This document shows positions 1 to 64,000 of a stretch of DNA of 64,000 nt, in pieces. This DNA comes from Bacteroidales bacterium (GTDB taxonomy: Bacteria; Bacteroidota; Bacteroidia; Bacteroidales; F082): NCBI GenBank assembly GCA_017394865.1, contig JAFPWT010000011.1, positions 124,001-188,000 on the forward strand, written 5' to 3'. The stretch's first letter is position 1. The number at the start of each line of letters is the position of its first letter. A program made the position numbers and the translations under genes. The notes beneath the pieces were generated by a model. It searched no databases. It had not been told where the DNA came from and was given only the letters and a program-made list of their open reading frames with translations.

Positions 1-1494
1 GCACTGGAGAAGGCCGGTTACGAAGATGACCCCACCGTGGACGGCACCCTCGCCGACTACCAAGTGGTGAAAGCCCCGATCTCGGAACTCACCAAGGAAG
101 CACTGAAAGACTTCGGCATGGACAACAAGTCGATGCTGAAATCCAAAAACATGTTCGCCCTCGGTATCGTGATGTACCTCTTCAACCGCGAGCTGGACAC
201 CGTCTACGCCTACTTCGAGACCAAGTTCAAAGGCAAAGACCAAGTGATCAAAGCCAACCGCACCGTCCTCGACGCCGGTTACCACTACGCCGACACTTGG
301 GAGCTCTTTACCAATACCTATAAGGTGGAAGCCGCCAATCTTGAAAAGGGCAAGTACCGCAACATCACGGGCAACACCGCCGCTGCATGGGGCCTCATGG
401 CCGCCTCCGAGAAGTCGGGTCGCCCGCTGTTCCTCGGTTCGTATCCTATCACCCCTGCCACTGACATTCTGGCAGAACTGACAAAATATAAGAACTTGAA
501 CGTGAAGGCCTATCAGGCTGAAGACGAAATTGCCGGCATCATGTCGTCGATTGGCGCCGCCTACACTGGCTGCCTCGCCGTCACCACCACCTCAGGCCCC
601 GGCCTCTCGCTGAAGAGTGAAGCCATGGGTCTCGCCGTCATGACGGAGCTCCCGCTCGTCATCATCGACGTGCAACGTGGCGGCCCGTCCACAGGTCTTC
701 CCACCAAGTTCGAGCAGAGCGACCTGCTGCAGGCCCTCTATGGCCGTAACGGTGATGCTCCTTTGATCGTCATCGCCGCCCGCGGCTCCGCGCAGTGCTT
801 CTACGCTGCCTTCGAAGCCGCCCGTCTCGCCCTCGAGCACATGACCCCCGTCATCCTCCTCAGCGACGGCTCCCTCGGCAACGGCTCCGAAGTGTTCCGC
901 ATCCCCAAGATGGCCGACCTGCCAACCATCACACCTCCGCTGGCCAAAGCCAACGACCCCGAATACATGCCGTTCCGCCGCGACGAGAAATGGCTCCGCC
1001 GCGAATGGGCCATCCCGGGAACCCCCGGCCTGCGTCACCGCGTAGGCGGCCTGGAAAAGGAAGATGGCAAGGGTAACCTCTCCACCAATCCTGAGAACCA
1101 CCAACGTATGACCGAACTCCGTGAGGAGAAAGTGATGCGCGTTGCCGACGACATCCCGATGCAGGAGATCTACGGTGACCCGAATGCCGACCTCCTCGTC
1201 GTCAGCTGGGGTGGCACCTTCGGCGTCATCCGTACCGCCGTCGAGAACCTCATGGAACAAGGCAAGAGCATCGCTCATGCCCACTTCGACTACATCATGC
1301 CGCTGCCTAAAAACACTGAGGAAGTGCTGCAAGGTCACAAGAAGATGGTGGTCTGCGAAATTAACCGCGGCCAGTTCGCCAAGTACCTCCGCATGAACTT
1401 CCCGGAATACAAGTGTGAGCAATTTAATAAGGTGATGGGTCTGCCGTTCACCATCAACGAACTGGAGACCAAGTTTAACGACCTCTTAAAATAA
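1..1494 (+). CDS. korA: 2-oxoacid:ferredoxin oxidoreductase, alpha (fused gamma-alpha) subunit, 5'-truncated
   Basis: The frame is open to the left edge of the window, so the true start lies upstream and the GTG at 37 is only an internal codon. The visible part holds the end of a gamma-type domain followed by the alpha (pyrimidine-binding) domain, recognisable from GSYPITPATDIL and from the stretch around TTTSGPGLSLKSEA. The family oxidatively decarboxylates 2-oxoglutarate or a related 2-oxoacid to the acyl-CoA and reduces ferredoxin in the cytoplasm. The beta subunit follows 7 bases downstream, so the two form one operon. I infer a 2-oxoglutarate preference from the fused gamma-alpha architecture; pyruvate or branched-chain acids cannot be excluded. 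The upstream delta or ferredoxin gene, if any, lies outside the window. Confidence 0.9.
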   Translation, partial: ALEKAGYEDDPTVDGTLADYQVVKAPISELTKEALKDFGMDNKSMLKSKNMFALGIVMYLFNRELDTVYAYFETKFKGKDQVIKANRTVLDAGYHYADTWELFTNTYKVEAANLEKGKYRNITGNTAAAWGLMAASEKSGRPLFLGSYPITPATDILAELTKYKNLNVKAYQAEDEIAGIMSSIGAAYTGCLAVTTTSGPGLSLKSEAMGLAVMTELPLVIIDVQRGGPSTGLPTKFEQSDLLQALYGRNGDAPLIVIAARGSAQCFYAAFEAARLALEHMTPVILLSDGSLGNGSEVFRIPKMADLPTITPPLAKANDPEYMPFRRDEKWLRREWAIPGTPGLRHRVGGLEKEDGKGNLSTNPENHQRMTELREEKVMRVADDIPMQEIYGDPNADLLVVSWGGTFGVIRTAVENLMEQGKSIAHAHFDYIMPLPKNTEEVLQGHKKMVVCEINRGQFAKYLRMNFPEYKCEQFNKVMGLPFTINELETKFNDLLK

Positions 1495-1501
1495 TACGAC
1501 C

Positions 1502-2533
1502 ATGGAAAATCAGAATATCGAACAAGAAGTCATGCTGACTAAAGAGGATTTTGCAAGTGACCAGGTGGTGAAATGGTGCCCCGGCTGCGGCGACCATGCC
1601 ATCCTGAAGGCCATGCAAGACGTATTTCCCAAGTTGGGCGTTAAGAAAGAAGACATCGTGGTGGTGTCCGGCATCGGATGCTCCTCGCGCTTCCCTTATT
1701 ATATGAACACCTACGGCTTCCACAGCATCCACGGTCGTGCCGCTGCTTGCGCCACTGGCGTGAAGCTGGCCAACCCGAAGCTGAGCGTTTGGATGATCAC
1801 TGGCGACGGTGACTGCACCGCCATCGGTGGTAACCACTTCATCCACGCCTGCCGCCGTAACATCGACATCAACCTGGTGCTCTTCAACAACCGCATCTAC
1901 GGTATGACCAAGGGCCAGTTCTCTCCCTGCACCTTCCGTGGCACCAAGACCAAGACCTCACCGCAAGGCACCTACGAGGATCCGTTCAATCCTGGTGAAC
2001 TCGCCATCGGTGCCAAGGCGACCTTCTTCGCCCGTGGTGTGGATGTCAACCCCAAGGAACTCACCGAGATCTTCATGGAGTCGTACCACCACGACGGCAT
2101 CGCCGTCACGGAGGTCCTGCAAAACTGCATGATCTTCTCAAACGGCGTGCACGAGAACATCACCGGCAAGGACGTCCGCGACGACATGCAAGTGAAATGC
2201 GTCCACGGTCAACCCCTGATCTTCGGAAAGAACCGCGACAAAGGTATCCGCCTGAATGGCAACCAGCTCGAAGTGGTGAAGATCGGCGAGAACGGCATCA
2301 CCGAGAAGGATATCCTGGTACACGACAAGACCCTCGAGGATACAGGTCTCCACATGATGCTCGCCCACATGGCACCGCCTCATTTCCCGGTCGCCATCGG
2401 TGTCATCCGTGACGTGAAAGCCCCGACCTTCAACGACAGCCTCGACCAAGTCATCGCCAACGAAAAGGCCGCCTCCAAGATCCATAACATGGATGACCTG
2501 CTCAACAGCGGTTCCACCTGGAACATTGAATAA
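1502..2533 (+). CDS. korB: 2-oxoacid:ferredoxin oxidoreductase, beta subunit
   Basis: This 343-residue protein is the thiamine-diphosphate-binding catalytic subunit that pairs with the preceding alpha subunit. The N-terminal WCPGCGDHAIL (CPGCGDH at residues 26-32) is the family hallmark, and the ThDP/Mg signature GDGDCTAIGGNH lies near residue 100, followed by NNRIYGMTKGQ. The length is normal for the family. The ATG at 1502 follows the korA stop by 7 bases. A strong hairpin terminator lies 20 bases after the stop, so korAB ends a transcription unit. Role: CoA-dependent oxidative decarboxylation that delivers low-potential electrons to ferredoxin, as expected of an anaerobe. Confidence 0.93.
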   Translation: MENQNIEQEVMLTKEDFASDQVVKWCPGCGDHAILKAMQDVFPKLGVKKEDIVVVSGIGCSSRFPYYMNTYGFHSIHGRAAACATGVKLANPKLSVWMITGDGDCTAIGGNHFIHACRRNIDINLVLFNNRIYGMTKGQFSPCTFRGTKTKTSPQGTYEDPFNPGELAIGAKATFFARGVDVNPKELTEIFMESYHHDGIAVTEVLQNCMIFSNGVHENITGKDVRDDMQVKCVHGQPLIFGKNRDKGIRLNGNQLEVVKIGENGITEKDILVHDKTLEDTGLHMMLAHMAPPHFPVAIGVIRDVKAPTFNDSLDQVIANEKAASKIHNMDDLLNSGSTWNIE

Positions 2534-2553
2534 TCTGTTTATCAGATAATTTG

Positions 2554-2586
2554 AAAAAATCCCGTTCGATTGAGCGGGATTTTTTA
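2554..2586 (+). terminator. Rho-independent terminator after korB
   Basis: The stem CCCGTTC/GAGCGGG (with one T-G pair) around a GATT loop is extended by an A-run on the left and a T-run on the right. It ends the korAB unit. The T-run runs into the -7 element of the next gene. Confidence 0.9.
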
Positions 2587-2592
2587 TTTTTG
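2585..2592 (+). promoter_or_regulatory. Bacteroidetes -7 element (TATTTTTG) for the flavin reductase gene
   Basis: TATTTTTG matches TAnnTTTG and lies 28 bases before the ATG at 2621. It overlaps the T-tract of the korB terminator. No clear -33 TTG is seen. Confidence 0.6.
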
Positions 2593-2620
2593 CCCACAAA
2601 ACCCTTAACCTCTAACCTCA

Positions 2621-3187
2621 ATGAAGATCCCTTTCAAACCTGGAACCTTAATCTATCCTCTCCCTGCAGTGATGGTCACTTGCGGCGATTGCGAGGAGAA
2701 CTATAATATCATCACCATTGGCTGGACCGGCACTATCTGCTCCGACCCGCCGATGTGCTACATCTCCGTGAGGAAAGAACGCCATTCCCATGACATCATT
2801 CTGAAGAATAAAGAGTTTGTCATTAATCTGACTACGGAGGATTTGGCTGCGGCCACCGACTGGTGCGGTGTACGCTCTGGTCGCGATTACAACAAGTTCA
2901 AGCAGATGCATTTGCATCCAGAACCGGCACAGATTGTGAAGGCTCCATTAATTAAGGAGTCGCCGTTGAGCATTGAGTGCAAAGTGGTGGAAGTGAAGGA
3001 ACTCGGCTCTCATGATATGTTTATCGCTGAAGTTGTTGCTGTCAACGCTGAAGAGGACTTGATCGATAAAGGTACTGGAGCGTTCCAGCTAAACCACGCT
3101 CGGCCGTTGGCGTATTCCCATGGCAAATATTATGGCTTGGGAGAGAAGATCGGTGGTTTTGGTTTTTCAGTGAAAAAGAAGAAATAA
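2621..3187 (+). CDS. Flavin reductase family protein (flavoredoxin-like)
   Basis: This 188-residue cytoplasmic protein has the split-barrel FMN-binding fold of the flavin reductase/flavoredoxin family. Recognisable parts are the opening YPLPAVMVTCGD, the conserved NIITIGWTGTICSDPPM segment that contacts FMN, and the later FVINLTTEDLA. The family binds FMN and transfers electrons between NAD(P)H or Fe-S proteins and acceptors; in anaerobes many members act as flavoredoxins. It has its own promoter and is not co-transcribed with korAB. The physiological partner cannot be read from context. Confidence 0.85.
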   Translation: MKIPFKPGTLIYPLPAVMVTCGDCEENYNIITIGWTGTICSDPPMCYISVRKERHSHDIILKNKEFVINLTTEDLAAATDWCGVRSGRDYNKFKQMHLHPEPAQIVKAPLIKESPLSIECKVVEVKELGSHDMFIAEVVAVNAEEDLIDKGTGAFQLNHARPLAYSHGKYYGLGEKIGGFGFSVKKKK

Positions 3188-3212
3188 GCAAATTAATTAT
3201 ACAAATACGACA

Positions 3213-4670
3213 ATGAAAAAAATACTGGTAATCTTAATGTTTCTTTCTTTTGGCGGGAGAATGGTAGCTCAATGCCCAACCGAAGTGGAGGATATTAGTT
3301 TTACGGATTGTTATGGTAATGAATATGATTTGTTCGATATTCTCGATGGGAATCAATACATTTTGATGCATTTTACTCATTATAACACGGGGACTGGGAT
3401 ATATTCTTTAAGCTCATGGTATCATAACTATGGTTGCAATGGACAAGATGTTTTCATGATGGAAATTATGCCCAACACTGTTGATTCCATTTGTGTGAAC
3501 TTTGCTCAAAATACAGAGTGGCCTGTGATTGGTGGTGATGGGGGAGGATACACTTTCTTTCAGCAATATCGGGATTGTTGCTATCCTTGTAATGTGATGT
3601 TGATTCGACCCAATCATGAGATTGTTCAGGATTCTTTGATTTTAACGTATGGTTTGGGACTGATGGGTGAAGTGTTTGAGCAAGAGGGCATACCGTTGTC
3701 GAGTTGTGTCTGGGGTAATCATGCGGCGCCAGCCAATGTGAACGCGAGCATGGAAGATGGGAGCTTTATTTTAAGATGGGATGCTGTAGAAGATGCCGAC
3801 CATTACCATGTGTATTTTAGGAATTGTGTGAATGAATTCAATTGTATAGCAAATACAGGGGGAACCCAGTATTCTGGTAGTGCTTATTATCCCTATTGTA
3901 ATAACGATTATTATGTCGTATCTTGTTTTGCAGACGGGGCGGAATATGCTTCGGATACGGTGTCGTTCGGTCACCAAGCACCTGATTTTACTGCATCAGA
4001 CTGTCATGGTCATGAAATCCATTTGTATGACATTTTGGATCGTGGCCAGTATGTTTTTCTTGACTTTTTCCATTATTCTTGTGGGCCTTGTCGAGATCAG
4101 ATGCCGTATATCGTTGAGTCATATTATTATTTTGGCTGTAATTATGAGGATGTTTATTACATCGAAGTTTCTCATGTGGACAATGACGAGAAGTGCTTGC
4201 AGTGGTGTGATGAATTTGGTGTTGAGTATCCAACGATTGGAAGGGATGGCGGAGGAGTGGGCGTGAAAGGGAAATTTCATGCGCCATTCGATCCTTTTTT
4301 GATGCTGATTGCTCCTGACCGTTCAATTGTGTTGAATTCCTGGGCTACTTTTAGTGGAATAGAAAACCTTCAAATGATTATTGATGCCTATGAGCCTTTT
4401 GAGATAGAGCATCATCAATGCTATGCTGGTGTTGCTGCCGATGACAGGACTACGGTTGGAGTTTTTCCCAATCCTGCTGACGGTTTCGTGAATCTCTCGG
4501 TCGATGAATCTGGTGTGGTGCGGGTTTATAACGCCTTAGGACAGATGGTGGATTCGTTTGTGGCTGAAAGCGGAATGGTTCGATTGGTTACAGAAAAATA
4601 TCCCAATGGTTTATATTTCGTTCAAGTGAATGGTTGCAGTGTTGGCCGTTTTGTGGTGAATCACAGATGA
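3213..4670 (+). CDS. T9SS-secreted protein with tandem redoxin domains
   Basis: This 485-residue protein has an N-terminal signal peptide, then a thioredoxin/TlpA-like module (about 28-160), a fibronectin-III-like stretch (about 172-240), a second redoxin module (about 255-395) and a T9SS type A sorting domain (about 415-485, starting VGVFPNPADGFVNL). The second module has the redox motif CGPC at residues 290-293. The first module has TGTG in the corresponding place (HYNTGTG against HYSCGPC), so it has probably lost oxidoreductase activity. The gene is visibly richer in A+T than korAB. It is expected to be exported and anchored to or released from the outer surface by a T9SS encoded elsewhere. 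The substrate is unknown. Confidence 0.8.
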   Translation: MKKILVILMFLSFGGRMVAQCPTEVEDISFTDCYGNEYDLFDILDGNQYILMHFTHYNTGTGIYSLSSWYHNYGCNGQDVFMMEIMPNTVDSICVNFAQNTEWPVIGGDGGGYTFFQQYRDCCYPCNVMLIRPNHEIVQDSLILTYGLGLMGEVFEQEGIPLSSCVWGNHAAPANVNASMEDGSFILRWDAVEDADHYHVYFRNCVNEFNCIANTGGTQYSGSAYYPYCNNDYYVVSCFADGAEYASDTVSFGHQAPDFTASDCHGHEIHLYDILDRGQYVFLDFFHYSCGPCRDQMPYIVESYYYFGCNYEDVYYIEVSHVDNDEKCLQWCDEFGVEYPTIGRDGGGVGVKGKFHAPFDPFLMLIAPDRSIVLNSWATFSGIENLQMIIDAYEPFEIEHHQCYAGVAADDRTTVGVFPNPADGFVNLSVDESGVVRVYNALGQMVDSFVAESGMVRLVTEKYPNGLYFVQVNGCSVGRFVVNHR

Positions 4671-4689
4671 ATTAAGTCGAAAAACGAAG

Positions 4690-6024
4690 ATGGTATTGGA
4701 TTGTCCTACAGGAAAAATCATTTTGGCTTTGAGCGGCGGCATCGACTCGATGGTGCTGGCTGACCTGCTGTTGCGGGCTAAAGCGGACTTCGTGCTGGCG
4801 CATTGCAATTTCCATCTGCGTGGTGAGGAGTCAGATGGCGATGAACAATTTGTTCGAGATTATGCTGCAAAGCACGACCTAACCCTCTATGTGAAGCATT
4901 TTGATACCGAGAATTATGCCAAAGAACATGGCATCTCCATTGAGATGGCCGCCCGTGACCTGCGCTATGCCTGGTTTGAGGAGCTACATCAACATTTGGG
5001 TTATGATTACATTGCTGTTGCCCATCACGCCGATGACCAGTTGGAAACTTTTTTCATTAATTTATTAAGAGGTGCCGGCATCAGAGGCTTGAAAGGAATG
5101 CAGCCTGTCAATGGACATATCATCCGACCACTGTTGGACATTTCGAGAGCGGAAATCCGGCAATATGCCGAGGAGCATCATCTCCAGTGGCGTGAGGACC
5201 ATACCAATGCCGAGACGCTGTACCTGCGCAATAAGATTCGTCATGAACTATTGCCAGTGATTGATAGTATCTCCAAAGAGGGGAGGACTTCCATCCTGAA
5301 ATCCATCAGCCATCTGGCCTCGGAAAATGAGCTTTATCGGGAGTTGGTGAGCGAAAAGCTATCGCAGTGGGTAACAAAAGATGCTTTGTCCATGTCATTG
5401 CGCAACACGGAGCCTAGCGGAGCGGGGTACTCCCTGCAGCACCTTGCCGTAACTCCCGCAGGGAGTTATGCAGTGCCGCAGGGAGTACCCCGCTCCGATC
5501 AGTTCCCTTCCGGTCAACTTCTATTTGAATGGCTTAGGGACTATGACTTCAACTCCGACCAAGTCCATTTTATCTATGAAGCCCTAAAAACCAGCCAACC
5601 TGGCACCTGTTTCTTTTCCCCGACACATCGGGTGACCATCGAACGTGATGGCCTTGAATTGATGCCGATTTGCCAACAGGATGAGTCCCTCCTGGAATTG
5701 TTGTATGAGCAAATCCCTAACGATAATAGCTTTGTCATGGACGCTTCCTACAAGGTAGCCCAATTGGATTACGATAAGCTAACCTTCCCATTAAACCTCC
5801 GTAAGTGGCAAGTTGGCGACCGATTCTACCCCTTGGGGATGAAGGGCTCCAAACTACTGAGTGATTTTTTTGTGGATCAAAAAATGACTACTCGTCAAAA
5901 AGAGGAATGCTATGTGCTCGCCACAGCGCATGATGAGATCGTATGGGTGGTTGGGAGACGTATCGACGACCGTTTCAAGGTGACAGACAAAACAAAAACT
6001 ATTCTGAAAGTTCAAATTGTTTAA
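4690..6024 (+). CDS. tilS: tRNA(Ile)-lysidine synthase, with in-frame palindromic insertion
   Basis: TilS uses ATP to attach lysine to C34 of tRNA-Ile(CAU), changing its decoding from AUG to AUA; the gene is normally essential. The PP-loop SGGIDS is at residues 15-20 and the family stretch VAHHADDQLETF near residue 115. A C-terminal domain follows (FPLNLRKWQVGDRF, then KLLSDFFVDQKM). At 444 residues it is of normal length apart from about 28 residues (243-270) encoded by an 80-base palindromic element inserted in frame between the catalytic domain and the LLFEWLRDYDF segment. The gene stays open across the insertion. The start ATG at 4690 places the P-loop strand close to the N-terminus, as in homologues. 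Confidence 0.93.
   Translation: MVLDCPTGKIILALSGGIDSMVLADLLLRAKADFVLAHCNFHLRGEESDGDEQFVRDYAAKHDLTLYVKHFDTENYAKEHGISIEMAARDLRYAWFEELHQHLGYDYIAVAHHADDQLETFFINLLRGAGIRGLKGMQPVNGHIIRPLLDISRAEIRQYAEEHHLQWREDHTNAETLYLRNKIRHELLPVIDSISKEGRTSILKSISHLASENELYRELVSEKLSQWVTKDALSMSLRNTEPSGAGYSLQHLAVTPAGSYAVPQGVPRSDQFPSGQLLFEWLRDYDFNSDQVHFIYEALKTSQPGTCFFSPTHRVTIERDGLELMPICQQDESLLELLYEQIPNDNSFVMDASYKVAQLDYDKLTFPLNLRKWQVGDRFYPLGMKGSKLLSDFFVDQKMTTRQKEECYVLATAHDEIVWVVGRRIDDRFKVTDKTKTILKVQIV
5418..5497. repeat. Palindromic element inserted in-frame within tilS
   Basis: A perfect 20-base inverted repeat (5418-5437 against 5478-5497, arm beginning CGGAGCGGGGTAC) encloses a second hairpin, TAACTCCC/GGGAGTTA (5450-5457 and 5461-5468, loop GCA), and a 4-base stem (5439-5442/5473-5476). 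The whole folds as a branched stem-loop in RNA and is translated within tilS without a stop codon. It resembles in behaviour the protein-coding palindromic elements known from Rickettsia, although the sequence is different. Confidence 0.85.
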
Positions 6025-6033
6025 ATAGTTTTG

Positions 6034-6041
6034 TAACTTTG
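6034..6041 (+). promoter_or_regulatory. -7 element (TAACTTTG) for the dsbD-like gene
   Basis: TAACTTTG matches TAnnTTTG, starts 10 bases after the tilS stop and lies 42 bases before the ATG at 6084. Confidence 0.55.
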
Positions 6042-6083
6042 CCCCTCGATTTTTATTCTTACTTAAATAATAACTAATTCAAT

Positions 6084-8165
6084 ATGAAACGTTTTCTGTT
6101 ATCTCTATTATTGGTGCTTGTCACAACCTTCTCTTTGCAAGCACAGCTGAAGGATCCCGTGAAGTGGAGTTTCTCCTTTAATGATTTGAACGGTGAGGAG
6201 TTTGAGTTGGTAGCCACTGCTACTATCGAACCAGGGTACCATCTCTATTCCACCGAGATGCTTGCAGGTCCGATGCCTACGGCTTTTGTGATCGAGCCTT
6301 CTGCCGATTATGAAGTTGTCGGCGAGGGGAGAGACGTCAGCGAGGGTGAACTGTTTTACGATGATAATTTCGGAGTCGAATATACGCGTTTTGAGGGGAC
6401 GGCTGTCTTCGCTCAGACGATGAAGCGTTTGACCGACAAGCCTTTCACGGTGATTGGTGAAATCACCGGACAAGCTTGTAATGTCGGGTCATGTGTTCCT
6501 GTCGGCGCAGATATCGAAGTCAGTATTCCAGGAGCTGATGGCTCTATCGTCAGCACTTCCAGTACTCCCGTCGAGGGAACGGATACAACGGGGCAAGCCA
6601 CAGACCAACAAACGGCCTCATTAAGCGATGCCGACCGCGAGTACTTTACCTCGGAAGGCGCTGAAAGCACCGACACCAGCCTCTGGGGCATGATCCTGTC
6701 AGCTATCCTTTGGGGACTGGCGGCCTTGCTGACACCATGCGTGTTCCCGATGGTGCCTATGACGGTGTCGTTCTTCATGCATGGCGACGGCGAAAACAAA
6801 AAAGACGGCCGCTTCAAGGCCTTCATGTACTTCTTGTTTATCGTGTTGCTCTATACGCTGCCCATCGCTATCATTATTCTGGTTACCTATTTCGTTGGCG
6901 GCGAAGGAGTCACCTCTGGTATTTTTAACTGGTTGGCGACAAACTGGATACCTAACCTGATCTTCTTCTTGGTGTTTATGATCTTCGCTGCTTCGTTCTT
7001 CGGTGCTTTTGAAATCACCTTGGGAAGCGGATTGATCAACAAGAGTGATAGTAAACAAGGGAATAAGAATCTGGCGGGCATCTTCTTCATGGCTCTGACC
7101 CTTGTTCTGGTATCGTTCTCGTGCACAGGCCCCATCGTCGGTACGGTACTGATCCAATCCACTCAAGGTGCCGTTTGGACGCCAATCATTTGCATGTTCG
7201 CGTTCTCCGTCGCTTTTGCGTTGCCCTTTGCCCTGTTTGCCATGTTCCCGAATCTGCTGCAGAAATTGCCGAAGAGCGGCGGCTGGATGAACTCGGTGAA
7301 GGTGGTCCTTGGCTTTGTTGAGGTCGCCCTGGGATTCAAGTTCCTGATGACCGCCGACCAAGCTTATGGGTGGGGTCTTCTTGACCGCGAGGTCTATCTT
7401 GGCATCTGGATCGTCTGCTTCACGCTGCTAGGCTTTTATCTTCTGGGCAAGATTCGCTTTAAAGGTGAGAAAGAAGTCAAAGAGCTGGGCGTGTTCCGCC
7501 TGATCCTCATCATTGTTGACTTTACTTTCGTGATTTATATGATCCCTGGCATGTGGGGTGCTCCGCTGAAGGCGCTTTCTGGCTATCTGCCTCCGCAACA
7601 GACCCTTGATTTCAACTTGGATAGAACCATAAAATATGTCGAGTCGCAACTGCCTCCGCAACTCTGTGAAGATCCAAAATATGGCGATGTGCTCGAACTG
7701 CCTCTTGACCTGAATGGATACTTCGATTATGAGCAGGCGATGAGCTGCGGTCGTGCCCAAAACAAGCCTGTGTTTGTTGACTTCACCGGTCATGGATGCA
7801 ACAACTGCCGTGAGATGGAAAACAGCGTCTGGAGTGATCCCGAGGTGCTGAAGATGCTTCGCGACGAATATGTGGTGGTGGCACTGTATGTCGATGACAA
7901 GACCCAGATGCCGGAGGAAGACTGGGTTACCTCGACAAAGAATGGCAAGTTAAAGAAGACTATTGGCTCCAAAAATATTGACTTCCAGGAGACAAGATTC
8001 AATGCCAATGCGCAGCCTTACTATGTGTTGCTTGACAACGATGGCGACATGTTGATGATTCCACGTTCTTACAGCAAGGACAAGGCGGCTTTCCTCACCT
8101 TCCTGAAGAAGGGCCTCGACAACTATAAGAATGGCAGGAAATACTTTCCTGAGAAATATCAATAA
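6084..8165 (+). CDS. Thiol:disulfide interchange protein, DsbD-like
   Basis: This 693-residue inner-membrane protein has a signal peptide, a periplasmic N-terminal immunoglobulin-like domain (about 25-155), a DsbD/CcdA-type membrane domain (about 200-500) and a C-terminal thioredoxin-like domain with CNNC at residues 572-575. The membrane domain holds a cysteine in TPCVFPMVPMT and another in SFSCTGPIVG, the pair expected to carry electrons across the membrane. The family passes reducing power from cytoplasmic thioredoxin to periplasmic targets such as thioredoxin-like proteins and cytochrome c maturation factors. It has its own promoter just after tilS; the next gene is 18 bases downstream and may be co-transcribed. 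Confidence 0.88.
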   Translation: MKRFLLSLLLVLVTTFSLQAQLKDPVKWSFSFNDLNGEEFELVATATIEPGYHLYSTEMLAGPMPTAFVIEPSADYEVVGEGRDVSEGELFYDDNFGVEYTRFEGTAVFAQTMKRLTDKPFTVIGEITGQACNVGSCVPVGADIEVSIPGADGSIVSTSSTPVEGTDTTGQATDQQTASLSDADREYFTSEGAESTDTSLWGMILSAILWGLAALLTPCVFPMVPMTVSFFMHGDGENKKDGRFKAFMYFLFIVLLYTLPIAIIILVTYFVGGEGVTSGIFNWLATNWIPNLIFFLVFMIFAASFFGAFEITLGSGLINKSDSKQGNKNLAGIFFMALTLVLVSFSCTGPIVGTVLIQSTQGAVWTPIICMFAFSVAFALPFALFAMFPNLLQKLPKSGGWMNSVKVVLGFVEVALGFKFLMTADQAYGWGLLDREVYLGIWIVCFTLLGFYLLGKIRFKGEKEVKELGVFRLILIIVDFTFVIYMIPGMWGAPLKALSGYLPPQQTLDFNLDRTIKYVESQLPPQLCEDPKYGDVLELPLDLNGYFDYEQAMSCGRAQNKPVFVDFTGHGCNNCREMENSVWSDPEVLKMLRDEYVVVALYVDDKTQMPEEDWVTSTKNGKLKKTIGSKNIDFQETRFNANAQPYYVLLDNDGDMLMIPRSYSKDKAAFLTFLKKGLDNYKNGRKYFPEKYQ

Positions 8166-8183
8166 ACAACACGTGTTTGAGTT

Positions 8184-9410
8184 ATGAGAAACCGGTCCGT
8201 CATTGCCTTGCCGTTCCTCTTCGCAATGATGCTGTTGCTTTCATGCCCTGTGCTGGCCTGCACCTCGGTCATTGTCTCCGGTCGTGTCACCAAAGACGGA
8301 AGACCGTTGATCTATAAGAACCGTGACACCAAGACTCTGAGCAATATGACCATTGTGGTTCAGGGCCCAAAGTACCGTTACCTTGGCTTGGTGAATGCCG
8401 AGGATACGACTCCCGAAAATGTCTGGGGTGGCCACAACGAAGCGGGCTTTGCCATTGTCAATACGGCGGCCTATAACCTTAATGGCAACGGTGGCGACAC
8501 TGATGGCGACGGTATCTTAATGCGCAAAGCCTTGGGTTTATGTGCCACTTTGGCGGATTTCGAACGTCTGATCGACACGGTGAAGAAGCCCATGGATGTG
8601 AACTCCAACTTCGCTGTGCTAGACGCTCAGGGCGGTTGCGCTTATTACGAGACGGGTAACTATGGCTTCGTGAAATTCGATGCCAACGACCCCGAGGTGG
8701 CTCCCGATGGTTATTTGATGCGCACCAACTTTGGTACCACGGGTAACCATAAGCTTGATCAAGGGGTGGAGCGGTATGCAGCCATCACAGACTTCATGAA
8801 AGTGGCCTGCAGCGAAGGCCATCTGGATCACGACTATCTTGTTACGCATATCCCGCGCTATATGACTCATGGTCTGACCAAGAAGAACATTTACGATTTC
8901 ATGCCGGCCACAGCAGCGGATACCACGTTCTTTCCCTTTGCGGATTACACCGTCCGTTATAGCACGGCCTCGGTCATTCTCGTGCAGGGTGTGAAGCCAG
9001 GCGAGTCTCCGTTGAATACGGTCAGCTGGACCATCATGGGTTGGCCCTTGACCACCATCGCTATGCCGTTGGTGCTTACCCCTTCGGGTAAACTACCCAC
9101 TATCGTCACCGATGACGGCACTGGTCATTCATGGCTCTGTGAGAAAGGTCTGGAATTAAAGTCACGGGCTTTCTCCTTAAAGCGGGGTAACACCACTTCC
9201 TACTGTAACATCGCCGTCCTCTTCAACAAGCAAGGCACCGGCATCCTACAACAAATCCTTCCCCTCGAAGAGGAGGTGATGCGCCATGGTGAGGAGGCTT
9301 TGAAAGAATTCCGTAAGCATCCGAAGAACGCCGAATCGATGGAATCTTACTATGATTGGGTAGATACGTTTATTAGGGAGATTTATCGGGTTTTATTCGA
9401 AGAAGAATAA
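8184..9410 (+). CDS. Secreted Ntn-hydrolase, C45/choloylglycine hydrolase-like (linear amide C-N hydrolase)
   Basis: This 408-residue protein has a signal peptide ending VLA, directly followed by CTSVIVSG (Cys26). In the cholylglycine hydrolase/acyltransferase superfamily an N-terminal Cys exposed by processing is the nucleophile, and the following PLIYKNRDT fits the conserved catalytic-region arginine/asparagine segment. The members split linear amide bonds, for example in conjugated bile salts, penicillin V or N-acyl amino acids. VLAC could also be read as a weak lipobox, but the superfamily reading explains the Cys better. The substrate cannot be predicted, so bile-salt hydrolase activity should not be assumed. 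Confidence 0.75.
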   Translation: MRNRSVIALPFLFAMMLLLSCPVLACTSVIVSGRVTKDGRPLIYKNRDTKTLSNMTIVVQGPKYRYLGLVNAEDTTPENVWGGHNEAGFAIVNTAAYNLNGNGGDTDGDGILMRKALGLCATLADFERLIDTVKKPMDVNSNFAVLDAQGGCAYYETGNYGFVKFDANDPEVAPDGYLMRTNFGTTGNHKLDQGVERYAAITDFMKVACSEGHLDHDYLVTHIPRYMTHGLTKKNIYDFMPATAADTTFFPFADYTVRYSTASVILVQGVKPGESPLNTVSWTIMGWPLTTIAMPLVLTPSGKLPTIVTDDGTGHSWLCEKGLELKSRAFSLKRGNTTSYCNIAVLFNKQGTGILQQILPLEEEVMRHGEEALKEFRKHPKNAESMESYYDWVDTFIREIYRVLFEEE

Positions 9411-9445
9411 TCCGAGTAATAATGGCGGTTAATCAATTATTGTTT

Positions 9446-9453
9446 TATTTTTG
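9446..9453 (+). promoter_or_regulatory. -7 element (TATTTTTG) for the small gene pair
   Basis: TATTTTTG lies 20 bases before the ATG at 9474, which supports these two short frames being transcribed. Confidence 0.5.
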
Positions 9454-9473
9454 TAGGTCAGAAAGGAAATCAT

Positions 9474-9629
9474 ATGCGAACCACAATGGTTACAACCCCA
9501 AAAGCAAATACAAATCCCAGTCGTCCCGAAAAAAAGTCTTACCCAAAGACTTTGAAAGGTTGCTTTTCATTTGAAGAATTCCAGGACCTCCTCAATGAGA
9601 AGATCAGGGAACATTATGAAAAGGTATGA
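9474..9629 (+). CDS. Small protein, candidate antitoxin
   Basis: This 51-residue frame opens 20 bases after a promoter-like TATTTTTG. The C-terminal half (FEEFQDLLNEKIREHYEKV) is predicted helical and charged, the N-terminal half is Pro/Thr/Lys-rich and probably disordered. It overlaps the next frame by 14 bases, an arrangement typical of antitoxin-toxin pairs. No DNA-binding motif can be recognised with confidence, so the antitoxin role is inferred from position and from the ParE-like start of the next frame. Confidence 0.45.
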   Translation: MRTTMVTTPKANTNPSRPEKKSYPKTLKGCFSFEEFQDLLNEKIREHYEKV

Positions 9630-9741
9630 AATCGAATTTCGCAAACAGATAAAACTTGATATCGATCAAATCAAGGATTTTATTGTTAAGAAAAAGGTGA
9701 TAATTGACAAGATTTTGGCTTCAAAACTTGTTGTGGAATAA
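9616..9741 (+). pseudogene. Truncated ParE/RelE-like toxin
   Basis: This 41-residue frame begins MKRYEIEFRKQIKLDIDQ and IKDFIVKKK, which matches the N-terminal strand and first helix of ParE/RelE toxins (basic strand, then A/K..LD.I.D.I). The family is usually about 90-100 residues, so the C-terminal beta-sheet with the conserved arginine region is missing. A palindromic element starts 4 bases after the stop. I infer a toxin gene cut short, perhaps at the insertion point of that element. A real mini-protein is possible. Confidence 0.45.
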
Positions 9742-9744
9742 AAA

Positions 9745-9813
9745 AGCCCAGGGCAACGCCCTGGGCTAGAAGATTATCGCCCCTGCGGGGCGTTTCTAAT
9801 TCGTCAACGAATT
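9745..9813. repeat. Three consecutive hairpins (palindromic element and terminator)
   Basis: Stem 1 is AGCCCAGGGC/GCCCTGGGCT (9745-9767) with a 3-base loop, stem 2 is CGCCCC/GGGGCG (9778-9792) with loop TGC, and stem 3 is AATTCG/CGAATT (9798-9813) with loop TCAA. Stem 3 runs into the stop codon of the minus-strand dipeptidase. The block can terminate transcription from both sides. Its compound structure suggests a dispersed palindromic repeat rather than a simple terminator. Confidence 0.75.
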
Positions 9814-11179
9814 ATTTCCCTTCCGCGAAATGCTGATAGAACTGGATGATCGTCTCGATGCCTTTGTAGAAGTGGTCGAGGCGGTAGTTCTCGTTGGGGG
9901 AGTGGATGGCGTCCTCGCCGAGGCCGAAGCCCATGAGGATGGACTTGATGCCCAGCACCCTCTCGAATTCAGAGATGATCGGGATGGAACCACCTGAGCG
10001 CATCGGGATGGGCTGCTTGCCATAGGTGTCCATGTAAGCGGCCTCGGCGGCTTTGTATGCCGGCAGGTCGATGGGGCAGCCGTAAGCCTGACCGCCGTGT
10101 AGCGGGGTGACCTTCACGGTGACGTACTTCGGCGCCTTCTTCTCGAAGTAGTTCTTCACCAGCTTAGCAATCTTCTCGTGGTCCTGGTTCGGCACCAGAC
10201 GGCAGGAGAGCTTGGCGTAGGCCTTGGAGGGCAACACGGTCTTGCTGCCTTCGCCGGTATAGCCGCCCCACATGCCGCAGAGGTCGAAGGTCGGACGAAT
10301 GCCGACACGCTCAATCTTGGTGTAGCCTTTCTCGCCGCGCAACGCCTTCACATCGAGGCTTTCCTTATAGGCTATCTCATCGTAAGGAGCCATGTTCAGC
10401 AACTGACGCTCCTTGCGTGAGCAGTTGATGACATCATCGTAGAAATGCGGGATGGTGATGTGGTTGTTCTCGTCCATGCAGCCAGCGATCAATTCGCAGA
10501 GCGTGTTCAAAGGATTGGCTACGCTGCCGCCGAAGATGCCTGAGTGCAGGTCAGCGTTGGGGCCGGTGACCTCGATCTCCCAGTAAGCGAGACCACGCAA
10601 ACCAGTAGTAATCGAGGGCACGTCGGTGGCGATCATCGAGGTGTCGGAAACTAGAATGACGTCGGCCTTCACCAGGTTCTTGTATTTCACGATCCATTTA
10701 GCGAGGCTGCCGGAGCCGATCTCCTCTTCGCCTTCGAGCATGAACTTCACGTTGCAGGGCAGGGTGCCAGTCTGCACCATGGTCTCGAAGGCCTTGGCGT
10801 GCATGAACGACTGACCTTTGTCGTCGTCGGCGCCGCGGGCCCAGATGCGGCCGTTCTTCACCACGGGTTCAAAGGGCTTGGTCTTCCACAGCTCAATGGG
10901 ATCCACGGGCATCACGTCGTAGTGGCCATACACCAACACGGTGGGCTTCTTTGGGTCGATGATCTTCTCGCCATACACAATGGGGTTGCCGTCGGTAGGC
11001 ATCACCTCAGCCTTGTCAGCACCAGCCTTCAGCAGGTGTTTGCGCCAGCACTCCGCGCAGCGGATCATATCAGGTTTGTGTTCTGCCTCCGAGCTAATGG
11101 AGGGGATACGGATCAGTTCAAACAATTCCTCAAGGAAACGATCCTTGTTGTCTTTGATGTACTTGTCGGTTTTTTTCAT
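9812..11179 (-). CDS. M20 family metallodipeptidase
   Basis: This 455-residue cytoplasmic protein is a zinc-dependent dipeptidase or carboxypeptidase of the M20/M28 clan. VLVYGHYDVMPVD (His86, Asp88) is the first metal-binding motif, GADDDKGQ near residue 117 gives the bridging Asp, and EGEEEIGSGS near 150 gives the catalytic and metal glutamates. The dimerisation domain lies in the middle, and the final His motif is near GLGEDAIHSPNEN. The length and order match the Bacteroidetes dipeptidases annotated as PepD/CNDP-like. The gene is last in the lpxK-punA-lpxH run, 18 bases after lpxH, and ends in the triple-hairpin block. Confidence 0.88.
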   Translation of the reverse strand: MKKTDKYIKDNKDRFLEELFELIRIPSISSEAEHKPDMIRCAECWRKHLLKAGADKAEVMPTDGNPIVYGEKIIDPKKPTVLVYGHYDVMPVDPIELWKTKPFEPVVKNGRIWARGADDDKGQSFMHAKAFETMVQTGTLPCNVKFMLEGEEEIGSGSLAKWIVKYKNLVKADVILVSDTSMIATDVPSITTGLRGLAYWEIEVTGPNADLHSGIFGGSVANPLNTLCELIAGCMDENNHITIPHFYDDVINCSRKERQLLNMAPYDEIAYKESLDVKALRGEKGYTKIERVGIRPTFDLCGMWGGYTGEGSKTVLPSKAYAKLSCRLVPNQDHEKIAKLVKNYFEKKAPKYVTVKVTPLHGGQAYGCPIDLPAYKAAEAAYMDTYGKQPIPMRSGGSIPIISEFERVLGIKSILMGFGLGEDAIHSPNENYRLDHFYKGIETIIQFYQHFAEGK

Positions 11180-11197
11180 ATTTCGAAATGTTAAGAT

Positions 11198-11953
11198 TTA
11201 TGATTCTTTATAATACTTCAACACCATCGTCTCCCCGTCGAACACCGCGTAGGTGAAGTCGTAAATCCAGTTGCCCACTACGGTGGTTAAAGCGTGCTCA
11301 CCGCTTTGGTATTGCATCGGCTTGTGCTGATGGCCGAAGACGAAGAAATCAATGGATGGATCCAAGGCGGCTTGCTCCTGTGCGTACTGGTAGAGGCGGG
11401 TTTTCGGGATGTCATCGTAGTAACCCCGTTCCACCTCGTTCTTGAGTTTTTTCAGACGATGGTTGTGCGACCAGCGCAGGGCCAGACGGATACCGATGTC
11501 GGGGTGGATGTGACGGAACAACCATTGGTTGAATTTGCCCGAAAACACCCTTTTTAGGAACTTGTAGCCTTTGTCACCAGGGCCTTCTCCATCGCCGTGA
11601 ACCAGATAAAACTTCTTGCCTTTCAGCATCATGATCTCAGGCTTGCGATGCAGCTGAAGCCCCAACTCATCATGGAGATAACCGAAGCACCACAGGTCGT
11701 GGTTGCCAATGAACATGTGGACGGGGATGCCGGCATCGGTAAACTCGGCCAGCTTGCCTTGGATGCGTACGAAGCCGCGGGGTACCACCGACTTGTATTC
11801 GAACCAGAAGTCGAACAGGTCACCCATCAGGAACAATTCCTCGCAGTCGGCCTTGATGGCGTCGAGAAACCGCAAAAGTTTCAGCTCGCGCTCATGGCTG
11901 TCCTCAAGTGTGGGGATGCCTAGATGGAAGTCGGTGACGAAGTAAACGGCCAT
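11198..11953 (-). CDS. lpxH: UDP-2,3-diacylglucosamine diphosphatase, LpxH-like
   Basis: This 251-residue calcineurin-like phosphoesterase has the full metal-binding set: DFHLG (residues 8-12), GDLFD (44-48), GNHD (83-86), a VHGDG motif and GHQHK near the C-terminus. LpxH hydrolyses UDP-2,3-diacylglucosamine to lipid X and UMP on the cytoplasmic face during lipid A synthesis. The link to lipid A is supported by lpxK in the same operon. The start ATG shares one base with the punA stop, indicating translational coupling. Confidence 0.85.
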   Translation of the reverse strand: MAVYFVTDFHLGIPTLEDSHERELKLLRFLDAIKADCEELFLMGDLFDFWFEYKSVVPRGFVRIQGKLAEFTDAGIPVHMFIGNHDLWCFGYLHDELGLQLHRKPEIMMLKGKKFYLVHGDGEGPGDKGYKFLKRVFSGKFNQWLFRHIHPDIGIRLALRWSHNHRLKKLKNEVERGYYDDIPKTRLYQYAQEQAALDPSIDFFVFGHQHKPMQYQSGEHALTTVVGNWIYDFTYAVFDGETMVLKYYKES

Positions 11954-12789
11954 CAGAACTGGATTTCGGTACTGCGGCGGATGAGCTCGGTGATGAGGGT
12001 GATGAGCTTGGGCTCAACGGCGTTGACGGCCTTGATGACCTCCTCGTGGGTGATGGTGCTGGTGTGGTTCATACCGTAGATGTTGCCCATGTCGGAAACG
12101 ATGCTCAGACCAAACACCGGTAGCTTGCCTTGGCGTGCCACGATGACCTCGGGGGTGGTGGACATGCCGATGGTGTCAGCGCCGATGGTGCGGAAGTAAC
12201 GGCACTCAGCCGGGGTCTCGTAGGTGGGGCCTGTGGTGGAGCAGTACACGCCGTGTTGCACCCAGATGTTCTTGTCCATGGCAATCTCGTCAGCCAACTT
12301 GATCAATCGCTTGTCGTAAGGCTCGCTCATATCGGGGAAACGTTCGCCAAAACGGTCATCATGCGGACCAATCAGGGGATTGGGCATGGCGTGGATCTGG
12401 TCGGTGATGATCATGATGTCGCCCACATGGAAATCCGGATTGAGTCCGCCTGCGGCGTTGCTGAGGATGAGGAACTGGATGCCCAGTTGCATCATCAGGC
12501 GGATGGGGAAGACGACGACCTCCATTGGATAGCCCTCGTAATAGTGGAAGCGGCCCTGCATGGCGATGACTTTACGTCCGGCGATGGTGCCGAACAACAG
12601 CTGTCCCTGGTGACCTTTGACAGTGGAGACGGGGAAGTTGGGGATTTCCGTATAGGGGAGGGCATACTCTACGGTGATGCCGTTGGCCAGACCGCCTAGT
12701 CCGGAACCTAACACGACGCCGACTTCAGGCTTGAACCCGTTGGTTTTTAAGTTGATGTAATCAACTGTGGTGAGCATTTTTTCGTACAT
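11953..12789 (-). CDS. punA: Purine-nucleoside phosphorylase
   Basis: This 278-residue protein belongs to the trimeric PNP family, which splits guanosine and inosine with phosphate into the base and ribose 1-phosphate. VVLGSGLGGLAN near residue 27 and MQGRFHYYEGYP near 78 form the phosphate site, ILSNAAGGLNPDF lies near 115, and SMTTPEV-type sequence (GMSTTPEVIVARQ) is part of the base-binding region. It sits between two lipid A genes, its stop overlapping the lpxH start by one base and its 5' end overlapping lpxK by 29 bases. A functional tie to lipid A is not obvious; operon sharing may simply reflect growth-linked expression. Confidence 0.92.
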   Translation of the reverse strand: MYEKMLTTVDYINLKTNGFKPEVGVVLGSGLGGLANGITVEYALPYTEIPNFPVSTVKGHQGQLLFGTIAGRKVIAMQGRFHYYEGYPMEVVVFPIRLMMQLGIQFLILSNAAGGLNPDFHVGDIMIITDQIHAMPNPLIGPHDDRFGERFPDMSEPYDKRLIKLADEIAMDKNIWVQHGVYCSTTGPTYETPAECRYFRTIGADTIGMSTTPEVIVARQGKLPVFGLSIVSDMGNIYGMNHTSTITHEEVIKAVNAVEPKLITLITELIRRSTEIQF

Positions 12790-13810
12790 AACTCAATATT
12801 TCTTCATTAAACTTTTCTTCTTGATAGATTTTGATGCTGATAGGAGCCACGAAAAGCGGGACCGATTCAAACTGACAAAGGTAAGTAGAATTTATGAATC
12901 TCGCATAATCTTTTTCGGTGGTGACGATGATTTTCTTCGTTCCTTGGAGGTGTTCGGCTTTTTTCAAGATGTTTTTTACATCGTTTTCAGTGTAAGGATG
13001 ATGGTCAGCAAATTGCAGCACTTCCACCTGTTGGAAATGCTGTTTTAACTCCTCTTCCAAGACCTGTGGATGGGCGATGCCACAGAACAGCAGGATGGCG
13101 TCGGCGCTGTCGGGATCAGTTGTTTTTGCTGCTTCGTTGACAGCTTTCAGCGGTTCATGTTCTAGGGTGGAGAAAAACACTCTTTGATGGGGCAGAGGCT
13201 TCAGTTTTGCACTGATTTCTTCCTGTTGAGAGACGCTCAGATCTTTGGGCGTCTTTGTCACCACAATGATATCGGCGCGACGTGCAGCGGATTTAATATC
13301 GCGCAAGGTGCCGGCAGGGATCAAATGATCGTCGCAATACAACTTGTCGTAGGCGGTCAAAAGGATGTTGAGTCCAGCCCGGGTGCTACGGTGCTGGAAG
13401 GCGTCGTCGAGCAGATAAACCTCCGGTGGACGGTCGATGGTGTTCATCAACTCAATGGCGCGGTTGCGGTTTTCATCGACGGCAACCATCACATCCTTGA
13501 ACTTGTTGACATACTGTGTGGGCTCATCGCCGATAGTCTCGGATTTACAGCTACCATTGGCCAGCTGGAACCCCTTGGTCTTTCGCCCGTAGCCGCGGCT
13601 GACCACGCAAATACGATATTGCTCTGAAAGCAGGTCGATGAGATATTCCACATGGGGAGTCTTCCCTGTGCCACCTAGCGCCAGATTACCCACGCAGATG
13701 ACGGGCTGCTCGAAACCTTTCGATTTCAGGATGTGCCAATCATATAGTTTATGCCTGAGTTTCAGGATGATATGGTATAAAAACGCTATGGGAAGCAGCA
13801 AAATTTTCAT
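12761..13810 (-). CDS. lpxK: Tetraacyldisaccharide 4'-kinase
   Basis: This 349-residue protein phosphorylates the 4' position of the tetraacyldisaccharide 1-phosphate to give lipid IVA. An N-terminal hydrophobic segment associates it with the inner membrane. The P-loop is in VGNLALGGTGKTPHVEYL (about residues 41-58), followed by VVSRGYGRKTKG and LLDDAFQHR, both typical of LpxK. It opens a minus-strand operon with punA, lpxH and the dipeptidase. A TACTTTTG element lies only 8 bases before the ATG, so the mRNA may have almost no leader. Confidence 0.92.
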   Translation of the reverse strand: MKILLLPIAFLYHIILKLRHKLYDWHILKSKGFEQPVICVGNLALGGTGKTPHVEYLIDLLSEQYRICVVSRGYGRKTKGFQLANGSCKSETIGDEPTQYVNKFKDVMVAVDENRNRAIELMNTIDRPPEVYLLDDAFQHRSTRAGLNILLTAYDKLYCDDHLIPAGTLRDIKSAARRADIIVVTKTPKDLSVSQQEEISAKLKPLPHQRVFFSTLEHEPLKAVNEAAKTTDPDSADAILLFCGIAHPQVLEEELKQHFQQVEVLQFADHHPYTENDVKNILKKAEHLQGTKKIIVTTEKDYARFINSTYLCQFESVPLFVAPISIKIYQEEKFNEEILSYVRKNAHHS

Positions 13811-13818
13811 ATTGGGGT

Positions 13819-13826
13819 CAAAAGTA
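13819..13826 (-). promoter_or_regulatory. -7 element (TACTTTTG, minus strand) for the lpxK operon
   Basis: The reverse complement of 13819-13826 reads TACTTTTG. It is 8 bases from the lpxK ATG and faces away from the promoter at 13839-13846, forming a compact divergent promoter region. Confidence 0.5.
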
Positions 13827-13838
13827 AATATTTTTCTC

Positions 13839-13846
13839 TAATTTTG
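13839..13846 (+). promoter_or_regulatory. -7 element (TAATTTTG) for the Nif3-like gene
   Basis: TAATTTTG matches TAnnTTTG and lies 21 bases before the preferred ATG at 13868. The in-frame GTG at 13859 is only 12 bases away, which makes it the less likely start. Confidence 0.55.
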
Positions 13847-13867
13847 ATGCCCTAAATTGTGAAAAAT

Positions 13868-14662
13868 ATGACGGTAAAGGATATTATGACCTGCATCACG
13901 GAGATCGCTCCTTTGCAATGGCAGGAACATTATGATAACGCTGGGCTTCAGGTGGGTGATCTTAATGCTGAGGTTCACAAGGCTTTGATCGCCTTGGATG
14001 TCACTGAGGAGCTGGTGGACGAGGCAGTGGCCAAAAACTGTGACCTCATCATCAGCCATCATCCATTGATTTTTCGCGGGCTGAAACATTTGACTCCGGA
14101 AACCTACATTGAGAGAGTGGTAGTGAAGGCCGTCAAGCACGATATCGCCATCGTCTCCATGCATACCAATTTGGATAACAGTTACTTGGGGGTGAGCCGT
14201 GTGTTGGCTGAAAGACTGGGATTGACCAAATTGTGTTTGTTACAGCCTTCCGAAGCTGAGCCTGATGTTTGTGGTGCTGGCATGATTGGCGAATTCCCAA
14301 CACCGATGGGTGAGATCGATTTCCTTCAGCTTGTGGCTGAACAGATTGGATCGCCTTGTCTGAAACACTCTGCCTTGACAGGTCGTAAAATCAGTAAAGT
14401 GGCGCTATGTGGTGGCTCAGGCACGCCTTTTATGCCTGATGCCCTGCGCCAGAAAGCCGATGCCTACCTTACAGCCGACATCAAATATCACGATTTCTTC
14501 GTGCCTGAAGGCAATATCCTGCTGGTCGACGGAGGCCATTTTGAGACAGAACAATTCACTAAACAATTAATTAAGGAGATCATTCAAAAAAAATTTCCTA
14601 CCTTTGCAGCCGAAATCGCCGCGACCAACACCAATGCGGTTCACTATTATTGCAAGAAATAA
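13868..14662 (+). CDS. Nif3-like dinuclear metal centre hexameric protein
   Basis: This protein of about 264 residues belongs to the Nif3/YbgI family (also called GTP cyclohydrolase 1 type 2 homologues), toroidal hexamers with a two-metal site. The ligands are visible as ISHHPLIF, MHTNLDN and the C-terminal DGGHFETEQ. The biochemical role is not settled for the family, and GTP cyclohydrolase activity should not be assumed. It is followed 15 bases later by a coiled-coil zinc-ribbon protein, and the two are commonly adjacent in Bacteroidetes. I chose ATG 13868 because the longer frame begins with GTG very near the promoter. Confidence 0.85.
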   Translation: MTVKDIMTCITEIAPLQWQEHYDNAGLQVGDLNAEVHKALIALDVTEELVDEAVAKNCDLIISHHPLIFRGLKHLTPETYIERVVVKAVKHDIAIVSMHTNLDNSYLGVSRVLAERLGLTKLCLLQPSEAEPDVCGAGMIGEFPTPMGEIDFLQLVAEQIGSPCLKHSALTGRKISKVALCGGSGTPFMPDALRQKADAYLTADIKYHDFFVPEGNILLVDGGHFETEQFTKQLIKEIIQKKFPTFAAEIAATNTNAVHYYCKK

Positions 14663-14677
14663 ACAATTAAGCATATT

Positions 14678-15475
14678 ATGGCAAAGAAAGAAGCAAAGAA
14701 AGAAGTCAAGAAAGCAACGACCAACGAAGAACAAGTTGAAATCAGCATCGAACAGAAGCTAGAGGCCTTATATACCTTGCAGCAGGTGGACTCGAAGATA
14801 GACAAGATCCGCGCCTATCGTGGTGAGTTGCCGCTTGAAGTCCAGGATCTGGAAGATGAGGTCGCCGGACTGGAGACTCGTATTGAGAAATTCCAGGAGG
14901 AAGTCAAGAAACATACTGCTGACATCTCCAACTACAAGATCAAGATCAAAGAGGCAGAGGCCCTGATCAAGAAGTACGAGGATCAGCAAAATAATGTCCG
15001 CAACAACCGCGAGTACGACTCCATCAGCAAGGAGATCGAATATCAGCAACTCGATATTCAGCTCAGCGAGAAACGTATCAGAGAGGCTACAGCCAAGTCT
15101 GAGGAAATCAATGCCAAGATCGCTGCCTCACAGCAACGTCTTGAGGAACGCAAGCAGGATCTCTCCGTCAAGAAAGACGAGCTTCAGTCGATTGTGGAAG
15201 ACACCCAGAAGGAAGAAGAAGCTTTGCTGAAACGCTCATCGGAATGTGAAGGTATGATCGAAGAGCGTCTGTTGGTGGCCTACAAGCGTATCCGTAAGAA
15301 CGCCCGTAACGGTCTCGCCGTGGTCGGTATCAACCGCGATGCCTGCGGCGGCTGCTTCAACAAGATCCCTCCGCAACATCAGTTGGATATCTGCTCTCAC
15401 AAGAAGATCATCGTTTGCGAGTACTGCGGACGCATCTTGGTCGACAAGCTCATCATCGACAATTACAAAGAGTAA
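14678..15475 (+). CDS. Coiled-coil protein with C-terminal C4 zinc ribbon (CT398-like)
   Basis: This 265-residue protein has a Lys/Glu-rich N-terminus, a long helical coiled coil from about residue 28 to 200 and a C-terminal zinc ribbon with two Cys pairs, CGGCF near 224 and CEYCG near 247. The architecture matches the C4-type zinc ribbon/CT398 family, whose structure resembles a helical hairpin with a zinc head. Members have been linked to RNA or sigma-54/flagellar factors in Chlamydia, but the function here is unknown. It is co-directional with the Nif3-like gene (15 bases apart) and ends in a strong terminator. Confidence 0.8.
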   Translation: MAKKEAKKEVKKATTNEEQVEISIEQKLEALYTLQQVDSKIDKIRAYRGELPLEVQDLEDEVAGLETRIEKFQEEVKKHTADISNYKIKIKEAEALIKKYEDQQNNVRNNREYDSISKEIEYQQLDIQLSEKRIREATAKSEEINAKIAASQQRLEERKQDLSVKKDELQSIVEDTQKEEEALLKRSSECEGMIEERLLVAYKRIRKNARNGLAVVGINRDACGGCFNKIPPQHQLDICSHKKIIVCEYCGRILVDKLIIDNYKE

Positions 15476-15477
15476 TG

Positions 15478-15506
15478 AAAAAGCCGCTTTCGAGCGGCTT
15501 TTTTTT
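15478..15506 (+). terminator. Terminator after the zinc-ribbon gene
   Basis: Stem GCCGCT/AGCGGC (15483-15498) with a TTCG tetraloop is flanked by an A5 run and a T-run. It lies between converging genes and may work for both strands. Confidence 0.9.
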
Positions 15507-15509
15507 GTA

Positions 15510-16985
15510 TCACATTTTCACTCTCATCGTGACGACAAGTTTGTTGCGCCACTGGCGCTGAACGATGTCTTCGACGATGTTTTCCTCATCAACATAATAC
15601 TGGTAAGGAGTGTAGCCTCTTACACTGCCGCTGAGTTCATAGGCAAAATCCCAGATGGTTCCGCCTTCGGTGGTAAAGCCGAATCCCAAGGCCACTTTCT
15701 TTGTACTGCCGTATTTCTCGCCGAAGCCGTAAGGACTACCGTAGTAAGCTGCACCGCTCCTGAAGAAGTACTGCCGGATGCGCCATTCCATACCCAGCCT
15801 GATGTTGTAGCTTGGCTTTAGGATGTCCTTGATGTTGTTGTTGGCGTTTTCAAAGCCGTCACCGATGAACTCAGATGTGCCATAGTCTAGGTAATCCACA
15901 TCGGCGGTGAGCATGGTTCTGGGGAAGATGAAAGCTACACTGCCAGTGAAGGAGTGCGGCGAGCGAAAAGCATAAGTTTGGTATAGCTCTGGAGAGAGGT
16001 ATTTGCGGTACCTGTCGATCGTTGTGGCAGTCTCGGTGGCCCAAATCTCGCCGACGGAACTGCGGGTACGGGAATGCCAAGCGGCACCAACGCGGAACCA
16101 AGAGGTAGGATAGTAGATGACGCCGACTTTACAGTTGACACCCCAGAGGGTGTCGGACAACTCTTCGCGATGGGTCCAGTTGTCGAAACTGCCGTCGAGG
16201 CCGGTCTCGGTATAGTCGCGCTTGCTGATTCGTTTTATATGGCTCACTCCCAGACTGGCACCGAGAAACAGCTTGTCGTAGTAGTTGGCGGCCAAGGCAA
16301 AGGCCCATTCCTCGGAACGCCCTTTGCATGACACCACGTCTGTCTGGTCGACGTTGCCGGGAGGTACGGGGCTGCCGAAGAAATAATGCCCTGTTGAGTC
16401 GTCGATGTAACGGTCAATGAGGAAGGTCTCCCAAGCGGGACTGAGGTCGTAGGGGAAGTTGTCGGCGAGATAATCGCCGGGGTTGGTGCTGGGTTTCAGC
16501 AGGTCGTCGATGCTGTTGGCGACTTGGAGGTATTCATCAACCATGGAGCTGTTTGGATTGACTCCAGAGGCCTTTGAATAGTAGTTGAAGTCGTTGGTAC
16601 GGTTGAGCGTCACGCTGAACTGGAGATAGCGGAGCGGTTTGTAGTTGCTGGCATACCAGCTCGTCACGAGGCCGACGTTAGGGATAGATAGCCTCATCTG
16701 GTAGTCGCTTTGGCTGTCGCCGTAATAGCTTGAAAGGGTGTTGACGTGTTGCAGTCCCGTGGTGAAAGCAAACTCAGAGCTTCGGTAAAGGCCGAGGCCG
16801 GCTGGGTTGATGCATAGGGAAGTGAGGTCGCCGCCCATGGCACCTGTTGCTCCTCCCATGGACATGCTTCTGGCCGTCCCTTCGTATCGGGTCTGGGTGA
16901 AGTTGACGGCATCGTCGACCCCTTGGGCGCATAGTCCAGTTGAGATGATGAGGAACGCTATGATGAGTTTGATATTTGTTTTCAT
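15510..16985 (-). CDS. Outer-membrane beta-barrel protein, OmpP1/FadL-like
   Basis: This 491-residue protein has a signal peptide ending GLCAQG and a mature start (VDDAVNFTQTRYEGTARS) followed by MSMGGATGAMGGD and INPAGLGLYRSSEF. These are typical of Bacteroidetes FadL/PorV-like transport barrels, where an N-terminal plug precedes a 14-strand barrel. Alternating hydrophobic strands run to a C-terminal aromatic/basic end (VTMRVKM). Such proteins move hydrophobic compounds across the outer membrane. The start at 16985 is preferred over a longer frame that would run into the upstream terminator. Substrate unknown; it is not clearly PorV. Confidence 0.75.
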   Translation of the reverse strand: MKTNIKLIIAFLIISTGLCAQGVDDAVNFTQTRYEGTARSMSMGGATGAMGGDLTSLCINPAGLGLYRSSEFAFTTGLQHVNTLSSYYGDSQSDYQMRLSIPNVGLVTSWYASNYKPLRYLQFSVTLNRTNDFNYYSKASGVNPNSSMVDEYLQVANSIDDLLKPSTNPGDYLADNFPYDLSPAWETFLIDRYIDDSTGHYFFGSPVPPGNVDQTDVVSCKGRSEEWAFALAANYYDKLFLGASLGVSHIKRISKRDYTETGLDGSFDNWTHREELSDTLWGVNCKVGVIYYPTSWFRVGAAWHSRTRSSVGEIWATETATTIDRYRKYLSPELYQTYAFRSPHSFTGSVAFIFPRTMLTADVDYLDYGTSEFIGDGFENANNNIKDILKPSYNIRLGMEWRIRQYFFRSGAAYYGSPYGFGEKYGSTKKVALGFGFTTEGGTIWDFAYELSGSVRGYTPYQYYVDEENIVEDIVQRQWRNKLVVTMRVKM

Positions 16986-16989
16986 GGTC

Positions 16990-17027
16990 AAAAAAAAGAC
17001 TATCCTCATGCAAAGATAGTCTTTTTC
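16990..17027 (-). terminator. Terminator of the low-complexity lipoprotein gene, overlapping a promoter
   Basis: Stem AAAAAGACTATC/GATAGTCTTTTT (16993-17004/17015-17026) with a 10-base loop follows the stop at 17056 on the minus strand. The minus strand of 17011-17018 reads TATCTTTG, a -7 element for the barrel gene, embedded in the loop and right arm. Confidence 0.8.
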
Positions 17028-17055
17028 GGTTAACCTTTTTTAAATTTTAGAGTTT

Positions 17056-18441
17056 TTAGCGTCTTCCGCCGCCGCTGCGTCCGCCACCACTGCTGTGGCT
17101 TCCTCCGCTGCTATGGCTTCCTCCGCTGCTGTGACCACCGCCACTGCTACTGCTACGGCTTCCACCGCTGTAGCTGCTTCCGCTTGAGCTGCTTCTTGAA
17201 GATGAGCTGCTGTGGTTGTAGCTTCCGCTGTTGCTTCTTGAAGGTGAGCTGTTGCGGTTATAGCTTCCGCTGTTGCTGCTTCTTGAGGATGAGCTGCTGC
17301 GGTTGTAGCTCCCGCTGTTGCTGCTTGAAGAAGGTCTGTTGGAAGACTGCGGGCGTACGTACTCAGAGCTAGAGCGTGACTGACGGCTGTCGGACGGCGA
17401 GGTGTAAGGCTTGCGAGCCGAGGTGGTGTTAGCCGGACGGCTGGTGTTGCCTGCAGGACGTTGGCTGGTCGTTGAAGGACGGGAGGTTGCCGTTGAAGGA
17501 CGTGAAGTCGTTGTTGAAGGACGGCTGCTTGTGGTTGGACGATTAGCCACTGTCGGACGGCTCGAAGTCGAAGGTCTCACGCTGTTGCTGCTTGGACGTG
17601 AACTTGATGCGCTAGGTCTGACGCTGCTGCTGTTGTTGTTCGGACGACTTGAGGCACCGGCGGTTCTCGGCTTGTTGGGCTGAGGGGCGCGGCTGCTCAA
17701 TGATCCTGCGGTGTTGCTGCGACGCACGCTGGCGACGTAGTTGGTGAGATCGTTATGGCCTCCTGGGTTGTGGCCTCCGAAGCCAGGACCATGACCAGGG
17801 CCGTGACCGGGACCATGACCGTAGTGGTCGAAGTGATGGTGATGGTGGTGGTGATGCCACGGATGATACCAGTAGGGATGGTACCAGCTCCAATGGTAGC
17901 TGTACCAGTAGTATGGACGGTACCAGTAGTAGTCGTAATACCACGGGTTGTAGTAGCCGTAGTAGTACGGGTAATAATAGGAGTAACTGTACGGATAGAA
18001 GCCCCAGTTCCAGCTATCGCCCACGTAGATGTAGGTGGTGCCGCCGGCGCTGCTGCCTCCGGTGTAATAGTCATCGTAATAGTCCATGGTGGTGCTGGCA
18101 CCGGTGCCAAAACGCTTGACGCGGGCTGCGAAGTCCTCGTCGTAATAGGTCTCGGTGGTGGTGTAAACTACGCCATTGGTGTCGGTCACCGTCTCAGTGG
18201 TCTGATACACGGGGTCGATGTTAGGCTGGTAATTCTTACTATCGGAATAGTAGGTCTGATAATCGTAGGTGGCGTTGCTGCTGATGCCCGACGTGGAGCT
18301 GCCGCTTCGGCCTGTGTGCTGCCTCCCGGGGCTGTTGTAGGGCGAATAGTAGGTGTCGTCATAGGCCATCTTCTTGTTGGACGAGCATCCAACGGCCATA
18401 AGACCTGCCATCATTACCGTAATTATTCTAATTGCTTTCAT
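17056..18441 (-). CDS. Low-complexity Tyr/His/Ser-rich lipoprotein
   Basis: This 461-residue protein has a lipoprotein signal peptide (LMAVGC, Cys19), so it is expected to be lipidated in the envelope. After a Tyr/Ser/Thr-rich region it has a Tyr/Trp-rich block (about 140-195), a run of eight His followed by GHGP repeats (about 198-225), and a long Ser/Arg/Pro/Thr-rich disordered tail with many SRPS, SSRPT and SSGGSH repeats ending GGGRR. No enzymatic domain is recognisable. Similar Bacteroides proteins have been called vitellogenin-like from composition only. A metal-binding or surface-coating role is conceivable from the His run but is speculation. Confidence 0.7.
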
Positions 18442-18468
18442 TTTGTGATGTTTTATGATTTATTTTCC

Positions 18469-18476
18469 TATTTTTG
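18469..18476 (+). promoter_or_regulatory. -7 element (TATTTTTG) for proS
   Basis: TATTTTTG lies 43 bases before the proS ATG at 18520 and supports that start over a longer frame open across the antisense of the lipoprotein gene. Confidence 0.6.
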
Positions 18477-18519
18477 CAATCTCAAAAATCAAGTAAAGAC
18501 ATACAAATATTATACCAAG

Positions 18520-19992
18520 ATGGCAAAAGAATTAACAACTCGCAAAGAAAATTATTCGCAATGGTACAACGACCTCGTGGTGAAGGCTGATTTGGCCGAG
18601 CAATCCGCCGTGAGGGGGTGTATGGTGATCAAGCCTTATGGCTATGCCATATGGGAGTTCATGCACGATGCACTCGATAAGATGTTCAAGGAGACAGGCC
18701 ACGTAAACGCCTATTTCCCGCTGTTTATCCCCAAAAGCTTCTTCAGCCGTGAAGCCGATCACGTGGAAGGCTTCGCCAAGGAATGTGCTGTGGTGACACA
18801 CCACCGCCTGATGAACGACCCCAACGGTAATGGTGTGGTGGTCGACCCTTCAGCCAAGCTGGAAGAGGAGCTGATCGTGCGTCCCACCTCAGAGACTATC
18901 ATCTGGGATACTTATCGTAACTGGGTAAAGAGCTACCGCGACCTCCCCATCCTCTGTAACCAATGGGCCAACGTGGTGCGCTGGGAGATGCGTACCCGCT
19001 TGTTCCTCCGTACCGCCGAGTTCCTGTGGCAGGAGGGCCATACCGCCCATGCTACCATGGAAGAAGCTGAAGAGGAAGCCAAGAAGATGTTGGGGGTGTA
19101 TACCGACTTTGCTGAGAAATGGCTGGCCATCCCTGTGTATCAGGGCGTGAAATCAGCCAACGAGCGTTTTGCCGGTGCACTCAATACCTATTGCATCGAG
19201 GCTATGATGCAGGACGGCAAGGCCCTGCAGGCTGGCACGTCGCACTTCCTTGGACAGAACTTTGCCAAGGCTTTCGACGTGAAGTTCCTCAATAAAGAAA
19301 ACAAACTTGAGTACGTTTGGGCTACTTCATGGGGTGTGTCGACCCGACTGATGGGCGCTCTCATCATGTCTCATTCCGATGATGACGGTCTCGTGCTTCC
19401 GCCTAAGATTGCCCCGATCCAGGTGGTTATCGTGCCGATTTATAAGAACGATGAAGAAAAGGCCTTGACCTTCGCCCGCTGCGAAGAGATGAAGCAACAG
19501 CTTGTCAAGGCTGGCTTGCGTGTCAAGTTCGACGATCGCGATACCCAGAAGCCGGGCTTCAAGTTCCACGAGTGGGAACTGAAGGGTGTGCCGGTGCGTC
19601 TGGTGGTCGGTCCGCGCGACGTAACCAACAACACTGTTGAAGTGGCTCGCCGCGACACCATGACCAAGGAGTCGGCCTCTTACGAAGGCATCGTCGAAAA
19701 GGTTCTGGCTTTGATGGATGAGATCCAGGTGAACCTCTATCAGAAAGCTCTGAAATACCGTAACGACAATACTTACGATGTCAATACTTGGGAAGAGTTC
19801 AAGGCACAGATCGAAAAGGGTGGCTTTGTCCATGCCTTCTGGGATGGCACCACTGAGACTGAGCTGAAGATCAAGGAAGAGACCAAGGCTACCTTGCGTT
19901 TCATCCCGCTCGATGTCAAGGAAGAAGAAGGCATCGATGTGTATTCGGGCAAACCGGCCAAGATGCGCGTCTACTTCGCCAAAGCTTATTGA
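18520..19992 (+). CDS. proS: Prolyl-tRNA synthetase, archaeal/eukaryal-like type
   Basis: This 490-residue class II synthetase charges tRNA-Pro. [20 protein letters not shown] is the typical N-terminus of the type without the bacterial editing insertion. Motif 2 is seen as [20 protein letters not shown], and [14 protein letters not shown] follows. The anticodon-binding domain covers about 290-400 ([10 protein letters not shown] onward), and a C-terminal zinc-type domain follows. The ATG at 18520 was chosen because the frame upstream is open only as the antisense of the low-complexity gene. The synthetase is a stand-alone unit with its own promoter. Confidence 0.95.
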
Positions 19993-20001
19993 TTTGTTAA
20001 G

Positions 20002-20943
20002 CTATTCACGCTCTTTCACCAGTCCTGGAATATCGTTGTTGTAGGTCCAGATGTCGATGTATTCGCTGTTATAACGAATCACTTTCGGACACAAGACTTG
20101 CTTGATGATGGTGTCGATTTGGAGCAGCGTGTCGTTCCATACATGTTCTTCTTCGGTTGTCCAATATTGTAGATAGTGGACTTCTCCGATGTTTCCGTTC
20201 TTGACATCCAGTAGGTGGTAAGTTTTGGCGTTGATGACGTTTGTTCCGTTTGTGTTGATGTAATGTATATGTGAGTCTAGTCTCTTACTGTTGATAACTC
20301 CATGACTATCATAATCAGCAAAAGTATATGCTAATGTTGTTTTTCCATTTATGTTAATGTCGGAGGTACCATGAATGCATTTTGTCGTCAGTTTATAACA
20401 GTTGACTGACACATTGAAATTGCCGGAGCCTCCTTCCACTTCGAGGAGAAGGTTGGATGCCAGCGAGTCCCATTCGATGGTGTCTTGGACGAAGTGGGTA
20501 CTGAGGAGGTAGCCGTGCAGGGTGTCGGTTTGCATAAGCTCGGCGTTGGAATTGAAGGTGATTTTGAGCAGACTGTCATAGTATACTGTCATTTCCCGAG
20601 TGTAATCGTAGGGTCGTAAGTAGCTGAATGCATTGTTGTTGGTGATGACAAGTGCATTCAAAGTAAGGGTGTCTTCGTTGTTTTCGATGAGTCGTTCTTC
20701 GATCTCCGTTCCTATGTTGTCGATGAGGTTTTCTCCGATTTTGATGATGATGGTGCCTGCGGGATGGTTGGGGTCGCAGTGCTTTAACGACACGTTGAGG
20801 TTGTCGTTGATTTCAACGATCTGAAACGGCTGGCCGGCTTTTCGCTCGTATTGGTAAACCTCTCCGTTGGAGAAAGGGTTTTTGCTACACGAGCAGAGCA
20901 CGCTAATGCACGCCAGGAGGAAGATGACGGGTGCCTTTTTCAT
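20002..20943 (-). CDS. Lipoprotein with head GIN (DUF2807-like) domain
   Basis: This 313-residue protein has a lipobox-type signal (LCSC, probable Cys19). The mature part opens with GQPFQIVEINDNLNVSLKHC, which fits the DUF2807 'head GIN' beta-solenoid fold (a short strand followed by NVxL and charged residues), and continues as repeated beta strands. This family is common in Bacteroidetes envelopes, and its function is unknown. Its start lies 41 bases inside the 3' end of the PagL-like gene, so the two are translationally linked. Confidence 0.65.
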   Translation of the reverse strand: MKKAPVIFLLACISVLCSCSKNPFSNGEVYQYERKAGQPFQIVEINDNLNVSLKHCDPNHPAGTIIIKIGENLIDNIGTEIEERLIENNEDTLTLNALVITNNNAFSYLRPYDYTREMTVYYDSLLKITFNSNAELMQTDTLHGYLLSTHFVQDTIEWDSLASNLLLEVEGGSGNFNVSVNCYKLTTKCIHGTSDININGKTTLAYTFADYDSHGVINSKRLDSHIHYINTNGTNVINAKTYHLLDVKNGNIGEVHYLQYWTTEEEHVWNDTLLQIDTIIKQVLCPKVIRYNSEYIDIWTYNNDIPGLVKERE

Positions 20944-22189
20944 GGTTCAGATAGTATTTTTGATTGAAACGGTAACCGAGACCGAAGCAGAGGTAGTCGG
21001 CTCTGCCGAAGTGGGTCATCAGGCCTAGATGTGCGTAGATGTTGTCGCTCAGCTGGTATCGGGCGGTGACTTTTTGATAGATGTTGCCTTTGGGGAGAGG
21101 GACTTTGTTGTATTTCAGGTGCCAGCCGAACTCGAAGTAATAAGACAGTCGTTCCATGGTCATGGCGTAGCACAGGTTGAAGTTGAGTCGGGTGAGTTGG
21201 TAGATTTCGACTGGGAAGGTCTCCTGATGCCCTTCTGGGTCGATGACAGTGACGTATAGATTGTTGTCGTTGTCGCGGGAATAGCCGGGCAGCGTTTGAT
21301 CCGACAGGTCGAGCACCAGCGAGAGACCCACGCCAGCGCGGCTGTACGGGGTGAATTGGGCCAGCAGGTAAGTGGAGAGGTCGTGGACGCGGTAGTACTG
21401 GGTGGAGTCGCCGCCGAGGGTCTGCGACACGTTTTTGAAGCCAATGCCGTAGTCTACGTCAAGCGAGAGCCATTTCTTACGATCGAACTCGAAGGGATAG
21501 TTCTCGGGGCGACTGGCTGGTGTGAGGTTGAGACGTGGCTCTCGGAGGTAATAGGCTAGGCCGATGGCTCCGCTGAAGGTGTTCAAGCCATAGTTGGGCA
21601 GCTTGGTGGAGCCATTGGAGAAGTGGGTGAGTCCGAACGAGGCCACAGTGGTGAACCGACGTGTGATGCGTTGCCGGTACTCGAACGAGAGGTTGGCGGC
21701 GGCATTCAGATGTGACCCGATAGAGAAGTTTTGGTAATTATCAAGATTGTCGAAATGCTTGGTCAGGTAGCCCAGTCCCACGCCAAGTTTGAAGGTCAAT
21801 TGGCATTGTTCACTGGGGTTTAGCGGGTAGTTGATGAAAGGATACAAGGCGTACACGCTACCCAGGGCGTCGCCCACCGCAGGGTTCTGCTCGAAGTTGA
21901 AACCAAAATTGGCATGGTAGAAGGTGACGCCGATATAGGGATAGTTATAGGCCGACTCCCACTCGTTTTTACCATAGGTGTTTTGGTAGATGGATGCTTC
22001 GATGGCCGGATAACGGGCGCTGAACTTTTGCATTTCGAAATGATGATGCCAAAAGACTCCGGCATGCACGCGAGCCTCCACCATGATGTTATTGTGCGAG
22101 AGCCAGGGATAATCCTGTCCTCGCGCTACGACGCCGCATAGTAATAACGTCAGCAACAACAGCACACTATGTGTCTTTGAACACTTCAT
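20903..22189 (-). CDS. Lipid A deacylase-like outer-membrane protein (PagL/acyloxyacyl hydrolase family)
   Basis: This 428-residue protein has a signal peptide ending in VARG and alternating beta strands. The N-terminal part contains YIGVTFYHANFGF, LGVGLGYLTKHFD and the motif FGLTHFSNGSTKLPNYGLN, where His and Ser in THFSNGS match the catalytic His-Ser of PagL. PagL removes the 3-position acyl chain of lipid A in the outer membrane. The protein is longer than PagL (about 180), with an added C-terminal barrel-like half. The start at 22189 is chosen because the -7 element lies at 22204-22211, inside a longer possible frame. Confidence 0.7.
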   Translation of the reverse strand: MKCSKTHSVLLLLTLLLCGVVARGQDYPWLSHNNIMVEARVHAGVFWHHHFEMQKFSARYPAIEASIYQNTYGKNEWESAYNYPYIGVTFYHANFGFNFEQNPAVGDALGSVYALYPFINYPLNPSEQCQLTFKLGVGLGYLTKHFDNLDNYQNFSIGSHLNAAANLSFEYRQRITRRFTTVASFGLTHFSNGSTKLPNYGLNTFSGAIGLAYYLREPRLNLTPASRPENYPFEFDRKKWLSLDVDYGIGFKNVSQTLGGDSTQYYRVHDLSTYLLAQFTPYSRAGVGLSLVLDLSDQTLPGYSRDNDNNLYVTVIDPEGHQETFPVEIYQLTRLNFNLCYAMTMERLSYYFEFGWHLKYNKVPLPKGNIYQKVTARYQLSDNIYAHLGLMTHFGRADYLCFGLGYRFNQKYYLNHEKGTRHLPPGVH

Positions 22190-22203
22190 CTCGAACAAAA
22201 CTG

Positions 22204-22211
22204 CAAAATTA
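22204..22211 (-). promoter_or_regulatory. -7 element (TAATTTTG, minus strand) for the PagL-like gene
   Basis: The reverse complement reads TAATTTTG, 14 bases before the ATG at 22189. It forms a divergent pair with the mazG promoter. Confidence 0.6.
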
Positions 22212-22233
22212 GTCATTTTATTATTGAAATGCG

Positions 22234-22241
22234 TATTTTTG
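22234..22241 (+). promoter_or_regulatory. -7 element (TATTTTTG) for mazG
   Basis: TATTTTTG lies 19 bases before the mazG ATG at 22261. Confidence 0.6.
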
Positions 22242-22260
22242 CAGCCTAAAAGCTATTGTT

Positions 22261-23037
22261 ATGGACGAACGTCTGGAAGCATTCAAGCGTCTGCTCGACA
22301 TTATGGATCAGGTCAGGGCAGGATGTCCGTGGGACAGCACACAGACCATCGAGAGTCTGCGGCATCTCACCATTGAAGAGACCTATGAGCTGAGCGAAGC
22401 CATCTTGGCCGAAGACCTCAATGAAGTGAAAAAAGAACTGGGTGATCTGATGCTGCATCTGGTGTTTTACGCCAAGATTGGCAGTGAGAAAGGCGCTTTT
22501 GACATTACCGATGTGCTTAACGGCATCTGCGACAAGATGGTGGTGCGGCATCCACACATCTTCGGCAACGAGAAGGTAGAGAATGCTGAGCAGGTTGAGC
22601 AGAACTGGGAGAAGATCAAGCTGGAGCGGGAGCACAACCGCAGTGTGCTGGGTGGCGTTCCTAAAGGACTTCCTTCATTGCTGAAGGCTTATAGAATGCA
22701 GCAGAAGACTGCCGGGGTGGGCTTCAAATGGCCTAGCACTGAAGACGCTTGGAACAAAGTGGAGGAGGAGAAGAAAGAACTTTTTGAGGAATTGGAGAAG
22801 GCGGATAATCAAGAAAAAATTGAGGCGGAATATGGTGATTTGCTGTTCGCGTTGGCAGCCTATGGTATATATATAGGAGTGAATCCTGACGATGCCTTGG
22901 AAAAGACCAATAAGAAATTCCGTGAACGTTTTACACACGTGGAGCAATGTGCCCGTGAGCAAGGCAAAGGCGTGCAACATCTGACCCTAGAAGAAATGAT
23001 AGCCTATTGGAAAGAGTCGAAGGAAATGGAAAAATGA
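22261..23037 (+). CDS. mazG: Nucleoside triphosphate pyrophosphohydrolase MazG
   Basis: This 258-residue protein is the full-length two-domain MazG, which hydrolyses (d)NTPs to the monophosphate and pyrophosphate. The N-terminal domain has GCPWDSTQTIESL, then EETYELSEAI and KKELGDLMLHLVFYA, which carries the ExxE/ExxD metal sites. The second copy is at AGVGFKWPSTEDAWNKVEEE and EAEYGDLLFALAAYG. It is all-helical and cytoplasmic. Not to be confused with MazE/F. The stop codon lies within a purine-rich repeat. Confidence 0.95.
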   Translation: MDERLEAFKRLLDIMDQVRAGCPWDSTQTIESLRHLTIEETYELSEAILAEDLNEVKKELGDLMLHLVFYAKIGSEKGAFDITDVLNGICDKMVVRHPHIFGNEKVENAEQVEQNWEKIKLEREHNRSVLGGVPKGLPSLLKAYRMQQKTAGVGFKWPSTEDAWNKVEEEKKELFEELEKADNQEKIEAEYGDLLFALAAYGIYIGVNPDDALEKTNKKFRERFTHVEQCAREQGKGVQHLTLEEMIAYWKESKEMEK

Positions 23038-23067
23038 AAGTGGAAAGTGGAAAACAGAAAAAAAAAC
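23026..23067 (+). repeat. Purine-rich GGAAAA-type repeat overlapping the mazG stop
   Basis: Degenerate units such as TGGAAAAATG, AAGTGGAAAG and TGGAAAACAG run across the mazG stop codon (23035-23037) in sense orientation. The same kind of repeat occurs at 33674-33706 and 58255-58312. Confidence 0.6.
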
Positions 23068-23089
23068 ATACAGTTTTCTGAAAAATTGT

Positions 23090-23097
23090 TATATTTG
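23090..23097 (+). promoter_or_regulatory. -7 element (TATATTTG) for the T9SS gene at 23161
   Basis: TATATTTG matches TAnnTTTG and lies 63 bases before the ATG, leaving an unusually long leader of about 55 bases in which no structure is evident. Confidence 0.55.
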
Positions 23098-23160
23098 TAG
23101 CCCGAAAAATGAATTGAATCAACATCTTAAATTTATTTATTATTAACTAAATCAATCATT

Positions 23161-25629
23161 ATGAAAAAGTTATCTTTACTCATTGCGATGATTGCCTTCG
23201 TTTGCGGCAATACTTTCGCTCAGTTGAGCTACGACTTTGAAGACGGCACTGCCGGCGCTAAGATTGCTCAGACCTATGGTATGCCTTGGACTACTTGGAC
23301 CAATAGTCCTGGTGGCTCTGAAGACGGTGTCTTCGATGAGGCTGGTGGCTCAATGGCCGCTCACTTCACCTATGGCAACGACCAAATCCTTTATCTTGGC
23401 GACCACGAAGTCGGTGTTTACGACCTTGAGTTCGATGCCTATGTCCCGAATGGCAAGAACGGTTACTTCAATGTGCTTCACCACTTTGACGGTAACAACA
23501 GCAACAACTGCATTTGGGCCATCCAAGTTTACATGCATGAAACCAACGACGGTCAGAACTCCACCAGCGCTCCCGGCCACGGCACTGTGCACGCCGGTAG
23601 CAGCGGCACCGCCGACCTTCCTTGCGTTTACGACCAGTGGATGCACTTCCGCGTCCATGTCGATGCCGACAACGATGTCGCTCAACTCTACTTCAACGTG
23701 GTTGGCGAACCCGAAGTGATGTATGCCGAATGGCAGTGGAGCTTGGACAGCTTTGGTGAGAACACCACCAACCGTATCCTCGGCGCCATGGACTTCTTCC
23801 CGCCTGAGAATGCCGCTACCTCTGAGTATTACATCGACAACCTCACCGTCACGCTGCAGAGCAACGACGAGGAGTTGATCTACGATCCTTTCGAGGAGTA
23901 CACCGTGGGTAACAAGATCGCCACTGAGGCTCTTGCTGCCGGTCACGACTGGTGGACCACTTGGAGCAACGCTCCCGGCGGCGCTGAAGACGGCGTTGTT
24001 GCCGACCTCGATGGCAACAAGTGCGGTTACCTCACCTATGGTACCGACCAGGTCATCCTCCTCGGCGATGCCGACAATGGCAACTACGACCTTGAGTTCG
24101 ACATCTATGTCCCGAATGGCAAGAACGGTTACTTCAACGTGCTGCACCACTTCGCTGGCCAAAATAGCACCTGGGCCATGCAGTGCTACCTCCACCTGAC
24201 CAACGACGGCCAGAACTCCACCAGCGCTCCCGGTCACGGTACCATCCACGCCGGTAGCAACGGCACCGCCGACATCGAATGCGTCTACGATGCTTGGATG
24301 CACTTCCGCCTGAACATCGACACCGACACCGACGAAGCCAACTACTACTACACCGCTCCTGGTGGTGAAGAACAACTTGTCTGCACCTGGCAGTGGAGCT
24401 TGGACAGCTTCGGTAACAACACCGTGGGCCGTACCCTCGCCGCCATGGACTTCTTCCCGCCTCAGGACGCCGCTACTTCTGAGTTCTATGTCGACAACTT
24501 CAAACTGACCAAGATCGGTGGCGAATCCGCTCCTGTGCTCAGCTTAGATACTGAATCGATTTCCATTGAACTGATGGAAGACGACATGGATACCGAAGAG
24601 ATCGTCATTGAAAACAGTGGCAACTCCATTGGCGACTGGTCTGGTTGGGTTGACTTCGGCGAAGGTGGCACTGGCTCTCAGACTGCTCAACTCTACTATC
24701 ACGACAACAACACTGACGCTGCTAGTGGTATTGGTTCATCCGATGCATACAGCCGTGAATTCGGTATCCGTCTGCCCGCCACTGCTTACGCTGGCTCCGC
24801 TATGGGTATGAAGATCACCTCAGCTCAGTTCTATGTCAATAGCTATACCGCCACTGACTACAACTACGTCTTCCGCGTCTATGGTCAAGGCCTCCACAAC
24901 CAGCCTGGTGAACTTCTCGCTGAAAAGACCGTCAACACCACGGCCACGCTGCAGTGGATCACCGCTACTTTCGACGAGCCTGTTTACATGACCGGTCAAG
25001 CCATGTGGGTAACCGTAGCACTTGAACAGACTGCTGGTGAATATCCTATGACTATGGACTCTGGCGAATATGGTGAAGAACAAGATGGTAACTGGCTCAG
25101 CACCAATGGTAACAGCTTCAGCCACTGCTACAGCTCCGGTAACTTCGGTGGTGCTTGGATGATCACTGTCAACTGCCAAGGTACCCAAGTTCCTGCTACA
25201 TGGGTTTCCGCCAATAAGACTGAAGGCACCATCCTGGGTGGACAGTCAGAGACCATCACCCTTACCTTCAACACCATCGGTCTTGAACAGGGTGAATATG
25301 GCGCAACGATGATCATCAATACCAACGACCTCGAACTGCCTCATGTTGAGATCCCGTTGAGATTGGTGGCCAACTACGACGCTGTTGCTGAAAGCACTGT
25401 CAATGGTTACGAGATCTATCCTAACCCTGCCACCACTTCAGTGAACCTGAAGGGTGAAAACCTCAGCCATGTCGCTATCTACAATGTGGCTGGTCAGCTG
25501 GTCCGCGTGGTGAAACTCAACGATGTGGTCAACACCATCGACATGAATGTTGAAGCTGGTATCTACTTCTTCAGCATCTACGACAACAACGGCGGTAACA
25601 CCGTCCAGCGTGTCGTCATCACTAAATAA
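23161..25629 (+). CDS. T9SS-secreted protein with duplicated jelly-roll-like module
   Basis: This 822-residue protein has a signal peptide (ending in TFAQ), two tandem modules of about 220 residues (20-240 and 241-455) with shared sequence such as YVPNGKNGYFNVLHHF and QNSTSAPGHGT, a third module (about 500-690) with PGELLAEKTV and MWVTVALE, and a T9SS type A sorting domain (about 745-822, YEIYPNPATTSVNLKG). The first modules look like concanavalin/laminin-G-type sandwiches. Nothing catalytic is recognised, so carbohydrate or matrix binding is an inference. Codon choice is unusually uniform (GGT/GGC, AAC, TAC), suggesting high expression. Confidence 0.82.
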   Translation: MKKLSLLIAMIAFVCGNTFAQLSYDFEDGTAGAKIAQTYGMPWTTWTNSPGGSEDGVFDEAGGSMAAHFTYGNDQILYLGDHEVGVYDLEFDAYVPNGKNGYFNVLHHFDGNNSNNCIWAIQVYMHETNDGQNSTSAPGHGTVHAGSSGTADLPCVYDQWMHFRVHVDADNDVAQLYFNVVGEPEVMYAEWQWSLDSFGENTTNRILGAMDFFPPENAATSEYYIDNLTVTLQSNDEELIYDPFEEYTVGNKIATEALAAGHDWWTTWSNAPGGAEDGVVADLDGNKCGYLTYGTDQVILLGDADNGNYDLEFDIYVPNGKNGYFNVLHHFAGQNSTWAMQCYLHLTNDGQNSTSAPGHGTIHAGSNGTADIECVYDAWMHFRLNIDTDTDEANYYYTAPGGEEQLVCTWQWSLDSFGNNTVGRTLAAMDFFPPQDAATSEFYVDNFKLTKIGGESAPVLSLDTESISIELMEDDMDTEEIVIENSGNSIGDWSGWVDFGEGGTGSQTAQLYYHDNNTDAASGIGSSDAYSREFGIRLPATAYAGSAMGMKITSAQFYVNSYTATDYNYVFRVYGQGLHNQPGELLAEKTVNTTATLQWITATFDEPVYMTGQAMWVTVALEQTAGEYPMTMDSGEYGEEQDGNWLSTNGNSFSHCYSSGNFGGAWMITVNCQGTQVPATWVSANKTEGTILGGQSETITLTFNTIGLEQGEYGATMIINTNDLELPHVEIPLRLVANYDAVAESTVNGYEIYPNPATTSVNLKGENLSHVAIYNVAGQLVRVVKLNDVVNTIDMNVEAGIYFFSIYDNNGGNTVQRVVITK

Positions 25630-25654
25630 TCTAATTCATAGATTTATTCAAAAT

Positions 25655-25690
25655 GTAGAGACGTGCCATGGCGCGTCTCTACGTTTTTTT
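25655..25690. terminator. Palindromic terminator, GTAGAGACG type
   Basis: GTAGAGACG (25655-25663) pairs with CGTCTCTAC (25674-25682) around a self-complementary GCCATGGC, followed by seven or more T. The same core occurs at 48071-48099. The next promoter begins right after the T-run. Confidence 0.85.
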
Positions 25691-25698
25691 TATATTTG
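25691..25698 (+). promoter_or_regulatory. -7 element (TATATTTG) for cdsA
   Basis: TATATTTG lies 4 bases before the ATG at 25703. The transcript would be leaderless or nearly so. Confidence 0.55.
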
Positions 25699-25702
25699 CA
25701 CC

Positions 25703-26491
25703 ATGAAAGAATTGTTGGTCAGAACGATCTCAGGTGCGGTGCTGGTGGCCGTTATTGTCGCCTGTGTCCTTGTCTCTTCGTGGACCTTCTGGGCACTGGC
25801 GTTGCTGATTGTTGCCATAGGCACCTTCGAGATGAGCCGGCTGATGCATGTCAAGAGTTGGTGGCAACTGATGCTTGGCGAGGTGTTGACCGTGGGAACC
25901 TATGCCTATGTCACGCTGGGAATGCTGAGTGAAATGCCGTTCTCAAACTTGGCTTTGCTGCTTCCCCTGCTGCCTTTCCTGTTTGCCTTGTTTTCCACCA
26001 CTACCGATTTCAAGACAATCGCCTCTTTTAACTTTGGCTCCATAGTTTTGCTGAGTCTCCCATGTATCTTAATGGTATGGATGCATGAAGTCTTCACGCC
26101 GAAGATGCTGTTGCTGGTGTTTGTCGTGCTATGGGCCAACGACACTTTCGCATACCTCACTGGACGTTTGCTTGGCAAGCATAAGCTCTTCGAGCGCATC
26201 TCGCCCGGAAAGACCATCGAGGGTAGTATCGGAGGTTTGGTGCTCACTTTGGCTGGCATGGTCATCTTCAGTTATTGTGTGGATTGGCTACCTCTTAAAA
26301 CCGCCATCGGTATTGGTTTGATCGCTGTAATATTCGGCACCTTGGGCGATCTGTGCGAGTCGATGCTGAAACGTCAGGCCGGGGTGAAGGATTCAGGGAA
26401 ACTTATTCCTGGACACGGTGGCGTCTTGGATCGATTCGACTCAGTTTTGTTCGCTGTGCCGTTTGTTTTTGTATTTTTGTTTTTTGTATGA
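25703..26491 (+). CDS. cdsA: Phosphatidate cytidylyltransferase
   Basis: This 262-residue inner-membrane protein turns phosphatidate and CTP into CDP-diacylglycerol, the precursor of all phospholipids. It has about eight membrane segments and the C-terminal signature GDLCESMLKRQAGVKDSGK followed by PGHGGVLDRFDS. The start MKELLVRTISGA is chosen because the longer frame runs antisense-free through the terminator upstream. The stop overlaps the psd start by 4 bases (ATGA), so CDP-DAG synthesis and phosphatidylserine decarboxylation are co-expressed; a phosphatidylserine synthase must be elsewhere. Confidence 0.92.
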   Translation: MKELLVRTISGAVLVAVIVACVLVSSWTFWALALLIVAIGTFEMSRLMHVKSWWQLMLGEVLTVGTYAYVTLGMLSEMPFSNLALLLPLLPFLFALFSTTTDFKTIASFNFGSIVLLSLPCILMVWMHEVFTPKMLLLVFVVLWANDTFAYLTGRLLGKHKLFERISPGKTIEGSIGGLVLTLAGMVIFSYCVDWLPLKTAIGIGLIAVIFGTLGDLCESMLKRQAGVKDSGKLIPGHGGVLDRFDSVLFAVPFVFVFLFFV

Positions 26492-27165
26492 GACAGATTC
26501 ACAAAAGGATACACGAGGAAGGAACCAAGGCGATTCTGATTACCCTATTGATTATAGCGGTGCTGGCGACAGGAATCAACCTGTTGTGGCCAGTTCAAAC
26601 AGTGTGGCATATTCTCGCCTATGTTTTCTTCGCTGTTGTCTTCGTGCTAATTGTGCGTTTTTTCCGGGTGCCGATTATGCGTAGAACCACTATCTTGGAA
26701 CATGCGGTGATATCGCCCGCCGATGGGGTGGTGGCTGCCAACGAGGTGGTGATGGAGGACGAGTATTTCCATGAGCAGCGGCGTCAGATCTCCATTTTTA
26801 TGTCGATCTACAATGTGCATATCAACTTCTTTCCTTTTGATGGGGTGGTGACCTATTACAAGTATCATCCGGGCAAATTCCTGGTGGCCTTCAAGCCCAA
26901 GTCGTCGTCCGACAACGAGCATAACAGCATTGTAATACAAGATCATCAAGGCCATGAGGTGATGGTGCGTCAGATTGCTGGTTTTGTGGCACGGCGCATT
27001 GTATGTGACCTAGAACCTGGTGAGCCTTCCATTGTCGGCGAAGAGTTCGGCATGATCCGTTTCGGTTCACGCGTTGATGTGTTCCTTCCTGTCGACGCTG
27101 AGGTGAATGTCCATATTGGACAGGTTGTCAGAGGACGGTCCTCTGTGCTGGCAATGCTGAAGTGA
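26488..27165 (+). CDS. psd: Phosphatidylserine decarboxylase proenzyme
   Basis: This 225-residue protein is the short (archaeal-type) decarboxylase that makes phosphatidylethanolamine from phosphatidylserine. Two N-terminal membrane segments (about 14-55) precede ISPADGVV and NVHINFFPFDGVV. The self-cleavage site is FGS (Gly193-Ser194 in MIRFGSRVDVF), where the Ser becomes the pyruvoyl group. It overlaps cdsA by 4 bases and ends one base before the convergent peptidase gene. An additional TATTTTTG at 26472-26479 inside cdsA may serve as an internal promoter but may equally be chance, since cdsA ends in Phe/Val codons. Confidence 0.9.
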   Translation: MRQIHKRIHEEGTKAILITLLIIAVLATGINLLWPVQTVWHILAYVFFAVVFVLIVRFFRVPIMRRTTILEHAVISPADGVVAANEVVMEDEYFHEQRRQISIFMSIYNVHINFFPFDGVVTYYKYHPGKFLVAFKPKSSSDNEHNSIVIQDHQGHEVMVRQIAGFVARRIVCDLEPGEPSIVGEEFGMIRFGSRVDVFLPVDAEVNVHIGQVVRGRSSVLAMLK

Positions 27166-27166
27166 G

Positions 27167-28504
27167 TTATTTCTTCATTGCAGCTTCGATTTCTTCAACT
27201 TCCACTGGGAGTTTTTCGAATAGATTAATAGGCTTGTCTTCCGTGATGAGCAAGTCGTTCTCGATGCGGATGCCGATGCCTTCTTCGGGGATGTAGATGC
27301 CGGGTTCAAGGGTGAGGACCATGCCAGGGACAAAGGGCGTGAGCATGTCTAGATTGTCGTGGGTGTCGAGTCCTACGTGGTGGACGACGCCGTGTGGCAG
27401 GTATTTTCGGACCAGAGGGTGTGCTGGGTCTTGGTTGTTCACATCCTCTTCGGTAAAGAGCCCCAGCTTGATCATTTCTTGTTCCATCAGGCGATAGGTT
27501 GTCTTGTTGACGAGGTCCATGTTGTTACCGGGGACATAAACTTTTTCCACTTCTCTCATCACGCGAAGCACGGCGTTATAGCATTCCTTCTGGCGTTCAG
27601 TGAACTTTCCGTTGATTGGGATGGTGCGGCTCAGGTCGGAGGCGTAGTTCTGATACTCGCATCCGATGTCAAAAAGCAGCAGTTCGTTGTCGTTGAGTCG
27701 GCCTTGGTTTTTCTGATAATGGAGCGCGCAAGCGTTTTTGCCTCCTGCAATGATGGGAGCGAAAGCATGACCGTTGGTGTTGTTGTAGCGAAAGACATAC
27801 TCCAGCTCGGCTTGCATTTGGTATTCGTACATTCCAGGCTTGACGGTGGTGAGGCATCGCATGAAGCCCTCGGAGGTGATGTCGCAGGCGCGTTGCATGG
27901 TGGCGATCTCTTCCTCGGATTTCACCAGACGAAGGGCAGTGAGGATAGGAGCGGTGTAGCCATATTGGTGATTCGGGTAGCGTTGTTTGATCTCCTTGTT
28001 GAATCTTTGCTGGATGGTCTCAACGTTGCACTCGTATTTCGGGTATTCATAGGTATTGAGAAAAATGGTCTCGCAGTGGCCGGAATTCAACATCTCCTCT
28101 AAAGTGGCATAGAAATCATCGCTGTTTTTGATGGTTTTGATACCGGAGTCTTTTGAGGCTTGTTCGGCGTTGAGTGCCTCTCCCTCATAGATGGCCTTTA
28201 TTTCGTCGTATGTCTCTATGAACAGGATTTCGCGGAGGCTCTTGTCGGGATAGTCGGGTGCGATGATGAGGAAGGAGTTCTCCTCGTTGATTCCAGTGAG
28301 ATAATAGTAATCCGATTGTTGTCGGAAAGGATAGAATTCATCGCCATTGCGCGGCATCGACTCGTTGGCAGTGAAGAGTGCTATGGATTTGGGCGGCAGT
28401 TGCGCTGCAAGGTTGGCACGGTTTCCAGAGAAAAGGCTGGAAGACTGTGCGTTGGCAAGATGTGTAATGGCCATGGCTGCGATGATTAATGTGATTTTTT
28501 TCAT
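27167..28504 (-). CDS. Xaa-Pro aminopeptidase, M24B family, exported
   Basis: This 445-residue protein has a signal peptide (MKKITLIIAAMAITHLANAQ), an N-terminal creatinase-like domain and a C-terminal metallopeptidase domain. LLFDIGCEYQNYASDLSRT holds the paired Asp ligands, LPHGVVHHVGLDTHD the His, and LTLEPGIYIP and GIRIENDLLITE the Glu ligands of the two-manganese site. The family removes N-terminal residues before proline; the signal peptide places this copy in the periplasm or on the surface. The start at 28504 is supported by the signal peptide and lies 7 bases after the TrmH-HAD gene, indicating one operon. Confidence 0.88.
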   Translation of the reverse strand: MKKITLIIAAMAITHLANAQSSSLFSGNRANLAAQLPPKSIALFTANESMPRNGDEFYPFRQQSDYYYLTGINEENSFLIIAPDYPDKSLREILFIETYDEIKAIYEGEALNAEQASKDSGIKTIKNSDDFYATLEEMLNSGHCETIFLNTYEYPKYECNVETIQQRFNKEIKQRYPNHQYGYTAPILTALRLVKSEEEIATMQRACDITSEGFMRCLTTVKPGMYEYQMQAELEYVFRYNNTNGHAFAPIIAGGKNACALHYQKNQGRLNDNELLLFDIGCEYQNYASDLSRTIPINGKFTERQKECYNAVLRVMREVEKVYVPGNNMDLVNKTTYRLMEQEMIKLGLFTEEDVNNQDPAHPLVRKYLPHGVVHHVGLDTHDNLDMLTPFVPGMVLTLEPGIYIPEEGIGIRIENDLLITEDKPINLFEKLPVEVEEIEAAMKK

Positions 28505-28511
28505 ATGTGTT

Positions 28512-29729
28512 CTATAGATATTTTTTGATTTCCAACAGGTTATGAACTTCGAAAGTCCGTTCGCCGTCGGCTTTTTCGCCTGAGGCATTGAAGAAGATCT
28601 GGTCGATGCCGGCGGCACGGGCACCGTCGATGTCGACAGCCATCTCGTCGCCGATCATTAGGCTCTCTTCAGGGGTGGCGTTGGCTTTTTGGAGGGCGTA
28701 ACGGAAGATCTCGGGATTGGGCTTTTTCACGCCGACTTCCTCCGAGACGGTCAAGGTCTCGAAATAGGGCTCCATACCAGAGCCACTCAGTTTGAGATGC
28801 TGTATCTCTTGGAAGCCGTTGGTGATGAGGTGGAGGTGGTATTTGGGCCTTAAATAATCGAGTAGCTCCATGGTGCCGGGCACGAGTCTGACGATTCTGG
28901 GCGACCAATATACGTAATCCTCGCTGAGATGGTCGGCCAGTGCCACGTCGTGGATGCCATAATGCTCCAAGGGCTTCAGGAAACGGGTACGGTTGAGGTC
29001 GTCTTTGGTGATCTGGTTGGCACGGTAAAGTTCCCATAGCTTCTCGTTCAAAGGGTGATATACCATATGAAACTCATGGGCGCTTGGGATGCCGAGGTCT
29101 TTGAGGTGGTATTGGTCATAGATGCGCTCGAAGGCCACTTCGGCGGCAGCGTCGAAGTCCCAAAGGGTTCGGTCGAGGTCGAAGAAAATGTGTTTGTACG
29201 TCTTCTGTCTTCTTGATAACATCTGTCTTTGCCATTCGAAGAGTGCGACGGCGGCGGCGTGGCTGACGTTGAGGGATCGGGTAGGGCCGGGGACGGGGAT
29301 GTAGACCACCATGTCGCATTGCTGGAGGAGGTCGTTGCTGAGCCCCTCACGCTCGCTACCTACGATGAAGGCAACGTCCTCAGGGAGAGGGGTGTCGTAA
29401 ATGCAGGTGGCGTTGTCGGCGGTCTCGATGGCCACGAGGGTCTTGTCTTTGGGGATGAGCTTGTGGAGGTTAGTCTCTTCACTGAAATACCAACGGATGT
29501 TGTCGCGGCTGGAGGCGGCGGCGCGGCGTACCTTGCCCAGCCGGTGCTCGTCTTCGCGGCCTAGAAAGCATACCTCGGTGGCCCCGATGTTGTCGGCCAA
29601 ACGGATCATGGCCCCTAGGTTGTCAGGGGTCATCAGGTGGTCGGCGATGAGCATTGGTCGGGGGATATGTTGATAGAGCTCCTCCGTGGGGATGCACTTG
29701 AAAAGATCGTTGGATTTGATATAGGCCAT
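28512..29729 (-). CDS. Fusion of SpoU/TrmH-type RNA methyltransferase and HAD hydrolase
   Basis: This 405-residue protein joins two enzymes. Residues 1-167 are a SPOUT methyltransferase (TPDNLGAMIRLADNIGA, then IVGSEREGLSND, then IPVPGPTRSLNVSHAAA, the SAM-binding knot). Residues 177-405 are a YjjG-like HAD phosphatase with FFDLDRTLWDFD (catalytic Asp184/Asp186), ITNGFQEIQHLK and VGVKKPNPEIF, then MIGDEMAVDIDGAR. YjjG-type enzymes are pyrimidine 5'-nucleotidases. Only about nine residues link the domains, and an in-frame ATG (Met170) could allow separate translation of the HAD part. It is in an operon between an MbnH-like gene and the peptidase. Confidence 0.85.
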   Translation of the reverse strand: MAYIKSNDLFKCIPTEELYQHIPRPMLIADHLMTPDNLGAMIRLADNIGATEVCFLGREDEHRLGKVRRAAASSRDNIRWYFSEETNLHKLIPKDKTLVAIETADNATCIYDTPLPEDVAFIVGSEREGLSNDLLQQCDMVVYIPVPGPTRSLNVSHAAAVALFEWQRQMLSRRQKTYKHIFFDLDRTLWDFDAAAEVAFERIYDQYHLKDLGIPSAHEFHMVYHPLNEKLWELYRANQITKDDLNRTRFLKPLEHYGIHDVALADHLSEDYVYWSPRIVRLVPGTMELLDYLRPKYHLHLITNGFQEIQHLKLSGSGMEPYFETLTVSEEVGVKKPNPEIFRYALQKANATPEESLMIGDEMAVDIDGARAAGIDQIFFNASGEKADGERTFEVHNLLEIKKYL

Positions 29730-29736
29730 AGGAGGG

Positions 29737-30705
29737 TTATTCGTTGGGAAGCAATGATTTATCAGTAAGAGTGTTAAGGAAGGCTTTCAGCTGTCGTTTT
29801 TCCTCTTCGGTGAGTTGGACGCCGCCTTGCATCACGTGGTGCATCAGGGGACTGATGTCATCGGAGTACTGCACGCCTTCGGAGTAGAAGTCGATGACCT
29901 CGTCGAGGGTCGAGAAGCGTCCGTCGTGCATGTAGGGAGCGGTGAGGGCGATGTTGCGCAGGGTAGGGGCCTTGAACGCATCGTGGCTGTGGGCATCGAG
30001 GCCGTTGTTGTAGCGCAGGTTGGTGGTGAACAGGGCGTTGGCGCCTCCGCCGTGGCAGTGGAAGCAGTCGGCCCCATTCTCGGTGCTGAAGAGCAGGTAA
30101 CCGTTCAACTCGTCTTGCGTGAGCTGCTCTTCGCCGTGTAGATAGCGGTCGAACTTGCTGTCGGCGAACACCAGGCTTCGTACATATTGGGCTATGGCTT
30201 TCTCCACCATGACAAAGGTGATCTCGTCGGTGCCGAAGGCCTTCTTGAACAAGGCAGGATAGACATTGGATTGCTGTAGTTGTCGGACCACCGCGGAGGT
30301 GTCGGCGTCGATCTCGGCGGGGTCGGTGTAGGCAGCAAGCACCATGTCCTCAAGGGTGGCCACCTGACTTTCCCAGCCCACTCCCGTGGTGTTCCAAGCT
30401 AGATTGATGAGCGGCAACATGGTGTGTTGTGTGCCTAGATGTTCCAGTGTTCCCTCGGGCCCCATTTCAAAACTGTATTCCTTGTGGTGACACATGGCGC
30501 AGCTTCTTTCCTCGAAAAACAATTTTTCACCTAGGGCGATCCCTTCCTCAGTCATCGGGTTGTCGGATGGAATGTTGTTTTGGGTGGGAAAGAACAACGG
30601 CGAAGGCAACTCATAGGGCGTCGGCTGGTAGGATTCTTCCGACTGGGGTTGGCATGCAAAGAGTGCCAACAATGCTAGTATTCCTATGATGTTGAAGTGT
30701 TTCAT
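29737..30705 (-). CDS. Di-haem cytochrome c peroxidase family lipoprotein (MauG/MbnH-like)
   Basis: This 322-residue protein has a lipobox (LFACQP, Cys18) and two c-type haem motifs, CAMCHH at residues 69-74 and CFHCHGG near 214. The architecture is that of the bacterial cytochrome c peroxidase/MauG family. It overlaps by 4 bases the gene for an MbnP-like protein, the known partner of MbnH, which oxidises a tryptophan of MbnP to kynurenine. I therefore prefer MbnH-like over a simple peroxidase, but the two cannot be separated by motif alone. Needs a cytochrome c maturation system, not in the window. Confidence 0.8.
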   Translation of the reverse strand: MKHFNIIGILALLALFACQPQSEESYQPTPYELPSPLFFPTQNNIPSDNPMTEEGIALGEKLFFEERSCAMCHHKEYSFEMGPEGTLEHLGTQHTMLPLINLAWNTTGVGWESQVATLEDMVLAAYTDPAEIDADTSAVVRQLQQSNVYPALFKKAFGTDEITFVMVEKAIAQYVRSLVFADSKFDRYLHGEEQLTQDELNGYLLFSTENGADCFHCHGGGANALFTTNLRYNNGLDAHSHDAFKAPTLRNIALTAPYMHDGRFSTLDEVIDFYSEGVQYSDDISPLMHHVMQGGVQLTEEEKRQLKAFLNTLTDKSLLPNE

Positions 30706-31445
30706 GGATAGATGATGTGGAATAGGTCGTTTCCGTTTTCTTTAAGGATATGCTGGGCTTCCTGGTTTTGCATGATGGCACTGCCGTAAGTGTTGAAGTC
30801 ATAGACATTAGGATTGCGGAACCAGTTGTTGAGGTTGAAGATCAGGCCGAGAGTGCTACCTCGACTCTCCGTAATGGTAAAATCGATAGGTAACTCGACG
30901 ACGAAGCTGTTGTCGTAGAACTCGGTGAGGTCGGCGTTCTGTCCTCTGCCGAGATGGATGGCAAGGGGAGCCAGCAGGCTGTCAGCAGTGAGGTATTTGC
31001 CGTTGAGTTTCATGTAATGATAGCCGCCGCCTATCTCATCAGGCCAAAACATGTTGCTTTCCGGAGGATTGCTGAAGCGTCCTGAACGGTTTTCGATGTC
31101 GTTCAATCCAAAGGTGAACCGCATAGTACGGTATGTGTTGATGGGCACATCGGTGATTTGGATCTTTGTGCTTTCAGGGATGTTGGAGTCAACATACCAC
31201 GCCTCGGTTAGTGGAATCCATCGTCCTTGAACGTCTTCTATCTCCAGTTGAGTCAGGAAATACTGCACTTCGTTGACGAGGTAGTGGTTGCCGGCCTCGT
31301 TCGCGTAGCGTAGCGTGTCGGTGACCAGTGGCTGGCCGTCAATCTCGTGAGAGACAAAAAGCGTGAAGCCTCCGTGTTTTTCGCGGTCGGTGCAGGCAGT
31401 CGCTAGCAATGCCAGTAGTATTAGGATGATGGACTTTGATTTCAT
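30702..31445 (-). CDS. MbnP-like lipoprotein
   Basis: This 247-residue protein has a lipobox (LLATAC, Cys18) and a beta-rich mature domain: FTLFVSHEIDGQPLVTDTLR, then NHYLVNEVQYFLTQLEI and MRFTFGLND. These features fit the MbnP family, where a beta-sandwich carries a tryptophan modified by its di-haem partner and can bind copper. The downstream MbnH-like gene overlaps it by 4 bases. It is first in the minus-strand run MbnP-MbnH-fusion-peptidase. Copper binding is inferred from the family only. Confidence 0.65.
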   Translation of the reverse strand: MKSKSIILILLALLATACTDREKHGGFTLFVSHEIDGQPLVTDTLRYANEAGNHYLVNEVQYFLTQLEIEDVQGRWIPLTEAWYVDSNIPESTKIQITDVPINTYRTMRFTFGLNDIENRSGRFSNPPESNMFWPDEIGGGYHYMKLNGKYLTADSLLAPLAIHLGRGQNADLTEFYDNSFVVELPIDFTITESRGSTLGLIFNLNNWFRNPNVYDFNTYGSAIMQNQEAQHILKENGNDLFHIIYP

Positions 31446-31490
31446 TTTTTGAATTTCCGATGCAATGATACGAAATTCTTTTCAGATTTG

Positions 31491-31498
31491 TATCTTTG
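31491..31498 (+). promoter_or_regulatory. -7 element (TATCTTTG) for the Smr gene
   Basis: TATCTTTG lies 19 bases before the ATG at 31518, favouring that start over an upstream in-frame codon. Confidence 0.65.
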
Positions 31499-31517
31499 CA
31501 ACCTAAAACCTTTGTTT

Positions 31518-32609
31518 ATGGCAGGATTTAAGATTGGCGACCGTGTAAATTTTCTGAGTAGCACCGGTGGCGGGAAAGTGACGAAGATCATCGATTCGCG
31601 CATGGTGATGGTGGAGATCGAAGACGGCTTTGAGGTGCCGTGTCTGATTAGCGATCTGGTGATCGACTACCGTTCGCAACCCGCGAGGCAGCAGCAAATC
31701 GTCGATGTGGTGCAAAAGGAGATCAAAGAGAAAGAACTTTTGCAGCAACGGCAGGAAGAAGATGCCCGTCACGGAGGCCTTCGCCGTTTTGCAAAGGAGG
31801 CGGAGAAAGAGGGCGTTTATTTGGCCTTCGTCCCGCACGAACAGCAGTGGCTGTTGACCGGTGCCATGGATGTGATGCTGGTGAACCATACACCTTATGA
31901 GATGCTCTACACTTTTACCGTGAAGGAGCCTGATCAGTTTGTGAATGTCGACTATGGCCAGATGGAGAAATACGAGAAGGTGGTGGTGGAGACTATTTCG
32001 CGTGAGGACTTGGAATATTGGTGCAACGGCATCGTGCAGGCTGTGTTCACGAAGGACAGTTCCGACATGGTTTTGTTGCCTTTAAACGCACCGTTTTCGC
32101 TCCGTACCAACCGTTTCTTCAAGGAAGGCAGCTATTTGATGTCGGGCATCCTTGGTGAGAAAGCGGTGATGGTATGTCTCTCGGAACTTATTGCACTGAA
32201 AAGTGGTGAAGCCGACTTGATGAAAATCGCCAAGGAAGGCATCGGTTCGAATGCTCCGAAGAAGGATTTGGTCAAGCAAGAGGCACCCATCGACAAGCAT
32301 CGTACTACTCCGGGAGAGGCTACGGTCGACCTGCATATTGCTGAGTTGGTGGAGAACATCGCCGGCTTGTCGAGTCACGATATGTTCCAGATTCAGATGG
32401 ATTATTTCCGCAAGATGCTGGAGAGTGCCATAGCCGCTGAATACAGCAAGGTGACTTTCATTCACGGTGTGGGCAACGGTGTGTTGAAGAATGCCATCAT
32501 CGAGGAACTGAAGAAATACAAGAATACGGAAAATAGGATGGCTTCGATTGCCAAGTTTGGCGTCGGGGCTATCGATGTGGTGATTAAAGATAAAGAGATT
32601 AAGAATTGA
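31518..32609 (+). CDS. Smr domain protein (DUF2027-type)
   Basis: This 363-residue protein has an N-terminal MutS2-like KOW/SH3-type domain (MAGFKIGDRVNFLSSTGGG), a central DUF2027-like domain and a C-terminal Smr domain (about 275-363) with ATVDLHIAELVENI and VTFIHGVGNGVLKNAI, the HGxG motif of Smr nucleases. Related C-terminal Smr domains act on branched DNA or ribosome-associated RNA; the target here is unknown. The start is chosen at 31518 because it follows a promoter by 19 bases and begins at the conserved domain. The stop overlaps the next gene's ATG by one base. Confidence 0.82.
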   Translation: MAGFKIGDRVNFLSSTGGGKVTKIIDSRMVMVEIEDGFEVPCLISDLVIDYRSQPARQQQIVDVVQKEIKEKELLQQRQEEDARHGGLRRFAKEAEKEGVYLAFVPHEQQWLLTGAMDVMLVNHTPYEMLYTFTVKEPDQFVNVDYGQMEKYEKVVVETISREDLEYWCNGIVQAVFTKDSSDMVLLPLNAPFSLRTNRFFKEGSYLMSGILGEKAVMVCLSELIALKSGEADLMKIAKEGIGSNAPKKDLVKQEAPIDKHRTTPGEATVDLHIAELVENIAGLSSHDMFQIQMDYFRKMLESAIAAEYSKVTFIHGVGNGVLKNAIIEELKKYKNTENRMASIAKFGVGAIDVVIKDKEIKN

Positions 32610-32986
32610 TGGCCATGAAACGGTATATGTCTTTCTTCGTTCTGATCATTCTATTGTCGTCATGTCACCGCAACGATGATCCGTTTTTTGGCCGTTGGAC
32701 TGTCGATCGTGTCAACGTGGAATTTGACGAATACAAGGCTACTCCAGAGATGGTTCGTCAATACGGCGAGCTGGAGAAGGGCAATGTCATTGAGATCAGC
32801 AATGACTCGGTGCTTACGTTTATTTCCGATGGCGATACCTTAAAGGGACAGTGCTCACTGCGAGGGCAACAGTTGCTTCTCGATGGGAAAGCGTTCGGAA
32901 AGATCGAGGATGGTCTTCTGACGACAGAGACCTCCACGCCATTGGGGAAGGTGAGGGTGGTTTATAGAAGAAGTGAGGGGCATTGA
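32609..32986 (+). CDS. Small lipoprotein, lipocalin-like
   Basis: This 125-residue protein has a lipobox (IILLSSC, Cys19). The mature part has FFGRWTVDRVNVEF, a GxW-type opening strand seen in lipocalin-like Bacteroidetes lipoproteins, followed by short beta strands with DSVLTFISDGD and KGQCSLRGQ. The function is unknown. Its start overlaps the stop of the Smr gene by one base, so it is translationally coupled. Confidence 0.65.
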   Translation: MAMKRYMSFFVLIILLSSCHRNDDPFFGRWTVDRVNVEFDEYKATPEMVRQYGELEKGNVIEISNDSVLTFISDGDTLKGQCSLRGQQLLLDGKAFGKIEDGLLTTETSTPLGKVRVVYRRSEGH

Positions 32987-33062
32987 AGCGGACGTGCTTT
33001 TAGATACTTCCAAAATTTCAACAATTTATTGAAAATCAGTTGAATAAATCTTTCGTCACCTC

Positions 33063-33093
33063 TTGCGAGGTTTTAGAAACTGTTGTATTTTTG
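33063..33093 (+). promoter_or_regulatory. Promoter with -33 and -7 elements for the TA locus
   Basis: TTG (33063-33065) and TATTTTTG (33086-33093) are separated by 20 bases, the usual Bacteroidetes spacing. The ATG at 33149 follows 55 bases on. Confidence 0.65.
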
Positions 33094-33148
33094 CAGCGAG
33101 ATACAAAGTGAACTGTGTTTTACAAAGTCCAAAATAAATGTGATATGC

Positions 33149-33322
33149 ATGATGGACGAAATGGATAATTTGACACCTGTATCGAATTCTGTGGAGGAGG
33201 TAAAACTTCTTCTTGCGGAGCGTTTGAAACGGATTGCCGAAGGCAATGCCGTTACGGTTCAGCATGAAGAAGTGAAACGCCATATCAAAGCCTTGCTCCA
33301 AGATGAATATCAGATGGCTTGA
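33149..33322 (+). CDS. Candidate antitoxin of a ParE-type toxin-antitoxin pair
   Basis: This 57-residue protein contains VSNSVEEVKLLLAERLKRI and then AVTVQHEEVKRHIKALLQDE, an acidic/helical pattern typical of short antitoxins of the RelB/ParD kind. Two adjacent ATGs (33149 and 33152) are equally good starts. It has a promoter with both -33 and -7 elements. Its 3' end overlaps a ParE-like frame by 20 bases. The role is inferred from length, composition and partner. Confidence 0.6.
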   Translation: MMDEMDNLTPVSNSVEEVKLLLAERLKRIAEGNAVTVQHEEVKRHIKALLQDEYQMA

Positions 33323-33565
33323 CTCCGCAGAAGAGGATTTGACAACGACGAAATAATGTCGCGCGTAGATGATCTCCTTGAGTTTCCTTATTTGGGAATT
33401 GTGGAACCCTCGTATAAATATCAAAATCTCGATATTCGGGTGCTTCATGAATGGCATACGAGGGTTTACTATACGATAAGCAATGAAGAGATTGCTATTG
33501 TTTTGTATTGGGATAATCGCAGAGATGATAAATTAATCGAATCCGCTATCAAAACAGCATTATAG
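33303..33565 (+). pseudogene. ParE-like toxin, frameshifted and internally shortened
   Basis: The frame from 33303 reads MNIRWLDSAEEDLTTTK and stops at 33354-33356. The rest, from the ATG at 33356 (one base overlap, TAATG), reads on in another frame: MSRVDDLLEFPYLGIVEP, NLDIRVLHEWHTRVYYTI, IAIVLYWDNRRDD. Joined, these give the ParE order (W...A..DL, v..L...P..G, R.....YR.vY.i, iL...D.RR), but about 15-20 residues of the helical hairpin are absent. A deletion plus frameshift is the simplest reading. Reinitiation at TAATG could make two pieces. Confidence 0.65.
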
Positions 33566-33572
33566 TAGGAAG

Positions 33573-33644
33573 TGAACCCGCAGGGAATCGAACCCTGATC
33601 GAAGGAACCGGAATCCTTTATTCTATCCATTAAACTACGGGTCC
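33573..33644 (-). tRNA. tRNA-Arg(CCG)
   Basis: On the minus strand the 72-nt sequence opens GGACCCG and closes CGGGTTC plus discriminator A, giving a 7-bp acceptor stem with one G-U. The anticodon stem AAGGA/TCCTT holds loop TTCCGGT, so the anticodon is CCG. The T arm is CAGGG/CCCTG. No CCA is encoded. Confidence 0.93.
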
Positions 33645-33659
33645 TGCGCTAAGGCGCTG

Positions 33660-33667
33660 CAAAGATA
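33660..33667 (-). promoter_or_regulatory. -7 element (TATCTTTG, minus strand) for tRNA-Arg
   Basis: The reverse complement of 33660-33667 is TATCTTTG, 15 bases from the tRNA 5' end. Confidence 0.6.
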
Positions 33668-33673
33668 AGAAAA

Positions 33674-33706
33674 CTTTCCGTTCTCCGTTTTCCGTTTTCA
33701 ACTTTG
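33674..33706 (-). repeat. Purine-rich GGAAAAC-type repeat at the aldo/keto reductase stop
   Basis: On the minus (sense) strand it reads as degenerate units GAAAACGGAAAACGGAGAAC and then GGAAAG. It runs across the stop codon at 33698-33700, as the copies at 23026 and 58255 do at their genes. Confidence 0.6.
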
Positions 33707-35104
33707 TTTCAGGTGCTCCACAAATTCATCGATGCGCTGCATCTCTGCGGCGATGGCGATCTTCTGTGGGCAATGTGACTCGCACTGGTGGCATCCGATG
33801 CAGTGGCTGGCCTGTCGCTCGTACGGCACTTTTTCGTCGTAGCCCAACAGGAAGGCGCGGCGGTTGCGGCGGTACTCCTCGGCTTCGGGGTTCCCGGCGG
33901 GCATGTTGCCTTCGGTGATGAAGTCGTTGTAATGCGAGAAGATGACGGGGATGTTGAGGCCGTAGGGACAAGGCATGCAGTAAGCACAGGCAGTGCAGGG
34001 CACGGTTTTCAGCTCCACAAACTCCTCCGCCACTTTCTTGGTGAGGAAATCGATTTCTTCATCAGAAAGGGGCCGGAGCGGTGAGTAGGTGGCTGCATTC
34101 TCCACCAGATGCTCCATATAAGTCATGCCACTAAGTACCACAAGCACGCCTTCAGGTGTTCCGGCAAAACGGAAGGCCCAGCGGGCTACGGGACTCTCTG
34201 GCTCACGTTCTTTCATCTGCTTCACGATGAAGTCGGGGAGCTTGGCCAATCGGCCGCCCAGCAGAGGCTCCATGATGACCACGGGGATGCCGCGGCTGTG
34301 CAGCTGCTCATACAGATAATTGGCATCGACATTGTCGGGGTCGATGCGGCTGGCGTAGTTCCAGTCGGCATAGTTCATCTGGATCTGCACGAAGTCCCAA
34401 TGGTATTTGCCTTCGTCATGCCATTGCAGCATGGTGTCGAACACCTTCACGTCGCCGTGGAACGAGAAACCCAGGTTGCGGATGCGGCCTGCCTCTTTTT
34501 GTTCCACCAGCCAGTCGAGGATGCCATTGTTGATGAATCGGGCGTTGAACATCTCCATGCTGGTCAGGGCGTCGTTGCTGCCACCGATGCTGTGAAGCAG
34601 TAAATAGTCGACATAGTCGGTGCGCAGCTCTTTCAATGAGTTCTCGAACATCGCCTTCGAGGCCTCGGCAGTCCAAGTCGAGGGGCTGAAATTGGATAGT
34701 TTAGTTGCTATGAAGTAACTCTTTCGGGGGTGTCGTGAGAGGGCTGTGCCGGTAACGCCTTCGGAGCGGCCTCGGGTGTAGACCGGGGAGGTGTCGAAGT
34801 AGTTGACGCCGTGTTCGAGGGCATAGTCGATCTCTTCGTTCACCATCTCTTGGTCGACTTGAGCGTTAGGATTCTGGCGCAGGTCGGCACCGCCTTCGAT
34901 GGGGAGACGCATCATGCCGTAGCCTAGGAGCGACACTCTGTCGCCACTGTTGGGGTTGGTGCGGTAGGTCATCTCGCCTTGGCCGTCAGTGACGTTGGAA
35001 GGGGTGATGAGAGGGTTGCTTCTCTTTGAATCACAGGCGGAGAGCACCACCGATGTCGCTACGGCAGCGCCGCCCACTTTCTTTATGAAATCTCTTCTTT
35101 TCAT
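33698..35104 (-). CDS. Tat-exported aldo/keto reductase with C-terminal 4Fe-4S domain
   Basis: This 468-residue protein has a twin-arginine signal (MKRRDFIKKVGGAAVATS) that ends in a lipobox-like LSAC, an aldo/keto reductase barrel (about 55-350; YFDTSPVYTRGRSEG with the conserved Tyr, DYVDYLLLHSIGG) and a C-terminal ferredoxin-type domain with CTACAYCMPCP and CIGCHQCESHCP, eight Cys for two 4Fe-4S clusters. The Tat signal means the cofactor-loaded enzyme is exported, and a lipid anchor is possible. The start at 35104 sits 4 bases after the polyferredoxin gene, so electrons may pass between them. Substrate unknown. Confidence 0.85.
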   Translation of the reverse strand: MKRRDFIKKVGGAAVATSVVLSACDSKRSNPLITPSNVTDGQGEMTYRTNPNSGDRVSLLGYGMMRLPIEGGADLRQNPNAQVDQEMVNEEIDYALEHGVNYFDTSPVYTRGRSEGVTGTALSRHPRKSYFIATKLSNFSPSTWTAEASKAMFENSLKELRTDYVDYLLLHSIGGSNDALTSMEMFNARFINNGILDWLVEQKEAGRIRNLGFSFHGDVKVFDTMLQWHDEGKYHWDFVQIQMNYADWNYASRIDPDNVDANYLYEQLHSRGIPVVIMEPLLGGRLAKLPDFIVKQMKEREPESPVARWAFRFAGTPEGVLVVLSGMTYMEHLVENAATYSPLRPLSDEEIDFLTKKVAEEFVELKTVPCTACAYCMPCPYGLNIPVIFSHYNDFITEGNMPAGNPEAEEYRRNRRAFLLGYDEKVPYERQASHCIGCHQCESHCPQKIAIAAEMQRIDEFVEHLKQS

Positions 35105-35108
35105 GGTT

Positions 35109-36524
35109 TCAGTCCTTTTGGTGAACGATATTTCCTTCGACGTAGATGGCGCTGAATGGCCGTGAGGGGCAGAGGTTCTCACACTTGCCGCAGCCGATGC
35201 ATTTGTTGGCTTCGGGGAGCGAGGGAATCATCACGGTTTGGCCGTTATGCTGATGTTCCACCATCAGGATGGCTCCGGTGGGACAGTGGCGGGCGCAGGC
35301 ACCGCAACTGACACCGTCGGTAAGCACCACGCACTTGTCCATATTCCAAACGGCGTGACCCACACGGATGGCGGTCTTCTCTTGTTTGGTGATGCGCTGG
35401 ATGGCTCCTGTGGGACATATCTCTCCGCAGCGGGTACACTCGGGACGGCAGTAGCCGATCTCGTACGACATGACGGGCTGCATGAAGTGCATCAGGTCGG
35501 TCGAAGGACGCAACACGTGGTTGGGACAGGCTGTCACGCAGAGCTGGCAGGCGGTGCAATGTTGTTGCATGTGACGTGCAGATATCGATCCAGGAGGAGT
35601 GATGGGCGTCTCACGCTTCGAAGGTTCTTTTTCGGTGATAACGGCCAAGCCGCCGTCGACTTTCATTTCGACTTGGGCCATGGCGGCGGTGCCGGCAGCC
35701 AGCGCTGTGCCAACCAAGAACGAGCGGCGTCCTTCGTCGTGTTCCATAGGGACTGTCTCAACTTTTGAAACGGGCTTCTTGGCGGTGTAATGCAATGCAT
35801 CGAATTTGCATTTGGCGGTACAATCGCCGCACACCACGCAGCGCGAGTAGTCGACTTTGCCGGCTTTGAAGTCAATGGCTCGGGCTTTGCAGTTCTTCTC
35901 ACAGAGACCGCATTGCTTGCATTTGCTCTCGTCAAAACGCACACGGAACAGCGAGAACCTGGAGAAGAAGCTGAGGAAGGTGCCCACGGGACAAATCGAG
36001 TTGCAGTAAGCCCTGCCGTAAAGGAAGGCCAGTACACCAAGAATCAACATCACCACCCATGCGATGATGGAGACGGCGATGTTGTTCATATAGAAGCTGG
36101 TGATGATTCGTCCGTAAGTGCCGTAGGGAGCCAGTAGTGTGGTGATTGGCGCAAAGCCGATGATGAGACAAACGATGAAAACCACCAAGACGGTGTAGCG
36201 TAGCCATTTGTGCTCTTTCACGTAGCTGAAGCGGTTCTTCTTGAACTTGCCGCCAAGCCAGCTGTAGATGTCCTGCATGATGCCAAGCGGACAGATGACG
36301 CTACAATAGAGGCGGCCGAAGAGCAGGGTGGCGACGAGGAGCACAGCCACCACGATGAAGTTCAGCGAGAGCAGGGCCGGCAAGAACTGTATTTTTGCCG
36401 CCCATCCTGTCCATCGGTCGATGCCAGGGCCGACTTCGTAGCTGATGCAGCCGACTCCCACCAGAAGCAGGGTGATCAGCAGGATCATGATGACGGCTAG
36501 GACGATTCGGATTTTTCGTAACAT
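35109..36524 (-). CDS. Membrane polyferredoxin, NapH-like
   Basis: This 471-residue protein has about four N-terminal membrane helices with two CxxxCP motifs (LYCSVICPLG and YCNSICPVG), as in NapH/RsxM-type proteins, followed by several 4Fe-4S sites (CKQCGLCEKNC, CVVCGDCTAKC, CTACQLCVTACP, CTRCGEICP, CGACARHCP, CIGCGKCENLCP). A Tat-like segment RRSFLVGTALAAG lies near residue 266. It likely takes electrons from the membrane quinone pool or a cytoplasmic donor and passes them outward. The next gene, 4 bases on, is the Tat-exported Fe-S aldo/keto reductase, its probable acceptor. Confidence 0.82.
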   Translation of the reverse strand: MLRKIRIVLAVIMILLITLLLVGVGCISYEVGPGIDRWTGWAAKIQFLPALLSLNFIVVAVLLVATLLFGRLYCSVICPLGIMQDIYSWLGGKFKKNRFSYVKEHKWLRYTVLVVFIVCLIIGFAPITTLLAPYGTYGRIITSFYMNNIAVSIIAWVVMLILGVLAFLYGRAYCNSICPVGTFLSFFSRFSLFRVRFDESKCKQCGLCEKNCKARAIDFKAGKVDYSRCVVCGDCTAKCKFDALHYTAKKPVSKVETVPMEHDEGRRSFLVGTALAAGTAAMAQVEMKVDGGLAVITEKEPSKRETPITPPGSISARHMQQHCTACQLCVTACPNHVLRPSTDLMHFMQPVMSYEIGYCRPECTRCGEICPTGAIQRITKQEKTAIRVGHAVWNMDKCVVLTDGVSCGACARHCPTGAILMVEHQHNGQTVMIPSLPEANKCIGCGKCENLCPSRPFSAIYVEGNIVHQKD

Positions 36525-36536
36525 AATGTTGCGGAT

Positions 36537-37895
36537 TTATTTGATGATGAGTTTCTTAGTTGTTTTTTCGGTAACCACTACATATATGCCGGGCTTCAGT
36601 GATTCGGTGTATCTGACCCGTTGTCCGGCAATGGTATAGAGGGTGGCTTTGCTGAGGTCGATGTCGGTTTCTTCGAGGGTGATTTCTTCCATGCCGTCGT
36701 AGCCTACAAAGGGGATGAAAGTGACGAGGCCGAGGCTGGGGTCGTCAACTTGGTGGAAGATATGGTCTTCGATAAGGGCTTCGTCAGTGACCCTCCAGTC
36801 GTTGCCCACAGCCATGATGTCGCAGCTGGCGTTGTTGTAGAGGTCGTAAGTGACGCCGCCGTTGCCGTTGTTGTAGATTTCGTTATAGCCCCAGTCGTCC
36901 TCGGTGCCGAGGTCGATGTCGTGGAGGTAAATGGCGGTGATGCCCCACAGGTTTCCGGTGATGACGTTGTTGCGGAGAATAGCCTTATTGTTGGTGGAGG
37001 TGCCGTAGATGGAGATGCCGCTACCACCGTTCATGGGGTTGTCCTCGTGGTTGTTGTTGATGAACCTGTTGTCCTCGATGATGGACGAGATGGTCTGTCC
37101 TTGTTGGTTGTAGCCATAGCGTCCGTCTTTGATGGTGTTGTCTTTGAGCAGCACTTTGGTATCGCCAATGCCCATGAGGTCGGCTACAGAGATGCCACCG
37201 GTGTGGAAGGTGGCCCAGGTGCCGTGGATGTTGTTGCCCACGATGCGGATGGTATCGTCGCCGCCGGGGCCGAGGTTGATTTGTGGTACGTTGAGTCCGT
37301 CGACGTTGGCATCGAGTTCGCAGCCGGTGATCTGCGGAGAGCTCTGTCCGTTGGCGGGTGAGCTTATGGCGGAACCTTCATTCAGCATGAAATAGCAGTT
37401 GTTGATCACTGGGTCGCAGTTGAAGATATCGATTACGGCATGGCAGTAGTCGGTGTTGAAATACACGAACTTGACATCGTCGAAGGTGATATCCGACTCG
37501 ACGACTTTGATGCCAGCGCCGTCGGAGAGATAAAGTTTATGGAGATAACATTCGGAGGCGTTGTCGAACCTCATGCTGAACTGTTGGGTCTCGGTTCCGT
37601 AGATCTTCACGCGGTCGCCGGTATGGCTGCAGGTAAAGGAGCCATTGATGGTGATGAGCACGCCGGGGGCGTCGATGCGGGTGACCTGGTTGTCGATGAG
37701 CAGCACGTCGCTATACGAGATGGTGAGGTCTTGATGGATGGTGAACACGGTGCCTTCGTTGGTGACCACGCCTTCGGTAGCAGCTACCAGATCGGGTAGG
37801 GTATAGGTGATGCCGTCGCCAGGGCTGACCCACTGGGCGTTCAATGTTGTTGATAAACCGATGATTAATAAGAAAATAGGTAAAAGTCTCTTCAT
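36537..37895 (-). CDS. T9SS-secreted right-handed beta-helix protein
   Basis: This 452-residue protein has a signal peptide (ending LNAQW), a right-handed parallel beta-helix (about 60-370) with the repetitive inward-facing pattern seen in VLLKDNTIKDGRYGYN, IEDNRFINNN and AILRNNVITGNLWGI, and a C-terminal T9SS sorting domain (about 400-452, ATLYTIAGQRVRYTES). Beta-helices of this type are found in pectate lyases and adhesins; no catalytic residues can be assigned. The gene has its own promoter with a plausible -33 element and ends 12 bases before the polyferredoxin gene. Confidence 0.82.
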   Translation of the reverse strand: MKRLLPIFLLIIGLSTTLNAQWVSPGDGITYTLPDLVAATEGVVTNEGTVFTIHQDLTISYSDVLLIDNQVTRIDAPGVLITINGSFTCSHTGDRVKIYGTETQQFSMRFDNASECYLHKLYLSDGAGIKVVESDITFDDVKFVYFNTDYCHAVIDIFNCDPVINNCYFMLNEGSAISSPANGQSSPQITGCELDANVDGLNVPQINLGPGGDDTIRIVGNNIHGTWATFHTGGISVADLMGIGDTKVLLKDNTIKDGRYGYNQQGQTISSIIEDNRFINNNHEDNPMNGGSGISIYGTSTNNKAILRNNVITGNLWGITAIYLHDIDLGTEDDWGYNEIYNNGNGGVTYDLYNNASCDIMAVGNDWRVTDEALIEDHIFHQVDDPSLGLVTFIPFVGYDGMEEITLEETDIDLSKATLYTIAGQRVRYTESLKPGIYVVVTEKTTKKLIIK

Positions 37896-37920
37896 GATAA
37901 GAATGGTATTATTTAAAGGA

Positions 37921-37953
37921 CAAAGATACGTGTTTTTTTCTTATTTTTGCAAA
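37921..37953 (-). promoter_or_regulatory. Promoter (TTTG, TATCTTTG, minus strand) for the beta-helix gene
   Basis: On the minus strand TATCTTTG (37921-37928) is preceded by TTTG (37950-37953) with a 21-base spacer. Confidence 0.6.
37942..37949 (+). promoter_or_regulatory. -7 element (TATTTTTG) for the short signal-peptide frame
   Basis: TATTTTTG lies 68 bases before the ATG at 38018 and overlaps the divergent promoter on the other strand. Confidence 0.45.
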
Positions 37954-38017
37954 CTTTATCAAGACAAGAAAAGTAGTTTGGAATTATTACTAGAAAGAAT
38001 CAATAAATAAGATACAC

Positions 38018-38134
38018 ATGAACAGAAAACAAACCCTCTACAAAGTCCTCGCGGTGATCCTGCTATTTATCGGATCGTCCGTGGCATATGCCCAAACATG
38101 TGAAATAACAAAAAAAGTAATATCTTTGCCATAA
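38018..38134 (+). CDS. 38-residue frame with signal peptide, probable gene remnant
   Basis: MNRKQTLYKVLAVILLFIGS and SVAYAQTCE form a convincing signal peptide (basic start, hydrophobic core, AYA/Q cleavage), but only 14 residues follow before the stop. It has an upstream -7 element, and the promoter of the response-regulator gene lies inside its 3' part. I read it as the 5' end of a deleted secreted protein; a secreted peptide is the alternative. Confidence 0.4.
   Translation: MNRKQTLYKVLAVILLFIGSSVAYAQTCEITKKVISLP
38121..38128 (+). promoter_or_regulatory. -7 element (TATCTTTG) for the response regulator gene
   Basis: TATCTTTG lies 17 bases before the ATG at 38146, inside the preceding short frame. 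Confidence 0.6.
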
Positions 38135-38145
38135 GATTTACGCTT

Positions 38146-39306
38146 ATGTCACGAATACTAATCATCGACGACCAGGATCCTATCCGCCGTGTGTTGCGCG
38201 ACATTCTGGAAAATGAGAAATACCAAGTGGACGATGCCGCCAATGGCCCCGCCGCACTGGAAATGATCAAAGAGCAGGAGTATGACGCCATCCTGTGCGA
38301 CATCAAGATGCCCGACATGGACGGCATCGAGGTGCTCGAACAGGTGAAGGCCATGAACGACACGCCTGTCATCATGATCTCCGGTCATGGCACCATTGAC
38401 AGCGCCGTCGAAGCCATCAAGAAAGGGGCGTTCGACTTCATCCAGAAACCGCCTGACTTGAATCGTTTGCTTATTACGGTGCGCAACGCCCTCGACAAAC
38501 AGAGCCTCAGCACCGAGAACAAAGCGCTGAAGAAAGTCGTCAGTAAACAAAACGAGATGGTAGGCCAGTCGGCGCCCATGATGGAGGTGCGCGACATGAT
38601 CGAAAAGGTGGCGCCTACCAATGCCCGCGTCCTCATCACCGGCGAAAACGGAACCGGCAAGGAGTTGGTGGCCCGACAGATGCACGAGCTCAGCCCTCGC
38701 CGCTATGGTCCATTCATCGAGGTCAATTGCGCTGCCATCCCTGCGGAACTTATCGAGAGCCAACTGTTCGGTCACGAAAAAGGCTCGTTCACCTCGGCTA
38801 TCAAGCAGAAGAAAGGCGACTTCGAACTGGCCAACGGAGGTACGCTGTTCCTTGACGAAATCGGCGACATGAGTCTGGCAGCCCAGGCCAAGGTGTTGCG
38901 TGCCTTGCAGGAGAACAAGATTGTGCGTGTGGGTGGTGAGAAGGAGATCCCCGTGGATGTCCGAATCCTCGCAGCCACCAACAAGGATCTGAAGAAGATG
39001 ATCGACGAGAACGCTTTCCGCGAGGATCTTTACCACCGCCTAAGCGTTATCGTGATCCATGTGCCGCCGTTGCGCGAGCGTAAGGATGACATCCCGCTGC
39101 TGGTCAACAGCTTCGTGGAGGCCATCGCCGCCAACATGGGACAGGCTGTCCCGAAATTCACTGACGAGGCCTTTGAAGAACTCAAAAACTATCAGTGGAC
39201 TGGCAACATCCGCGAGCTGCATAACATCGTGGAACGCCTGGTGATCCTTTGCGGCAGCACCATCACAAAGGAGGATGTGGTTCACTTTGGGAACCCGCTG
39301 AAGTAA
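38146..39306 (+). CDS. NtrC-family sigma-54 response regulator without HTH
   Basis: This 386-residue protein has a receiver domain (1-120, phosphorylatable Asp52 in CDIKMPDMDG), an AAA+ domain with Walker A GENGTGKE (from residue 166), Walker B GGTLFLDEIGD, and the sigma-54 contact loop as GSFTSA (213-218) in place of GAFTGA. The protein ends at NIRELHNIVERL... about 25 residues later, without the C-terminal Fis-type HTH present in full-length NtrC (about 450). It may therefore act from solution, as FlgR of Helicobacter does. The cognate histidine kinase is not in the window. Confidence 0.85.
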   Translation: MSRILIIDDQDPIRRVLRDILENEKYQVDDAANGPAALEMIKEQEYDAILCDIKMPDMDGIEVLEQVKAMNDTPVIMISGHGTIDSAVEAIKKGAFDFIQKPPDLNRLLITVRNALDKQSLSTENKALKKVVSKQNEMVGQSAPMMEVRDMIEKVAPTNARVLITGENGTGKELVARQMHELSPRRYGPFIEVNCAAIPAELIESQLFGHEKGSFTSAIKQKKGDFELANGGTLFLDEIGDMSLAAQAKVLRALQENKIVRVGGEKEIPVDVRILAATNKDLKKMIDENAFREDLYHRLSVIVIHVPPLRERKDDIPLLVNSFVEAIAANMGQAVPKFTDEAFEELKNYQWTGNIRELHNIVERLVILCGSTITKEDVVHFGNPLK

Positions 39307-39320
39307 TTTTCGTTTCTCAC

Positions 39321-39351
39321 TTGCGGTGGAACATTTTTTGCTGTAATTTTG
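39321..39351 (+). promoter_or_regulatory. Promoter with -33 (TTG) and -7 (TAATTTTG) for tmRNA
   Basis: TTG (39321-39323) and TAATTTTG (39344-39351) are separated by 20 bases, and the RNA begins 10 bases later at 39362. Confidence 0.8.
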
Positions 39352-39361
39352 CAGCGCTTTT

Positions 39362-39759
39362 GGGGGTGACCGGTTTTGACAGCAAGATGAATTGTCACGG
39401 AAGCATGCCGAGCCTCGCAGCGAAGCTCGTAAATCTTAACTGCAAAAAAGTAATTGGCGAAAATAACTACGCTTTCGCTGCCTGATCGAAGTACAGTAGA
39501 TCACTGGCTTAATCCACCCACAAGGTGGGTGGACGAAACATCCCGCAGGTGGAGATGCCTGATTCCGGCCTGAGCACGGGGTGCTAATCAATTTCGGGAT
39601 CGCCCGCTCGGAGCTCCGACGCGCGGGTTAAATCAAGGAGATAAGGTCAGGTTTAGGGCGTCTGCTCCCTTGCCTGGCACGAAAAACAACAGCAGAATAA
39701 GCATGTAGAAACCTTGGGGGTTCCTTGTTTGGACGAGGGTTCGACTCCCTCCATCTCCA
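39362..39759 (+). ncRNA. ssrA: Transfer-messenger RNA
   Basis: The 398-nt RNA opens GGGGGTG and closes CATCTCC plus discriminator A, forming the tRNA-like acceptor stem. The T arm reads GAGGGTTCGACTCCCTC. The tag frame at 39456-39485 encodes GENNYAFAA and stops. Together with SmpB it rescues stalled ribosomes and marks the products for proteolysis. The peptide differs from the Porphyromonas GENNYALAA in one residue. No CCA is encoded. Confidence 0.95.
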
Positions 39760-39771
39760 CGGAAACTAGAA

Positions 39772-39797
39772 AAAAGCCCACTACAGGTGGGCTTTTA
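39772..39797 (+). terminator. Terminator of tmRNA
   Basis: Stem AAAAGCCCAC/GTGGGCTTTT around TACAG follows the tmRNA 3' end by 12 bases. Confidence 0.9.
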
Positions 39798-39800
39798 AAT

Positions 39801-39808
39801 TATCTTTG
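39801..39808 (+). promoter_or_regulatory. -7 element (TATCTTTG) for the FG-GAP gene
   Basis: TATCTTTG lies 18 bases before the ATG at 39827, directly after the tmRNA terminator. An in-frame TTG at 39806 falls inside the motif and is not the start. Confidence 0.65.
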
Positions 39809-39826
39809 TGGATTGAAACATCTGAG

Positions 39827-41890
39827 ATGAAACACCTTTTTCTCTCGATATTGCTCCTTGCATCGCTGTTTTTACCAGCGCAAAACGTCTGGGTGGGCGG
39901 ACTCAACGCCTGCCAGTTCGGACGGATGGACCTCGACGGCGATGGGAAAAAGGACTTGCTGGTGTTCGATCGACACGGCGACAGGTTGCTGTGTTATATC
40001 AATAAAGGTAGACAAGGAGAAATCCGATATGAATATACCTCGGCCTATGATACGGCTTTCCCGAGGCTGAATGGCTGGGTGGTGTTTGCCGATTACGATG
40101 GCGATGGCAAGGAAGATGTATTCACCTATTCGAAAGGCTGGGCGGGGATCAAGGTCTATCATAATGTGTCAACTTCGGGGCAACTGTCATTTGAGCTGAC
40201 GGTAGGTCCTTACCTGACCTCGTGGCAGGGCGGAGGGGAGGTGAACATCCTTGCCACCGATGCAGACTATCCAGCCATCATGGATCTCGACGGCGACGGC
40301 GATCTGGACATCCTGACCTTCGGCGTCATGGGCGTCTTTTTGGAGAAACATGTCAACCTCTCCGTGGAACGTTACGGCGTTAGGGATTCGCTAGTCTTTG
40401 AACGGACTGACCAGTGCTGGGGCCGTGTGGCAGAGAGCGAGGAAGATAACGTGATGTACCTCGATACTTGCCTCTTTGGTTATGGACTTACGGTGAATAA
40501 AAATGACTTCCGACACCGCGGGGCGACCGTTACCGTGCGCGACATGAACGGCGATGGACTGCTTGACTTGCTTCTGGCTGATGTGGATTACCCGGGACTG
40601 ACTTTATTAATGAATGGCGGTGATGCCTCGAATGCGTTGATGGTCAGCCAAACGGAACAGTTCCCGCCCTCTACTCCGGTGGAACTGCCTTCGATGCCGG
40701 TGCCCTATTTTACCGATATCAACAACGATGGGGTGGACGACCTGCTGGTGTCGCCCTTTGATCCCAACCCGATGGCTTCGGTAGGGAAGGAGAGCGTGTG
40801 GCTTTATCTGAATCACGGGACGAATGAGCATCCTGATTTCCAACTTTATACTAAGTCGTTTCTTCAGGAGGAGATGATCGATCTAGGCCACGGGGCGTAT
40901 CCTCTGGTGGTGGATTGGGATGGCGATGGACTCAAGGATATCCTATTGGGTACCTTGGATGAACCTTGTTTGAAATGGCTCCGAAACGTGGGATCGATGA
41001 CGGCTCCGGCATTCCAGATCACAGACGTTTCTTTTGATTTCGGCGATCACACAGGCCTAGTCCCGGCATGTTGCGACTTCGACGGTGACGGCCAACAGGA
41101 ACTACTGGTGGGCACTGCCGAAGGGCGCCTTATGCTTTACGCCCACGATGGCACCTTGCTCGATGGGGATTACCTTCATTATGATAAGCCCTTTTCGGCA
41201 CCTTGTTTTTTTGATGTGGATCAAGATGGTGTGGTCGATCTGGTGGTTGGGAATATCACGGGGAAGCTTTCGTTTTATAAACGGGATTATATAACTCATG
41301 AATGGGGTGGTGTAGACGTTCGTGATTACACTACATCCTATTATGGCTACAGCGTTCCAACGTTGTTCCAGTATGGTGACGAAACCCTTTTGGCAGTTGG
41401 CTCTGAGTCGGGGAAGGTGTTTTTGTTTGACGGCGTCACTGCTGAGGCAGACGTCGCGTTTAGTGAAGTTCCTGAGCGTTGGTCGGAATTATGTGAAGAC
41501 CTGCCGGTTCGTTTTGGAATGCGTTCGGCGGCTGCGGTAGCGGATTTCAATAACGATAGCCAGTTGGAGATTATGGTGGGCAACTTTGCTGGCGGTTTGC
41601 AGCTTTTCAATGCCGAAATCTCCATCCATAACATTGGATTATCTGAGATAGAGGATGATTTTAAGGTAGAGATCTTCCCTAATCCGGCATCATCGATCAT
41701 TCATGTCATCGCAATAGATGATGCTATGAAAGCTGTGACGGTTACAGATCTGTATGGCCGTAAGCTAATGGAAAAATCTGTCAACGCGGAGGAGACAGTG
41801 TTGGAGGTGTCGATGTTGCCTAAAGGCGTTTATTTGTTGGTCGTGGAGCTGGATCGTGGTTTGGTGAACCGGATCTTTCTCAAACGGTAG
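39827..41890 (+). CDS. T9SS-secreted FG-GAP/VCBS repeat protein
   Basis: This 687-residue protein has a signal peptide (MKHLFLSILLLASLFLPAQ), many calcium-loop repeats of the VCBS/FG-GAP kind (RMDLDGDGKKDLLVF, FADYDGDGKEDVF, IMDLDGDGDLDILTF, DFDGDGQQELLVG, VADFNNDSQLEIMVG) and a T9SS sorting domain (about 625-687, VEIFPNPASSIIHVI). The repeats form a beta-propeller typical of cell-surface adhesins. Its 3' end overlaps the convergent aspartyl protease gene by 61 bases. Confidence 0.85.
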   Translation: MKHLFLSILLLASLFLPAQNVWVGGLNACQFGRMDLDGDGKKDLLVFDRHGDRLLCYINKGRQGEIRYEYTSAYDTAFPRLNGWVVFADYDGDGKEDVFTYSKGWAGIKVYHNVSTSGQLSFELTVGPYLTSWQGGGEVNILATDADYPAIMDLDGDGDLDILTFGVMGVFLEKHVNLSVERYGVRDSLVFERTDQCWGRVAESEEDNVMYLDTCLFGYGLTVNKNDFRHRGATVTVRDMNGDGLLDLLLADVDYPGLTLLMNGGDASNALMVSQTEQFPPSTPVELPSMPVPYFTDINNDGVDDLLVSPFDPNPMASVGKESVWLYLNHGTNEHPDFQLYTKSFLQEEMIDLGHGAYPLVVDWDGDGLKDILLGTLDEPCLKWLRNVGSMTAPAFQITDVSFDFGDHTGLVPACCDFDGDGQQELLVGTAEGRLMLYAHDGTLLDGDYLHYDKPFSAPCFFDVDQDGVVDLVVGNITGKLSFYKRDYITHEWGGVDVRDYTTSYYGYSVPTLFQYGDETLLAVGSESGKVFLFDGVTAEADVAFSEVPERWSELCEDLPVRFGMRSAAAVADFNNDSQLEIMVGNFAGGLQLFNAEISIHNIGLSEIEDDFKVEIFPNPASSIIHVIAIDDAMKAVTVTDLYGRKLMEKSVNAEETVLEVSMLPKGVYLLVVELDRGLVNRIFLKR

Positions 41891-42276
41891 TTGATGGTGG
41901 CTTTTAGCCGATAGAGGAGGTCTCCGCCGATGATGCCGTCGATGGCGGGAAGTCCCAGTTTTTGGTAGGTTTCGTGGATGTTTTCAAGGTCGAGGGCGAC
42001 GGCTTCGTAGTCTTTGATTTCGATGTCGCCGAATACCAATGAGTTGATGATGAAGGTGGAGGCGTCAAGGTCGCTGCTGCCTACGCCGGCGGTGATGCCG
42101 GGTTTCTTCTCAAATTGTGGGTTCTCGACGAAGCGGCTGATGACGGTGGGGTCGAACACGGAGCGTGAGGCACCGGTGTCGATAATGAAGTTGGCTTCCA
42201 TGCCGTTGATCTTTCCTTTGATCATGACATGGAAGCCGTCTCCTTCGATATCCAAAAGACGAAAGGGAATCTGCAT
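41830..42276 (-). CDS. Retropepsin-like aspartyl protease
   Basis: This 148-residue protein is a single-domain clan AA protease: NFIIDTGASRSVFD holds the catalytic DTG(A), and DGIIGGDLL is the flap/psi-loop motif. Such small proteases are cytoplasmic or membrane-proximal dimers. The ATG at 42276 shares one base with the stop of the LOG-family gene, so translation is coupled. The last residues (TKPRSSSTTNK) overlap the convergent gene by 61 bases and look like an extension added by loss of the original stop. Substrate unknown. Confidence 0.78.
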   Translation of the reverse strand: MQIPFRLLDIEGDGFHVMIKGKINGMEANFIIDTGASRSVFDPTVISRFVENPQFEKKPGITAGVGSSDLDASTFIINSLVFGDIEIKDYEAVALDLENIHETYQKLGLPAIDGIIGGDLLYRLKATINYRLRKIRFTKPRSSSTTNK

Positions 42277-42998
42277 CAGAGTTCCAGGTTGGGTTTCACG
42301 CTGAAGCGGTGGTAGAAGTCCTCGATCACCTTGACGGCTTCGTCGGCGGTGTCGACCACATGGAAGATGTCGAAGTCCTCTTCGTTGATCATCCTCTCGG
42401 GGAGCATGGTGTTGCGGAACCAGTCGATGAGGCCTTGCCAGTAGTCTTTTCCGACGAGCACGACGGGGAAGTCGCATAGTTTCTCGGTCTGGATGAGGGT
42501 GAGGGCTTCCGACATCTCGTCGAGGGTGCCAAAGCCGCCAGGCATGGCGATATAGCCTTGGGCGTAGCGCATGAAGATGTTCTTGCGGACGAAGAAGTAG
42601 TTGAAGCGGATGTTCTTGTCGAAGTCCACGTAGTCGTTGCATTTGCCTTCGAAGGGCAGCAGGATCTCGAGTCCGACGCTGGTTCCGCCTGCTTCTTGAG
42701 CGCCTTTGTTGCCAGCTTCCATGATGCCGGGGCCGCCGCCAGTGATCACGCCGAAGCCCAGTCGGGTGATGCCGCGGGCGATATCCTCGGCCATCTGGTA
42801 GTATTTGTCACCCGGTTTGGTGCGTGCAGAGCCGAAGATGGCCACACACGGTCCTATTTTTGACATCTTCTCCATTCCGTCGACAAATTCGGCCATGATC
42901 TTGAAGACCGACCATGAGTCGTGGGTTTTAATGTCGTTCCACGATTTGGGTTGGAAGCTCTGACGGATGATTTTTTCTTCTCTTTCTGTGATTGGCAT
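42276..42998 (-). CDS. LOG family protein (TIGR00730 type)
   Basis: This 240-residue protein is a lysine-decarboxylase-like Rossmann protein, now known to include cytokinin riboside 5'-monophosphate phosphoribohydrolases that release the free base from nucleotide monophosphates. FGVITGGGPGIMEAGNKGA and MPGGFGTLDEMSEALTLIQ are the family motifs (PGGxGTxxE). The ATG at 42998 opens the conserved domain. The protease gene follows with a one-base overlap. Hormone-related function should not be inferred from the name. Confidence 0.9.
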   Translation of the reverse strand: MPITEREEKIIRQSFQPKSWNDIKTHDSWSVFKIMAEFVDGMEKMSKIGPCVAIFGSARTKPGDKYYQMAEDIARGITRLGFGVITGGGPGIMEAGNKGAQEAGGTSVGLEILLPFEGKCNDYVDFDKNIRFNYFFVRKNIFMRYAQGYIAMPGGFGTLDEMSEALTLIQTEKLCDFPVVLVGKDYWQGLIDWFRNTMLPERMINEEDFDIFHVVDTADEAVKVIEDFYHRFSVKPNLEL

Positions 42999-43010
42999 AG
43001 ATATTTTCTG

Positions 43011-43018
43011 TATTTTTG
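43011..43018 (+). promoter_or_regulatory. -7 element (TATTTTTG) for tRNA-Gly
   Basis: TATTTTTG lies 10 bases before the tRNA 5' end. Confidence 0.65.
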
Positions 43019-43028
43019 CAATCGAATT

Positions 43029-43101
43029 GCGAATGTAGCTCAGTTGGTAGAGCATCAGCTTCCCAAGCTGAGGGTCGCGGGTTCGAACCCCGTTATTCGC
43101 T
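43029..43101 (+). tRNA. tRNA-Gly(CCC)
   Basis: The 73-nt sequence has acceptor GCGAATG/TATTCGC, a D arm with AGCTCAGTTGGTAGAGC, the anticodon stem TCAGC/GCTGA with loop TTCCCAA, hence CCC, and T arm GCGGGTTCGAACCCCGT. No CCA is encoded. Confidence 0.93.
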
Positions 43102-43105
43102 CAAG

Positions 43106-43135
43106 AATGGGGTTGCGCCATCGCGCAACCCCATT
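43106..43135. terminator. Strong bidirectional hairpin after tRNA-Gly
   Basis: A perfect 13-bp stem, AATGGGGTTGCGC (43106-43118) against GCGCAACCCCATT (43123-43135), with loop CATC. It separates the tRNA from the convergent SPFH gene. Confidence 0.85.
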
Positions 43136-43139
43136 TCTA

Positions 43140-44435
43140 TTATGCTACGGGTGTGCCGCACTCAGGGCAGAACTTGCCGGTCACTTCGGTGCCGCATTTC
43201 GGGCATTTCTTTGGACCGTTGTCGGCCGGGATGGGTGTGCCGCATTCAGGGCAGAACTTACCGGTGGTCTCGGTGCCGCACTTCGGGCATCTCTTGGCTG
43301 CCTTGGGGGCTGGGGCCGGTGTGCCGCAGTTGGGGCAGAACTTGCCGGTGATGGGCGTGCCGCATTTCGGGCAGGGGACGCCTTGCTGTTGTGGGGCCTG
43401 CTGCGGAGCGCCTTGGTTGTAAGGATCGTAGTTGGTCTGAGGAGCCTGTCCTTGGTTGTTCCAGGCGTTCTGCATCACGCCGCCGGTCATGCCGCCGGTG
43501 CCAGCGTTCATCATGCCAAGACCCATGAAAGCACCTCCAGCGCCTCCGGGGTTGTTGGCTGCATCGCCCATGACATCGATGATCTTGCCTTGCTGCATCA
43601 TCGAGTTGGAGCTGAATTCGTAACGGTCGATCTTGGCCTGGCTGGCTTCGTCGAGCGAGACGGACTCCACGGTGAAGCTCACCAGCTTGATACCGCGGGC
43701 GCGGATGGGCTCGTCGAACACCTTCTCGTCCATCACCTGTTTGATCTCATCGGTGTTGCTGGGCAACTCGAGCACGGGCACGCGGTGTTTGCTGTTGCCC
43801 ATCTCGTTCAGCACGTTCTGGAAGGCGGCGATCACCTCGCTACGCATCTGCTCGGTGATGTCGGTCTTCTTGATGACGTTGCCGGTACCGGCGTGGATGC
43901 GCATGAATATGGCCATGTCGTCGATACGGAAGGTGTATTTACCATAGCAACGGACGTTGACGCCCATCGGACTCAGCGAGCCTGTCATCTGGTTGGGGAT
44001 GGCGTGCGACCAGTCCTGGAAGGGGATCGGCGTGGCTGTCCCGAACTTGTTGTCCAGGATCTCCTTGATGTTAAAGAAGAAGATGGCCTGTTCCTTGGCG
44101 GGGGTGCCGCCATAGGTGAAACGCTGCCACATTTCCTTGAACACGGGTCCGAACTGACCTCCGAAGAAGGAGGGTGAGCTCGACTCGTCGAAGGTGTAGA
44201 CGCCTTCTTCAGCGGAGGCATCGAGCACGGAGCCGCTGTCGTAGATCACGACAGCCTGGCCGGGAGCTACGATGATACGGCTGCCTTTGGAGATCTGCCC
44301 TGTCTTGGTGGTCTGTTTCACCATCAAGGTGTTCATGTCCATGTTGTCGCATTTGATAAGATCTAACCACTGGTCTTTCAGGGTTCCGCCGATGGCACCG
44401 CCAGCTGCGCCCAGAATCTGTTTAATAAGTCCCAT
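43140..44435 (-). CDS. SPFH domain protein with three C-terminal zinc ribbons (YdjI-like)
   Basis: This 431-residue protein has an SPFH/band-7 type core (about 50-300; IIVAPGQAVVIYDSGSV, then NVRCYGKYTFRIDD) and a Gly/Gln-rich linker, then three zinc ribbons (CPKCGTPITGKFCPNCGTP and two close copies, about 355-430). B. subtilis YdjI, a membrane-associated SPFH protein of a stress operon, has this general layout. The gene follows a membrane/zinc-ribbon gene (44470-45369) 34 bases upstream, and the two likely act together. Function unknown beyond membrane organisation. Confidence 0.78.
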   Translation of the reverse strand: MGLIKQILGAAGGAIGGTLKDQWLDLIKCDNMDMNTLMVKQTTKTGQISKGSRIIVAPGQAVVIYDSGSVLDASAEEGVYTFDESSSPSFFGGQFGPVFKEMWQRFTYGGTPAKEQAIFFFNIKEILDNKFGTATPIPFQDWSHAIPNQMTGSLSPMGVNVRCYGKYTFRIDDMAIFMRIHAGTGNVIKKTDITEQMRSEVIAAFQNVLNEMGNSKHRVPVLELPSNTDEIKQVMDEKVFDEPIRARGIKLVSFTVESVSLDEASQAKIDRYEFSSNSMMQQGKIIDVMGDAANNPGGAGGAFMGLGMMNAGTGGMTGGVMQNAWNNQGQAPQTNYDPYNQGAPQQAPQQQGVPCPKCGTPITGKFCPNCGTPAPAPKAAKRCPKCGTETTGKFCPECGTPIPADNGPKKCPKCGTEVTGKFCPECGTPVA

Positions 44436-44469
44436 AGTAATACTTTTTTAGTTATTTAATTGTTGTTGT

Positions 44470-45369
44470 TTAGTTTCTAGAGTGGATATCGGTCAAGACC
44501 CAGTCGTGTTCGCCGTTGGTGACTACGCTGCCGCAGTAGGGGCACTGTCCTGAAGAGGTGATCTCGGTGGGTGCGCCGCAGTTGGGGCAGTTGGTGACGG
44601 CGTTGCCTCTTTGGCCTGGGTTGGTCTTTACGCCAGCCTTGCGGTTGAAGACCATCTCATAGTGCATGTACCAGTCGCGGTTCGGATCGCTCTCGAGCAC
44701 TTTCTTGGTGGCGTCGTCGATGACGTAGTCGCGCATCACGGCGTTGAGCCATACGGTGAGCACCTCTTTGTCGCCGTCTTGCTGGAAGCTATGCAGCGAG
44801 CAGTGTTGGATGGCAATCTTCTCAACCACGTTGGTCTTGCCCAGGCGGATGTATTCGTCGAGTTGCTGTTTATGCTGGTTGAAGAGTGCTTCGCTCTCGA
44901 AGGGACGGATAGGCTTCCAGTCCTTGGCGGTCCAAGCGGCCTGGATGGTCATGAACACCTCACGGGCAAAGCCGATGAACTTGTCGGACGAGAAAGCCGG
45001 GTCGATGGCCTGAAGCTGTGCGGCCACCATGGCGCTATTGTCGAAGGTGCTTTCAGAGCGGACTTGCTGCTGCACCCGTTGGTTGATGACGTTGGCGTTT
45101 TCGCCGTTCTTTTTCTTCTTGCTCTTGATAATGAAATACACGATGCATACTGGGATGACGATGATCAGCAGCCATGGGTGCTCAAAGCAGATGTGGATGA
45201 GCCATAACAGGGCGCCCAGGTCGAAGTCGCCGTCACCGCCACCGCCGTCGGAGCTGTAGCGGTTGTTGTTACCTACGTCGCCGAAAGCAAAGGTGCATGC
45301 GAGCAGGCCTCCCACCAATAGGATCAGTGGCAGGTACTGTTTCGCTTTTTTCAAGAAGTTTCTCTTCAT
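44470..45369 (-). CDS. Membrane protein with Tim44-like domain and C-terminal zinc ribbon
   Basis: This 299-residue protein has two membrane segments (about 12-30 and 68-88), a Lys-rich cytoplasmic boundary (KSKKKKNG), a Tim44-like domain (about 120-260; SDKFIGFAREVFMTIQAAW, QHCSLHSFQQDGDKEVLTV) and a C-terminal zinc ribbon (CPNCGAPTEITSSGQCPYCG). The Tim44-like region is a small alpha/beta fold common in bacterial membrane-tethered proteins. It is the first gene of a two-gene unit with the SPFH protein and has its own -7 element. Confidence 0.72.
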   Translation of the reverse strand: MKRNFLKKAKQYLPLILLVGGLLACTFAFGDVGNNNRYSSDGGGGDGDFDLGALLWLIHICFEHPWLLIIVIPVCIVYFIIKSKKKKNGENANVINQRVQQQVRSESTFDNSAMVAAQLQAIDPAFSSDKFIGFAREVFMTIQAAWTAKDWKPIRPFESEALFNQHKQQLDEYIRLGKTNVVEKIAIQHCSLHSFQQDGDKEVLTVWLNAVMRDYVIDDATKKVLESDPNRDWYMHYEMVFNRKAGVKTNPGQRGNAVTNCPNCGAPTEITSSGQCPYCGSVVTNGEHDWVLTDIHSRN

Positions 45370-45388
45370 AAATGCAAAATTTTGAAAG

Positions 45389-45396
45389 CAAAGATA
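45389..45396 (-). promoter_or_regulatory. -7 element (TATCTTTG, minus strand) for the Tim44/SPFH unit
   Basis: The reverse complement is TATCTTTG, 19 bases before the ATG at 45369. Confidence 0.6.
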
Positions 45397-45437
45397 ATAA
45401 TAAATCTCAAAAAGTATACCGATTTGAAAAAAATACT

Positions 45438-45445
45438 TATCTTTG
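45438..45445 (+). promoter_or_regulatory. -7 element (TATCTTTG) for tRNA-Val
   Basis: TATCTTTG lies 10 bases before the tRNA 5' end. Confidence 0.65.
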
Positions 45446-45455
45446 CCGCCTCAAA

Positions 45456-45530
45456 GGGAGCTTAGCTCAGTTGGTTCAGAGCATCGCCCTTACAAGGCGG
45501 GGGTCGTTGGTTCGAGTCCAACAGTTCCCA
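45456..45530 (+). tRNA. tRNA-Val(TAC)
   Basis: The 75-nt sequence has acceptor GGGAGCT/AGTTCCC and discriminator A, a D arm with AGCTCAGTTGGTTCAGAGC, the anticodon stem CGCC/GGCG around CTTACAA, hence TAC, and T arm GTTGGTTCGAGTCCAAC. No CCA is encoded. Confidence 0.93.
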
Positions 45531-45540
45531 CAAGACATTG

Positions 45541-45602
45541 AAAAAGCCAATTCCGTATGTGGTCCCTATAAAAGGGTACTTGCTTGATACGGTTGGCTTT
45601 TT
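45541..45602. terminator. Long interrupted hairpin after tRNA-Val
   Basis: AAAAAGCCAA (45541-45550) pairs with TTGGCTTTTT (45593-45602) and CCGTAT (45553-45558) with ATACGG (45587-45592). An inner CCCT/AGGG stem is possible. It separates the tRNA from the convergent cupin gene. Confidence 0.75.
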
Positions 45603-46058
45603 TTATGTTAACCTCTCAATCAGTTCGGTATATTGAGGATATCTCCGTGATAGTTCGTTTTTGTCGGCAAGCTCAAAGTTCTCGAAAGTGAAAGCTGGAG
45701 CCACAGCGCACCCCACCAAACAAAAGCCGTTTTTAGAAGGAATCTCAGCTGCAAACCACTCTTCGGGCTGAATCACCACCTGCATCTCTCCGTCGGGCGA
45801 TAGATTGTGAACGGCTAGCTTTCCATTTGCATCGATAACATAAAGGTTGAGGGGTTCGCCGGCATGATAGTACCAAATCTCGATAACGCCATGCAAGCGA
45901 TGGAATGCTGATTTGTCGTTGGCGGTCAGCATGTAGTAAATGGTCGAAACATCCTTCTTTCCTGAGGCATCGTTGCCGTAGAGTTGACGATAATAGCCAC
46001 CTTCGGGATGGGGCTCAAGTCCAAGTTTATCGATGTAGTGTTGGGCTGTTGTATTCAT
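45603..46058 (-). CDS. Cupin domain protein (DUF985)
   Basis: This 151-residue protein is a single cupin barrel of the DUF985 type: HPEGGYYRQLYGND at the N-terminus, then SAFHRLHGVIEIWYYHAGEP with the conserved His pair and Glu, and CLVGCAVAPAFTFENFEL near the end. Related proteins have been linked to sugar epimerase-like folds, but the function is unknown. ATG 46058 is chosen as it opens at the conserved domain and follows a -7 element. Confidence 0.85.
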   Translation of the reverse strand: MNTTAQHYIDKLGLEPHPEGGYYRQLYGNDASGKKDVSTIYYMLTANDKSAFHRLHGVIEIWYYHAGEPLNLYVIDANGKLAVHNLSPDGEMQVVIQPEEWFAAEIPSKNGFCLVGCAVAPAFTFENFELADKNELSRRYPQYTELIERLT

Positions 46059-46083
46059 GTCTGAATGAGATGTGATGCTGTGG

Positions 46084-46091
46084 CAAAGATA
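46084..46091 (-). promoter_or_regulatory. -7 element (TATCTTTG, minus strand) for the cupin gene
   Basis: The reverse complement is TATCTTTG, 25 bases before the ATG at 46058. Confidence 0.55.
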
Positions 46092-46103
46092 ATCAAATTT
46101 TTG

Positions 46104-46111
46104 TATCTTTA
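46104..46111 (+). promoter_or_regulatory. -7-like element (TATCTTTA) for the rhodanese-MBL gene
   Basis: TATCTTTA differs from TAnnTTTG only in the last base and lies 12 bases before the ATG at 46124. It is divergent to the cupin promoter. Confidence 0.45.
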
Positions 46112-46123
46112 CCGCCTCAAACA

Positions 46124-47191
46124 ATGAACAATATGAAGAAAATAATCATCAGCCTATTAGCACTCTTGGGATTGGCTGCATGTTCCCAGCAAACCTATGA
46201 CAATGCCGACCCTAACGTTTTCGCCACACGACTGACAGAACCCGATGTCGTATTGCTCGATGTAAGGACTGCCGACGAGTATAATGAAGGTCATATTGCC
46301 AACGCCCTCAATATCGATGTCAAGGAGGAAGGCTTCATGGAGAAAGTGAAATCAACCATACCTGCCGATAAAACAGTTGCCGTGTATTGCAGGAGTGGAA
46401 AACGCTCTGCCAACGCTGCTGGGATGCTTGTTCAAGAAGGCTATAAGGTCGTGAATCTCGTGGGTGGTATTATGGCATGGAAAGAAGCCGGGATGCCAAT
46501 AGAGACCGCCTATGCCACATACGAGATTGATAGCTTCACCACGAAAAACGGGAAGACCGTCCAGATTCATGCTCTGGTACATTCATCGATGCGCATAGAA
46601 TATGACGGCAAGGAGATTCAGATTGACCCGGTGACGAAATTGGGCGAGAAAACCATAGACTACGCTTCCATGCCTAAGGCTGACATTATTCTCGTTACCC
46701 ATGAGCATTTTGACCATCTTGATACCACGGCTATCAGAACCCTCTCCGGCGACAACACACAGCTTATCACAAACCAATCATGCGCTGATATCCTCGGTTA
46801 TGGCACGGTGATGGCTAACGGCGATGTGCTTCAGTTGGCAGATGACTTTACCGTTGAAGCCGTTCCCGCATACAACACCACCGAGGGACATCAACAGTTC
46901 CATCCGAAAGGAAGAGATAACGGTTTCATCCTTACCCTCGATGGTCTGAGAATCTACATCGCCGCCGACACCGAAGACATCCCCGAAATGGCTGGGTTGA
47001 AAGACATCGACATCGCTTTTCTCCCGTGCAACCAGCCATATACCATGACCACCGATCAGCTTATCAACGCGGCACGAATGGTTAAGCCGAAAGTGCTGTT
47101 CCCATATCACTACAGCCAAACGGATGTAAGTGGCATTCCATCACAACTGGAAGCTGATGGGATTGAAGTGAGAATCAGACACTACGAATAA
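46124..47191 (+). CDS. Rhodanese-metallo-beta-lactamase fusion lipoprotein
   Basis: This 355-residue protein has a lipobox (LGLAAC, Cys20 when counted from 46124), a rhodanese domain (about 28-125; VVLLDVRTADEYNEGHI and the active Cys89 in VYCRSGKRS) and a metallo-beta-lactamase domain of the UlaG-like kind (about 135-355; HEHFDH at 193-198, then AADTEDIPEM and FPYHYSQTD). The rhodanese half could move sulfane sulfur; the MBL half is a metallohydrolase. The order differs from the persulfide dioxygenase-rhodanese fusions. The ATG at 46133 is an equally possible start. Confidence 0.82.
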   Translation: MNNMKKIIISLLALLGLAACSQQTYDNADPNVFATRLTEPDVVLLDVRTADEYNEGHIANALNIDVKEEGFMEKVKSTIPADKTVAVYCRSGKRSANAAGMLVQEGYKVVNLVGGIMAWKEAGMPIETAYATYEIDSFTTKNGKTVQIHALVHSSMRIEYDGKEIQIDPVTKLGEKTIDYASMPKADIILVTHEHFDHLDTTAIRTLSGDNTQLITNQSCADILGYGTVMANGDVLQLADDFTVEAVPAYNTTEGHQQFHPKGRDNGFILTLDGLRIYIAADTEDIPEMAGLKDIDIAFLPCNQPYTMTTDQLINAARMVKPKVLFPYHYSQTDVSGIPSQLEADGIEVRIRHYE

Positions 47192-47224
47192 ACCCAAGTC
47201 TACTAATTAAAAATCAACTGAGAA

Positions 47225-48064
47225 ATGAAACTGAGAAAACAAACATTGTTAATGACAGCCGTTCTAATCCTAGCAATGGCGTCATGCGTCAATAATTCAA
47301 ATGAAAAACCCAGCGAGGCGAAAGATACACCCGTTGTTGAGAAGCCCTCGATACAAGAGCAAGCCCCTGTGGTCGGGCCACTTACCGCTTATTATGCAAC
47401 AGAGGACTTTAATGCTGGCTATTTTGAATACAAGAAAGGACAATTAATCTGCGACTCAAACGACCCAATTAACAGGATTGTGGAAAATGATGCCGATAAC
47501 TATAAATATGAAGGTGATGACACGGGTGAATACTACTCGTGGCTGCTCCCTAAGTCAAAAGTGGAGAAGAAGACCTTTACGATGAACCAACTCACTCCTC
47601 AGAATGTTGGCAATAAAGCGGTTTTTGTGTCGAGTGATGGCTGCACAGCAAAGATTTTTTGGTCAAATATCAATGGACATCAATACTATAACTATGATGG
47701 GAGTGAGGAGAACTGGCGCGAAACAGAGCGTTTGTCCGAGTGTTACGTCTTAAGTGTTGAACTGATCAGTGCCTGGAGTGGAGAAAAATATCTGTTTGAA
47801 GAACAACTGGAAGAAAAACAGGGCTTTATTAAATTATTTGCGGAGGATCCTTATGGCAGAGATCACGGTTTGGTAGGCTTTGTTGTAGAAAAATGGCTTA
47901 ATAAGGAAGGATGGGGTTACGCGAAAACAGCCTATGACGAAAGCGGAAAATTACTTGTTGACCAATGGGAGTGCGCCGATATTCCAGAATATATCTCCAT
48001 TGCCTATATTGCTGATTTGGATGCTCTTTATATTGAAGGAGATTTATATTTGCGTAAGCTATAA
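47225..48064 (+). CDS. Uncharacterised lipoprotein
   Basis: This 279-residue protein has a lipobox (LAMASC, Cys21) followed by a disordered Lys/Glu/Pro-rich linker (about 25-58). The rest contains ENDADNYKYEGDDTGEYYSW and is mixed alpha/beta, but no family is recognisable. It follows the rhodanese-MBL gene by 33 bases and is probably co-transcribed. It ends next to the GTAGAGACG palindrome. Confidence 0.6.
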   Translation: MKLRKQTLLMTAVLILAMASCVNNSNEKPSEAKDTPVVEKPSIQEQAPVVGPLTAYYATEDFNAGYFEYKKGQLICDSNDPINRIVENDADNYKYEGDDTGEYYSWLLPKSKVEKKTFTMNQLTPQNVGNKAVFVSSDGCTAKIFWSNINGHQYYNYDGSEENWRETERLSECYVLSVELISAWSGEKYLFEEQLEEKQGFIKLFAEDPYGRDHGLVGFVVEKWLNKEGWGYAKTAYDESGKLLVDQWECADIPEYISIAYIADLDALYIEGDLYLRKL

Positions 48065-48070
48065 AAAAAC

Positions 48071-48099
48071 GTAGAGACGCCATTTTATGGCGTCTCTAC
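48071..48099. repeat. Palindromic repeat, GTAGAGACG type, acting as a bidirectional terminator
   Basis: GTAGAGACGCCAT (48071-48083) pairs perfectly with ATGGCGTCTCTAC (48087-48099) around TTT. The GTAGAGACG/CGTCTCTAC arms are the same as at 25655-25682. It separates two convergent genes. Confidence 0.85.
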
Positions 48100-48121
48100 A
48101 TGTTCTTATCGGGAATCGAAA

Positions 48122-50011
48122 TCAATCCACCATCTTCTTCTGAGTGACGAGCCTGCCGTCTCTGGTCAGGCCTTGGACGATGTAAACACCTTTGCTCAAT
48201 TCTTCGAGGTCGGCATTCCGGATCATCTGGCCGCTCAAAGTGTAGATCTTTGTGACGGTGACGATCTCCTCGTCCGTGTTCTCGGGTACTCCGGTCACGG
48301 TGATGAAAACGTAGTTGTCGCCTGTCTCGGTGAGGGCGTAGTCTGACTCGCAGTCGTCGTAGACGGCAGTGAGTTTGTAGATGTAATCTCCAGCACCAAG
48401 TTCTTCGATGTAGGAAGTGTATTCAGGGTCAATTTCGATGACATCTTTGAAGCCTTCGCGATAGAGGTTGTAGTGGAGCGGGGTGGTCTCAGGGGCAGTC
48501 CAATATAGTTCTACTCCGTACCAATGGCATTGACTGTCAAAAGAATAAAACCCATAAAAGTCAGTGGGTGGATCGCATGGCACGGGAGGGGTAGGAGGCG
48601 TGATGTCGCCCATGGTGCCATCCCAGCCGATGTTTTGACCGTAGAGGCCGCCAGAGCCTCCAGTGACAGAACCAGTTGCATTGACCCATGCGATGACGTT
48701 TTGACCTTCGCGGAAACCTGTCGTGTTCTCGCACATGTATCGGGGATAGCTGGTGGAGCTCATGGTGGTGGCCCAGGTCTGGTTTGCTTTGTCATCCATA
48801 CCTACGGCTTTTACGATTTCGTTGTTACCGTCGCCTTCGCCGAAGATAACGCAGAATCCGCCACCGTATTCAAAGGCATCGACCAGGACGTTGGAGTAGT
48901 GGTTTCCGCCGAGGTATTCGGCTGCCAGGCGGCCTTCGCCCCACAGCCTGTCGCCGATGGTGTTGAAGCGGTTGACGTAGACTCTTGACTCGGATTGCGA
49001 ATAGGAATCGGTTTGTTGGTAGGCAATGATGAGGTCGTGCGTCACGGGATCGAGGGTGGCGTAGGCATCCAGATAGAGGTTATCAGGATCGATGGAGTGC
49101 ACGGGAATACCGTTGGGATCGTTGATGGTGTTGGCTCCGAACTGGTCGAAGTGGAAGACGTAGGTGTTGTGGGTGCCTCCCGTACCACCAGCATGCCATA
49201 TGTAGACGTAGCCGCCGCCGAAACCGTCGGGTACTACATGATGGATGTAACTTCCAGGAATGATCACGGGCGCCATGAGCTGGATGTCATCGGAAATCTG
49301 CGTACCGTCTTTACTGTAGCCCACTACGCGGACGTCTTTCTCATAAAAATAACTAGTGGCCCACTGCTCTTTTTCGTAGACGACGAAAACGTTTCCGTTG
49401 GGTGCCGGCACCATTAGTCCAAATGTGCACATTTTCCCATCTGAATCGCTGATGGTGATGGTGGGATTGGTGGTGCCGTTGGCTTCGATATAGCAAAGAT
49501 AGGTATTGGTTAGGTCGGTTGCCATCGCCCATACGCCGCCGTCTTCGCCGGCAAGGAGCTCGGTGCGTGATCCACCCATGCCACCGAAGAGCGTGATGCC
49601 AGCATTGCCCCAGGCGAAGGTGCCGTCGGCGTTAATCTTTACGGCTATGCTTTGTCCGTTTTCATTGGAGAAACAGCTTACCACTGCGTTGTCGGTTGTT
49701 ACGGCCATGGCAAAGCCTTGCGACCATGATGCCATGGTGTGCTGAGCGCAAGGCGTCAGGCCGTCGGCTGACCACTGTGGAACGCCCTCGGAGTTGAGAC
49801 GCTGTACCTTCATACCCCATCCGCCTGAGCTGACGAACTGTGACCATTGTACGTAAATGTCGCCCGACACTGGGTCGGTGCCGAGGTAGACCTCACACGC
49901 ATCGGCCGAGGTGTTGGCGAGGAAGGTGTTGCTGGCAGCGTTGTTAACCCACTGGGCTTGAAGCGCTGTAAAAGCAATCAAGGTTGTGAAGAGTAAAAAT
50001 AATCTTTTCAT
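48122..50011 (-). CDS. T9SS-secreted protein, tandem paralogue 1
   Basis: This 629-residue protein has a signal peptide (MKRLFLLFTTLIAFTALQAQ), a large beta-propeller-like region (about 20-460) with SNTFLANTSADACEVYLGTD, an FN3-type domain (about 500-560; YWTAPETTPLHYNLYREG) and a T9SS sorting domain (ending RLVTQKKMVD). It is a close relative of the next gene (50023-51855) along its whole length, with nearly identical C-terminal FN3 and sorting regions. It binds no recognisable cofactor. The two form one transcription unit 11 bases apart. Confidence 0.8.
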   Translation of the reverse strand: MKRLFLLFTTLIAFTALQAQWVNNAASNTFLANTSADACEVYLGTDPVSGDIYVQWSQFVSSGGWGMKVQRLNSEGVPQWSADGLTPCAQHTMASWSQGFAMAVTTDNAVVSCFSNENGQSIAVKINADGTFAWGNAGITLFGGMGGSRTELLAGEDGGVWAMATDLTNTYLCYIEANGTTNPTITISDSDGKMCTFGLMVPAPNGNVFVVYEKEQWATSYFYEKDVRVVGYSKDGTQISDDIQLMAPVIIPGSYIHHVVPDGFGGGYVYIWHAGGTGGTHNTYVFHFDQFGANTINDPNGIPVHSIDPDNLYLDAYATLDPVTHDLIIAYQQTDSYSQSESRVYVNRFNTIGDRLWGEGRLAAEYLGGNHYSNVLVDAFEYGGGFCVIFGEGDGNNEIVKAVGMDDKANQTWATTMSSTSYPRYMCENTTGFREGQNVIAWVNATGSVTGGSGGLYGQNIGWDGTMGDITPPTPPVPCDPPTDFYGFYSFDSQCHWYGVELYWTAPETTPLHYNLYREGFKDVIEIDPEYTSYIEELGAGDYIYKLTAVYDDCESDYALTETGDNYVFITVTGVPENTDEEIVTVTKIYTLSGQMIRNADLEELSKGVYIVQGLTRDGRLVTQKKMVD

Positions 50012-50022
50012 GGTTACTGTAT

Positions 50023-51855
50023 TTATTGAATTACTATTTTCTTGATGATTAGTTTTCCGGTGGAGGTCAAGCCATGAATGAGGTAAACGCCGGGGCTCAA
50101 TGCTTCAAGATTGGCGTTGCGAATCATTTGACCATTCAAGGTATAGATCTTGGTGACGGTGACGATTTCTTCGTCGACGTTTTCGGGAACGGCTGTCACG
50201 GTGATGAGCAGGTAGTCGTCACCGCTCTCGGTCAGTGCATAGTTCGATTCGCAGTCGTCGTAGACGGCGGTGAGCTTGTAGACATAGTCGCCGGGCTCCA
50301 AGGCTTCGAAGTAGGAGGTGTATTCTGGATCGATCTCGATGACTTCTTTATAGTCTTCGCGGTAAAGGTTGTAGTGGATTGGGGTGATCTCTGGAGCATC
50401 CCAGGAGATCGTGGCGCCGAACATCTCGTTGGTATAGATATATTCTCCTTGGAGGTTGGTTGGCGGGTAGCATGGCACTGGTGGGGTGGGAGGCGTGACT
50501 TCGCCCATGGTGCCGTCCCAGCCAATGTTCTGGCCGTAGACGCCGCCATTTTGTGTGTTCACCCATGCTACGATGTTTTGCCCACGAAGGAAGCCAGTGC
50601 TGTTTAAGCTGATTGATTTGGTGTAGCGTGTGGTGCTCATGGTGGTGTTCCATAGGGGGCCTCCATACATGTCGTAACCAGCTGCATTGACGGTGTTTTG
50701 CCCGTCGGTGTAGATCACGGCATAGCCTTCGCCATATTCAAAGGCCTCGGTCAGGATGTCGGAGTAGTCGCCGACATCAGCGGTCACGGGAAGTCCGTCT
50801 TCCCAGAATTTCTCGCCGTCCGGGGTGATGCGGTTCATCAGCACCATGTCCTGTGTCTGTGTGTCGCTGTCGGTTTGGCGGAAGGCGATGATGAGATCGT
50901 GGCTTGCCGGGTCGACGGTGGCATAGGCGTTGGTGTAGAAATGGCTGGGGTCGGTGCTGTGTACGGCAACGCCGTTGAGGTCAAGGATGGTTGGCGCTCC
51001 ATTGGCGTTGAAATGGGTGACGTAGGTGTTGTAGGCGCCGCCGATGTTGTTGTGCCATTGAAACACGTAACCACCTCCATTGCCGTCGGAAATGGCATAG
51101 TGGATGTAGCTGGCACCCACGGATTGTTGTCCGAACAGCAGTGTCTCAGGGAAGATCTGTTCTCCGTCTTTGTTGTATCCTGCGACGTAGATTGCCTTGT
51201 TGTAAGTGGTGTAACCTTGGATGGTATGTTTGGAGTAGACCACGAAAACGCCGTTGTAGGTGGGTATCAACACGCCGTTGGAGCATTTCTTCGAGGGGTC
51301 GTTGATGGTGACGTAATTTCGTAGTGTGCCGTTGGCGTTGATATATTGCAGGAAGGTGCTGTCCATGTCGGTGCCCAAGGCCCACACCCCGCCATCATCG
51401 CCTGCGATCATCTCGGAGCGGCCTCCGCCCTCGCCATTGAAAAGCACGATGCCATGTTCACCCCATGGTAAGGACCCGTCGTTGTTGATCTTGACCACCC
51501 AGTGATGAGCGTCGGCGGTGCGGAACATGCTCACCACGCCGTCTTCGACGGCGGCCAAGGCATAGCCTGGCGACCAGGTGGCAAAATTGGGCGTGGTGAT
51601 ATGGATGCCGTCGGCAGGCCACTGTGGCACGCCTTCGTCGTTAAGCCGCTGTACCCAAGGCGACCAACCGTTGTCGGCGCCATAGAGCCACTGTACGTAG
51701 GTATCGCCCGAAACGGGATCGGTCGAAACGAGAACCTCACCGGCGCCAGTGGCGCAGTTGGCGATGAACGTATTGTTGTTAGGGTCGTTGCTCCACTGGG
51801 CCTGAAGTGCCGTGATGGCAAAGATACCTGCAAATAAAAGGATGATCCTTTTCAT
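50023..51855 (-). CDS. T9SS-secreted protein, tandem paralogue 2
   Basis: This 610-residue protein has a signal peptide (MKRIILLFAGIFAITALQAQ), the same propeller-like region (NNNTFIANCATGAGEVLVST), FN3 domain (ISWDAPEITPIHYNLYREDY) and T9SS sorting domain (ending GKLIIKKIVIQ) as its neighbour. It is the first gene of the two, with a promoter at 51879-51886. The start at 51855 is chosen from the signal peptide and promoter; the longer frame from 51906 would begin inside the MFS terminator. Confidence 0.8.
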   Translation of the reverse strand: MKRIILLFAGIFAITALQAQWSNDPNNNTFIANCATGAGEVLVSTDPVSGDTYVQWLYGADNGWSPWVQRLNDEGVPQWPADGIHITTPNFATWSPGYALAAVEDGVVSMFRTADAHHWVVKINNDGSLPWGEHGIVLFNGEGGGRSEMIAGDDGGVWALGTDMDSTFLQYINANGTLRNYVTINDPSKKCSNGVLIPTYNGVFVVYSKHTIQGYTTYNKAIYVAGYNKDGEQIFPETLLFGQQSVGASYIHYAISDGNGGGYVFQWHNNIGGAYNTYVTHFNANGAPTILDLNGVAVHSTDPSHFYTNAYATVDPASHDLIIAFRQTDSDTQTQDMVLMNRITPDGEKFWEDGLPVTADVGDYSDILTEAFEYGEGYAVIYTDGQNTVNAAGYDMYGGPLWNTTMSTTRYTKSISLNSTGFLRGQNIVAWVNTQNGGVYGQNIGWDGTMGEVTPPTPPVPCYPPTNLQGEYIYTNEMFGATISWDAPEITPIHYNLYREDYKEVIEIDPEYTSYFEALEPGDYVYKLTAVYDDCESNYALTESGDDYLLITVTAVPENVDEEIVTVTKIYTLNGQMIRNANLEALSPGVYLIHGLTSTGKLIIKKIVIQ

Positions 51856-51878
51856 GGCTGAAATCATTTTTTTCCCTA

Positions 51879-51886
51879 CAAAAATA
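51879..51886 (-). promoter_or_regulatory. -7 element (TATTTTTG, minus strand) for the T9SS pair
   Basis: The reverse complement reads TATTTTTG, 23 bases before the ATG at 51855. Confidence 0.6.
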
Positions 51887-51901
51887 AATAAAAATAAAAA
51901 A

Positions 51902-51944
51902 ATCAACCCGTTCCGTCAGAAAAATTCCTTTGGAACGGGTTGAT
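51902..51944 (-). terminator. Terminator of the MFS gene
   Basis: A perfect 13-bp stem (ATCAACCCGTTCC/GGAACGGGTTGAT) with a 17-base loop follows the MFS stop on the minus strand and is followed by a U-rich tract. Confidence 0.9.
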
Positions 51945-51964
51945 ATAGAGGTTAGAGGGTAACC

Positions 51965-53665
51965 TTATTTGATATTCGGCTCTTCCAGTCCGAGATGTCT
52001 CTTCTTATCAACGGCTTTCAGCACGATACCCAACACAAGGGCTGCTGCACCGAGGCATGCAAACATGGCGAGCGGAATTGTGTGGCTAAGTTCAGTGGGA
52101 GATGTTCCTGGGGGATTGGTGTTTTCAAGAATTTTCCCGTAGAGCAGTGGGAAGAGCCACAATCCGATGTTCTGGATCCAGAAGATTAGTGCGTAGGCTG
52201 ATCCGATAATTTTTTCGTCAACCAGCTTTGGCACGCTGGGCCACAAAGCGGCAGGAACCAATGAGAACGAAGCGCCAAGCACTAGGATGGTCGCATAAGC
52301 GATGATGACACCGCCAACGGCATTGCCCTTGAATTGGGGCAAAATGAAAGCGAAGGTGAGGTGGCATAAGATGAGCAATAAGGAACCAATTATCAACATG
52401 GAGGCCGCCTTTCCCTTATGGTCGACGTAGTTGCCAAGGATGGGTGTGATGGCTACAGCCAGCAGTGGGAATACGGCAAAGATGGAGCCGGGAGTTCCGA
52501 TCATGAACCCCATCCAGCAGTAAACCACAAGTGCCACTACGGCAACTCCCATCAGACCGTACTTTATTCCTTTGTTTTTCGAGAAGTTGCTGGTGAACGA
52601 ACAAGCGGCTACCACCAGCATGATGATGTATTGTATGATGGTTGCCGTGTTACTGGCCCAGAAACCGTCATGGGGATTAAGGGTGAGGTTGCACTGAAGC
52701 ATGTTGGTGGCATACTTCTGGAAGGGGAAGATGGCGCTGTAGTAGAGCACGCAGAGCAGAGCCACGAGCCAGAAGCCAAGACTCGACAGGATCTTGCCGA
52801 TGTCGGAAATCTTGAAGGGATCGTCTTTTTCTTCGGCTTCGCCAGTTTGGGCATCGAGTTTCTTATCCATGAAGAAGTAAACAATGAACATGATAAGTGC
52901 GATGCAGAGTAGCACCACGCCGAAAGCTACAGAACGGCTGACGTTGGGTTTCTCGCCAAGGTTGGCAAAGTAGGGGGAGAAGATCATGCAGGTGGCTACA
53001 CCGAGACGAGCCAGTGCCATTTCGGAACCCATAGCCAGAGCGGTGTCGCGCCCCTTGAACCATTTGACAATACCACGGCTCACGGTGATACCAGCCATCT
53101 CAGTGCCGCATCCGAAGATCATGAATCCAAGAGCAGCAAGTTTGGCGGAGGCGGGCATGACAGAACTCACCGAGATGAATTCCATCGTATTTGCATCAAA
53201 CTTGACCGAGTTGATGGTTTTTTCAGCACCATCGATCATTACATTCCAGTATTCCCCGTAGAAAGGAGCCACGCCCAGTTCGTCAAAGCCCGGGATGTAT
53301 CTGAGGTTGTTGGTGAACCAAACCGCAAGCCCAGAATCGGCGAAAGATTCAGTTACAGCGTAGTATTTGATCAATCCGCCAACGAGCATTACAGCGCCTG
53401 ATAGTACGGCGGTGAAACGTACCCCCATTTTGTCGAGGATGATGCCAGCAAAGATGAGGAAGAACACGAAGACGTTCAAGAAGGTTTCGGAACCCTGCAT
53501 GGTGCCGAAAGCAAAGCTGTCCCAGCCACGAGTGGTCTGCATCAGGTCCTTAATGGGGGACAGGATGTCCATGAAAATGTAGCTGCAGAACATGGCTAAA
53601 GCCAAGAGCAGCAAGGCAATCCACCGCATGGCGGCATTGTCTCTCAATGTGGTTTTTTGTGTCAT
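51965..53665 (-). CDS. MFS transporter
   Basis: This 566-residue protein has about twelve membrane segments, starting with WIALLLLALAMFCSYIFMDI, and a cytoplasmic loop with DKKLDAQTGEAEEKDDP between the two halves. The motif DKMGVRFTAVLSG following helix 2 is a variant of the MFS motif. About 80 residues form an extra-cytoplasmic loop between helix 3 and 4 (around 105-180), which is unusual. Similarity to the MFSD1-like peptide carriers is suspected but cannot be shown here. Substrate unknown. Confidence 0.82.
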   Translation of the reverse strand: MTQKTTLRDNAAMRWIALLLLALAMFCSYIFMDILSPIKDLMQTTRGWDSFAFGTMQGSETFLNVFVFFLIFAGIILDKMGVRFTAVLSGAVMLVGGLIKYYAVTESFADSGLAVWFTNNLRYIPGFDELGVAPFYGEYWNVMIDGAEKTINSVKFDANTMEFISVSSVMPASAKLAALGFMIFGCGTEMAGITVSRGIVKWFKGRDTALAMGSEMALARLGVATCMIFSPYFANLGEKPNVSRSVAFGVVLLCIALIMFIVYFFMDKKLDAQTGEAEEKDDPFKISDIGKILSSLGFWLVALLCVLYYSAIFPFQKYATNMLQCNLTLNPHDGFWASNTATIIQYIIMLVVAACSFTSNFSKNKGIKYGLMGVAVVALVVYCWMGFMIGTPGSIFAVFPLLAVAITPILGNYVDHKGKAASMLIIGSLLLILCHLTFAFILPQFKGNAVGGVIIAYATILVLGASFSLVPAALWPSVPKLVDEKIIGSAYALIFWIQNIGLWLFPLLYGKILENTNPPGTSPTELSHTIPLAMFACLGAAALVLGIVLKAVDKKRHLGLEEPNIK

Positions 53666-53695
53666 TATTTTATAAAGTTTAAAATTTAATTCCGT

Positions 53696-56497
53696 TTATT
53701 TCGGGAGCTGTACCACTTCTTTGTGGTAGCCTTTCAGGATGACCTTGACCAGGTTGGCGATGTCGTCGGCGGTGACGCTGTTGACGAGTTCGTCGTAACC
53801 ATCAACCAGGTTGATGCCGTCGCGGAAATTGGCCTGGATGCTGTTCAACCAGTAGCGGTTGTTCTCAAGGTCTTCGGCGTGTTTCTTGAGCTTGTACTCT
53901 TTCACCTTTTGGAGATCCTGCGGACGCGGTCCCTCGTCGGCGATGCGCTGCAGCTCGGTCTTGGCGATGCCCATCAGCTTGGCGTACATTTCTTTGTTGG
54001 TCTCGAAGCCGATCATCAGCAGGAATTGTCCTTCAGGATACTTCTGGATCGTCCCGCTGGTGCCTACGCCGTAGGTGCCGCCTTCGTCTTCACGGATCTT
54101 CTCGGTATAGACGATGTCGAGGATGTCCGACAGGAGCTCCATACGCATGAGGTTAGTGGCATTGTACTCCATGTCGCCGTTCCAGAACATATAGCAGGTA
54201 GCCTTGGGGTTTTCCATGGCTTTCTCGTAGTTGCAGATGTGGTTGGTCTTGGGGAAGCTGCGGCCGTTGTCGCGCCAGGTCTCTTTGTTCTTGGAGGCTT
54301 TCATGCCGCCGAGGTACTGGGTTACCAGGGTCTCGAAGTTCTCGGGGATGTTGCCCACGAAGATGAACACGAAGTTGTTCGGGTCGGCATAGCGCTGGGC
54401 AGCCATCTTCATGGCCTTGCCGTAGTCGATCTTGTCGTAATCCTCAGCTTTCATACGTTTGACGAGCGGGTGGTCGTTGTAGAGTACCTTGATCAAGCTG
54501 TCGCTGAAGGCGGTCATCGGGTCGGACTCCACGTTGGCGAGCATGGCCTTGGTGCGGGTGATGTACGACTGGAAGGCCTCTTCATCGCTACGCATGTTGG
54601 TGAAGTATAAATAGGTGAGCTGCAGCATGGTCTCCAAGTCTTTGACGGAGCAGTTGCCGTCGATGTTTTCGGTGACGTTGGCGATGGTGGGGTTCACTCT
54701 GACGCGTTTTCCAGCGAGGACCTTCGGGAGGTCGACGGCGCTGAAGTTACCCACGCCGCCCAGTGTCATCAGGGAGTTGATTTCCTGGAGAGTGCAGGGG
54801 TTGCTTTCGTCCATGACGGACATGCCGCCAAAGCTGTAAGCGACCATCAGGATTTCGTCGTCTTTGAAGTCGGTGGCTTTATAGATGACCTTCACGCCGT
54901 TCTTCATGGTGAGCATTGTGGCGTCGAACTCGTTGATCAGCTCGGTCTTGACGATCTTGCCGGGTTTGGGAAGCTCTGACAGTAAGGGCTCGTCGGAGAC
55001 GGTCTCCTGGTAGGCTTCGACTTCCATCTTGTTGGCTTTGTTGAAGAGTTCCAGCAACTCGGCTTTGTTGGGCAGGACTTCGCCTTCTTTCTGCGGGCCG
55101 GTGAGCACGATCACGATGTTGTTGTCGGTGACCATCTCATGGGCATAGGCGTTGATGGCTTCCAGCGGCAGGGCGGGAAGGATCTGCTGGACGAGGGCAT
55201 ATTCGGTCTCGATGCCCATCAGCGGCTCGTTGGTGAGGAAGTGGGCGAGCATGGGGTTGAAGTAACGTCCCGTCTCCTGTTTGTTGCGTTCCTCATACTG
55301 GGTCTCATAGCGGCGGAGCAGGTCGGCCTTGGCGCGCTCATATTCCGAGTCGGTGAAGCCGAACTGTTTCATGCGGTTGCTTTCGTTGACGAGGGCGGTA
55401 AGGGCTTCGTCGATGCCGTCTTTGTCCTTTGCGACGGTGGCGGTGGTCCAAGCGTCCTTAGTGTCAGAGATCAGGAAGGTGCCGTAGTAGCCGTAGCCGT
55501 AGATGAACGGCGGGTTGGGCTTCTGGGTGAGCTCTTCCATGCGGTTGTTGAACATCTCACCGATCAGATCTTCGACGAGAGTGCCGACCCAGTAAGTGAT
55601 GTCGCCGCGTTCCTCCATGGGGGTGATGTCGTGTTTATAGCAAATGGAGATGCTGTAGTTGGTCTCCTCCACATCGGTGGCGATGGTCACGATGGGCTCC
55701 TCGTTGTCGGCTACGGGGAAGTAGACGCGCTCGGCGGGATTCACCGGGGCCTTGATGTCGGAGAACATCTCTTTCAGGCGAGCTTCGATCTTGTCGACGT
55801 CGATGTCGCCGATGATGATGATGCCTTGGAGATCGGGACGGTACCATTTGTGGTAGTAGTCTCGGAGGAACTGGTGGTCGAAGTGGGCTACGACTTCTTC
55901 GGTGCCGATGATGGGCATGGGGACGCCATAGGGGCTGTTGGGATAAATCTCAGGTAGGATCTTGTCGTAGATACGCATCTGGGCGCCTTGTCCCTGACGC
56001 ATCTCTTCGAGGATGACGCCACGCTCGCTCTCGATCTCGTCGTCTTCCAGGGAGATGAAGCTCGACCAGTCGTGCAGCACGAGCATACACGAATCGATGA
56101 GGCCGGGGTTGGTGGTGGGGATGTTGTTGAGCATGTAGACGGTCTGCTCGAAGCTGGTCCAGGCATTCACGTTGGTACCGAACTTCACGCCGTTGCGCTC
56201 CATGTAGTCGAGCATGGTCTTCTTGGGGAAGTGCTCCAAGCCGTTGAAGGCCATGTGCTCCAGGAAGTGGGCAAGGCCACGTTGGTTCTCCTCTTCGAGG
56301 ATGGAACCGACTTTCTGCGCAATGTAGAAGTTGGCGCGTTGGGCGGGTTTCTCGTTGTGACGGATCAAATAGGTGATTCCGTTGTCAAGCTTGCCTTTTC
56401 TGACGTTAGGGTCCAAAGGCGTCGGCATGGCTTGCTGTGCAGTGACGGCAATGCTCATGGCCAATGTTGCGATGAATGTAAATACTAGTTTTTTCAT
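53696..56497 (-). CDS. M16 family zinc metallopeptidase, exported
   Basis: This 933-residue protein has a signal peptide (ending AVTAQ), four M16-type domains and the inverted zinc motif HFLEH (His77, Glu80, His81). The N-terminal half is the active one; the C-terminal half is the usual inactive partner that closes the chamber. Family members degrade peptides in the periplasm or on the surface. The start at 56497 is chosen for the signal peptide, 8 bases after rsmG, so the two are probably co-transcribed. Confidence 0.9.
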   Translation of the reverse strand: MKKLVFTFIATLAMSIAVTAQQAMPTPLDPNVRKGKLDNGITYLIRHNEKPAQRANFYIAQKVGSILEEENQRGLAHFLEHMAFNGLEHFPKKTMLDYMERNGVKFGTNVNAWTSFEQTVYMLNNIPTTNPGLIDSCMLVLHDWSSFISLEDDEIESERGVILEEMRQGQGAQMRIYDKILPEIYPNSPYGVPMPIIGTEEVVAHFDHQFLRDYYHKWYRPDLQGIIIIGDIDVDKIEARLKEMFSDIKAPVNPAERVYFPVADNEEPIVTIATDVEETNYSISICYKHDITPMEERGDITYWVGTLVEDLIGEMFNNRMEELTQKPNPPFIYGYGYYGTFLISDTKDAWTTATVAKDKDGIDEALTALVNESNRMKQFGFTDSEYERAKADLLRRYETQYEERNKQETGRYFNPMLAHFLTNEPLMGIETEYALVQQILPALPLEAINAYAHEMVTDNNIVIVLTGPQKEGEVLPNKAELLELFNKANKMEVEAYQETVSDEPLLSELPKPGKIVKTELINEFDATMLTMKNGVKVIYKATDFKDDEILMVAYSFGGMSVMDESNPCTLQEINSLMTLGGVGNFSAVDLPKVLAGKRVRVNPTIANVTENIDGNCSVKDLETMLQLTYLYFTNMRSDEEAFQSYITRTKAMLANVESDPMTAFSDSLIKVLYNDHPLVKRMKAEDYDKIDYGKAMKMAAQRYADPNNFVFIFVGNIPENFETLVTQYLGGMKASKNKETWRDNGRSFPKTNHICNYEKAMENPKATCYMFWNGDMEYNATNLMRMELLSDILDIVYTEKIREDEGGTYGVGTSGTIQKYPEGQFLLMIGFETNKEMYAKLMGIAKTELQRIADEGPRPQDLQKVKEYKLKKHAEDLENNRYWLNSIQANFRDGINLVDGYDELVNSVTADDIANLVKVILKGYHKEVVQLPK

Positions 56498-56505
56498 TGG
56501 ATTAT

Positions 56506-57132
56506 TTAATATAAATGTATAACATATTTCTCTTCGAAGTATTCTTCCTTGAAGTATTTTGAAACAGGGGTTTTCTTGTAATGCCAATATTTGGAGATGG
56601 CCTTGAACTCTTCTCTGAGGTCGCCGCCTTTAAGGTAGAGGATGCCTCCGGCTTCTTCGTCGCCGCGGATGCGGAGTTTGTTGCCTGCCAGGTTGGCGAT
56701 CTCGGGCAGGGTCATCACGGCGCGGCCGGTGACGATGTCGAACTTCTCCTTGACATCCTCGGCGCGTTTGTGCTCGGCCACCACGTTTTTCAGCCCGATG
56801 GCGTCTTTCACGGCGTTGACCACGTTGATCTTTTTGCCGGTGCCGTCGATGAGGTAAAACTCGGCCTCGGGAAACATAATGGCCAGCGGGATTCCGGGGA
56901 AGCCGCCGCCTGTACCGAGGTCCATCACCTTCATGCCGGGGAGGATGTCGAAGTATTTGGCGATGGCCAGCGAATGCAGCACATGATGCTCGTAGAAATG
57001 CTCCATGTCCTTGCGCGAGATGACATTGATCTTGCTGTTCCAGTCGAGATACAAGTCTTTCAACTGGCTGTATTGATCTTTCTGCGTCTCGGAAAGGTCT
57101 TTGAAATAACTGAAGACGAGTGTTGTGTCCAT
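56506..57132 (-). CDS. rsmG: 16S rRNA (guanine-N7)-methyltransferase RsmG
   Basis: This 208-residue Rossmann-fold enzyme methylates G527 of 16S rRNA. The SAM site is VMDLGTGGGFPGIPLAIMFP, followed by LIDGTGKKINVV and VTGRAVMTLPEI. The N-terminal YLDWNSKINVISRKDMEHF is typical. ATG 57132 is preferred over a TTG at 57144 because a -7 element lies at 57152-57159. It opens a two-gene unit with the M16 peptidase. Confidence 0.93.
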   Translation of the reverse strand: MDTTLVFSYFKDLSETQKDQYSQLKDLYLDWNSKINVISRKDMEHFYEHHVLHSLAIAKYFDILPGMKVMDLGTGGGFPGIPLAIMFPEAEFYLIDGTGKKINVVNAVKDAIGLKNVVAEHKRAEDVKEKFDIVTGRAVMTLPEIANLAGNKLRIRGDEEAGGILYLKGGDLREEFKAISKYWHYKKTPVSKYFKEEYFEEKYVIHLY

Positions 57133-57151
57133 GTGCTTCTCCAAAAACTTA

Positions 57152-57159
57152 CAAAAATA
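57152..57159 (-). promoter_or_regulatory. -7 element (TATTTTTG, minus strand) for rsmG
   Basis: The reverse complement reads TATTTTTG, 19 bases before the ATG at 57132. Confidence 0.6.
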
Positions 57160-57200
57160 GGAAAAAATTGCATACGGCTGACTATTTATGAAAAGTTTTG

Positions 57201-57208
57201 TATCTTTA
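57201..57208 (+). promoter_or_regulatory. -7-like element (TATCTTTA) for the glucosaminidase gene
   Basis: TATCTTTA lies 19 bases before the ATG at 57228, differing from the consensus in the last base. Confidence 0.45.
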
Positions 57209-57227
57209 CACTCTCAATCCTTGCTCA

Positions 57228-58211
57228 ATGAAACGTCATTTCATCTTGTTTTTATTGTTCCTTCCCGTCGCGCTGATGGCGCAGAAAATCACTGTGGAAG
57301 AGTATATTGAAACGTATAAGGATATTGCCATGAAGGAGATGCGGAATCATAAGATACCGGCTTCCATCACGTTGGCCCAGGGTATCCTTGAGTCGGGGGC
57401 AGGCAACAGCAGATTGGCGCGTGAGGCGAAAAACCATTTTGGAATCAAATGCCACAAAGGTTGGACAGGAGATACCTACACCATGGACGACGATGAGAAG
57501 GATGAGTGCTTCCGCAAATACAAGAAGGTGGAGGACTCGTTTCGCGATCATTCGGAATTTTTGACCGGCCGGTCGCGGTATGCCGATTTGTTCAAGCTCG
57601 ACATCATGGACTACGAAGGCTGGGCCAAGGGGCTGAAGGCAGCCGGTTACGCCACCAGTCCCACCTATGCCACTGCGCTGATCAACCGCATCAACATGAA
57701 CAAGTTGTATTTGTACGACCAGTTGGCCATGGGCCTCATCACTGAGAAAGAACTTAAAAAGCGGATGAAGGAAGAGAGCGGTACGCCCATCAAAGGATCG
57801 ACGGAATTGGAGTTGGCCTATTCGCCTAAGGATCGCTCGTCGTTCGAGTTGGTCGACATGACGGCCGACAAGCGTTTCCTATATGAGAACAACGGCGTTC
57901 GTTTTGTGTATGCCAAGGAAGGGGAGACGCCTGAAAGTATCGCCAAGGAGTTTGGTATCAAGCAGAAAAGGCTTTGCGAATATAATCTGATCACACGTCC
58001 TGAAGAGGTGGTGTTCCACTGTGGCGATGTGGTTTATCTGGAGAAGCTGCACAAGCGCAACAGCGACACGAAGCGTTATACCGCTGTCGGTGGCGAAAGT
58101 GTTCGCGACATTGCGTTGCGTTTCGCTGTGCGGCCCGATAAGATCATCAGCCGAAACGACCTAGAGGAGGGAGAGAAACTCAAGCCGGGTCAGGTGATCA
58201 AGCTACGTTAA
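57228..58211 (+). CDS. Exported N-acetylglucosaminidase with LysM domains
   Basis: This 327-residue protein has a signal peptide (ending ALMAQ), a glucosaminidase domain of the FlgJ type (about 25-165; catalytic Glu55 in TLAQGILESGAGNSRLA, then FGIKCHKGW) and two LysM domains (about 225-270 and 282-327) that bind peptidoglycan. It is likely a periplasmic cell wall hydrolase acting in growth or division. The start is chosen from the signal peptide. Confidence 0.9.
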   Translation: MKRHFILFLLFLPVALMAQKITVEEYIETYKDIAMKEMRNHKIPASITLAQGILESGAGNSRLAREAKNHFGIKCHKGWTGDTYTMDDDEKDECFRKYKKVEDSFRDHSEFLTGRSRYADLFKLDIMDYEGWAKGLKAAGYATSPTYATALINRINMNKLYLYDQLAMGLITEKELKKRMKEESGTPIKGSTELELAYSPKDRSSFELVDMTADKRFLYENNGVRFVYAKEGETPESIAKEFGIKQKRLCEYNLITRPEEVVFHCGDVVYLEKLHKRNSDTKRYTAVGGESVRDIALRFAVRPDKIISRNDLEEGEKLKPGQVIKLR

Positions 58212-58251
58212 AATAACAGAGCCGCAGGAATTCCTGCGGCTCTGTTATTTT
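58210..58251 (+). terminator. Perfect 21-bp inverted-repeat terminator
   Basis: AAAATAACAGAGCCGCAGGA and its full complement form a 42-base palindrome with no spacer, starting in the stop codon of the glucosaminidase and ending in a T-run. Confidence 0.92.
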
Positions 58252-58254
58252 GTG

Positions 58255-58312
58255 GAGAGTGGAAAACGGAAAGCGGAAAGAAAAGCTCCATTTTCCGTTT
58301 TCGGTTTTTCGT
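58255..58312. repeat. Purine-rich GGAAAAC-type repeat in inverted pair
   Basis: The left half (58256-58284) has GTGGAAAACGGAAAGCGGAA on the plus strand, the right half (58290-58310) has TTTTCCGTTTTCGGTTTTTC, i.e. purine-rich on the minus strand. Each half is purine-rich in the sense of the gene that ends beside it. Confidence 0.65.
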
Positions 58313-58615
58313 TTATTCCTTACGGCGTTTGGCGACAGCATAGGCTGCTCCAAGACCGATGAGCATGAGGACGCCACCAGCGAGCGGAGCGTCTTCGTTG
58401 GTGGTCAGGCCATGGTCGGGCAGGCCGGGGGTGGTGCTGCGCAGGAGGCCGAAGAGAGTGTTGTCAACCTCTTGATCCTGGTAGAAGCCATACCATGTCA
58501 TGCCAACGGATTCCTCCTCGGGGGTCTCGCCGTAACCGAAGAGACCGCCGCCTTGGGCAAACGAGCAGAGGCTCAGACCGAGAACGATTGTGAATGTTAA
58601 TGCTAGTTTTTTCAT
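58313..58615 (-). CDS. Small exported protein with C-terminal sorting-type tripartite signal
   Basis: This 100-residue protein has a signal peptide (ending CSFAQ) and a C-terminus EDAPLAGGVLMLIGLGAAYA followed by VAKRRKE, i.e. a short PLxGG motif, a membrane helix and a basic end. This tripartite pattern is that of the Bacteroidetes PID-CTERM/PEP-CTERM-like sorting signals. The middle is short (GGGLFGYGETPEEES...). Its ATG overlaps by 4 bases the stop of the 1,224-residue T9SS gene, so the two are co-translated. Confidence 0.7.
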   Translation of the reverse strand: MKKLALTFTIVLGLSLCSFAQGGGLFGYGETPEEESVGMTWYGFYQDQEVDNTLFGLLRSTTPGLPDHGLTTNEDAPLAGGVLMLIGLGAAYAVAKRRKE

Positions 58616-61600
58616 TTTATGACGATTTTTTGTGTTTTCACATTGTTTCCATTGGCCAAACGTAACATGTAGACGCCGGCGGCCATGTTCTCGGTGGAGA
58701 TACGGTTGGCGCCGTTGGTGCTGCTGATCATGCGTCCGGTGACATCGAACAGCTGGACGGTGGTGCTACCGTTGATGCCGTTGAGGATGATTTCACCGTT
58801 GTTGATGAAGGCGAACTGTTCGCTGGCATTGATCTCGTCGTTGCCATTGGTGCTGAACATCAGTTTGAATCTGCTGGCGTAGTCGTTTGCATTGGCCTCG
58901 AAGGTGTAGCTCGGGTTGGCGAGCAGGTCGACGTCGTTGCCAGTCAAATTATCGATAAGATGCAGATAGCCGAACTCAACATTCTCAGTGTTGAAGCTGA
59001 GGGTGTAGGTTCCGCTCTCGGCAGCTTTGAAGTTTACGGGCATTTCGCCTTGTTCTTCGGCGTGGGTTACCGCATAGTCTTTACCGTCAACGGGAACAAA
59101 GACCTTGGTATGATTCGGGTTGAGCTGGAACTTCTCGAGGCCGTTGCATTCGTCGAAACTCAGTATGGCGCGGTCGACGAGTTTGCCGTTTGTGGTGAGG
59201 CTCATATCCAAGCCTTTGGAGCTGACAGTGTGTTTTGCTGCTGAGAAAAATGCATATTGGTCTGCAGCGGAAGATTGGACGAAAATACCTTCGCAAGGCT
59301 TAACCATCTCGTTTCCGTTGGTGGTCACAATCTCGTCGCCGTCGTCGTTCATCTTGTAATAGTACATTTCAGTAGCATAAACGACGTTGCTGCCTTCAAT
59401 GGTTCCTAAATAAACATATGCGTTGTGCGGGAACATGTTGCCCACGAGATTCCATGTTCCAAAAGGCGTAGTAGCATCGTAATTGAGCGTGGTGCCATTA
59501 TAGTATAAATTGGTGTATTGTTTGCGCACTGTTCCTGTAAAGTGCAAGGTGATGTCATCGACATTGGCATAAAGATATCCGATGCCTGCTGTCATATTGA
59601 AGGTGCTTGCTTCGTAGTTTCTCCATTCTTCACTTTGCATGGTTCCATCGAAGCTGTAGAGGTCGTAAGCACCCGAGGCGATGCCGCTGGTTGCAGGATT
59701 GACATTGGAGTTCAACGGATTGGCGATGAAATAATAGTGGTCGTCGTCACCCGAATAGCCTGTGATGTCTTTTTCAACCGTGGCCTGAACGTTGTTATTG
59801 CTATGCAGCTGACCACCGTCCTTGATGGTGATGGAGCCGCCGTCGAGTGTGATGACATCAGCGATGGCGTCATAGTTGGCGGGAATGACGGCATTGGCTT
59901 TGATGACGACGTTGCTGCCATCGGGAGGAACTACGCCAAGATACCAGTTGTTACCATCGTTCCAGTTTCCGTCGGTAATGAAATGGAGCCCCGCATCGGT
60001 GGTGAAATAGGTGCTGACCCAATCGCTCTTGCCTTCGGCACCGCAATTCGAGTGAACCTGGGCAATGTAATACGAATTGGGATCCAGTCCTGTCATTGGG
60101 CATGTGGTTGTGGTGCAAGAGGTTGTTGCCCAACTGATGTTTTCCAAATTCACATTCTCCATATAGGCATTGATGATCCAACCCAAATCGTTATTCTGGC
60201 CTGTTGCCCAGGGACCCCATGTGCTACCGTTAAGATACCATCTGTTGTTGTCGTCGGTACATGTACCGCAGAAGAGGGTGTAAGTGCCTGTTTCAGTGAA
60301 AGTGATCCACAGGTTCTTACCGCTGGTAATAGACACAGGTTCGGCGAGCGTAACCGTTTGTAAGCCGGTAACGGGAACAACAGTTTCGGTGTAAAGCAAG
60401 GTACCGGGGGCATTCTCGCCGCCAGAGTATACTCTAATGATAATGTTGCCACCGGTGTTGTAAGTCAGGTTGTCATAAAACTCAATTTTGGTCAATACAT
60501 TGCCGGTGACTTGGCTAGCTGGATACATTACACCGCGGGTTCTGGTATATACGGTTGTCGAGCCATAGTTTGAAGACGGCGTTACATTGTAAGTGAGCCA
60601 ATCCTGATCCAAAATGCCGTCTTCATAAAGACCATATCTGACATCGTATTGTGCGGCGAGGCCCTCCCAACTTAATGTGGCGCTTTCAGGAGTGATGTCG
60701 CTCACTTCAAGATTGTAGGGCTCCGCGCATGGAGCCGTGGTCTCGAAATCAGTGGTATTCCATTCACTGGTTCCGTTTCCTGCACCGCAATTTGAGCGGA
60801 CTTGAGCCAAGTAATGTGTCTCCTCGGTTAATCCAGTCAGTGAATAGGTGCTTTCCGTGCAAGACCCCGTGGTCCAAGTTACAGCATCGTAATCCATTGT
60901 TTCCATGAGACCGTTGATGATCCAACCCAAATTGTTGTTTTGGCCCGTTGTCCAAGGCCCCCAAACATTACCTGACAAATACCAGCGATTGTCGTCTTCT
61001 GTACATTCGCCCACTCCCAAGGTATATTTGCCATATTCGGTCATCGTAATCCACAGATTTTCCCCTTCAACAATATTCACAGGTTTAGCCAGTGTAACGG
61101 TTTGCAAACCGCTAACTGTGGGAGAGAATTCTTCGGTGTAGAGCAACGTGCCAGGGGCGTTTTCACCACCGCTATAGATGCTGAAGATGGTGTAGCCACC
61201 GGTGTTGTAACTGAGTACCTCATAAAACTCGATTTTGGTCAGGAGGTTGCCTGTGATTTGTGAGGCAGGGTACTTCACGGCTCTTGTCTTAGTGCTTTCA
61301 GTTGAAGATCCATAAACACTACCAGATTGTGTGACATTGTAGGTTAACCATCCTATGGTGGTGCTGCTTGTCGGATACAGACCATACCTGACATCGTAAC
61401 CGCTTGAGGTGCCCGTCCAATTCAACGTGGCAGTGCTTGAAGTGATATTGGATGCTGCCAAAGCGGATGGCATCGTGCAAGGAGCAGTGGTGAAATTCGT
61501 CGTTGTCCATCCGCTTACGCCTTTGCTTGAATTGGAGCGAACTTGAGCCACGTATGTTGTTTCGTCGGATAAGTCGGTCAAAGGGTAGGTGGTTGCAGTG

Positions 61601-62286
61601 CTGGAACCTGTTGTCCAACTCACGGCATCATAACTCACGGTTTCCATGTAGCCATCGATAATCCAACCAAAATTATTGGTTTGACCAGTCGTCCAGATCT
61701 GCCATTGGTTGTTGACGAGTTGCCATCTGTTGTTGCTGTCGGTACAATTTTCACCATAGTAAAGGGTGTAAGTACCATATTCAGTTAGTGTAATCCACAG
61801 GTTTTCTCCACTGACAAGATATACAGGCGTGTTAAGGGTAAATGTCAGCAAACCCGTGGTAGTGGGGTACACCGTCTCAGTGTAGAGAAGCGTTTCGGGG
61901 GCATTGTCGCCACCAGAGTAAACATTGATGGTAACATAACCACCCGTATTGTTATTCACGCGATCATAGAATCTAACTTTGGTCAGGACGTTGCCGGTGA
62001 TTTGTTCTGTAACATACTTGACTCCACGAGTTCTGACGGAAGCAGTGCTTGATCCATAGGCACCCTTATACGATAAATTGTAAGAAAGCCATTCTTGCGA
62101 GGTGCTGCTTGTGGGATAAAGTCCAAATCGTACATCGTAGTTGTCGGCAGAGCCGGTCCAGTTTAGGGTAGCCGTGCTGGAAGTGATGTTTGAAACGGTC
62201 AGATTGGTAGGAGCTTGTTGTGCCTTTATCGTCCACGGCACAAGCATCACCGTGAACAATAGCAATCGGAGTAATGTTTTTTTCAT
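58612..62286 (-). CDS. T9SS-secreted protein with three FN3 domains split by an inserted module
   Basis: This 1,224-residue protein has a signal peptide (ending TIKAQ), three repeat units of about 255 residues (from about 24, 275 and 530) and a C-terminal region with GNWNDGNNWYLGVVPPDGSN, then a T9SS sorting domain (about 1155-1224, ending KTQKIVIK). In each unit an FN3 first half (LTVSNITSSTATLNWTGSAD) is followed by about 170 residues with NVYSGGDNAPETLLYTETV and SGENLWITLTEYG, and then the FN3 second half (DETTYVAQVRSNSS). A related insert occurs in the gene at 23161. The start may also be the ATG at 62289. Confidence 0.82.
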   Translation of the reverse strand: MKKTLLRLLLFTVMLVPWTIKAQQAPTNLTVSNITSSTATLNWTGSADNYDVRFGLYPTSSTSQEWLSYNLSYKGAYGSSTASVRTRGVKYVTEQITGNVLTKVRFYDRVNNNTGGYVTINVYSGGDNAPETLLYTETVYPTTTGLLTFTLNTPVYLVSGENLWITLTEYGTYTLYYGENCTDSNNRWQLVNNQWQIWTTGQTNNFGWIIDGYMETVSYDAVSWTTGSSTATTYPLTDLSDETTYVAQVRSNSSKGVSGWTTTNFTTAPCTMPSALAASNITSSTATLNWTGTSSGYDVRYGLYPTSSTTIGWLTYNVTQSGSVYGSSTESTKTRAVKYPASQITGNLLTKIEFYEVLSYNTGGYTIFSIYSGGENAPGTLLYTEEFSPTVSGLQTVTLAKPVNIVEGENLWITMTEYGKYTLGVGECTEDDNRWYLSGNVWGPWTTGQNNNLGWIINGLMETMDYDAVTWTTGSCTESTYSLTGLTEETHYLAQVRSNCGAGNGTSEWNTTDFETTAPCAEPYNLEVSDITPESATLSWEGLAAQYDVRYGLYEDGILDQDWLTYNVTPSSNYGSTTVYTRTRGVMYPASQVTGNVLTKIEFYDNLTYNTGGNIIIRVYSGGENAPGTLLYTETVVPVTGLQTVTLAEPVSITSGKNLWITFTETGTYTLFCGTCTDDNNRWYLNGSTWGPWATGQNNDLGWIINAYMENVNLENISWATTSCTTTTCPMTGLDPNSYYIAQVHSNCGAEGKSDWVSTYFTTDAGLHFITDGNWNDGNNWYLGVVPPDGSNVVIKANAVIPANYDAIADVITLDGGSITIKDGGQLHSNNNVQATVEKDITGYSGDDDHYYFIANPLNSNVNPATSGIASGAYDLYSFDGTMQSEEWRNYEASTFNMTAGIGYLYANVDDITLHFTGTVRKQYTNLYYNGTTLNYDATTPFGTWNLVGNMFPHNAYVYLGTIEGSNVVYATEMYYYKMNDDGDEIVTTNGNEMVKPCEGIFVQSSAADQYAFFSAAKHTVSSKGLDMSLTTNGKLVDRAILSFDECNGLEKFQLNPNHTKVFVPVDGKDYAVTHAEEQGEMPVNFKAAESGTYTLSFNTENVEFGYLHLIDNLTGNDVDLLANPSYTFEANANDYASRFKLMFSTNGNDEINASEQFAFINNGEIILNGINGSTTVQLFDVTGRMISSTNGANRISTENMAAGVYMLRLANGNNVKTQKIVIK

Positions 62287-62331
62287 CATGACTTTTTTAT
62301 TTAGTTTGTTTAATGATTGATAATCAGACCA

Positions 62332-62362
62332 CAAAGATAATAAAAAAGTAATAAAGCTGCAA
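62332..62362 (-). promoter_or_regulatory. Promoter (TTG, TATCTTTG, minus strand) for the 1,224-residue gene
   Basis: On the minus strand TATCTTTG (62332-62339) is preceded by TTG (62360-62362) with a 20-base spacer; the ATG at 62286 lies 45 bases on. Confidence 0.65.
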
Positions 62363-62392
62363 TTTTGCAGCCTGTTTTTTTAATTCAGGGAA

Positions 62393-64000
62393 TCAAAAAA
62401 CTTCTTTGAGATATTGTCCCGTATAGCTTTCGGGGCACTGTGCCACTTGCTCAGGGGTGCCTTCGCAAACGATGTAGCCGCCGCGGTCGCCGCCTTCAGG
62501 CCCCATGTCGATGACCCAGTCGGCCAACTTGATCACATCCATGTTGTGCTCGATGATGACCACGGTGTTGCCTTTGTCGACGAGTTTGTTCAGCACGTTC
62601 ATCAGCACCTTGATGTCTTCGAAATGCAGTCCAGTGGTGGGTTCGTCCAATACATACAGGGTCTTTCCGGTGTCGCGCTTGGCCAACTCGGTAGCTAGTT
62701 TCACGCGTTGTGCCTCGCCGCCTGAGATGGTGGTGGAAGCCTGACCCAGGGTGAGATACCCCAACCCGACATCTTGCAAGGTCTTGATCTTCTGGATGAT
62801 CGAAGGGATGTTTTCAAAGAACGTCACTGCCTCGTTGATGGTCATGTTGAGCACATCGTTGATCGACTTGCCTTTGTAACGCACCTCCAGGGTCTCACGG
62901 TTGTAACGCTTGCCTTGGCATTCCTCGCACACCACTGACACGTCGGGGAGGAAGTTCATCTCGATGAGCTTCACGCCGGCACCCTTGCAGGCCTCGCAGC
63001 GACCGCCCTTCACGTTAAACGAGAAGCGACCGGCCTTGTAGTTGCGGATCTTGGCCTCGGGCAGCTCGCCGTAGAGCTTTCGGATGTCGTCGAACACCTT
63101 GGTGTAGGTGGCGGGGTTGCTGCGTGGCGTACGTCCGATGGGAGCCTGGTCGATCTGGATGATCTTGTCGATGAGGTTCATTCCCTCAATGCTCTCGTAG
63201 TGGAGCGGTTCCTTCACCGAGCGGTAGAACTTCTTGGTGAGGATAGGGGTGAGGGTCTCGTTGATCAGGGTGGATTTTCCAGATCCGGAAACACCGGTGA
63301 TGCAAGTCATTACGCCTAATGGCAACTTAAAAGTGACGTTTTTCAGGTTGTGGCCGGTGGCGCCGTTGATGACCAGGAATTGGCCATCTCGGGGCGGCCG
63401 TCGGTATATCGGTAAATCGATATTTCGGCGGCCACTCAGGTAATCGCAAGTGATGGAGTGCCCTTGCATGGCCTCTTCCGGAGTGCCTGCAAACACTACT
63501 TCGCCGCCGTGACGGCCTGCGCCGGGGCCGATGTCGACTAGATAATCGGCGTTGAGCATGGTGTCCTTGTCGTGTTCCACTACGATGACGGAATTTCCGA
63601 TGTCGCGCAGTTCCTTGAGCGACTCGATCAGTCGGTGGTTGTCGCGTTGGTGGAGTCCGATGCTGGGTTCATCCAAGATATAAAGCACGCCGGTGAGCTG
63701 CGACCCGATCTGGGTGGCCAGTCGGATGCGCTGGGCCTCACCGCCGGAGAGGGAGGCCGCTGGGCGGTTCAGGTTGAGGTAGTCGATGCCGATATCAAGC
63801 AGGAAATGCACACGTTTGTCGATCTCCCTGAGGATCTCCTTGGCGATTTCGTTCTGGCGTTCGTTGAGTTTCGAAGGGAGTTCCTCTACCCATTGGCAGA
63901 GGCTGTAGATGTCCATCTCGGCGACTTCGGCAATGTTTTTGCCGTCAATCAAAAAGTATTGTGCCTCTTTTTTGAGGCGGGTGCCGTGACACACGGGGCA
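62393..64000 (-). CDS. uvrA: Excinuclease ABC subunit A, C-terminal part
   Basis: The frame is open to the right edge of the window, where it begins [13 protein letters not shown], in the first zinc-binding region. The visible 535 residues hold the signature of the first ATPase domain ([12 protein letters not shown]), the second Walker A ([11 protein letters not shown]), the second zinc module (CEACKGAG and CEECQGKR), the second signature ([12 protein letters not shown]) and Walker B ([12 protein letters not shown]). UvrA finds bulky DNA lesions with UvrB in nucleotide excision repair. The C-terminus is normal; about 400 N-terminal residues lie outside. Confidence 0.96.

Follow-up and report, generated by a model that had tools for sequence, protein, structure and literature searches.

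Introduction

The palindromic elements of Rickettsia occur in several copies, part of which are translated in frame inside unrelated genes (excerpt of PMC10969869). In-frame palindromic repeats were previously known chiefly from Rickettsia, and intragenic REPs have been reported more widely. CGTC-tagged REPs are known from Bacteroidetes, where they are also intragenic and have been described as lacking a dedicated transposase (excerpt of PMC3733652). Template switching between inverted repeats is further reported to homogenise the arms and to invert the spacer between them, yeast coding DNA included (excerpt of PMC8604942).

A 64-kb stretch of DNA (hereafter the window) from a Bacteroidales genome (G000; GenBank assembly GCA_017394865.1) carries a palindrome inside tilS, the gene of tRNA(Ile)-lysidine synthase. 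It is a copy of what we call family A, a dispersed, non-autonomous palindromic repeat that represents a new family of an already known repeat kind. A search of the open-licence PMC literature gave no report of family A or of repeated use of the TilS loop in Bacteroidales. Two features were less expected: loops common to unrelated repeat families, and an apparent in-place inversion of the core combined with paired evolution of the arms.

Comparison with described systems

By description, family A resembles the Rickettsia palindromic elements in being dispersed, multi-copy and partly in frame in unrelated genes. It is shorter (about 84 bp against about 150 bp) and lies less often within genes (10 of 47 copies against nearly half), according to excerpts of PMC10969869 and PMC6649704. 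Its arms change and yet pair, whereas the Rickettsia elements are reported to lose repeat identity over time (excerpt of PMC6649704). The core of family A is moreover found inverted at orthologous sites, and its intergenic copies have no more open frames than shuffles (2.05 against 2.07). The first-pass annotation had proposed a Bacteroidales counterpart of the Rickettsia elements; this is partly supported. The translated copies are spread over unrelated genes, with differing frames and both orientations represented, and the family at large is mainly intergenic (37 of 47 copies).

Families B and D, two other repeats described below, start with CGTCAT and look like members of the CGTC-tagged REPs. 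Family A differs from these REPs in having no terminal CGTC tag (6 of 47 copies have CGTC or GACG close to an end) and in its longer, variable arms. With the GTAG REPs of the RAYT system it shares the hairpin form and a location between genes that are convergent or in tandem (excerpt of PMC3733652), but GTAG adjoins the core in only 11 of 47 copies and no linked Y1 transposase was found in the carrier genomes, which are incomplete. The coding palindromes of nematomorph mitochondria are also inverted repeats in coding sequence with arm identity kept, for which template switching has been proposed; their arms encode conserved protein regions, whereas family A is an extra, dispersed insert (excerpt of PMC6649704). 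Template switching in yeast coding DNA is similar in arm homogenisation and spacer inversion, but concerns short native inverted repeats rather than a dispersed element (excerpt of PMC8604942). As in invertons, a segment bounded by inverted repeats is met in both orientations at one locus, which for family A was observed between species in 4 of 9 orthologous sets.

The palindromic element in tilS

The host gene tilS (4690–6024, forward strand; ORF of 444 aa) encodes a product with the Pfam domains ATP_bind_3 (PF01171, E 1.4e-55) and TilS_C (PF11734, E 1e-7). tilS is an essential gene, and a single tilS match was present in G000, the assembly of which measures 2.08 Mb in 19 contigs and is 73% complete. 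The closest named records in the TilS search were Bacteroidales/Bacteroidia MAGs, several of them from ruminant rumen, reticulum or gut.

The family A element occupies 5418–5497 on the forward strand and is read in the tilS frame as residues 243–270. The first-pass annotation had described a 20-base inverted repeat around an 8-base stem, adding about 28 residues without stop or frameshift, and the sequence bears out both statements. The left outer arm (5418–5437, forward strand) is a perfect complement of the right outer arm (5478–5497, forward strand) over 20 nt, and the inner hairpin TAACTCCC/GGGAGTTA of 8 bp, with GCAC/GTGC beneath it, is present. The asymmetric core hairpin GCACCTTGCCGTAACTCCC-GCA-GGGAGTTATGCAGTGC spans 5439–5476 on the forward strand, and an imperfect 34-bp arm extension (5409–5442/5473–5506) is 85% complementary. 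The insert was the top-scoring hairpin of the window with a score of 22, followed by a runner-up of 19. Three mononucleotide shuffles of the window reached a maximum of 11, which makes a chance palindrome extremely improbable.

Comparison with congeneric TilS sequences revealed that the insert is missing from 55 of the 56 examined, and BLAST of G000 with positions 5400–5510 located one further copy with E 1.5e-12, followed by others with E 5.6e-5 and 1.0e-4. At least 15 copies could finally be listed in G000, both in genes and between genes, and none besides the tilS copy was found in the window by the second family model (R2). Under R2 the tilS insert scored 82.6 bits (E 8.7e-22), a score that is partly by construction, since this copy is among the 41 training sequences. 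A native conserved segment of TilS would be in frame as well, but its absence from nearly all congeneric TilS proteins and the copies elsewhere leave this explanation with next to no probability.

The insert appears to be nested. A stretch GTCATTGCG...CGGAGC at 5395–5421 (forward strand), which extends into the beginning of the left arm, was aligned by eye as an apparent left-half remnant of family B. It precedes the G000 insert and, by eye, recurs in the linkers of three other tilS genes, those of G013, G050 and G008. In G050 and G008 it belongs to family B inserts, so that family A seems to lie inside a family B remnant. The G013 linker ends with a short stretch which by eye resembles the left arm of the G000 copy and could be the scar of a deletion or sequence that predates the insertion. 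This stretch had hinted at an origin of the arms from host flank by inverted duplication, an idea that was rejected as the main one; the stretch also fits the arm consensus of family A, so that a deletion scar is equally likely. At the copies L030/L064 (G053:C3) and L038 (G023:C11) the flanks are themselves complementary, as if the copy lay inside an older palindrome.

Distribution of family A

A covariance model built from 13 copies was run on 60 congeneric genomes, and the R2 model, built from 41 copies, was run on the seven carriers. With at most 75 candidates scored per genome for the first model, under stricter filters, and at most 150 for the second, all copy numbers are lower bounds. 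With strands merged, at least 47 copies were listed in 7 of the 60 congeners, namely at least 15 in G000, 11 in G052, 10 in G023, 6 in G013, 3 in G066, and 1 each in G008 and G053. R2 returned the same set together with one weak match (G053:C119, 30 bits), which was left out of the 47, as was the half copy G013:C36. Family A was not found among the candidates scored in the remaining 53 congeners. BLAST with the raw tilS stretch also detected family A copies in G013 and G023, and blastn of the tilS copy against 16 genomes from other families gave no match. A tree of 53 TilS sequences places five carriers and five non-carriers together in one clade of ten (support 100/100); the TilS sequences of two further carriers, G013 and G053, were not long enough for the tree.

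The family A unit of about 84 bp consists of a conserved, asymmetric core hairpin of 35–38 nt inside longer complementary arms. Its presence and absence among relatives suggest that it may have been mobile recently; at the sites examined, the flanks of empty sites were too diverged for a target-site duplication to be read.

Ten of the 47 listed copies lie in frame within ORFs of five unrelated genes: one in tilS (G000), one in a gene for a FakA-like protein with PF02734 and PF13684 (G000), two in the U32 peptidase gene (G000, G052), four in GH106 (G000, G013, G023, G052) and two in a gene for an LTD-domain secreted protein (G013, G023). The copies in tilS and in the LTD gene share one reading frame and yield the similar peptides LQHLAVTPAGSYAVPQ and LRHLAVSPAGRYAVPQ, and in the fakA and U32 copies the opposite strand is read, in two different frames. 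A half copy is in frame in a G013 gene (L207, about 2271), which by its sequence looks like cysQ. Gene context was based on mechanical ORFs, with Pfam run on six proteins. The other 37 copies are intergenic, of which 18 lie between convergent and 12 between tandem genes, 6 adjoin rRNA operons and 1 is divergent; family A is thus mainly an intergenic repeat of gene 3' ends. The rRNA operon ends of G000 adjoined by copies are at L013 142–313, L009 7368–7539, L016 and L017, with two copies, oppositely oriented, at C1 and C11, and a single one at C18 and C19.

Open reading frames in family A

The first-pass annotation had proposed that the element is under selection for open frames. This was not borne out by the 37 intergenic copies, in which a mean of 2.05 of the six frames is open compared to 2.07 in mononucleotide shuffles. 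The ten translated copies have a mean of 3.6 open frames against 2.6 in shuffles, an excess that is what a survivorship filter would give. When the core was flipped in silico, all ten translated copies stayed open. Of the 76 open frames in intergenic copies, 54 likewise stayed open after the flip, as did 64% of the shuffled cores, so that the openness of the flipped translated copies is weak evidence.

Arm pairing and core inversion

Across 41 copies, 95.3% of the paired cells pair, and two-sided change was evident in 17 of 22 pairs, a level reached by none of 500 shuffles. In 18 non-independent comparisons of orthologous copies, with the folded stretch including 10 nt of flank on each side, 61 pairs had changed on both sides, 37 had changed on one side and still paired, 62 were broken and 482 were unchanged. 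Two pairs of paralogues at rRNA flanks of G000 have arms that differ by one two-sided pair change, whereas the arm change in a third pair (C18 against C1) is one-sided.

The core was observed in opposite orientation at 4 of 9 orthologous sites, in each case between species: GH106, the 3' side of pepD, a dpp-like and a fucosidase-like gene. The flanks of these sets are 70–90% identical, and at pepD they match to both ends of the element, the terminal TAAGCTT included. In GH106, G000 and G013 have one orientation and G023 and G052 the other, and both are translated in silico. In the fucosidase-like set G013 is opposite to G023, and the copy of G000 is ambiguous, with a poor fit to both orientations (scores 10.5 and 11.5). 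The paired arm changes and the core inversion fit replication template switching between the arms, which we infer to be the cause; re-insertion and a selected RNA structure are possible alternatives. The many unmatched changes among orthologous copies, the one-sided change in the third rRNA-flank pair and the ambiguous G000 copy of the fucosidase-like set count against template switching.

Protein loops as landing sites

The TilS linker could be compared over 55 congeneric genomes (56 sequences; the fragment of G006 and the second match of G064 were left out), and its length before LLFEW varies from 13 to 59 aa. By motif, family C (the CTGAGCCTGTCGAAG type) was present in 13 of the 56 linkers and family B, whole or partial (the CATTGCGAG/ATTGCTTCG type), in 8. 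The full palindrome of family D occurs in at least 3 (G054, G069, G011), and its short motif may be native in other TilS linkers; family A occurs in 1. In 12 of the 56 linkers the inverted repeat was reached by at most 1 of 60 dinucleotide shuffles, and hairpin-rich 150-nt windows were found at the linker in 14 of 56 cases compared to 60 of 1135 over the rest of these genes. A second palindrome-rich stretch of TilS lies at about residues 320–345 (10 genomes in bin 320).

Family C is met in TilS linkers in both orientations, in different species. Like family A, it is dispersed: matches to its pattern numbered 71 in G059, 43 in G065, 76 in G063 and 12 in G009, with 0–2 in each of the other ten genomes searched and 1 in all for the reversed control. 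Sister species differ at the linker: family B is present in G050 and absent from G070, family C is present in G049 and absent from G073, and family B is present in G065 and absent from G071.

Other loops behave similarly. G052, G063 and G010 have a short fakA loop, whereas that of G000 contains family A and those of G050 and G070 contain family B. In the U32 loop, family A is present in G000 and G052, and most of the ten further sequences compared have other inverted repeats or tandem repeats there. Family B was placed in tilS and fakA of G050, in fakA of G070 and at two places in tilS of G020 (L089), where a family B repeat is also found near the N-terminus of the protein. The proposal that protein loops serve as landing sites is thus well supported, the tilS, fakA and U32 loops being length-variable and each occupied by several repeat families. 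Since several unrelated families share one loop, the tolerance of the protein can be separated from the preference of a repeat, and the loops are probably tolerated rather than targeted sites.

Probable origin and renewal of the element

The explanation that we regard as probable is in-frame insertion of the dispersed family A into a tolerant loop, followed by renewal of arms and core through template switching. Family A would have inserted in frame into the TilS linker, after the catalytic domain, at a point where an older insert from another repeat family had apparently left a remnant. Most copies would persist between genes near gene 3' ends, and genic copies would persist only where a length-tolerant loop accepts about 28 residues without a stop; such survival would explain why unrelated repeat families recur in the same loops. 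Replication template switching would copy a change from either arm into its partner, giving paired changes, and would sometimes invert the core between the arms.

Among the alternatives, a selected RNA element has the best prospects, although it remains doubtful: family A would be a conserved 3'-end hairpin, a terminator or mRNA stabiliser, in which RNA selection keeps the pairing and genic copies are accidental. The ORF-based placement of the intergenic copies, largely convergent or tandem, and the strong covariation are both expected from it. However, a five-T run lies within 20 nt on either side of only 4 of the 37 intergenic copies, the translated copies likewise keep their pairing, and Rfam gave none of 8 loci at gathering score (best sub-threshold E 0.034, to a plant microRNA model). 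Core inversion is not predicted by RNA selection either. It could be mimicked by independent insertions at a hot spot, or by replacement with another copy, the comparisons being between species only. Such insertions seem somewhat less likely again than the RNA element; they agree with the re-use of loops by different families and with the LTD gene of G013 and G023, where the same core has different arms, but not with the pepD flanks, which match right up to the element.

Movement as a REP-type element by a Y1 (RAYT/TnpA-REP) transposase is improbable. Size, a hairpin with internal loops and placement at gene 3' ends are REP-like (excerpt of PMC3733652), and Y1_Tnp was detected in 42 of 60 congeners, including the carriers G008, G013, G023 and G053. 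Nevertheless, no Y1_Tnp match was found in G000, G052 or G066, with at least 15, 11 and 3 copies (genomes 73–90% complete), no listed Y1 match of a carrier lies within 6 kb of a listed family A copy, and GTAG, where it adjoins the core, is not terminal. A resident Y1 transposase as partner of family A is accordingly not supported by the Y1_Tnp distribution. A site-specific recombinase that flips the core, as in the phase-variable invertons of Bacteroidales, is slightly more improbable still: inverted arms of about 16–20 bp do flank a core found in both orientations, but they vary greatly between copies, unlike a recombinase site. A phage or plasmid origin was also considered and rejected, as neither of two exact core patterns matched any viral contig and an 86-bp blastn query had no match in plasmid and phage collections.

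If template switching does renew the element, its genic copies could be self-renewing, invertible coding segments, through which one locus encodes either of two loop peptides. This extension is tentative and on balance rather unlikely; the two-peptide reading derives from the inversion between species in GH106 and would be possible in all ten translated copies. If true, such repeats would continually supply core proteins with new loop variants. The paired, apparently inverted orthologues also offer a natural test of template switching against selection for palindrome survival in coding DNA.

Other hairpins in the window

Hairpins of a repeat of the form GTAGAGACG...CGTCTCTAC were observed at 25650–25687, inside the mechanical ORF 25547–26488, and at 48061–48109; a stretch similar to this repeat lies in the U32 loop of G066. 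The second-ranked hairpin of the window (58210–58251, score 19) is intergenic and terminator-like, with a T-rich end.
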